DNA of 36,349 nt from a bacterium (GTDB lineage: Bacteria; UBP6; UBA1177; JAGLDR01): assembly GCA_023145475.1 (NCBI GenBank), contig JAGLDR010000118.1, forward strand, positions 1 to 36,349, given 5' to 3'. A program made the translations under genes and the position numbers. This document shows, one piece after another, positions 1-36,349 of this stretch (its first letter is position 1; each line of letters opens with the position of its first letter). Below the pieces are notes generated by a model. That model searched no databases. It saw nothing but the letters and a program-made list of their open reading frames with translations, and was not told the origin of the DNA.

Positions 1-32
1 TTCTTCATCATAACGACCTCCTGCCGCGCTCT

Positions 33-722
33 TTAAATATCGTCTAATTCGTCTTTAGTATCGCCTGGCTGAAAAAGTGTGGCATCAATCTTTTTTAGCT
101 CGTTAAAAGTTTTCTCGTTGAAGAGAAGTGTCTTTTTGGAGTGATTTGAAAGATACCACTTCCCTTTTTTCAAAACAGCGGAGAGGTCGCCAACCGCAAA
201 TTCAAGAAGAGTTTTTCCCGTTTTATCATAGAGAAAATATATACCATCTGCCGTACAGACTTTTCTTTGACCGCTCTCACTACAAAGACCTTCAAACTTC
301 TCTTTTGAACCTGCAAGGATATTAAAAAGAAGAGGAGGAAATGGTGAGCCAAACAGATTCTTTGTTATGACATCCCAGGGCTCATAAAGCCACTTTCCCT
401 CTGCAAAAACAGCTGTTTCTTTGCCGTTTACAATCAGTGTTGCAACGGCAACATTAAATGGGCCAGTAATGTCCATCCGCCAGCTATTGCCGTTATGAAA
501 CAACTCAAAATGGCCATTTACTTTCCCTTTATAACGGGCATTATCAATCCAGAGTGTTATATCTCCAGAGGAGTGATAGGACGGAGCTTTAGAGCCAACT
601 TCAAAACTCTCTTTATGCCAGCCATCGGTAGATGAAACGGTAAGATTTCCAACAGGAAAGGATGAACACGACAGAAAAAGAAGCATCAATAACGATGCAG
701 TAACAACTCTTATTCTATACAT
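33..722 (-). CDS. Outer-membrane lipoprotein, LolB/DUF4292-like beta-barrel fold (tentative)
   Basis: Internal start [21 protein letters not shown] gives a lipobox signal peptide (the ORF's longer N-terminus is unlikely). The region DITLWIDNARYKGKVNGHFELFHNGNSWRMDITGPFNVAVATLIVNGKE resembles LolB-type lipoproteins. ATG at 722..720 overlaps the ftsH stop at 715..717. Confidence 0.65.
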   Translation of the reverse strand: MYRIRVVTASLLMLLFLSCSSFPVGNLTVSSTDGWHKESFEVGSKAPSYHSSGDITLWIDNARYKGKVNGHFELFHNGNSWRMDITGPFNVAVATLIVNGKETAVFAEGKWLYEPWDVITKNLFGSPFPPLLFNILAGSKEKFEGLCSESGQRKVCTADGIYFLYDKTGKTLLEFAVGDLSAVLKKGKWYLSNHSKKTLLFNEKTFNELKKIDATLFQPGDTKDELDDI

Positions 723-2634
723 TTTCTGAGGCAGGTTCAGGAGAAACAGGAGCATCATCTTGAATATCGTCTTCTTTTTTCTTTTTTTGCTCTTCTGCCA
801 TCTTTTTTGCATATTTAGCAGGATCAAGAACTTCAAGAATTTGATCTCTATCAAGTGTCTCATGCTCCATCAAAGCATCAACAAGTGATGCAATTAAATC
901 AGCTTTCTCGGACAACAACGCTTTAACACGGTCATATGATCCAGCCACAATAGTGTGTATCTCTTCATCAATTTGCTTTGCAATATATTCACTGGTATGC
1001 ATTCTCTGACCGAGCTCTCTGCCTAGAAAAACTTGCTCAGAATTTTCACCAAAGTGTAGTGGGCCAAGTTTGTCACTCATTCCATATTTGGTTACCATAT
1101 TTTTTGCGATGGAGGTAGCTCGTTCAATATCGTTGCTTGCGCCAGTTGTTATGCGTTTCATAAAGAGCTCTTCCGCAGCTCGTCCACCCATCAGAACATC
1201 TATTCCTGCAAGCAACTCATCTCTGTGTGCTGAAAGACGATCTTTCTCAGGGAGAGATTGAGTAACACCGAGAGCACGACCACGAGGAACAATACTGACC
1301 TTGTGAACAGGATCGGCAAGCGGGGTGAAGAATCCAGTAACCGTATGCCCTGCTTCATGCCATGCTGTATCCCGTTTTTCATCTTCGGTTAAAACCATTG
1401 AATAACGAGGTTTTCCCATAAGCACTTTATCTTTTGCTGATTCAAGCTCAACATCTGTTACCAACTCTACTCTTTTTGACGCTGCAATAAGAGCAGCCTC
1501 ATTAAGAAGATTAGCCAAATCAGCTCCTGAAAACCCAGGAGTTCCCTGTGCTATCGCCTTGAAATCTATATGGTCAGCTATTCTAATTTTTTTGGCATGT
1601 ACCTTTAAAATCTCTTCTCGTCCTCTAATATCGGGCATTGGAACCGTCACCTGACGATCAAAACGGCCAGGACGCAAAAGTGCAGGATCAAGAACATCAG
1701 GACGGTTTGTAGCAGCCATAATAATGACACCAGAATCGCCAGCAAATCCATCCATCTCGACAAGCAACTGATTCAATGTTTGCTCTCGCTCATCATTTCC
1801 GCCACCAACACCAGCACCTCTTTGGCGACCTACTGCATCAATCTCATCGACAAAGACGATACATGGTGCATTCTCTCGTGCTGACTTAAAAAGATCGCGG
1901 ACACGGCTTGCACCGACACCGACGAACATCTCTACAAAATCTGAACCACTAATTGAGAAAAATGGAGCATCGGCTTCACCAGCAACCGCTTTTGCAAGCA
2001 GTGTTTTTCCTGTTCCTGGAGCGCCAACAAGCAAAACGCCACGAGGAATTTTTGCCCCCATTTTTGTATAAACTTTTGGCTGTTTTAAGAAATCAACAAC
2101 CTCTTCTAGCTCCTCTTTTGCCTCTTCAATTCCAGCAACATCTTTGAAAGTGATAGGATTTCCATCTTTTCCAACCATTTGATGGCGAGATTTTCCAAAA
2201 GAAAACGCTTTATTTCCGCCACCCTGCATCTGTCTCATAAAAAAGATGAAAAGACCAATCATAATAATCATAGGCAGCCACGATACAAGTATCGATTTCA
2301 GTAGCGAATCGTCTTCAGGTTTGATATATGTTGCAGGCACATTGTTGCTGCTCAAAAACTCCATCATTCTTTCGCCTGAGGGGCCGATGGCTATAAACTT
2401 TATATCTTTTTCGCCCTCATCTTCTGCTTTCATCTCACCTTTATATTCGATTCCATCAATCACAACTTCTGTAATTTCACCAGCTTTTGCCTTATGACGA
2501 AACTCTGTCATAGAAATCTCAGTAGGCTTCTCTTTACTGGTTAGTTGTGTCAAATTGACAACGACAAATACAACGGCAATTAATACCGCCCAGATGAGCA
2601 AACTTTTATGTAGCCCTTTGCTTTTCAAATTCAT
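715..2634 (-). CDS. ftsH: ATP-dependent zinc metalloprotease FtsH
   Basis: Full-length 639 aa: N-terminal TM segments, Walker [15 protein letters not shown] region, HEAGH zinc motif. Confidence 0.98.
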
Positions 2635-2660
2635 CTTTTTCTCCTCAAAAAAACCGCGCT

Positions 2661-2688
2661 ATTATAACAAAGGATGCAAAATACGCAA
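2661..2688 (-). promoter_or_regulatory. Sigma70-type promoter for ftsH
   Basis: Minus strand TTGCGT-16 nt-TATAAT with an upstream TGT (extended -10), about 30 nt upstream of the ftsH ATG. Confidence 0.55.
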
Positions 2689-2696
2689 ATATGAAA

Positions 2697-4091
2697 TTAA
2701 TAACGATACAACTCTGGTTTATATGGTCCAGCAACCTTTACACCAATATAATCAGCCTGCTCTTTAGAAAGTGTTGTTAATTTAACGCCCAATTTCTCTA
2801 AATGAAGGCGTGCAACCTCTTCATCAAGCTCTTTCGGCAGCGTTGTTACGCCTATTTCAAAATCCTGTTCCCAGAGTGCCAACTGTGCAAGCACTTGATT
2901 AGTAAAAGAGTTACTCATAACAAAGCTTGGGTGTCCTGTTGCATTTCCAAGATTTACAAGACGGCCTTCACTGAGCAAAATAATGCTGTGACCATCGGGA
3001 AACTTAATCTTATCAACTTGTGGTTTAATATTTATCTTCTGAACACCTGGCAGTGCATAAAGTTTGTCTACCTGAATTTCATTGTCAAAATGTCCAATAT
3101 TACAGACAATTGCACTCTCTTTCATCTGCTCCATATGGTCGGCACGAATAACATCTTTGTTGCCGGTTGCAGTTACAAAAATATCAGCGTCACTAATTGA
3201 CTCTTCAACTGTTGTTACCTCAAAGCCTTCCATCGCTGCCTGCATCGCGCAAATCGGATCAATCTCTGTCACCAGAACGCGAGCTCCGAAACCTTTCATC
3301 GATTGGGCGCAGCCCTTGCCAACATCACCATATCCACAGACAACAACAACCTTGCCTGCGACCATAATATCTGTTCCTCGTTTGATGCCATCTGCTAACG
3401 ATTCACGGCAACCATAGAGGTTATCAAATTTTGATTTTGTTACGGAATCATTGACATTTATTGCAGGAAAGAGGAGTTCATTCTCTTTATGCATTTGATA
3501 GAGTCTATGAACACCTGTTGTCGTCTCCTCACTGACACCCTTCATTGATTTGACCACTTTGTGCCAATAGGTGTTATCCTCTTGCAACATCTTTTTCAAA
3601 ATGGCATTCAATATACGAGACTCTTCTGAATCGTTGTTTTGCTCTAATATCGAGGCATCATTTTCAGCGGCAAAGCCACGATGAATCATAAGTGTTGCGT
3701 CACCACCATCATCAACAATAAGATGAGGCAAATTGCCATCAGGCCACTTTAAAGCGTCTAAAGTTGACTCCCAATACTCGGTCAATGTTTCACCCTTCCA
3801 TGCAAAAACAGGAGTTCCAGACTCTGCAATTGCTGCTGCTGCGTGATCTTGTGTTGAATAGATATTGCAACTCGCCCAGCGAAGTTTGGCACCTAAAGCT
3901 GCCAAAGTTTCAATCAAAACTGCTGTCTGCACTGTCATATGCAAACTACCCGTAATATTTGCCCCTTTCAACGGTTGTGAAGCACCATATTTTGCCTTAA
4001 GAGCCATAAGCCCAGGCATCTCAATTTCTGCAAGTGTAATCTCGGCCCGACCAAAGTCAGCGAGTGAAATATCTTTGATTTTGTAATCCAT
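2697..4091 (-). CDS. ahcY: S-adenosylhomocysteine hydrolase (adenosylhomocysteinase)
   Basis: 464 aa; [41 protein letters not shown]-binding motif, FNNxYG-like [12 protein letters not shown]-terminal KPELYRY. Confidence 0.98.
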
Positions 4092-4129
4092 CTACATCTC
4101 CATATAGTAAAAAACAGATACAGCTTGAG

Positions 4130-4157
4130 AATATAGCAGTTTTTGCCTAAACTGCAA
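4130..4157 (-). promoter_or_regulatory. Putative ahcY promoter with palindrome filling the spacer
   Basis: Minus strand TTGCAG-16 nt-TATATT. The spacer plus part of the -35 is the inverted repeat GCAGTTT-AGGCAA-AAACTGC (4136..4155). Confidence 0.5.
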
Positions 4158-4161
4158 CTTA

Positions 4162-5097
4162 TTACTTATTCAAATAGAAGTTGCTAAAGAAGTTTCTTGC
4201 ACTATCTTCCGCCTCTTTCATCAACAAAAGGGCATCAGAAAAGTCAGAATTTGAAGCAGAAAAAACTCCGTGTCCTTGCACAATGACGACACCACACTCT
4301 TTAATTGCTGATGGAACCGTCTCCCACAAGCCGCCAACTCCTGATCCTGGCGCACCTGAAACAACGGGAATATCACCAAAAGCATCAGGATTGACAAGAG
4401 AGAGTGCAACGGCACTTCGCGGATGTCCGTGCGTGATAAATTGAAACTCTTTTGCTATCCTTTTGTGTGCTTCATATTCACTTGAGGGCGTTCCACCTTT
4501 ACACTCGCCATCCAGAGAACAGTGAACCATATTTCCTTCAAGGCTATCGAGCAAAGTCCCCGATGCTGAGATCTCTAAAACACCGTTCGGGTGAAATCTG
4601 CTGACATTTCCAAAAACAGAATCAACCATTCCTGAGGCTACCATCACTTTTCCTGCCTCAACTGGAGAAAAAACATCATCCATTTTTGGAAGAGCAACTG
4701 GCTCAAACAGGCGATTCAACAGAATATGTTTGAAATGCTTGTCGCTAACCATTCGAATAGTGGCGTCAACCTGCAAAGAGAAGGCAAGCGAGCTTATTTT
4801 CAAAAAAATTTCTGTTGCGTGTTCTCCTCTCGCATAAAACTCACCCGACGGCAAAACACCAGCGGACAAACCCTCTTTGAAAAGATGAATATCACCTAGA
4901 AACAGACCAGCTTCGCTATCTTTCGGCGTCACCATTGACAAACCTGACAATTCATATGATTTCAGAATAATATCAAGTGGATACATTGGAGTTGCCGTCA
5001 TCAAAAAGCCATCATTTTGAGGCACGATTGTTATAGATTCTTTATAAAAAAGCCTATGCGTTTCACACAGTTGCGGAATGGAATCAAAGGAGATCAT
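4162..5097 (-). CDS. Class II aldolase/adducin-family protein with ~150-aa N-terminal extension
   Basis: C-terminal half GNVSRFHPNGVLEISASGTLL...TPSSEYEAHKRI...THGHPRSAVALS...GHGVFSAS matches the class II aldolase/adducin fold, including metal-binding histidines. SD-like AGAGGA upstream. Confidence 0.82.
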   Translation of the reverse strand: MISFDSIPQLCETHRLFYKESITIVPQNDGFLMTATPMYPLDIILKSYELSGLSMVTPKDSEAGLFLGDIHLFKEGLSAGVLPSGEFYARGEHATEIFLKISSLAFSLQVDATIRMVSDKHFKHILLNRLFEPVALPKMDDVFSPVEAGKVMVASGMVDSVFGNVSRFHPNGVLEISASGTLLDSLEGNMVHCSLDGECKGGTPSSEYEAHKRIAKEFQFITHGHPRSAVALSLVNPDAFGDIPVVSGAPGSGVGGLWETVPSAIKECGVVIVQGHGVFSASNSDFSDALLLMKEAEDSARNFFSNFYLNK

Positions 5098-5464
5098 TCA
5101 AAAGTATCCTCTGCGCTTTTATCTTTATAGTTTTTCTTAATTGTCGTGCCAGTGGAACGACTGTTTCAAAATCAGGAAATTCCTCAGAAAATTGCATCAT
5201 TCTTCTAAGATTCTTTTCGTTGAAACTATTTCCATATCTTTCAACCAATTGTGTCGCCAGTGGTGTCACAATCTGCTTTCCGTATTCTGCTCGCTTGTTA
5301 TGAAGGATATTGTCATTTATCTTCTTGCCAACTTGCCAGTAGGTTAAGGTTAGAATGCTGTTTACTTGTGCAACTACTTGGTTTTTACTTTGCTCAATTA
5401 AAACAGCGAGTTCTGTGAAAAGTTGTTGCTCGTTCGTGTTCGATTTTACAATTTCTTTTGCCAT
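5084..5464 (-). pseudogene. Truncated DUF1016 (YhcG-type) N-terminal domain protein
   Basis: LTYWQVGKKINDNIL...GKQIVTPLATQLVERYGNSFNEKNLRRMMQFSEEFPDFETVVPLARQL is the DUF1016 N-terminal domain. Homology then stops, followed by RKTIKIKAQRILLNDLL* with no C-terminal nuclease domain; the 3' end overlaps the aldolase start. Confidence 0.8.
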
Positions 5465-5500
5465 AATATCACCTTTTTATACTTTTCTTCAAGTCACGCA

Positions 5501-5529
5501 ACTTTATCACTGCTACATTCGCATGTCAA
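5501..5529 (-). promoter_or_regulatory. Sigma70-type promoter of the truncated DUF1016 gene
   Basis: Minus strand TTGACA-17 nt (TGCGAATGTAGCAGTGA)-TAAAGT. Confidence 0.6.
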
Positions 5530-5533
5530 GTTG

Positions 5534-6415
5534 TCACGCTTTCTCTTCGCCTTTTAGTTTTTCCAGAATATCCTTAGCATCCATCTCTAATTTAGAGAAT
5601 GCAAACCACTTCTTACCTGCATCCTTAAGGCTTGCTCCAAAATGATAAACAACTTTGTTGTCAATAATCATAAATCTATCGTGTGCCGTAATCAGTTTTT
5701 TTAGCTCAATTTTAGGATATTGGATATTATGCTTCTGTAAATCTTGTTTTATGATTTTATCTATTGTTTTGGTATAGATAACAGCTTTCACATTTTTATT
5801 TCGCTTAGCCAATTGCTTGAAAACAGTATCATCAATATAGTTGTCAATTACAATTATTGATTTTTTTGCTGTACGAATAATATCTGCAATTAGCGTGTAG
5901 GCATCAAAAATCTGTCCATCATAAAAAATGTTCTGCTTTGGTTTTATCTCGTTTGCTTCCAAAGCATTAAAAATTTGTTCAAATTTATTATCTGTAATTA
6001 TTTGCCTTTTTTCTATAGTTTCAAGTCTCTGAAAAACACCTGCATTTATTGTAATGAATTTTTTCATATCCACAAATGCCTGCATAATTTGTATACTGAC
6101 CTGAATAGCAGTATCGCTTCGCAAAACAGCCGAAAGCATCGCTACGCCTTGCTCAGTAAATACATATGAGTTTATCGATGAATGTTTTAATTTTTTGAAC
6201 CGGTCGCAATTTGCGACCAGTTCATTTTTTTCTATGTCATTCAATTGAAATCTAAATAATATAGGGAAGCGTTTAATATTTCTTTTTACTTGTTCATTAA
6301 GTCTCTTTACTTCAATATTGTATAACTCTGCCAAATCTCTATCAATCATAACTTGTTGGTTCCGAATTGTGAAAATCCGACTTTGTATATTGTCTGCTTT
6401 ACTTATTTCATGCAT
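5534..6415 (-). CDS. ORF6N domain protein with C-terminal phospholipase-D-like domain
   Basis: N-terminal IRNQQVMIDRDLAELYNIEVKRLNEQVKRNIKRFP...FTEQGVAMLSAVL is ORF6N. C-terminal HDRFMIIDNKVVYHFGASLKDAGKKWFAFSKL is PLD-like. Start placed at MHEISKADN because the promoter lies downstream of the ORF's first ATG. Confidence 0.88.
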   Translation of the reverse strand: MHEISKADNIQSRIFTIRNQQVMIDRDLAELYNIEVKRLNEQVKRNIKRFPILFRFQLNDIEKNELVANCDRFKKLKHSSINSYVFTEQGVAMLSAVLRSDTAIQVSIQIMQAFVDMKKFITINAGVFQRLETIEKRQIITDNKFEQIFNALEANEIKPKQNIFYDGQIFDAYTLIADIIRTAKKSIIVIDNYIDDTVFKQLAKRNKNVKAVIYTKTIDKIIKQDLQKHNIQYPKIELKKLITAHDRFMIIDNKVVYHFGASLKDAGKKWFAFSKLEMDAKDILEKLKGEEKA

Positions 6416-6468
6416 ATCCACCTCTCTCAAACACCATCTTGCCCTATCAAATAGAACAAGAAAAAAGA

Positions 6469-6497
6469 AGTCTAACAAGCTGATATTTCTATGTCAA
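6469..6497 (-). promoter_or_regulatory. Sigma70-type promoter of the ORF6N-PLD gene
   Basis: Minus strand TTGACA-17 nt (TAGAAATATCAGCTTGT)-TAGACT. Confidence 0.6.
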
Positions 6498-6540
6498 CCT
6501 AAAACAAGTGTTGTGACAAAAAAATGATATTTTCAACTAA

Positions 6541-6984
6541 TTATTTTTGCGTTGGAAGTGAAAGATTAAGCGTATCACGCCACTCAACAATGTGGCTTGT
6601 CGCCCACGCAACACCGTCTGTTTTGCTGTCAATCTCATAGATAATATGCAACTGCGGATAGATAAGCCAGCGACCTGCGTGCATTCTTACGGTATCAACT
6701 TTTTTGATGGCAGAGAGTGGAATAACCACCTCTTTTGCTGGTAACCACATAAGAAAAACAAGCTCAGTTTCGTAGAGTGCTAAAATACCCTTCCCTCGAA
6801 TTTGTTTGCCTCGTTTTGATGAAAAACCGGAAAAGTTGGCACTTTTATCAAGCAAAACCGCCTCTTCAGGATGTAATTCATCAAGTCGCGAAAAGCGCTT
6901 TGCTTTTATGTGGCGAAAGGAAAAAACAAGGAGAACAACAAGAAATAGTGATGATAAAACAAGAATATGAATCCAGATATCCAT
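6541..6984 (-). CDS. Small membrane-anchored hypothetical protein (possible PH-like domain)
   Basis: N-terminal TM helix IHILVLSSLFLVVLLVFSF; adjacent to the decarboxylase beta-subunit stop (about 1 nt gap). Confidence 0.65.
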   Translation of the reverse strand: MDIWIHILVLSSLFLVVLLVFSFRHIKAKRFSRLDELHPEEAVLLDKSANFSGFSSKRGKQIRGKGILALYETELVFLMWLPAKEVVIPLSAIKKVDTVRMHAGRWLIYPQLHIIYEIDSKTDGVAWATSHIVEWRDTLNLSLPTQK

Positions 6985-6985
6985 C

Positions 6986-8194
6986 TTAGAAAGGAATTAA
7001 TCCAAGGAGAATACCAGCAGCGATTGCAGAGCCGATAACACCAGCAACATTTGGCGCCATAGCGTGCATCAGAAGGTGATTCTCAGGATCTTCATGTCGG
7101 CCAACATGCTGCGCAACACGGGCTGAATCAGGAACCGCTGAAACACCGGCACAACCAATAATTGGATTGATTTTATTGCCATCTTTAAGGAAAAGATTCA
7201 TAAATTTAGCAAAGAGAACACCGCCAGTTGTTGCAATAACAAAAGAGAGTGCGCCTAAGATGAAAATAACAACAGATTTCGGGTTAAGAAAGTGAGCTGC
7301 TGCGGTACTCGCACCAACGGTCAATCCTATCAAAATTGTTGTAATATCAATCAGAGCATTAGATGCTGTCTTTGCAAGACGATCTGTCACACCTGACTCT
7401 TTCATTATATTCCCAGCCATCAGCATACCAATAAGTGGCAGGCCTCCAGGGGCAATCATTGTACAGAGCAAAAATGCAACCACAGGAAAAAACACCTTCT
7501 CTCTTTTCGAGACTTTCCGTGGTGGTTTCATACGAATAAGTCGCTCTTTTTTTGAGGTCAGAGCATAAATTATCGGTTGCTGAATTACGGGAACAAGCGC
7601 CATATATGAATACGCTGCAATGGCAATCGCACCGATAAGATGCGGAGCCATCAGACCCGAAATAAAGATTGAGGTTGGACCATCTGCACCTCCAATGATA
7701 CCGATACTCGCTGCCTCCTGTAAATTGAAAGCAACGCTCTCCCATCCCATCGAGACAAACCACGCATTCAGACCTGTTGCATCAAAAACGCCACCCATTG
7801 CGAGGGATATCAAAAATGCAGCAAAGATACCGATTTGAGCAGCACCACCAAGCAAAATAAGCTTAGGATTACTAATCATATAGGAGAAATCAGTCATCGC
7901 ACCAATACCAAAAAAGATAAGTGGTGGATAAATTCCCTTCAAAACACCGTAATAGAGATAGTTCATAACAGAACCATCGTCATAAACACCAATTTTGATG
8001 CCAGCCGCGGAAGGAATATTCCCCAGTAAAATACCAAAGCCAATCGGCAAAAGAAGGAGTGGCTCCCACCCTTTTGCAATTGCCAAATAGATAAAGGTAA
8101 TTCCAATCAGTAACATCAAAATGTTACCGAATGAAAGATGATGAAATCCTGTTGTCTGCCAAAACTGAAGGAATCCGTCTAATATAAGTTGCAT
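6986..8194 (-). CDS. mmdB: Sodium ion-translocating decarboxylase subunit beta
   Basis: 402-aa polytopic protein with GIGAMTDFSYMISNPKLILLGGAAQIGIF, GIIGGADGPTSIF and INPIIGCAGVSAVPDSARVAQ motifs of OadB/MmdB/GcdB; SD GGGGGAG. Confidence 0.96.
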   Translation of the reverse strand: MQLILDGFLQFWQTTGFHHLSFGNILMLLIGITFIYLAIAKGWEPLLLLPIGFGILLGNIPSAAGIKIGVYDDGSVMNYLYYGVLKGIYPPLIFFGIGAMTDFSYMISNPKLILLGGAAQIGIFAAFLISLAMGGVFDATGLNAWFVSMGWESVAFNLQEAASIGIIGGADGPTSIFISGLMAPHLIGAIAIAAYSYMALVPVIQQPIIYALTSKKERLIRMKPPRKVSKREKVFFPVVAFLLCTMIAPGGLPLIGMLMAGNIMKESGVTDRLAKTASNALIDITTILIGLTVGASTAAAHFLNPKSVVIFILGALSFVIATTGGVLFAKFMNLFLKDGNKINPIIGCAGVSAVPDSARVAQHVGRHEDPENHLLMHAMAPNVAGVIGSAIAAGILLGLIPF

Positions 8195-8202
8195 AACTCC
8201 CC

Positions 8203-8640
8203 CTATCCTATCACAATAAGAGCTTGTTTTTCTTGAACATTATCGCCTTCTGAAACATCAATCGACAACACCTTTCCGCTTAATGTAGAATTGATGTCGT
8301 TTTCCATCTTCATCGCTTCCATTACGGCAACTTTATCACCTGCTTTAACGATGTCACCAACCCTTACAAGCATTTTCAAAATAAGCCCTGGCATTGGAGC
8401 AACAATCGCGTCACCCATTGTCGCTGCTGCCGCTGGCATAGGAGCAGGAATAGAGTTTGCAGTTGGAGCAGTTTTCCGAGTCACTTTTGGAATGATAATC
8501 GGTGCATCTTCCCCTTCTGGATACTCTATCTGCACGGTTGTCGCTTTGCCGTTCACCACAACTGTTGCTGTCGTAACACCAAAATCTTTCACTTCGACTT
8601 CGTATTTTTTGTCATTGATATGCAAAGAATACTTTTTCAT
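8203..8640 (-). CDS. mmdC: Biotin carboxyl carrier subunit of the decarboxylase
   Basis: 145 aa; C-terminal biotinylation motif VMEAMKMENDI, Pro/Ala linker; SD AGGGAGAG. Confidence 0.93.
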   Translation of the reverse strand: MKKYSLHINDKKYEVEVKDFGVTTATVVVNGKATTVQIEYPEGEDAPIIIPKVTRKTAPTANSIPAPMPAAAATMGDAIVAPMPGLILKMLVRVGDIVKAGDKVAVMEAMKMENDINSTLSGKVLSIDVSEGDNVQEKQALIVIG

Positions 8641-8655
8641 TTTACTCTCCCTAAA

Positions 8656-11600
8656 TTACTTAGATACATGTATTACTCCATTAAACGATTGATATACTTT
8701 ATTTTCATATAAATAACTATCTCTAAAATATCGTTTCTCTCCCTCTATTGCTTCACCAACAAAAGAAGCTTCAAAATTTATTCTGTAGTTGTTGTTTTGA
8801 CAGCCAAGATAGACAAAATTGTCATCTTTCATCATTTCGCTATCTTCACAACTCACGCCGTTGGTGTAGACCACGGTCTCATCTCCCGCTTCTGTTCCGA
8901 GGTTTAGTATCTCAAATTTTGTCCGTTTACGCAACCAAAACCATTGCCAATAGGTCTCTTCTTCATATAGGAACAGTTTTTCATCTACAATCTCAAGGTC
9001 TTTCACTTTGTAACTGGTTTCGATTTCTCGTTCTAAAACAGGAGAATCACCACTGATATTCCATATTGAAACCTGTCTTCCATCTGCCACAAACAGTTTG
9101 CCGTTGGATATTCTGATGTTTCTCGGATTATCTGCACCAATTGAACCAATTCGAGTCAACTTACCATCGTCTATTTTGTAGATACGGATTTTATCGCTTG
9201 ATGCAGTGTAGAGTTTCTCTCCTAAAATTTGAATATTATTCACAGAATGACCAATCCATTTAAAGTGATCGTTTTCCAAACTTCCATCTTCTTCTATTTC
9301 TGCTGTTCTAATTCCCGTAAGTCCGCCAATAAAAAGTCTGTTTTCTTTTCCTGCGAGGGTGAATTTATAATCAAAATAACTGACGGTGTGGTAATTATAG
9401 AATTCAAGTGGTTCACACACACCATTTTGATAGCTTCCAGGCAAAACACTGTTTTCACTATCAACAATACAGTAGCTGCTCATCGCACCATAATGAGTTT
9501 CTGTGACAGGAATCTCAATATATTCAATTACAATATCGCTAACATTCTGAATTGTTGGATCAAAGACAAATGCTGGATGTGTTGTATTGCCATCCATAAC
9601 GGGGTTTGCTGCGACCAACTTGCCATCAACCTCTTGAATAATTACCTTTCTGAAATCGCCTTCAAGCGTAACGGACAGCTGCTCCCATATCTCTGCTTCA
9701 GTGTCAAATCGCCAGATGTCGTTCATTGCGCCACTGTTTGCATCCATCCCACCAACAAGAAAGATATAGTTTCCAGACTGTCCGAAATTGGCAATCTCTC
9801 TTGATGACGGAGCTTCATCTCCGACTGCTTCAAACAATTGATTTCCATCACCTTTTTTGAATGTTTGAATCGCGCCAGTATCATCCATCCCAATCAAAAA
9901 AAGCTTTTCTCCAACAGAAATCAGTTTTATCTTATCAAAAGAGAGATCAACACTTCCTCGCTCGGAGAGAGTATAGACTATTTTAGGGATATTATGAATA
10001 TCAAGCGCACCAGTAGGAGGGTTGTCAGCGGAGAGCAGAAAAAGGTGATCGCTATCATTCTCTTCTGCAATAAAAAAGATGCCTTCTGGTGTTGTTGTAA
10101 CTGTTTTAATAGTCTTAATCCCTTCATGCCATCCGGCAATTGTGCCAACTCTGTTCCAATCAACGCCACTTTCTGAGCTGTTTAATATAAGTGTGTATTC
10201 TGAGGCTGCCTGATCACCATCTTCTACAGCTACCGCAATCATTTTTGTAGGCGTTGCATCGGTAAAGAGCACCATCCTTCTATCGCGGCGTGGCGGAGAT
10301 ATTCGTTGCGCACCAAATAGGTATTCACCAAAACGATTTTCTATCGTCCAGCGACCAATATGATTTTGCGCCTCTGACAAAGGCGTGTTATCCTCTCCAA
10401 TAAGCAATCGTAACGGAATATCATAATAACAAGAATTACACAGCGGTATCTCCAGCAAACCTAATTTGTCCGGTAGCTGGAAAGGCTGAGTATTAACGGT
10501 CTTCGTGTGGTAATTAAGCGTGTTATACCCTCTGTTATATCTCGCGGAGCGGGCGTATTTATTGCTATTTGTTGAAGGAAAGTAAGCGTTATTAACGACA
10601 ATATCCTCTCCTTCGTTAATGCTATATGATGGAATCTCAGAAAGAGGTCTGTTTTCTACAACAGGTAATACCGAGGTCGAGAGTGCGTAATACATCGTAA
10701 ACTCTTCGTTATGGTCGCCACCGTTTTTAATGGATTGACAGATGGTTTGGTTTAAATCAATATAACAATTACTCTCTCTATACCAATCGGCTCGCCAATT
10801 CCAAATAGCCTTTTCACCACCAGTTGTTGCGACAACTGGTTTGTCCGCACCGTTATCGACACCAATTTGACCAACAGAATCAACAACAGTGATCCGGTGA
10901 TTCCAACTCTCTATAGACTCTTTTGAGAAATCATCACTTCCGTGGCTATAGCCAAAATGAAAGTTGGCAATTGCACCGCCAGTTTTGTTTGAAGTGGTGC
11001 AATAACCTGGTTTTCCCCACCAATCAAACTCTATGGTTTTCCGATAATCTATCGCACAGTAATGCACGGCTGCCTGACATGAGGCAACAGGAAATTCATC
11101 CTCTTTATAATGAACCGTCAATGAGTCACAACTCTCTGTTTCAAAACCACTATACTTCGGTAGTTTTGTATTTATCGTAACATATTTATCGTAATGATGT
11201 CTTCGCGGAAGTGGAAAAAAGTCTGTTCTTTTTAGTGGTTGTGGCTCAGACTTCACATTGGTTAGATAACTATTTGCAAAACCATCTCCTCCTTGGGTAT
11301 GATAATCACAGGCATCTCCAATTCCGTCTAAATCGTGATCTGGTTGCCATAAAAACTTTGATTGTACTCTAGGATAATTCCATCTCAAATTATAATTTCC
11401 CATTTTATGAAAGGCTGCACCTCCTTCATATTCACCATCAATCAATTTGAAAGAAGAAATTAATTCATTATATATATTAGCTTGCATCGGAGAATTACGA
11501 ATAGCAGAACAGTTATCACACTCATCACACACACCGTCACCATCACTATCTAATTGATTACTATTTTTATGATTGGGACAACAATCACATAAGTTACCAA

Positions 11601-13368
11601 TACCATCCCCGTCTGAATCAGATTGAGCCACATTAGGCACCACCGGACAATTATCACATCTATCATCGATACTATCACCATCACTATCGGATAAAAAGTG
11701 CTGTATTGATGCGTCAAGAATACACGCATCACATGCATCACCAACTCCGTCTCCGTCAGAATCGGTTTGATTCGGATTATATACCGTTCGGCAAACATCA
11801 CACCGGTTATCAACACCATCACCGTCGTCATCCAAATTAAGCTGAGAAATATCTCTCTTAAAAACACAGGCATCACAGATATCACCAACACCGTCTTCAT
11901 CACTATCAAATTGATGTGGATTTGCAATGTTGGGACAGTTATCAGCACTGTTCAATATCCCATCTCCATCGCTATCACTGGTTGTTTTTCTCAGACTTTC
12001 TCGTACTATTTCAGAGTGTTGCGATATAGAGGCAACAGGAGTAATCCAATTATATCCATGTGACAGAGTACGATCTTTTTCATCACTACCAATCTTATAG
12101 GTTGCAGATGAGAAAAAACAATCTCGATATCTTTGAGCGGCGGTAAAATAGAGATTGTTGTTTAATGTATCGCTCCAATGAATAAGACCTGCAATTTCTC
12201 CATCTTCATTAATTACAGGAGATCCAGAGTTTCCAGCTATTATTGGAAGATCATTAAAAAACTCCACAATCTCTGATGAAGAAAGAAGAGCATTTCTCTG
12301 CATATCACAGTCAGAAGTTGACGGATAGTGCGCCACATGTTCTGCTGTTGTTGAAGCTCCATACACAACTCCAGTTTGGGCTTTCATCGGCCACCCTGCA
12401 GGATGCCCAATAACAGCTATTTCATCATGGGGAAAAAGACCTTTTGCACTGAGTTGTGGATATGACAAAACCTGTTCTGATACACCAAACAAGTCAGCAA
12501 CAAATTCTCCTGGCAATTTATTTGTATCACTTCGCTGTAATTTGATGATAACGAAATCTGGATTTCGTCTGTTTAGTATTGTCTTTCCTGTTATCAGATG
12601 GTTTGCGCCAGCGACATTTAACCATCCATACTCCGCAACCCCTGTAAGTGTTACATAAGATCCATTATACAGAACATTTGAAATTTCTGTTCCAGAGTGA
12701 TCAACGGGAAAAAACATACTATCATTATCATCTATATTGGAGTGATTTTCGCACGGATTTCTTTCTGCGCCTTCATTCCTATAATTAAGACGCACTCCTT
12801 TATTATTTTCTAGATGATTCACATCGTAACAGTGGGCAACCGTTAAAAAGAGATCTTTTGCTATAAGAATTCCGCTACAACTTCCATTTATACCTTCAAC
12901 TCTTCCAACAAATTTACTCATATTTATAACATGCTGTGCAAAAGAAGAGGTAGAAAGTGACTCACCTGCTTCATAATCCTTTGGGGTGAAAAAAATACGG
13001 AAATCATCATAAGTATTCGATGAGCATCCAGAGGGAGCACACCAGAATTTCATTCGATCTTCACAAGATATAAAACTATTTACTTCCACGCCATTCCCAT
13101 ATGTTGGTTGCGGGCATATTGGCATACTGTAAGAGAAACGAGCAACACTTTCACCATCCAAATAGGGCTCGCCTGAATTCTCGTTCATCATACAAAATGC
13201 TCTACACTCATTGGAGAGCGAATCTACATTAAATTGGCATTCAGGAGCGGAGGGAGATGAATAAGGTATACTGTTTACACTGAGCATCTTTTGTGGAACA
13301 TCAGTAGCAAAAAGAGAGAATACAGAAAACAAAAACATGAAAAGCAATAAATGTAAAATAGATTTCAT
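8656..13368 (-). CDS. Large secreted multidomain protein: trypsin-like serine protease, thrombospondin type 3 repeats, Kelch/LVIVD-like beta-propeller repeats
   Basis: Signal peptide; GSCSGILIAKDLFLTVAHCYD (His), NPDFVIIKLQRS (Asp), IIAGNSGSPVINEDGEIAGLIHWSD (Ser); seven contiguous DxDxDG..xxCDxC repeats; Kelch-like YIFLVGGMDANSGAMNDIWRFDTEAEIWEQL; C-terminal GEKLYTASSDKIRIYKIDDGKL and NGKLFVADGRQVSIWNISG. Confidence 0.9.
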   Translation of the reverse strand: MKSILHLLLFMFLFSVFSLFATDVPQKMLSVNSIPYSSPSAPECQFNVDSLSNECRAFCMMNENSGEPYLDGESVARFSYSMPICPQPTYGNGVEVNSFISCEDRMKFWCAPSGCSSNTYDDFRIFFTPKDYEAGESLSTSSFAQHVINMSKFVGRVEGINGSCSGILIAKDLFLTVAHCYDVNHLENNKGVRLNYRNEGAERNPCENHSNIDDNDSMFFPVDHSGTEISNVLYNGSYVTLTGVAEYGWLNVAGANHLITGKTILNRRNPDFVIIKLQRSDTNKLPGEFVADLFGVSEQVLSYPQLSAKGLFPHDEIAVIGHPAGWPMKAQTGVVYGASTTAEHVAHYPSTSDCDMQRNALLSSSEIVEFFNDLPIIAGNSGSPVINEDGEIAGLIHWSDTLNNNLYFTAAQRYRDCFFSSATYKIGSDEKDRTLSHGYNWITPVASISQHSEIVRESLRKTTSDSDGDGILNSADNCPNIANPHQFDSDEDGVGDICDACVFKRDISQLNLDDDGDGVDNRCDVCRTVYNPNQTDSDGDGVGDACDACILDASIQHFLSDSDGDSIDDRCDNCPVVPNVAQSDSDGDGIGNLCDCCPNHKNSNQLDSDGDGVCDECDNCSAIRNSPMQANIYNELISSFKLIDGEYEGGAAFHKMGNYNLRWNYPRVQSKFLWQPDHDLDGIGDACDYHTQGGDGFANSYLTNVKSEPQPLKRTDFFPLPRRHHYDKYVTINTKLPKYSGFETESCDSLTVHYKEDEFPVASCQAAVHYCAIDYRKTIEFDWWGKPGYCTTSNKTGGAIANFHFGYSHGSDDFSKESIESWNHRITVVDSVGQIGVDNGADKPVVATTGGEKAIWNWRADWYRESNCYIDLNQTICQSIKNGGDHNEEFTMYYALSTSVLPVVENRPLSEIPSYSINEGEDIVVNNAYFPSTNSNKYARSARYNRGYNTLNYHTKTVNTQPFQLPDKLGLLEIPLCNSCYYDIPLRLLIGEDNTPLSEAQNHIGRWTIENRFGEYLFGAQRISPPRRDRRMVLFTDATPTKMIAVAVEDGDQAASEYTLILNSSESGVDWNRVGTIAGWHEGIKTIKTVTTTPEGIFFIAEENDSDHLFLLSADNPPTGALDIHNIPKIVYTLSERGSVDLSFDKIKLISVGEKLFLIGMDDTGAIQTFKKGDGNQLFEAVGDEAPSSREIANFGQSGNYIFLVGGMDANSGAMNDIWRFDTEAEIWEQLSVTLEGDFRKVIIQEVDGKLVAANPVMDGNTTHPAFVFDPTIQNVSDIVIEYIEIPVTETHYGAMSSYCIVDSENSVLPGSYQNGVCEPLEFYNYHTVSYFDYKFTLAGKENRLFIGGLTGIRTAEIEEDGSLENDHFKWIGHSVNNIQILGEKLYTASSDKIRIYKIDDGKLTRIGSIGADNPRNIRISNGKLFVADGRQVSIWNISGDSPVLEREIETSYKVKDLEIVDEKLFLYEEETYWQWFWLRKRTKFEILNLGTEAGDETVVYTNGVSCEDSEMMKDDNFVYLGCQNNNYRINFEASFVGEAIEGEKRYFRDSYLYENKVYQSFNGVIHVSK
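11509..11977 (-). repeat. Coding tandem array of thrombospondin type 3-like calcium-binding repeats
   Basis: Seven tandem units in translation: DSDGDGILNSADNCPN, DSDEDGVGDICDACVF, DDDGDGVDNRCDVCRT, DSDGDGVGDACDACIL, DSDGDSIDDRCDNCPV, DSDGDGIGNLCDCCPN, DSDGDGVCDECDNCSA. An eighth, DHDLDGIGDACD, is displaced to 11305..11340. Confidence 0.93.
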
Positions 13369-13397
13369 ATCAATAACCTCTCACATAAAATCAACAA

Positions 13398-14972
13398 CTA
13401 TTTCTCTTCCGTCAACGGACAAATCCCCGTCTCTTCACAATAACACTCCCAATCACGCATCAGTGTTGCTGTTCGACCAATCATTTTCCAGAGATGCCAC
13501 TTGCCCCAAAAAACGTTATAACCCATCAATGAAACATTAGCATATCCTGGTGTTTGTTCAAAAACAGGATTGGAACAGTAGCTCTTTTTTGTATCAAATC
13601 GGTAAAAGCACCCTTTAAAATCAGCCTGCCAAGACTCATAAAGTATTTGAAAAGCCTCTGTATAGGAAACGATATTCCCTTGAAGCATATTGGGAGAGAC
13701 CGCCCATGTTGTCTCATCAGATGGAGTTATCAAGTGTTCGGTGTAAATCGGATTGTTAATGTCACTCAAGTCAACTTCAACAAAGATTTTACTGTTATCA
13801 ATATTATAAACCAATCTATATTCATTTTCTACATCAATACGAGGTTCATGTCCTTGCTCAAACTCTCCATCTTCAATCGGGCGATTAATGTGAAGACAAT
13901 TGCCAATATGCTTTGGAGCCGTTCGCAAATCACAATAATACATATCTCGATTATTGGTTATAAAAGTCAGATGGTCACCAACAATGTTTCCCTCTTGCGC
14001 AAGGTGGTAATCTATTCCACCAATGGTTTGCCACTCCCACACACCTGCTTTTGCGTATTTAACCTCGGTTTCATTGCTATCTGCACCTTCAGAAACTTGG
14101 ATTAAGACCCATTGTTCGCTGGAAAGAGCTGGACGAGTCATAAAAGAATTGTGCTTCTCATTGTCGTAAATTAGTTCATAATAATATTTACCATCTTTTT
14201 TTAATGCAGAAATGACAAAAGAGTGATAAAAAGGCTGTTCCTCTGTTCTTCTTCGATCAAACAGAGGATACACATAGCGATTTTCATTAAAAGCTAATTG
14301 TCCTGCATTAGCACTGACCGTAGAATACTCATCTTTTTCTGGATTATATTCAATAACCCTTCCGCTATGTCCGAAATCCATGCCAGCAACACCATTACTC
14401 ATTCCGTGTGACCAGACGATACCCATGCTTGAAGTAAACTCATTCACCGTCAACCATCTATCGCACTTACTCACAAGCGTCTTTATCTCTTTTTGTGTCT
14501 TTGCTTTCATGTCTGGCAACTTACAAGGCCACGGATAACACTCCCGCTCTAAAGTTTGATTGGGATCTTTCTTCTGTGCCGCTAAATAGACTTGATATTC
14601 AGTCCAGTTGTCCCACTCCCAGATGTTTCTTACACACTGCGGATCAGTCTCTGTTGGCGTGTCACAACCTGGACGGCAAAAAGTTGATTTGCCATCTTTA
14701 TCTTTGAATGGAAAGGGTGTTTTTATAACATTTTCAGGAATACGAAGGTCTAGGCATCGCTCGTCAACATCTGCGTCAGTTGTAATATCATTGTCGAGAT
14801 CGGGCACTTCGGGAGCCTCAGTGTCCGTGTCGCGATCAGTGAGTGTATCATTATCCATGAACGGGGAATTTATATCTACATCACTGCTGCTATCGGCGTC
14901 TATTGTTACCGTTTTATCTGAACAACCATAACAAAAGAAGAAAAGTGATAATAACAAGAGGAACTTCCTCAC
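13398..14972 (-). CDS. Envelope lipoprotein with Asp-rich linker, possible beta-propeller
   Basis: GTG start at 14972..14970 preceded by AAGGAG (6-nt spacing). Translates MRKFLLLLSLFFFCYGCSDK (lipobox), then the linker DADSSSDVDINSPFMDNDTLTDRDTDTEAPEVPDLDNDITTDADVDE. Confidence 0.85.
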   Translation of the reverse strand: MRKFLLLLSLFFFCYGCSDKTVTIDADSSSDVDINSPFMDNDTLTDRDTDTEAPEVPDLDNDITTDADVDERCLDLRIPENVIKTPFPFKDKDGKSTFCRPGCDTPTETDPQCVRNIWEWDNWTEYQVYLAAQKKDPNQTLERECYPWPCKLPDMKAKTQKEIKTLVSKCDRWLTVNEFTSSMGIVWSHGMSNGVAGMDFGHSGRVIEYNPEKDEYSTVSANAGQLAFNENRYVYPLFDRRRTEEQPFYHSFVISALKKDGKYYYELIYDNEKHNSFMTRPALSSEQWVLIQVSEGADSNETEVKYAKAGVWEWQTIGGIDYHLAQEGNIVGDHLTFITNNRDMYYCDLRTAPKHIGNCLHINRPIEDGEFEQGHEPRIDVENEYRLVYNIDNSKIFVEVDLSDINNPIYTEHLITPSDETTWAVSPNMLQGNIVSYTEAFQILYESWQADFKGCFYRFDTKKSYCSNPVFEQTPGYANVSLMGYNVFWGKWHLWKMIGRTATLMRDWECYCEETGICPLTEEK

Positions 14973-15391
14973 TATTTTCTCCTTAAAGCGGACCATCTAT
15001 TATATGTCTGAATTTGTGACTGTCTTTGCGATGCCTGCCATCCTGCATTGTTATATTCAGGATTGTGAGTCAAAGGCATTTGTACATTTTCTTCACTAGT
15101 GTAGAGATAGAGCGCAAAAGCGATTGCTGCTAACTCATCATCGTCTGATGAAGTAGCGAGGCTCTCGTTTACCTCTTGTGTAACTACTTTGTTAGAAGTG
15201 GTGGGAGCTGTTTTTTTCACTTTTGGGGACTCATTATCAAGAAAAACAAACATTTTCAACACAAAAGCAAGTGCAATCAAGCCAAGCATTACCACAGTTA
15301 TACCAACAATTGGCATCACCACTCGGATGACATCAATATCACCTTGAGTCGCGACACTCCCTATAAGATGCGCAATCTGAATTAGATGCAT
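14972..15391 (-). CDS. Decarboxylase gamma/delta subunit (OadG/MmdD family)
   Basis: 139 aa; single TM helix, then DELAAIAFALYLY and the C-terminal NRWSALRRK typical of OadG-type subunits; SD AGGAGG. Confidence 0.8.
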   Translation of the reverse strand: MHLIQIAHLIGSVATQGDIDVIRVVMPIVGITVVMLGLIALAFVLKMFVFLDNESPKVKKTAPTTSNKVVTQEVNESLATSSDDDELAAIAFALYLYTSEENVQMPLTHNPEYNNAGWQASQRQSQIQTYNRWSALRRK

Positions 15392-15400
15392 AACGCCCTC

Positions 15401-16936
15401 CTAGAGTGGAATGTTGCCATGCTTTTTAGCAGGCAAACTATCTTGTTTAGTGGCAAGCATTTCTAAAGCACGAATAAGGCGAGGACGAGTTGTTCTCGGC
15501 TCAAAAATATCATCAATAAATCCGTGTCGTGCAGCATTATAAGGATTGGCTACATTTTCGCTGTAGTCAGCCTCTTCGTCTGCTATAAACTTCACCTTAT
15601 CTTCTGCTGCTGCGAGCTCTCTGCCTTTCAAAATCTCAATTGCCCCTTTGGCGCCCATAACGGCGATTTCCGCTGTTGGCCACGCAAAGTTCATATCACT
15701 TCTCAGGTGTTTTGAGCTCATAACAATGTAGGCTCCACCGTATGCTTTTCTCATGATTATTGCGAGCTTTGGAACGGTTGCTTCACTGTAAGCATAGAGC
15801 ATTTTTGCGCCGTGTTTGATAACACCACCGTACTCTTGTGTCGTTCCTGGCATAAATCCTGGAGTATCAACAAGAGTTATCAACGGAATGTTGAAACTGT
15901 CACAGAATCGGATAAATCGAGCACCCTTCATTGAGCTATTGATATCTAAAACACCTGCAAGAACATTGGGCTGATTTGCAACGATACCAACACTTCGACC
16001 GTTTAAACGAGCAAAACCTATAACGAGATTTGCTGCATACGCTGGTTGAATTTCAAAAAACTCACCATCATCAAAAACAAGAGATATAACATCTTTCACA
16101 TTGTAACTTTTATTAGGTGAAAGTGGAACTATCTTGTTGAGAGTCTCTTCCATTCTATCGTGCGGATCATGTGTTTCAACAAAAGGAGGGTCCTCCATGT
16201 TGTTTGATGGCAGATAGCTGAGAAGTTGACGAATTGCTTCGATTGACTTCTCTTCCGTCTCATGCACAAAGTGGGTAACACCTGATTTATTCATGTGAAC
16301 GGCAGCACCACCAAGTTGATCAACGGTAACATCTTCGTGTGTCACTGTTTTTACAACTTTTGGACCAGTCAAAAACATATATGAATTTGTTTCTGTCATA
16401 AAGACAAAATCTGTTAACGCGGGGCTGTAAACAGCACCACCAGCACAAGGCCCGTAAATAGCTGATATTTGTGGAATTACACCACTGGAAAGAGTATTTC
16501 TTTTGAAAATTTCACCATAGCCATACAGACTGGTAATTCCCTCTTGAATACGGGCACCACCACTGTCATTCATACCAACAACAGGAACTCCTGTGCTCAT
16601 TGCAAGGTCCATTATTTTAGAGATTTTTTGTCCAACAACCTCACCTAAACTGCCACCTTGAACAGTAAAGTCTTGTGCATAAAGACAAACTTTTCTGCCA
16701 TTAATTGTACCAAACCCTGTTACAACAGCGTCGCCAAGTGGGCTGTTTGGTCCTCGTCCAGCTCGAAAGGTATCAACCTCTTCAAAACTTCCTGCATCAA
16801 GCAGTTTTGCAATTCTCTCACGAGCGGTCAACTTCCCTTTTGCATGCTGCTTCTCAATGCGAAGCTCTCCGCCGCCAAGATGTGCCTGCTCTCTTTTTGC
16901 TCTGACTTGAGCTAATTTCTCTTCAATAGAAACCAT
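15401..16936 (-). CDS. mmdA: Methylmalonyl-CoA decarboxylase alpha subunit / propionyl-CoA carboxylase beta-type carboxyltransferase
   Basis: 511 aa; [83 protein letters not shown]. Confidence 0.96.
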
Positions 16937-16954
16937 AATTCACTCCGTTAGAAA

Positions 16955-17356
16955 CTATTTTTTCTCTTCTGTTATTTCAACCAACACTCGAGACATTTTC
17001 GGGTGTAAAAACGCAATCTTTGTATGATGGGCACCAACTCGTGGCTCTTCATCAATCAGACGAACACCTTTTGCCTTCAAATCAGCAAGCTCCGCCTCTA
17101 TATCATCAACAGTAAATGCAAGATGATGCATTCCTGCACCTTTTTTCTCAATAAACTTTGCTATCGAACTCTCTGGAGATGTTGGCTCTAAAAGTTCAAT
17201 ACGACTCTCGCCTGAAGAGAGAAAAGCAACCTTAACCTTTTGGTCTTCAATAATCTCCTCTCCTTCAAACTCCAATCCAAGAACATCAGTATAAAAAGGA
17301 AGAAATTCTGCAATGCTTGGAACGGCAATGCCTACATGGTTAATTTTTTTACTCAT
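16955..17356 (-). CDS. mce: Methylmalonyl-CoA epimerase
   Basis: NHVGIAVPSIAEFLPFYTDVLGLEFEG...GAGMHHLAFTVDDIEAELADLKAKGVRLIDEEPRVGAHHTKIAFLHPK; SD GGAGAG 6 nt before the second ATG. Confidence 0.95.
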   Translation of the reverse strand: MSKKINHVGIAVPSIAEFLPFYTDVLGLEFEGEEIIEDQKVKVAFLSSGESRIELLEPTSPESSIAKFIEKKGAGMHHLAFTVDDIEAELADLKAKGVRLIDEEPRVGAHHTKIAFLHPKMSRVLVEITEEKK

Positions 17357-18311
17357 TCTCATCTCTCCAGCTAATTTTCAAATGTGATTCAATCTTTTGC
17401 AGGACTTGGTACAAATTAAGCTCTCCGCTAAGGATTCTTTCAATCCAGTCATTGAAGATACTATGCCCTTTAAAAATTGCAAGAATATCTGACCCTGTTT
17501 TTTCTTGCATCATCTGCATTATCTGTGATTCGACACGAGGACGCCATATAGTATCTCTGTTTTTCTTAACGAAATCAGCCCTTTGCGACATCTGCTCGAC
17601 CAAGGAAGCTACCCCTTTTCTCTCTGTTGCAACTGTTTCAACAATAGGAGGAATCCAGTCGAGTTGTCGCCTATTTAGTTCAATAATCATCTGCAGTTCA
17701 GCAAGAAGTCGCTCTCGTCCATCTTTATCTGCCTTATTGACGACAAATATATCGGCAATTTCCATAATTCCTGCTTTTAATGCCTGCACATCATCACCCA
17801 TTCCAGGCACAAGAACAAGAAGAACGGTATCGGCAGCCTTCATAACATCAATTTCACTCTGCCCTACACCGACAGTTTCAATGATAATAATATCAAAATT
17901 AAAATTTCTGAGCAGCGAAACAACATCCATTGACGCGGGAGCAAGACCGCCAAGACTTCCTCTGCTGCCCATTGAACGAATAAAAACCTCAGGATCGGTG
18001 TTGTGAGATGACATACGAATTCTGTCACCTAAGATTGCACCACCACTAAAAGGAGAGCTTGGATCAACAGCAATCACTGCCACTCGCTTTCCTGCTTTTC
18101 TATATTCGACAATCAATCCATCCGTTAAGGAGCTCTTTCCTGCACCAGGAGGTCCAGTAATTCCAATAACTATCGACGGATAATCAGATACCATTGAGGC
18201 AAGCAACTCTGTTGCACGCTGTCTATCATGCTCTATTGTTGAAATCAATCGCCCAAGTTTGCGGTGATTAATCGTTCCATCATTTTTTAGAACGCCACTA
18301 TCGTCTCTCAT
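17349..18311 (-). CDS. meaB: Methylmalonyl Co-A mutase-associated GTPase MeaB
   Basis: 320 aa; ITGPPGAGKSSLTDGL, VDPSSPFSGGAILGDRIRM, FIRSMGSRGSLGGLA, IIETVGVGQSEIDV, VNKADKDGR. Confidence 0.96.
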   Translation of the reverse strand: MRDDSGVLKNDGTINHRKLGRLISTIEHDRQRATELLASMVSDYPSIVIGITGPPGAGKSSLTDGLIVEYRKAGKRVAVIAVDPSSPFSGGAILGDRIRMSSHNTDPEVFIRSMGSRGSLGGLAPASMDVVSLLRNFNFDIIIIETVGVGQSEIDVMKAADTVLLVLVPGMGDDVQALKAGIMEIADIFVVNKADKDGRERLLAELQMIIELNRRQLDWIPPIVETVATERKGVASLVEQMSQRADFVKKNRDTIWRPRVESQIMQMMQEKTGSDILAIFKGHSIFNDWIERILSGELNLYQVLQKIESHLKISWRDENE

Positions 18312-18346
18312 TCTCTCTCCACTCTCTGTCGAGAACCATTTGCAAA

Positions 18347-18375
18347 ACTATAAAGATGGAAGAGGAGCGTGTCAA
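18347..18375 (-). promoter_or_regulatory. Near-consensus sigma70 promoter of the meaB-mce-mmd operon
   Basis: Minus strand TTGACA-17 nt (CGCTCCTCTTCCATCTT)-TATAGT, 36 nt upstream of the meaB ATG. Confidence 0.75.
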
Positions 18376-18402
18376 ACATTATTACGGTTAATTTCGGTTA
18401 TT

Positions 18403-19776
18403 TTAATACAAACGATGAAGAGAATCAACCGTTGCAGCTATCTCGTGATTTGAAAGCAATCCAGCAGGTGCAAAAAAGTGAATATCCATAAAAAGATAAA
18501 TATTATGGCTATAAAACGCATAAAGTAACGCCTCCCCAAAAAGATTTCCCGTTGGGTTCTCTTTATACTTGAGAGCTGAATTCAAAAGCGCGAGATACAA
18601 AGTCGCCGATCTATCCTCCTCACTGTATGAAATTGTTACAAGAAGGTGCATTACTAAGATAGCATCTACTATCCACTGCTCGTCTCTATCAATAACGATG
18701 CGATTTGGAGAAAATGAAGCCGGCATCTGCACAAACGGGGTGCAGCCTGAGACAAATTGCAACCCTTCGTTATATTGCAACACTTCTGCGGCTCCCTCAG
18801 ATGTAAATATTGCTGCTCGCTCTTTCAAATAGGCACATTCCACGAGCGATGTATCATAGTGCAATCCTCTCTCTTTCATCTCGTTTGCCGACTGCAGTTC
18901 AACTTTTGGCAGCTGAGAGAGATGGTCAAGCAGAAAACTCTGGGGATAGAGCAAAGCTTCTACAGAAATATTCTTAAAGTGCTTATCACTCTTCTCCATT
19001 GAGATGAAATCCCGCAAATAGCTGTGCCACTCTGTGAAAGAAGGCGTGTTACCTTTTTTATCCATAAAAAAGAGAAAGGCATCAAGAGTAGGAGCAACAA
19101 GACCGTTTATAGATGCTTTGGTCATTGTGTGCAAAAGAGGGCAAACAGAGACATCTACGCAGAAAAATCGTTTTGCAGAGAGTTGTTCAATAAAACGGTA
19201 AAGTGTAACGGCAAGAATGTACTCTGTCGTTACATCTTTTTTAAAATAACGATCTTCTTTTTGCACTTTTTGAAATGTCATAAGAAAAAGCAATTCTAGC
19301 TGAGTTGCATCGAGTCCACCATTCTGATTCATCAAAAGACGACGAAATCCATCTTGTTGTTCTACTGTAATATGGTTAAGAACCTTTGCAAACAAGAAAT
19401 CTCCATCGCCTCGATAACGATCAACAATATCACTATTTTCGGCACGGTTGACGAGCGTTACAAGCAAGATAAAAGAGTTCAGTAGGTGCTCTGTTCTCAA
19501 CTCATACCAATAGTGAAATGGAGCCGTAATTTCAGTCAGTGGATAATTATCTAGATACTTTTTCAGTTTATCAGGATGTGAGGCAAGAGTAGTTGCAATA
19601 TCGACATCAAAACAGTCAAAAAGAAGCGTATCAGAGATAACTCCCGGCAAAAGAGATGAATTCATACAAATAGGGGAAGTTTCAAATGGAGAGGAGAGTA
19701 AAAAATCATCAGCAGCGACAAGTGGGGCACTCCACAAAACAAAAAAGAGAAGAAGCAGGGAGAATAGCTTCGTCAC
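18403..19776 (-). CDS. Secreted protein of unknown family
   Basis: Signal peptide (V/M)TKLFSLLLLFFVLWSAPLVAADD from a likely GTG start at 19776 (the ORF as called begins upstream at 19830); no family recognised. Confidence 0.6.
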   Translation of the reverse strand: MTKLFSLLLLFFVLWSAPLVAADDFLLSSPFETSPICMNSSLLPGVISDTLLFDCFDVDIATTLASHPDKLKKYLDNYPLTEITAPFHYWYELRTEHLLNSFILLVTLVNRAENSDIVDRYRGDGDFLFAKVLNHITVEQQDGFRRLLMNQNGGLDATQLELLFLMTFQKVQKEDRYFKKDVTTEYILAVTLYRFIEQLSAKRFFCVDVSVCPLLHTMTKASINGLVAPTLDAFLFFMDKKGNTPSFTEWHSYLRDFISMEKSDKHFKNISVEALLYPQSFLLDHLSQLPKVELQSANEMKERGLHYDTSLVECAYLKERAAIFTSEGAAEVLQYNEGLQFVSGCTPFVQMPASFSPNRIVIDRDEQWIVDAILVMHLLVTISYSEEDRSATLYLALLNSALKYKENPTGNLFGEALLYAFYSHNIYLFMDIHFFAPAGLLSNHEIAATVDSLHRLY

Positions 19777-19789
19777 ACGCTTGTTGGTT

Positions 19790-20056
19790 TTATTGTTCAA
19801 GCAACCTCTTTTTAAGCATTTCAAACTCATCTAATGAGATTTTCTCATCATCAAGCATTGTAATTAATCTGTTGAGTGAAGAGAGGAGAGGATCGCCACC
19901 AATCGAGACTGAGATTTGTGAATTAATCATCGTAAAAAGACCAAACTCACTAAGACTCATACCACTATTCTTTGCTTTCTTTCTTATTAAGTCTCGTTGC
20001 TCATCCGTACATAACACTTCAATTTTATTTGTTTTTCTTGGGGACTTCTCAACCAT
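19790..20056 (-). CDS. Small ribbon-helix-helix / MobC-like protein
   Basis: KTNKIEVLCTDEQRDLIRKKAKNSGMSLSEFGLFTMI resembles MobC/NikA-type RHH proteins. Start at MVEKSPRK favoured by the upstream GGGG; GTG at 20071 is possible. Confidence 0.55.
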   Translation of the reverse strand: MVEKSPRKTNKIEVLCTDEQRDLIRKKAKNSGMSLSEFGLFTMINSQISVSIGGDPLLSSLNRLITMLDDEKISLDEFEMLKKRLLEQ

Positions 20057-20095
20057 AATTTTACCCCGCACATCAGTCAGAAATGAATTTGACCA

Positions 20096-23011
20096 CTACT
20101 TCATATCATCAATAAATTCCATCTTGGCAATTTGCCGTACAAAATCCTTCTGTGGATCTGCGACAGCCTTTGAGAGAAACATATCGACCATATTGCGTTT
20201 TTCCATCTGCATTTTCAAAATCTTCTCTTCAACGGTGTTAATCGAATAGAGTTTATGCACAACAACAGTCTTTTTTTGACCAATTCTGTGTGCCCTGCTC
20301 CACGCCTGCTCTTCAACCGCTGGATTCCACCATGGATCAGTGATGATAACATTGTCCGCAGCTGTCAAATTAAGACCGACACCACCAACTTTCAAAGAGA
20401 GGATAAAAACGGCTCGACCACCTTCGTTAAAGGCATCAATCTCTTTTTGTCTCTCTTTTGTTGAACCATCAATATAGTAGTAGGGAATATTCATCTCTTC
20501 CATTGCGGCCCTTATGTGGGCAAGCATTCCTAAAAACTGGCTAAAAATCAACACACGACCTTCACCATCAACAATATCTTCTACAATCTCTTTTATCACT
20601 GTTATCTTTCCAGAATCAAAAAGAGAAAATTCGCCATCACCAACAAGAGATGGATGATCTGCCGCCATTCTCAAGCGGGTAAGCAGGCGAAGAATATCAA
20701 TATCGCCCATCTCACCATTCGCATCTATCCACTCTGCCTTACTTCGCAAGAGCAGTGACAGATAGAAGTCTCGTTGCATCGGAGGCATCTCGACAGGAAC
20801 ATCTCTTACAATCAAATCAGGAAGTTCTGGCATAATCTTTCTTTTCGTTCTTCGCAACATAAACGGGGATGCCATAAGAGAAAACTCTTGTAATTTTGCG
20901 ATATCTCCATTTCTTTCGGCTGAGACAATCTCTTTTTTGACTCCTAAAAAACCGGGCATCAGAAAGTTAAAAATACTCCACAGTTCACTTGGTCTATTTT
21001 CAAGTGGTGTACCGGTCAATGCAATGCGCCGCATCGATTTAACCGCTTTTATTGTCTTAAATCTTCGTGTTGAACTGTTTTTTATATGCTGTGCTTCATC
21101 GACAACAAGCGTATTGAAAAGCAGTGACTTAAGATGTGAAAAATCATTGACCAAAATAGAGTAACTCGTGATAATAAGGGAATTTCCTGCGCGTTTCCAC
21201 AACTCCTCACGCTCTTTTGGAGGAAAGGAGTCAATAACTACCGTCTCCATCTCTGGAAAAAACTTTGTTATTTCGTGCTTCCATGTCCAAATTAGTGTCT
21301 TTGGAGCAACAACAAGAGATGGTCTGTCTCTCTTTTCAGCTTGCAATACTGTCAACGCCTGCACTGTCTTTCCAAGCCCCATCTCATCAGCCAAAATGCC
21401 GCTCAGTCCAAGGTGAAAAAGAAGCTGCATCCAGCGAATACCCTCTTTCTGATATTTTCTCAGCACTGAGGGAAAATTCATCTTTTCTAATTCGGGATAT
21501 TCACCATTTTGCAACGCTTTTACAATCTCTTGATACTTCTTTTTTTCTAATGCCGAAATATCACCTTCAATCGTAACATTTGCCTTTTTAGCAAGAAGAT
21601 GAGGCAACATTCTATTGCTCATTTTCTTCCCAGGACTCACTGCATCAGAATAGAGTAACTCACTGATATTTTTAAGAAAAGATTCACTATCCTCCAACCT
21701 ATACAAATCACCATCTTCATCCATAACCAATGGAGCTTTAACCCCTCGTCGATACTCTCTGATTGCAGAGATAAGAGAATCAGGTTGCAGTGGTCGATTC
21801 ATACTCGGAAAGGTAACAGAAAAGGAGAACCAACTTCCCTCTTTATCCATATTAAGCACGATAGAAGTCTGCTCTATATCATCAGAGGTATAGGAGACAG
21901 TTGTCAATGTTGTCGCTCTCTCTACCTCGCCCTCTTTATACAGAGGAGATTGCTCAGAGCTCAGAGTCGTAAAAAGAGCAGCAGAACCACTGAAAACACC
22001 CTTTTTAAGTGTCAATCCAACCGAGCGAAGAAACTGTTTAATCGACTTCACTTTTTGTGGCGTTATCGTATAGAGAATCCCATCAATCAGATAGGAGTGA
22101 TCTTTATCGGCACGAGAAAAATTAAGAGGAACAGGCACACTATCATCACTCTGCACCGCAACATCAACAACAGTTTTGTTGTGGTTAAAAGAGAGCAAAA
22201 AATTAGCGCGATTACTATCATCAATCTGCCTCACAGAGGCATTCAAATCGCCTTTTACCTTAAAAGTTGGTGTAAAGGCCTTGTTTAATCGAGTTGTTAA
22301 GGCAACAACCTTTTCTATGCTATCACTTTGAATAGTCGTCCGAAGAAGAGTGTTAAGCAGTGTCGCTTGCTCTGACGAAATCGAGAGAATTTCAACACTC
22401 TCTTTATCAAACAGAAGAGCTGACTGCTTAAAAAAGAGCAGATGAAGCGGAAGAGAAAAATGGAGAGCGTCGTGCTCTCGTGTATAGAGAAGTATTCGTG
22501 CTTTTTTTGTCTTTCTCACCTTTTTTGATTGAAAGGTAAAAAGCTCTGGTGAGAGTGCAACAAGTGGCGTAATATCTCCTGAAACATCGGGAAAAACATT
22601 TAACAATTGAATGGGAACTTCGGTTGTTTTCAACTTCAACGCCCCATCAACAATACGCAACTCTAAGGGAAATGTAGGATGCTTTGCCTTTGCCGTTGCC
22701 TCAGCTAATTTTATGATTTGATCATCAGGCAACTCATCGCCAATTGACATCTCATTAAATTGCAATGCAGCAGCGACTGCGTGTTTACAAAGCCTCTCTC
22801 CACAACTACAGACCGTAGAAATCTCATCCGTAGACACAATCAAATTGACCGTATGATTCCCCGTTGAGAAAAATGCACGAAGCGTGACCGATGTTGGAAG
22901 ATTATACTCAATCCCCGTGACAACCCCTCGCTTCTCAGCATACAATCGACTTCCTTCAGAATAATACTCAGAAGAAAGAAGGTGAGTTATAGGAATAAAA
23001 AATGAAATCAT
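20096..23011 (-). CDS. SNF2-family DEAD/DEAH-type helicase with N-terminal SWIM zinc finger
   Basis: 971 aa; SWIM motif VCSCGERLCKHAVAAAL; ILADEMGLGKTVQAL, VDEAQHIKN, LTGTPLENRPSELWSIF, ILSLKVGGVGLNLTAADNVIITDPWWNPAVEEQAWSRAHRIGQ. Confidence 0.96.
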   Translation of the reverse strand: MISFFIPITHLLSSEYYSEGSRLYAEKRGVVTGIEYNLPTSVTLRAFFSTGNHTVNLIVSTDEISTVCSCGERLCKHAVAAALQFNEMSIGDELPDDQIIKLAEATAKAKHPTFPLELRIVDGALKLKTTEVPIQLLNVFPDVSGDITPLVALSPELFTFQSKKVRKTKKARILLYTREHDALHFSLPLHLLFFKQSALLFDKESVEILSISSEQATLLNTLLRTTIQSDSIEKVVALTTRLNKAFTPTFKVKGDLNASVRQIDDSNRANFLLSFNHNKTVVDVAVQSDDSVPVPLNFSRADKDHSYLIDGILYTITPQKVKSIKQFLRSVGLTLKKGVFSGSAALFTTLSSEQSPLYKEGEVERATTLTTVSYTSDDIEQTSIVLNMDKEGSWFSFSVTFPSMNRPLQPDSLISAIREYRRGVKAPLVMDEDGDLYRLEDSESFLKNISELLYSDAVSPGKKMSNRMLPHLLAKKANVTIEGDISALEKKKYQEIVKALQNGEYPELEKMNFPSVLRKYQKEGIRWMQLLFHLGLSGILADEMGLGKTVQALTVLQAEKRDRPSLVVAPKTLIWTWKHEITKFFPEMETVVIDSFPPKEREELWKRAGNSLIITSYSILVNDFSHLKSLLFNTLVVDEAQHIKNSSTRRFKTIKAVKSMRRIALTGTPLENRPSELWSIFNFLMPGFLGVKKEIVSAERNGDIAKLQEFSLMASPFMLRRTKRKIMPELPDLIVRDVPVEMPPMQRDFYLSLLLRSKAEWIDANGEMGDIDILRLLTRLRMAADHPSLVGDGEFSLFDSGKITVIKEIVEDIVDGEGRVLIFSQFLGMLAHIRAAMEEMNIPYYYIDGSTKERQKEIDAFNEGGRAVFILSLKVGGVGLNLTAADNVIITDPWWNPAVEEQAWSRAHRIGQKKTVVVHKLYSINTVEEKILKMQMEKRNMVDMFLSKAVADPQKDFVRQIAKMEFIDDMK

Positions 23012-23676
23012 TGGAAGTGCGACACTTCATACCCTTTTGGTGTCTTGGGCATAAATTGCTCTTTTGTCAGCTTCTTTTTATAGCTGATATTAGTAAAAAA
23101 GAATTGGTTAAGATTTTTCAGTTGATCAACAATAACAAGTCCTATTACTTCACTATTTTTTGCAATCAAAAACATATATCGCAAATCGGCCATCGGCTCT
23201 TTTGGGGTCAATTTGATAAGCAGCGCTCCCTTCTCAACTGTAATCCCTGCTTTGTTCGCCTTAGCAATCGAAGATGAACTATTTTTCACTGTGAAGCTCT
23301 TGTTAATTGCATCTGGTCCACGGAGAAAAACGAGGTAGTCACCCATTCCTGATGCCCCTGTTTTAATCAACACACTCTTTTTTTTGTGATCAATAAACGA
23401 AGTCTGTTTTGGTGTAATATAGGTCTCTTCCACAACATTTTTTTTCTCTTGTGTAACAACGGATATAAATTCAGGAGCAAGATAGTTAATAAGCCCAGCG
23501 TCTTTTGTCACTTTTTTAGTCATTTTTGCAGTAAATACCCGATTAAAATCGGTACTGAAAGTCTTTATACCTTTGTACTTATCAAATAACTTTGCAATAT
23601 CTGCATCTGCTGCACTCACAGAGAGTGATAGTGTTAACAACAAGACAGCTAGCACCAATTGAAAAATATTTTTCAT
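23008..23676 (-). CDS. lolA: LolA-like periplasmic lipoprotein carrier
   Basis: Signal peptide MKNIFQLVLAVLLLTLSLSVSAADA; C-terminal IGLVIVDQLKNLNQFFFTNISYKKKLTKEQFMPKTPKGYEV resembles the LolA pattern. Stop overlaps the SNF2 start (ATGA). Confidence 0.75.
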   Translation of the reverse strand: MKNIFQLVLAVLLLTLSLSVSAADADIAKLFDKYKGIKTFSTDFNRVFTAKMTKKVTKDAGLINYLAPEFISVVTQEKKNVVEETYITPKQTSFIDHKKKSVLIKTGASGMGDYLVFLRGPDAINKSFTVKNSSSSIAKANKAGITVEKGALLIKLTPKEPMADLRYMFLIAKNSEVIGLVIVDQLKNLNQFFFTNISYKKKLTKEQFMPKTPKGYEVSHFQ

Positions 23677-23689
23677 ACTATCCCTCGCT

Positions 23690-25630
23690 CTATTTAAAAT
23701 CATTAATAAGAATTTGCTCAAGAGGATCGTAATCCGCAATATAGCGTCTCGTCATCGAGAAGAGAAGCAATCGACCAGGAATAGGTTGACGACTCCACTC
23801 AAAAACCTGGCGACTTTGATACCCAAGATAGTAGATACTTGGCTTTATCGTTAAAATATGGGTAACACCTGGCATCGTTTTAATAGAATCATCACCCTTC
23901 TCAATTCTAAAATCAGACAAAATATCACTGTGGGTAAAATCACTCCCTCCACTTCCTGCAGGAAACTCATCGCCTATTGTTTCGTATGTACGAAAAAGAG
24001 GGTCAATCAAAGAGATAAGATAACGATTCTCTGGATAGAGTGAATATGATAAAAGCGGCCCAAAACAGGCATTAACACTATCTGCATAGCTGTCCATTGA
24101 GACCTGCAAAAGGTGCTCTGAAAGCTCAGACTCAATCCCCATTGAAATTGTCGCAGAGGGCGGAATGGTGCACGCACTATTTAGATTTCTTTTTGATGTT
24201 ATCAACAAACGCCCCTCTCCTGGGTGCAAATTGTAGTCAGCAAAAGAGAGTGTCTTATCACCTAATACCATTGCACTGTCATCAAACTGCCCAGCATGTG
24301 ATGTCAGCAACTGAGAGACACCTTCAAACACGGCGGTATATTGAATGGTATAGTGTAAATTCCGACGAACTTGCAAATCAGTGAGAAAAGGTGCAGTTGT
24401 TGCCTCTGTCTCATCATCATCGGGATAGCGTCTAAAATAACGATAGAGAAAAGGTTGCATCCTGTTTCTTCGTATAATCTCCTCACTACTCAGCGGATCA
24501 TCAGAGGTAAAATGCCTTACCATCCACCCATCACTATCTATATCAAACAGCAACATTGCGCCATTTTGGGTGGCGACAACAATAATATCATGTTTTTTTG
24601 CATCGAAAACACTATCAGGCAAAGTGTCATCATCAGGAAATTCATATGACTCGTCATCAATGTCGGGAGTCTCATTTATATCCTCATCAGATTCACCATA
24701 AGCCGTTGTCTCTTCAATTGAGAGAGCAACCTTTTCACTGGCACTATCAGCAGCCAAAAGACGGTAGTAAAAAGAGTCTTCAACCTCAAGATAGGTTACG
24801 GAGGCAGCTTTAACCATCTCAGGCATTTTAAGTTCAACAACGGGTAACAGCTCACTATCGAAAAGATAGACTGACGATTCTGTCGATATCGCCCAACGCT
24901 CTTTATTTATTGAGAAAACGCCTCTAATTTTTTCAGTAATCCCCACATCAATTGACTCAAGGGGTGTCGATGCCGTATGCTTGTAGAGCAAACCATCTTT
25001 CGTATGCAACAGACAATATTTCTCATGACACGCATAGTTAACAGGAATTGTTGGAAAATTACCATCCACCGCGATTTTAGAAAAATCTTTATCTACCGTA
25101 TAGGCTGATGTCTCAGTTACTCCGGTAAAAAGTGTCCCCTGCGTATCTAAAAAACGGGTAACCTCTGAAAGAGCAATCTCTTTCACGCCTTCTTGAGGAA
25201 TATCGGTGATAGCACTCATACTATAAAAGCGTAAAAAAGAGCCTTTTTTGCCCTCGTTATCAGCAGGATTTATTGTCCCTGTTCCCGCAAGCGCAAGTAC
25301 AATCCCTACCTCGCCCTCCTCTTTTTCCGCAGCAGCAAGTGCCTGCACTGCCCCATCGACAAGCAGTCCTGTATCTCCATCAAAGGGATCATCAAAATTA
25401 GAGACAAAAGAGCCACTACATCCATCAATCAGCTTCACTCGCGTCTCCTCTCTCTCCTCATCTGCGACAAAAAGAAGGTAGCTATCAATCCCCGATGAAC
25501 AGTTGGTCATAAAGGGGCTCAGTGTCAATGAACTGACCGAGTGGAGGTCATATTCTGAGCTCGACTTATCACACCCAGCAAACCAGACTAAAGAGAGAAG
25601 AAGAAGAGCAACAAGAAGTATGCGTTTCAT
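23690..25630 (-). CDS. Envelope lipoprotein of unknown family, propeller-like
   Basis: Lipobox MKRILLVALLLLSLVWFAGCDKSS; acidic stretch GESDEDINETPDIDDESYEFPDDDTLPD; repeated short beta-strand-like segments. Confidence 0.75.
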   Translation of the reverse strand: MKRILLVALLLLSLVWFAGCDKSSSEYDLHSVSSLTLSPFMTNCSSGIDSYLLFVADEEREETRVKLIDGCSGSFVSNFDDPFDGDTGLLVDGAVQALAAAEKEEGEVGIVLALAGTGTINPADNEGKKGSFLRFYSMSAITDIPQEGVKEIALSEVTRFLDTQGTLFTGVTETSAYTVDKDFSKIAVDGNFPTIPVNYACHEKYCLLHTKDGLLYKHTASTPLESIDVGITEKIRGVFSINKERWAISTESSVYLFDSELLPVVELKMPEMVKAASVTYLEVEDSFYYRLLAADSASEKVALSIEETTAYGESDEDINETPDIDDESYEFPDDDTLPDSVFDAKKHDIIVVATQNGAMLLFDIDSDGWMVRHFTSDDPLSSEEIIRRNRMQPFLYRYFRRYPDDDETEATTAPFLTDLQVRRNLHYTIQYTAVFEGVSQLLTSHAGQFDDSAMVLGDKTLSFADYNLHPGEGRLLITSKRNLNSACTIPPSATISMGIESELSEHLLQVSMDSYADSVNACFGPLLSYSLYPENRYLISLIDPLFRTYETIGDEFPAGSGGSDFTHSDILSDFRIEKGDDSIKTMPGVTHILTIKPSIYYLGYQSRQVFEWSRQPIPGRLLLFSMTRRYIADYDPLEQILINDFK

Positions 25631-26775
25631 TTTATCACCTCTATTTGGTGAAAGAGGGTATCAGACTGAGAATCAACATCGTATACCAAAATTTTATTAT
25701 CAGAAAAACAGGAAACAAAAAGTCGCCACACGCCCCCATTTTGAGAAGAGTGGAGTTGATATGGGTGACAGTCATCTGCCTCTAAACGCCAGAGCAGATT
25801 GCCTGAAAGTCCTTCAAGAACATAAACGACCTCTTCATTTACTGCGGCAACTAAAAGCCATTCATCACCACTTTTCATATCAGAAACTTGTTCAATTTCA
25901 CCCAATCGTCCCGTAACAGGCGACAACCAGTCAGTTTGACCATGGATACGAACACCGTCACTGAGCAGACTAAAGCGTACAACAAGTGGCCACTCCTCGC
26001 CCTTTGCATCAGTGTTACGATAGGTGGCATAAAAAACGCTATCATTGATTGTTGATGCGGCAAGGTCGCGCATATCGACCCCTCTATCAGGCATATCCGG
26101 AATCAGTCGAAATATGTCAATCCCAGGAGCGGAAACACTCCCCGAAGGAAGCACAGCACTCAATTCAGCCCAATCTCTATAGGTTACAACATTGGCATGA
26201 GTAACAGGGTCGTGCATAATATCACTAACACCATGTAAAAGTTTAAAAGTGTGCAGTACTTTAAATGTTGCAACATCGACGACTATAAGCTCACCATTCA
26301 TCAAATGGGTAACATAGAGCAACTTCTCATCTTCACTAAAAACCATTGCGTACGGTTCAAGAGAGAGCGTTAAAGATGACGCATCAAGAGAGTCATCAAT
26401 CGCATAAGAGAGGAGAGGAACACCATCTTTATAGCTTATTTTTATCTTGTGCAGTGTGCCAAAAGCCCTTGTTGTAACAAAAACAAACTTTTCATCTTTT
26501 GTTACTGCTATCTTTCCACTGAGCGACTCAACAAGAATAGATGAGACAACCTCTGACTCCTTATCCTTTGTCGCCAACCTTACAACTGAAAGACGACCAT
26601 AATCGTAGGATCTATCAAAATTAGAGTTAAGAATCAAAAGATGATTACCGTCGAGTAAAAGATGCATATCTGTCACTCGCTCAACAATATCTTCTGGTGG
26701 AACATTATCCTTTACAGTATAACTGCACGAAAAAAGCATCAAAAAAGTTAAAAGTGACACGAGCGTTTTTATCAT
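25627..26775 (-). CDS. Lipoprotein with YVTN/YncE-like beta-propeller
   Basis: Lipobox LVSLLTFLMLFSCSYT; repeats such as GKIAVTKDEKFVFVTTRAFGTLHKI and PYAMVFSEDEKLLYVTHLMNGELIVVDVATFKVL. Confidence 0.75.
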   Translation of the reverse strand: MIKTLVSLLTFLMLFSCSYTVKDNVPPEDIVERVTDMHLLLDGNHLLILNSNFDRSYDYGRLSVVRLATKDKESEVVSSILVESLSGKIAVTKDEKFVFVTTRAFGTLHKIKISYKDGVPLLSYAIDDSLDASSLTLSLEPYAMVFSEDEKLLYVTHLMNGELIVVDVATFKVLHTFKLLHGVSDIMHDPVTHANVVTYRDWAELSAVLPSGSVSAPGIDIFRLIPDMPDRGVDMRDLAASTINDSVFYATYRNTDAKGEEWPLVVRFSLLSDGVRIHGQTDWLSPVTGRLGEIEQVSDMKSGDEWLLVAAVNEEVVYVLEGLSGNLLWRLEADDCHPYQLHSSQNGGVWRLFVSCFSDNKILVYDVDSQSDTLFHQIEVIK

Positions 26776-27683
26776 TATTTTTTTCCTTTCTTTTTCTTAG
26801 ATGATTTTTTGAGCAACTTTTCTAATTTTTTAATATCTTTAGGAAAACTACTCTTCGGAAATTCAGCTTTCATAGCCTGTAAAATGGCACTTGCCGTCTG
26901 TTTTTTATTCAAAAAATAGAGAGACCAGACAATTCTTAAATAACTTGCCTCTCTTTTAGGACACTTTTTATATTTAGCATCAATCTGCTTAAATGTTGTA
27001 ATCGCCACACTGTATTTCTTTTGTAAATAATAAGATTCAGCACTCCAATAGAGTTGATCACACTGACGGTACGATGGCCATTTTTTCTTAAACAGAGCCC
27101 ATCCAGAGCGAATAATCTGACCACTATCATCATCCGATTTTACCGCTCTCGTCAACTTAACAAGCTCGGCATAGCTCTTCTTTTTGCTTTCAGGCAGGCG
27201 AATTCGTCCCGTTTTTGTAATCGTAACATGGTTAACAGGCTTTGCCGCCTCTTTTAACTCTTCAAGTTCTGATTTAATGTTTGCGTTATCTTGTTGCAGT
27301 GCTGCAAACTTCACATCCATCGCTTCAAAAGCACTTTTGTCACTCGCTTTTGCCTTCATCGAAACATCAACTTCGTCAATACGGCGATTAAGCTCTAAGA
27401 TGGTTTCTTTTAACTCATCAATGTTGCTAAAACTCAAATTAAGCTGCGAACTCTGCTTGACACCCATCTTACTAAGGGAGGTTTCAAGAGCTGCAATCCT
27501 CTTCTCAAGACCAGCGAGCTGCTTGTGCGAATCATCTTTCAGCGCCTTTAACTCTGCCTCTCTGTCTGCCTCAATCTGAAGCTTTGCCGTCGCAACATCG
27601 CGTTTAACATCATCAGTAAGTGCAATGCAAGAAGGCAACAGTATTGTCATCAATAAAACAACGAAAAGTAAATGTCGAATCAT
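26775..27683 (-). CDS. Coiled-coil/TPR lipoprotein, CpoB/YbgF-like
   Basis: Start at MIRHLLFVVLLMTILLPSC after SD GGAGAG; coiled coil LKALKDDSHKQLAGLEKRIAALE; C-terminal TPR-like DQLYWSAESYYLQKKYSVAITTFKQIDAKYKKCPKREASYLRI. Confidence 0.7.
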   Translation of the reverse strand: MIRHLLFVVLLMTILLPSCIALTDDVKRDVATAKLQIEADREAELKALKDDSHKQLAGLEKRIAALETSLSKMGVKQSSQLNLSFSNIDELKETILELNRRIDEVDVSMKAKASDKSAFEAMDVKFAALQQDNANIKSELEELKEAAKPVNHVTITKTGRIRLPESKKKSYAELVKLTRAVKSDDDSGQIIRSGWALFKKKWPSYRQCDQLYWSAESYYLQKKYSVAITTFKQIDAKYKKCPKREASYLRIVWSLYFLNKKQTASAILQAMKAEFPKSSFPKDIKKLEKLLKKSSKKKKGKK

Positions 27684-27716
27684 TCCATCTCTCCAAAACA
27701 AGAAGAACAAAGGGAG

Positions 27717-27744
27717 AATATACCAGAAGCATCTTTTTTGGCAA
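27717..27744 (-). promoter_or_regulatory. Sigma70-type promoter for the lipoprotein/LolA/SNF2 operon
   Basis: Minus strand TTGCCA-16 nt (AAAAAGATGCTTCTGG)-TATATT with an upstream TGG (extended -10). Confidence 0.55.
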
Positions 27745-27908
27745 CTATTATTCACTAAATCACTAAGCTTACCTATTAAGTACTATAAAAAAGATTCTGC
27801 AATCGGAATTATTCTAATGCAATCACACAGTAGCATCGTAGCGTCAAATTTATGTACTTTATCCTACAGAAGTAGTATAAACGGTTGATTTTGACTGAAG
27901 GAGAGACT

Positions 27909-30119
27909 ATGTTATTCAAAAAAAGACCGTATCTACTACCAATATTTATAGGCACTATTTTCTTTGCAAGTCAGCTATTTGCATCGACAGAGAGTGGTGA
28001 TACAACACATCGTATGATGACACTGATGTTGCAGGTGTCTGCAATCATCTTTGTCGCTCGTCTTGGTGGAATGGTTTTCACAAAAATCAACTTTCCATCA
28101 GTGTTAGGAGAGCTTGTTGCAGGTATTATTATTGGCCCCTATCTTCTTGGTGCACTTCCTCTTCCTGGAATGCCTCTTGGTCTCTTTCCTCTGCCTGCTC
28201 ACGCAGCATTTCCCATTTCGCATGAACTTTATGGCATCGCAACACTCGCCTCCATCATCCTTCTCTTTCTTGCTGGGCTTGAAACTGATCTTGAGCTCTT
28301 TATTCGCTACAGTCTCGCAGGAACAATCGTTGGACTTGGTGGAATTTTAGTCTCATTCTCTCTTGGAGTATTTACCGCTCACGCCATGATTGGGCTGCCA
28401 ATCCTCAGTCCTGGAGCACTCTTTATGGGAGTGATGAGCACCGCCACTTCGGTTGGGATTACCGCTCGAATTTTGTCCGAGCGGCGAAGTATGGAATCGC
28501 CTGAGGGTGTTACTATCCTCGCAGGCGCGGTTATTGATGATGTACTCGGCATTATTATGCTCGCTATCATCCTTGGAATATCGGGAATTCTCGCTGCAGG
28601 ACAGGGAGATATTGATTGGGGCGCTATCTCATTTATCGCACTGAAAACAATCTCAGTGTGGCTTGGATTCACTCTCTTTGGCATCATTTTCAGTCAAAAG
28701 ATAGGAAGCTTTCTTAAAAAAATTGGTGGTGGTGGCACCATCTCGATTATGGCGCTTGGCCTTGCCCTTCTTCTTGCTGGCATATTTGAACACGCAGGAC
28801 TCGCAATGATTGTTGGCGCCTATGTTATGGGACTCAGCCTCTCTAAAACCGATTTAAGCTATATTATTCAAGAGACACTTCACCCACTTCAACTCTTTCT
28901 TGTTCCTATCTTTTTTACCGTCATGGGTATGCTTGTTGATTTGCGCGTCTTTCTCTCGTGGCCTATCCTTCTTCTTGGTCTTGTCTACTCAATCGGGGCG
29001 ATTTTAGCAAAGATGGTAGGCTGTGGTATCCCCGCTCTCTTCCTTGGGTTCAACAAGCTTGGAGCGACACGAATTGGACTTGGAATGGTCCCCCGTGGTG
29101 AGGTAGCACTAATCATCGCAGGAATCGGACTCTCTGCTGGATTTTTAGATGAGAAAATCTTTGGTGTCTCGATTATGATGACTCTGATAACAACAATAAT
29201 ATCCCCACCCCTTCTCGACTTCTCGCTTAGAAATGGAAAAAAGGGAACAAAAAAAGACACTGAAGAAGAGAGTCTAATCTCAACCAAATTTGACCTTGAA
29301 ATACCTGAATTTACTGAAATTCTCACAAACCATGTGCGTGAATACTTTAATAAGGAAGGCTATTTCATCACGATGAGACAGTTTGATGCCAAAATATATC
29401 AAATTAGAAAAGATAACTCATTTATCAAAATGTACCAATATGATACTCAGCTCATCTTGATGACCTCTTCGCAAGATGAAGTTTTTGCAAAAACGGTTGT
29501 CTATGAGGCATTTATCAAACTCTACTGGGTGATTGATAAAATCAAAGCGATATCACTTCCCGCAGATATGAGAAAAGAGCTTACGACACAACACGGCTCT
29601 GATACAAAAATCTGCATCACAGAGAATATCACAGAATTCTTTGAACCTGATCACATCATTATGGCACTTGAATCAGATGAAAAAAAGGGAGCAATAAGAG
29701 AGTTAGCCGTTCTCTTGCATCAACAAAATCACATTCAACATCTTTCATCAGTATTTGATGAAATTATTGAACGAGAAAATGTTATTAGTACAGGTATGGA
29801 AAATGGACTTGCCATTCCTCACGCACGAGCTAATGATGTGGAGAGAGTTGCATTAGCTGTCGGCATTAGCAAGCAAGGAATCGATTTTGGAGCACCAGGT
29901 GGCGAGAAATCACATGTTATTGCACTTCTGATATCATCTACCCAGGATAATGATCCACATATCAAGATTCTTGCAGCGTTGGCATCAATGTTTATTAAAC
30001 CTGATACAACGCAGAGAGTAATGAATGCAAAAAGCAAACAAGAGATTTGGACAATTTTCAAATCAAATATGATGAAAGAGAAAAAAAGAAAGTTTATCAA
30101 GAGAGAGCGAAAACTCTAA
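27909..30119 (+). CDS. CPA2-family cation:proton antiporter fused to a C-terminal PTS EIIA (nitrogen-type) domain
   Basis: Polytopic region with FPSVLGELVAGIIIGPYLLG, FLAGLETDLE and VPRGEVALIIAGIGLSAG. C-terminus VISTGMENGLAIPHARANDVERVALAVGISKQGIDFGAPGGEKSHVIALLISS is EIIA-like. Start MLFKKRP follows AAGGAGAG. Confidence 0.93.
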   Translation: MLFKKRPYLLPIFIGTIFFASQLFASTESGDTTHRMMTLMLQVSAIIFVARLGGMVFTKINFPSVLGELVAGIIIGPYLLGALPLPGMPLGLFPLPAHAAFPISHELYGIATLASIILLFLAGLETDLELFIRYSLAGTIVGLGGILVSFSLGVFTAHAMIGLPILSPGALFMGVMSTATSVGITARILSERRSMESPEGVTILAGAVIDDVLGIIMLAIILGISGILAAGQGDIDWGAISFIALKTISVWLGFTLFGIIFSQKIGSFLKKIGGGGTISIMALGLALLLAGIFEHAGLAMIVGAYVMGLSLSKTDLSYIIQETLHPLQLFLVPIFFTVMGMLVDLRVFLSWPILLLGLVYSIGAILAKMVGCGIPALFLGFNKLGATRIGLGMVPRGEVALIIAGIGLSAGFLDEKIFGVSIMMTLITTIISPPLLDFSLRNGKKGTKKDTEEESLISTKFDLEIPEFTEILTNHVREYFNKEGYFITMRQFDAKIYQIRKDNSFIKMYQYDTQLILMTSSQDEVFAKTVVYEAFIKLYWVIDKIKAISLPADMRKELTTQHGSDTKICITENITEFFEPDHIIMALESDEKKGAIRELAVLLHQQNHIQHLSSVFDEIIERENVISTGMENGLAIPHARANDVERVALAVGISKQGIDFGAPGGEKSHVIALLISSTQDNDPHIKILAALASMFIKPDTTQRVMNAKSKQEIWTIFKSNMMKEKKRKFIKRERKL

Positions 30120-31360
30120 TCCAAAGAGTGAACAATCAATCCACTGCGAAGTTTTGGCTCAAACCATGTCGATTTTGGCGGCATAACTTTGCCAGCGTCA
30201 GCAACATTCATCAACTGGTCAATTGAAGGAGGATAGAGGGTAAACGCCATAGTACACTCACCTGAATCAACGCGTCGTTTGAGCTCTTCTGTTCCACGGA
30301 TTCCACCAACAAAATCAATATTCTGATCACTGCGAGGATCGCCAATACCCAAAATAGGTGCTAAAAGATTATTTTGAAGCAGTGCAACATCGAGGCTTCC
30401 AACTGGATCTGTCGCTGAATATGTTCCCTCTTTTGCCCGCAAAGTTATCCACTCACCGTCAATGTAAAGTGCAAACTCTTTTGCTGAGTCAGGACGATCT
30501 TTCCCACTTCTTATAACTTCAAAACTCTCTGATGTTTTTTCTAAGAACTGCTCTTTTGTCAGCCCATTCATTGTGAAAAGAACTCTATTATAATCAAGTA
30601 TTTTCAGCTGGTTAGCAGGGAAGAAAACACAAAGAAAATAGTTATACGCCTTATCCTCTGATGGATTAGCATCATGTTTCAATCGCTCAGCTTTTACACG
30701 GGCAGCAGAGGCGCTGCGGTGATGACCATCAGCAACATAGAGAACAGGAACTTCCTCTTTAAAAAGAGCTGAAAGTTGTGCAGAAACAGCAGTATCATCA
30801 ATGACCCAAACAGTATGTTGAATCCCATCATCTGCGGTAAAATCAACTTGAGGACTCTTCTTTTCACTCCACTCTGAGACAAGCTCATCAATATTCTTGT
30901 TGTCACGATAAGTCAAGAATACTGGTCCAGCATTGGCATTCAGCGTCATAACATGCTTTGTTCTATCATCCTCTTTTTTCTTACGGGTAAACTCATGTTT
31001 TTTAATAATGTTGTTGTTATACTCGTCAGCTGATGCAGCTCCAACAATACCATATTGCACATGTCCATTCCATATTTGGCGATAAATATAGAGATGAGGC
31101 TCCTTGTCTTGTTGCATCCATCCTTCAGCCACCATCTTGTCAAAATTCTTTTTTGCCTGCTGATAGACAGACTCATCATACAAATCAACATCTTTTGGCA
31201 AGTCAATCTCTGGCTTTACAACATGAAGAAAGGAGTAGGGATCATTTTTTGTAAGCTCTCTCGCCTCTTCTGAATTCAAAACATCATAGGGGTACGATGC
31301 AACTTTTTCTGCCAACGAATCTTGTGGTCTGATGCCACGAAACGACCTAACTGTTACCAT
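30116..31360 (-). CDS. DUF1015 family protein
   Basis: 414 aa; MVTVRSFRGIRPQ...VASYPYDVLNSEEARELTKNDPYSFLHVVKPEIDLP and YVADGHHRSASAARV. Confidence 0.93.
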   Translation of the reverse strand: MVTVRSFRGIRPQDSLAEKVASYPYDVLNSEEARELTKNDPYSFLHVVKPEIDLPKDVDLYDESVYQQAKKNFDKMVAEGWMQQDKEPHLYIYRQIWNGHVQYGIVGAASADEYNNNIIKKHEFTRKKKEDDRTKHVMTLNANAGPVFLTYRDNKNIDELVSEWSEKKSPQVDFTADDGIQHTVWVIDDTAVSAQLSALFKEEVPVLYVADGHHRSASAARVKAERLKHDANPSEDKAYNYFLCVFFPANQLKILDYNRVLFTMNGLTKEQFLEKTSESFEVIRSGKDRPDSAKEFALYIDGEWITLRAKEGTYSATDPVGSLDVALLQNNLLAPILGIGDPRSDQNIDFVGGIRGTEELKRRVDSGECTMAFTLYPPSIDQLMNVADAGKVMPPKSTWFEPKLRSGLIVHSLD

Positions 31361-31463
31361 GAAGAACCTCCTAGTATAAATATATGTGGGTGAACTGCTT
31401 ATTACAATTCAGCTCCATTTTACACGATTCTTATATAAATAACAGAAAAAAATGATTTCAAAC

Positions 31464-31494
31464 AAAGAAAAAGAAAGAGACGACCGAAACGGTC
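31464..31494 (-). terminator. Probable Rho-independent terminator of tRNA-Phe
   Basis: Minus strand GACCG-TTT-CGGTC followed by the T-rich tract GTCTCTTTCTTTTTCTTT, starting 5 nt after the CCA end. Confidence 0.5.
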
Positions 31495-31499
31495 AAAAC

Positions 31500-31575
<76 letters not shown>

Positions 31576-31588
31576 ACTCAGTGCGCCT

Positions 31589-31616
31589 ATTAAACACAAT
31601 CATAAGGAAGTGTCAA
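31589..31616 (-). promoter_or_regulatory. tRNA-Phe promoter
   Basis: Minus strand TTGACA-16 nt-TTTAAT, followed by the GC-rich discriminator AGGCGCA. Confidence 0.6.
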
Positions 31617-31630
31617 GAAAAAAAAAGGCA

Positions 31631-32266
31631 TTAATCTTTCGACTTTTTTGACGCTGTAAATTTTCCGACAATAAAGGCAATAACAATAGTAAGATAGAGC
31701 TGTCCAACTATTCCCCCAAATACGCTCACAGCCTTTGCAAAATCACTTGTTGGCGAGATATCACCATACCCAATTGTGGTAAGAGTAGAAAAACTGTAAT
31801 AAGTTACATTCGCTAAATTACCAACGGTCTCTCCAAGTGCATGGGCATCAAATATAAACGCCAACTCATTGAGTAAAACCAAGACAACACCAAGCAGGAG
31901 AAAACCGCTGATAGCGTCAATAATGAGTACAGTACTTACTTTCCGCTCTTTGGTTATCTGAAGCAGCAGCAAAATAACCGTATAGAAAAATACCGTAATA
32001 ATAAAAACATAAACAGGATATACATAGGGCGTTTTAGCCAGTAGTGGCAACAGAATACTCAAAAAAGCAGCAATTAAAACGACCCACTGAAAGAATCTAT
32101 CCCGCCTCTCTATAATGGAAAATTCAGAAATCAAAATCGTTGCAAGGGAGATCATAATAAAATAGGTTGAAAAAATTGTTTTGTTGAGCAGCATTGCCCC
32201 GAAAATAAAGAAATTCAGTGCGATAAGCAGAACAATCTGCTGTGGAATTTTTCTGAACATAGTCAT
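31631..32266 (-). CDS. Two-pore-helix K+ channel family protein (Ion_trans_2)
   Basis: Selectivity filter YYSFSTLTTIGYGDISPTSDFAKAVSVFGGIVGQLYLTIVIAFIVG; SD GAGGAGG. Confidence 0.9.
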   Translation of the reverse strand: MTMFRKIPQQIVLLIALNFFIFGAMLLNKTIFSTYFIMISLATILISEFSIIERRDRFFQWVVLIAAFLSILLPLLAKTPYVYPVYVFIITVFFYTVILLLLQITKERKVSTVLIIDAISGFLLLGVVLVLLNELAFIFDAHALGETVGNLANVTYYSFSTLTTIGYGDISPTSDFAKAVSVFGGIVGQLYLTIVIAFIVGKFTASKKSKD

Positions 32267-32398
32267 GTGACCTCCTCGTGTTACTTGAACGCAGTATATT
32301 CAAACTTCTCTCGTATTAAAAGAATTTCGTGTATGGCATGAAAAATTTGATTCCGATATGTGGTAATTTACGCTCTCGACTCTCTTCTGGCTCAATAA

Positions 32399-32426
32399 TT
32401 GCTTAATGTTATATGTTCCGTATAAT
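32399..32426 (+). promoter_or_regulatory. Putative promoter for the M23 peptidase/RNase J operon
   Basis: TTGCTT-16 nt-TATAAT upstream of the internal start at 32467. Confidence 0.45.
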
Positions 32427-32466
32427 GCGGAAGGTTTTTTGTAACTTGAGGAAAGAATTTAACACC

Positions 32467-33735
32467 ATGAAGAAACGGTTTCTCACAATTTTAATACTGC
32501 TCCCTTTTATCGCAGGGGCTCTCTATGCTGGATTTACCATCATAAACAACAAAGATGTTGAAACAACTCTGATGATTTCCCTTCCCACTCCGCCACCAGC
32601 AACACCTGTACAACAGACTGTTTATATTGAAGTTCCTAAAGGAGACTACGACAAAGAATTTGCTATTAAGCTGGGTGAAACAGAGTGGAAAACGGCAAAA
32701 AACCTCTATCGTCAAAAGGCAGGATTGGTCAAATTTATCCCTGGAGATATTTTTGTAATGAAACGATGGATGGGGAAAGTTCACCGTTTTTCTCTTCACC
32801 ATTATGCAAATCGAACAACAGGAAAAGAGATTATTTTCAAAAAATTTCGTGGACAATTTGTCAAAAGTGAAAAAAGAATTACCCTTATTGTCAAAACAAT
32901 GACAAAATATTACCCAGTTCACACATCTTTTCAAGAAGAGTACTCTAAATTCTACAAAACAGCAAAGCCAAGAATGCTGTGGGATTGGGGTGTTTTAGAT
33001 ATGCTTCAGCCTAATGACTCTATTGTTTTTATGCTCAAAGGAATTTTTGATGGCGATATGTTAGTGCATCTCTATGGCATTCTTGGATTCGCCGTAAAAA
33101 GTGAAACCATAGGAGATTTTACCCTTGCACTCTACAGAAATGGACTCTACGGCGACTATTTTGCTGCGGATACATCAAAATTTTTATCACCATCTGGTTT
33201 TTTTAGAACACCCGTTGACTATGCAAAAATGAGCTCCCCATTTGGCTATCGAAAAGATCCATTTACTCGGCGCAAAAAGTTTCATAACGGCGTTGATGTC
33301 ATTGCCAAAGTTGGCACACCTATTCATGCTGCGCAAGATGGCAAGGTGATTTTCGCTGGCAGAAAAGGTGGCTTTGGAAAGACAATTATTCTGCAACATA
33401 AAGATGGATTTAAAACCTTGTACGCCCACTGCAACTCACTCCTTTTCTCACCTGGAGCAGAGGTTCGGATGGGAAATACTATCGCACTTGTGGGCAACAC
33501 AGGACGCTCAACAGCAAGCCACTTGCACTTTTCTGTCTACAAAGACGGAAAGGCAGTCAATCCATTTACCTATACCTATGAACGAAGCTGGGCAACACCA
33601 TTTGATATTGGAAACGACTTCAAACGCAGCTCTATAAAGCGAGCATCTCTGATGCTCAAAAGCCTTGATTATCATCGTTCTTTTTTTAACAATAGTGCCT
33701 TTGCATTGAATAAAACACTCTATAACGGAAATTAA
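32467..33735 (+). CDS. M23-family metallopeptidase (LytM/MepM-like)
   Basis: N-terminal membrane anchor; SSPFGYRKDPFTRRKKFHNGVDVIAKVGTPIHAAQDGKVIFAGRKGGFGKTIILQH...YAHC...GNTGRSTASHLHFSVYKDGKAVNPF. Confidence 0.94.
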   Translation: MKKRFLTILILLPFIAGALYAGFTIINNKDVETTLMISLPTPPPATPVQQTVYIEVPKGDYDKEFAIKLGETEWKTAKNLYRQKAGLVKFIPGDIFVMKRWMGKVHRFSLHHYANRTTGKEIIFKKFRGQFVKSEKRITLIVKTMTKYYPVHTSFQEEYSKFYKTAKPRMLWDWGVLDMLQPNDSIVFMLKGIFDGDMLVHLYGILGFAVKSETIGDFTLALYRNGLYGDYFAADTSKFLSPSGFFRTPVDYAKMSSPFGYRKDPFTRRKKFHNGVDVIAKVGTPIHAAQDGKVIFAGRKGGFGKTIILQHKDGFKTLYAHCNSLLFSPGAEVRMGNTIALVGNTGRSTASHLHFSVYKDGKAVNPFTYTYERSWATPFDIGNDFKRSSIKRASLMLKSLDYHRSFFNNSAFALNKTLYNGN

Positions 33736-33736
33736 A

Positions 33737-35371
33737 ATGAAAGCAAAATTAAAAATCCTGCCAATTGGCGGACTTGGTGAAATTGGCAAAAATGCTACGC
33801 TTATTATGGATGGCTCCGACGCATTTCTTATTGATGCTGGCATGGGCTTTCCTGGCTCCGACGACTTTATTGAAGATGACTTCTTCATTCCTGACTTTGA
33901 TGTCATTGATGAACTCGATATCACCCTTCACGGTGCCGTCATTACACACGGACACGAAGATCACATCGGCTCCCTTCCCTATCTTCTTAAAAAGAGAAAT
34001 ATCCCCGTCTTTATGACTGAGCTTCCCTCGATGTTACTACACGAAAGGATGGGAATTGTCGCTCCAGATGCGCACTCATCATTTAACATTGTAAAAAACA
34101 GAAAAAAGTCGTTCAAAATAGGTCCTTTTACCATAACCTATATCCCTGTTCCCCACTCTGTTCCCGAAGCAAATGGTCTTTTGATTGAAACACCGAACTA
34201 TAGACTTGTACACTCAGGTGATTTCAAATTAGCTGATGAAAAATCGCCATTTGGCGCAGTTATTGGTAAAAAACCGGTTGACATTCTTTTTATCGACTCT
34301 ACAAATGTTGAAAAAGAGGGCCGCACAGGCAGTGAAGCATCTATAAAAGAGAATATTAACGAGATTGTTGCAAAGGCAACAGGTCGCCTTATTGCCACGA
34401 TGTTCTCTTCAAACACTGAGCGAGTCAAAACAATTATAGAGGCATCACTCAGTGCGGGAAGGACTGTCGCACTTCTTGGGAGAAGCATCAATAACTATAC
34501 CAAATTTGCACAAAAACTTGGCTATCTTGAACTGCCAAAAAGTATTATTACCGACCCAGCAAAAATTAGCTCAGTGCCAGATAACAAGTTGACAATAGTT
34601 GCAACTGGTTCACAAGCTGAATCTCGTGCAGTTATGAATAGAATCAGCCTTGATATGTTTAAATCTATTACATTAAAATATGGCGACACTATCTTTTTTA
34701 GCTCAAAAATGATTCCAGGAAATGAGATCTCAATCAGTCGAATGATTGACAATCTTGTCGAAAGAGGCGCAACAGTCTACTATGAAAACAATGCCAAAAT
34801 CCATGTTTCTGGACACGCAAAACAAGACGAAATTATTGAAGTCATAAAAGATGTTGACCCAAAACTTGTTGTCCCTGTTCATGGCCACTTTCGCTTTTTA
34901 GATAAGATGGCGCAAGTTGCTGGTAAACTTGGATATGACACTCGCGTCATCTCAAACGGCGATCTGATGGTCTACGGTGGCAAAGATCACTGGCTTCAAC
35001 ACCGTATTGAACTCTTTCCTGTCATTGTTTCAAACTACAGAACCGACCTTGTATCAATTGAGACCATAAAAGAGCGCAGGCGTTTAGCAAGAGCAGGAAG
35101 TATGACCGTTATGATGACTGTTGACTTTCTTAACAACAAGCTTATCGTTGCTCCACGCATCGTTTCACAAGGAATTGCCACACGAGAGGTGATGAAAAAA
35201 CTTGAACGCTCAATTGTCGATAATATCTATAACTACTTTGAAAAGTTGTCTGACGAACCCGACTGGCAAGATGTTGAAGAAGAGGTTCGTATCATTACTC
35301 GGAGATTGCTCGCCAAAAAGACAAAGAAGAAACCGATAGTATTCAGCCTCATTGTCAATTTAGCACACTAA
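33737..35371 (+). CDS. rnj: Ribonuclease J
   Basis: 544 aa; metallo-beta-lactamase ITHGHEDHIGSLPYLL, beta-CASP domain, VHSGDFKLAD, VPVHGHFRFLDKMAQVA. Confidence 0.95.
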   Translation: MKAKLKILPIGGLGEIGKNATLIMDGSDAFLIDAGMGFPGSDDFIEDDFFIPDFDVIDELDITLHGAVITHGHEDHIGSLPYLLKKRNIPVFMTELPSMLLHERMGIVAPDAHSSFNIVKNRKKSFKIGPFTITYIPVPHSVPEANGLLIETPNYRLVHSGDFKLADEKSPFGAVIGKKPVDILFIDSTNVEKEGRTGSEASIKENINEIVAKATGRLIATMFSSNTERVKTIIEASLSAGRTVALLGRSINNYTKFAQKLGYLELPKSIITDPAKISSVPDNKLTIVATGSQAESRAVMNRISLDMFKSITLKYGDTIFFSSKMIPGNEISISRMIDNLVERGATVYYENNAKIHVSGHAKQDEIIEVIKDVDPKLVVPVHGHFRFLDKMAQVAGKLGYDTRVISNGDLMVYGGKDHWLQHRIELFPVIVSNYRTDLVSIETIKERRRLARAGSMTVMMTVDFLNNKLIVAPRIVSQGIATREVMKKLERSIVDNIYNYFEKLSDEPDWQDVEEEVRIITRRLLAKKTKKKPIVFSLIVNLAH

Positions 35372-35382
35372 TGGAGTTAAAG

Positions 35383-35784
35383 ATGACAACGAAAATTGTT
35401 ATACTTCTCTTTTTTATGCTGATTTTCTCGGCATGCTCAACCTCGCCCGAAGGCCATATCAAAGACATTGATTTTGATAAGATTGCTCAGTCCGTCAAGG
35501 AAAATGACCCTAAAAAGGTTGATGCACTGCTTGCGAATGAAATAGAGACAGTAGGCAAACTGTGTGAATCCTTGAAGGCATCAAAAATAGAGATGCGTCA
35601 CCTTGCTCTTCTTGATCCTTACAGCAGACAGGACTTTATGATGAATCTTGGGGGTTTTTATAAACTGAAGAATATGATTAAGAATGGCACAATCAACCAA
35701 ATCTCAGATAAAGACCGCGAAGATATCAAATATATCTGTAACAAACTGGTCTTTGATGCTGAATCGACTCTGAATAAAAAATAA
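35383..35784 (+). CDS. Small lipoprotein of unknown function
   Basis: MTTKIVILLFFMLIFSACSTSPEG lipobox; SD GGAG 6 nt upstream of this ATG (alternative ATG at 35371). Confidence 0.65.
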   Translation: MTTKIVILLFFMLIFSACSTSPEGHIKDIDFDKIAQSVKENDPKKVDALLANEIETVGKLCESLKASKIEMRHLALLDPYSRQDFMMNLGGFYKLKNMIKNGTINQISDKDREDIKYICNKLVFDAESTLNKK

Positions 35785-35789
35785 ATCTT

Positions 35790-36344
35790 TTAATAGGTAA
35801 ATCCAAAAATATAGAGCGGAATTTTATCTCCAAATCCAACCTCAATACCATCTAACGCTAGAAAGGCATTTTGTTCATTTCTAATTTGAACAAATGTCTT
35901 ATTTTTGCCACCAACCTCAACAACATAGGTGTTGTTCACCATAAAATCACCCTTTTTAGGCACGGTAAGCGATGAAATTCGGTGTAACTGATTGGCAAAA
36001 AATGTCTCTCTCATTGAACCAATAAGCGATTCTATACCTGTTATCTCTGAGACTGTTTTTATAAGTCCGGTGTTTTCCATATAAATTTTTGCTGGTTTTC
36101 GTACAACTCTCGAACCTTTACCAGATTTTCCAACCGCTATTATCAATCCAGATTTCTGAAGATATTCAATATAGTTATACACCGAGTCACGCGATATCCC
36201 CAAGGCATTACTGATGTTGTCAATATTAGGAGTAAAAGGTTGCGAGACACCTATAAGCCATAACAGTTTCTTTATTTTTGAGATATTACTCCGTTTTACA
36301 TTAAAAAGAGTGGCGATATCATCAGATATCACCTTCTCTATCAC
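35790..36344 (-). CDS. C-terminal part of an AAA ATPase/DUF4143-type protein, truncated by the window edge
   Basis: TPNIDNISNALGISRDSVYNYIEYLQKSGLIIAVGKSGKG...KPAKIYMENTGLI resembles the winged-helix plus DUF4143 part of these ATPases. The frame is open to the window end, so the N-terminus probably lies beyond it. Confidence 0.75.
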   Translation of the reverse strand: MIEKVISDDIATLFNVKRSNISKIKKLLWLIGVSQPFTPNIDNISNALGISRDSVYNYIEYLQKSGLIIAVGKSGKGSRVVRKPAKIYMENTGLIKTVSEITGIESLIGSMRETFFANQLHRISSLTVPKKGDFMVNNTYVVEVGGKNKTFVQIRNEQNAFLALDGIEVGFGDKIPLYIFGFTY

Positions 36345-36349
36345 ATTGT

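Follow-up and report, generated by a model that had tools for sequence, protein, structure and literature searches.

The window, by which we mean the whole 36,349-nt stretch of DNA analysed, carries on its minus strand an operon for a Na+-pumping decarboxylase in which two large genes for predicted surface proteins are embedded. When the coordinates were re-derived, the minus-strand gene order proposed in the earlier note (meaB-mce-mmdA-mmdD-lipoprotein-1570-aa protease-mmdC-mmdB-hypothetical) was recovered, with all genes co-directional (Table 1). The intergenic gaps, described there as short, were 9, -1, 29, 15 and 8 nt counted from mmdA onward. The alpha subunit, the beta subunit, the biotin carrier and the small gamma/delta membrane subunit, that is, all four parts of a Na+-pumping decarboxylase, lie in this one locus. 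The neighbouring meaB and mce genes fit methylmalonyl-CoA as the substrate, yet mmdA, mmdC and mmdD score under the family cut-offs. Since mmdA and mmdC are each present in one copy in the source genome, the interrupted locus is not a second operon. We also noted that the mmdB ORF is 402 aa here and 560-634 aa in most relatives of the order (L063, L064, L067-L079, L081), where it has an extra ~200 aa at the N-terminus.

Table 1. Genes of the interrupted operon and domains of the giant protein, in minus-strand order.
Feature	Coordinates	Strand	Evidence
meaB	17349-18311	-	
mce	16955-17362	-	
mmdA, carboxyltransferase subunit	15401-16936	-	TIGR01117 E 1.5e-231, below that family's cut-off; Carboxyl_trans
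mmdD / OAD_gamma subunit	14972-15391	-	OAD_gamma E 1.3e-8; C-terminus alignable with relatives' mmdD
Lipoprotein gene	13398-14972	-	524 aa from GTG; between mmdD and protease gene
Giant modular protein (protease) gene, 1570 aa	8656-13368	-	Between lipoprotein gene and mmdC
Variable head, trypsin-like S1 domain	12124-12879	-	Residues about 164-415; Trypsin_2 E 8.5e-8, Trypsin E 1.1e-7
TSP3 repeat spacer	11449-11982	-	Residues about 463-640; TSP_3 E 2e-21; alignment breakpoints
Constant chassis, residues 641-1570	8659-11448	-	Alignment of 28 homologues; AlphaFold2; Kelch profile hits
mmdC, biotin carrier	8203-8640	-	Biotin_lipoyl E 3.1e-16
mmdB, Na+-transporting beta subunit	6986-8194	-	OAD_beta E 2.4e-143; TIGR01109 above cut-off
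Hypothetical gene	6541-6984	-	

A clean insertion in the mmd operon

The best candidate for the lipoprotein start is a GTG at 14972, which is preceded by AAGGAG and overlaps the TAG stop of mmdD by 1 nt (TAGTG). The ATG at 14996 chosen by the ORF caller falls inside mmdD, and the GTG was preferred. At the other end of the insert, mmdC has its own Shine-Dalgarno sequence, GGGAG, within the 15-nt gap after the protease stop. No strong terminator was found inside the operon, and RNA folds predicted at the three junctions did not stand out from shuffles. Promoter-like matches end at 14999, in the 3´ end of mmdD (10/12), and at 18347, upstream of meaB (11/12), with such matches only mildly more numerous than in shuffles (54 vs 38). 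Given that the lipoprotein start overlaps the mmdD stop and that mmdC retains its Shine-Dalgarno sequence, operon read-through was most likely kept, and transcription from the mmd promoter most likely continues across the insert.

No terminal or flanking repeats were found around the insert, whose GC content (0.37-0.43) differs little from that of the operon. The earlier note had seen no mobile-element remnants, which holds inside the operon but not just downstream of it, where there is an AT-rich islet (5084-6478). The islet, with a GC content of about 0.32-0.34, contains a truncated DUF1016_N gene and an ORF6N-domain gene, both of types often carried on mobile DNA. Twelve nucleotides at the lipoprotein start (AAATAGTGAGGA) also occur at the mmdD-mmdC junction in one family of relatives. 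This match may be a remnant of the original site, or it may reflect convergence on a stop codon plus a Shine-Dalgarno sequence.

The locus was compared with 24 other genomes of the order, all from families other than that of the source genome, which is the one representative of its own family. The distance from the mmdA stop to the mmdC start is 6,761 nt here versus 407-476 nt, room for mmdD alone, in all 20 of the assessable relatives (those with mmdA and mmdC measurable on one contig). Three genomes of the same phylum have similar spacing (302-490 nt). As had been expected of decarboxylase genes, mmdA, mmdD, mmdC and mmdB are uninterrupted in 20/20 assessable relatives; in the source genome, a clean insertion interrupts the operon. 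The linkage to the decarboxylase is thus unique to the source genome, as far as sampled, which speaks for capture in this lineage rather than for a conserved functional link. The location of both genes elsewhere in relatives had been set in advance as the outcome that speaks against a conserved link, and elsewhere, in many copies, is where their homologues sit. Of the two readings offered in the earlier note, it is therefore the capture that gains support, while co-regulation of a surface function with propionate/succinate metabolism has no conservation of linkage behind it.

One version of the latter reading is that the exoprotease and the Na+-pumping decarboxylase are expressed together, matching peptide release to propionate/succinate fermentation. 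The tight co-directional gaps (-1, 29 and 15 nt), the absence of a strong internal terminator and the intact catalytic triad of the S1 head agree with such a functional insertion, but we consider it improbable, as 1/21 of the order's assessable genomes has the insertion and the pair lies elsewhere in relatives that share the pathway. Read-through co-transcription in this one species is possible. With capture as the preferred reading, one unit would have landed exactly between mmdD and mmdC in the lineage of the source genome.

Heads, spacer and chassis of the giant protein

Judged from alignments and domain profiles, the giant protein is modular, with a constant C-terminal chassis, a TSP3 spacer and an N-terminal head that differs among homologues. 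The head in the window is an S1 trypsin-like peptidase with an intact His179/Asp271/Ser381 triad and Pfam scores above the cut-off. The C-terminal chassis (~900 aa) comprises a conserved domain followed by Kelch and LVIVD-like propellers; its AlphaFold2 model is of moderate confidence (pLDDT 73, pTM 0.43), and only Kelch propellers were matched among solved structures. Alignment breakpoints place the joint between head and chassis in the TSP3 spacer across homologues, with local alignments beginning in or near this region.

The heads of 36 chassis proteins fall into ~17 groups lacking BLAST similarity to one another. Those named by Pfam are trypsin S1 (window), papain C1 (L213, L217), C25 with its propeptide (L270) and reprolysin M12 (L281), the counts of additional C1 and C25 members resting on BLAST clustering. 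The heads of L253, L265 and L288 have an HExxH motif. As many heads are without a Pfam family, to call all of them enzymes would go too far, and cluster 4 is non-enzymatic in appearance. Assignment of the cluster-1 head to the glycoside hydrolases, from a motif seen by eye, was unsupported; the solved-structure search matched TSP3 only.

Heads and chassis are incongruent. The chassis of L228 (C25) and L282 are 77% identical while their heads have no detectable similarity; conversely, the heads are 68% identical and the chassis 21% for L228 and L240, and 56% and 22%, respectively, for L251 and L262. On the chassis tree, 10 head changes are needed to account for five recurring head types, and AU tests (method "quick", with the groups named from the heads before the tree was built) rejected the C25, cluster-1 and C1b head groups as chassis clades, with p from 1e-4 to 1e-64. 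The genomes are draft assemblies in which TSP3 repeats could falsely join paralogues in single cases. However, several head/chassis combinations recur in independent genomes, which counts against false joins; the cluster-1 head is on one chassis type in L220 and L226 and on the other in L272 and L282. We suggest that heads have been exchanged repeatedly, probably through recombination within or close to the TSP3 spacer with its many repeats.

Homologues of the giant protein are multicopy in relatives. Two C-terminal chassis pieces are present elsewhere in the source genome, one on C221 (80% protein identity, most of the middle missing, beside a 58%-identical lipoprotein) and one on C222 (70-76% identity). 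Full-length relatives of the window protein are near 40% identity, compared to 70-80% for these two pieces, which would fit partial copying of units within the source genome. Orphan or internally deleted chassis C-termini adjoin lipoprotein genes at L091 15855-16841, L093 336-1274 and L096 14636-14818, two of the three showing this 70-80% identity to the window protein.

The lipoprotein and its probable partnership with the chassis

The lipoprotein has a signal peptide, a CYGC lipobox, an Asp-rich linker extending to about residue 72, a Cys-rich N-cap and a predicted beta-propeller. By inspection, the lipobox reads FFCYGC with the Cys at residue 17, as in bacterial lipoproteins. Sequence searches against solved structures gave no match, while the AlphaFold2 model is a beta-propeller with a Cys-rich cap (pLDDT 90.8). 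Foldseek returned generic propellers. The paralogue family is large, being present in every member of the order, at up to ~20 copies per genome, and absent from three genomes of another family in the same phylum. Two palindromes, CCCCCTTAWTAAGGGGG (7 copies in 2.35 Mb) and GGGCGACCACANNGGGTCGCCCCTAC (4 copies), were found, with 5/11 copies at lipoprotein paralogues, in or just before the part encoding the signal peptide (L091 14208 and 14312, L093 143, L098 6220, L099 13905); the lipoprotein gene of the window has neither. Paralogues in the source genome at L098 4538-6295 and L097 11539-13398 are co-directional with pdxS-like and type II secretion pseudopilin-like neighbours, both named by eye from sequence.

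The pairing of lipoprotein and chassis is conserved across the order, a feature that the earlier note had missed, as it had the exchangeable N-terminal enzyme. Reading ~80 regions revealed 32 adjacent same-strand lipoprotein/chassis blocks, in relatives and elsewhere in the source genome, with gaps mostly <50 nt and the genes in either order. In only one block (G000:C221) do co-directional genes lie within 50 nt on either side, indicating that embedding in a tight operon is unusual for the pair. Lipoprotein and chassis distances are correlated (Mantel r 0.72, p 2e-4, n=21 pairs), with a contribution from genome relatedness. In addition, L228, L262 and L282 have lipoprotein neighbours that are 78-80% identical despite the unrelated heads, pointing to a partner relation with the chassis and not with the head. 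The lipoprotein is most likely an outer-membrane partner or anchor that would bind the chassis.

The lipoprotein could instead be an inhibitor of, or immunity partner to, a specific protease head. The genes are adjacent, and the propeller has a weak structural match to DAIP, a propeller protein whose structure was solved with a fragment of thermolysin, but that match is one among hundreds of generic propellers, and lipoprotein similarity tracks the chassis, not the freely varying heads. This makes a head-specific role improbable, and we retain the chassis partnership.

A proposed two-gene surface unit and its relation to known systems

We think it likely that the inserted genes belong to a head-swapping, two-gene family of surface exoenzymes and that one copy captured the mmd operon for expression by read-through. 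The unit would have been amplified across this order of uncultured bacteria, with the giant protein serving as a constant anchor/adhesion chassis that presents an exchangeable N-terminal enzyme via the TSP3 spacer, and the lipoprotein propeller going with the chassis, presumably for display at the outer membrane. With somewhat less assurance, though still leaning in its favour, we propose an order-wide system in which a propeller chassis (~900 aa) and its cognate lipoprotein carry exchangeable heads from at least four unrelated protease families, with the heads being replaced through recombination at the TSP3 spacer and whole units being able to enter housekeeping operons cleanly and borrow their expression. 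Misassembly of the contig is very unlikely to have put the pair inside the operon: the genome is a draft of 246 contigs and has further stretches that match the C-terminal chassis sequence at about 85% DNA identity, but both junctions fall exactly at gene boundaries and retain their Shine-Dalgarno sites, the mmd order is right on either side, mmdA and mmdC have no other copy, the protease frame remains homologous to paralogues as far as its own stop codon and the sequence at the mmdC junction is unique.

No description of the lipoprotein/chassis family was found in the open-access literature. The myxococcal TSP3 cohesion proteins (MtsC, NF047638) share a TSP3 repeat stretch (E 2.5e-32), but the repeats alone match, at 112 bits versus a cut-off of 350, which places the window protein outside that family. 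A search of the genome for the type IX translocon protein SprA gave no match, and neither did the positive control. The window protein had no Pfam or NCBIfam hit to a Por secretion C-terminal domain, as would mark type IX secretion cargo.

Proteins with a constant anchor and a variable enzyme are of a kind already known. Type IX secretion cargo, such as the gingipains, have unrelated catalytic N-terminal domains, including C25, and one conserved C-terminal part for surface localisation. The family described here likewise has varied N-terminal catalytic domains, C25 among them, on a common C-terminal part, but here that part spans about 900 aa, contains propellers and comes paired with a lipoprotein. 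Here, four unrelated protease families share the same very large chassis, and the partner gene goes with that chassis, providing a direct handle on surface-enzyme diversification in uncultured fermenters. As in the Na+-translocating methylmalonyl-CoA decarboxylase operon mmdADCB, the four core subunits are all recognisable in the window, but here 6.3 kb of genes for predicted surface proteins stands between mmdD and mmdC. The locus is a clean natural case in which a surface-gene unit has joined a housekeeping operon and left it apparently intact.
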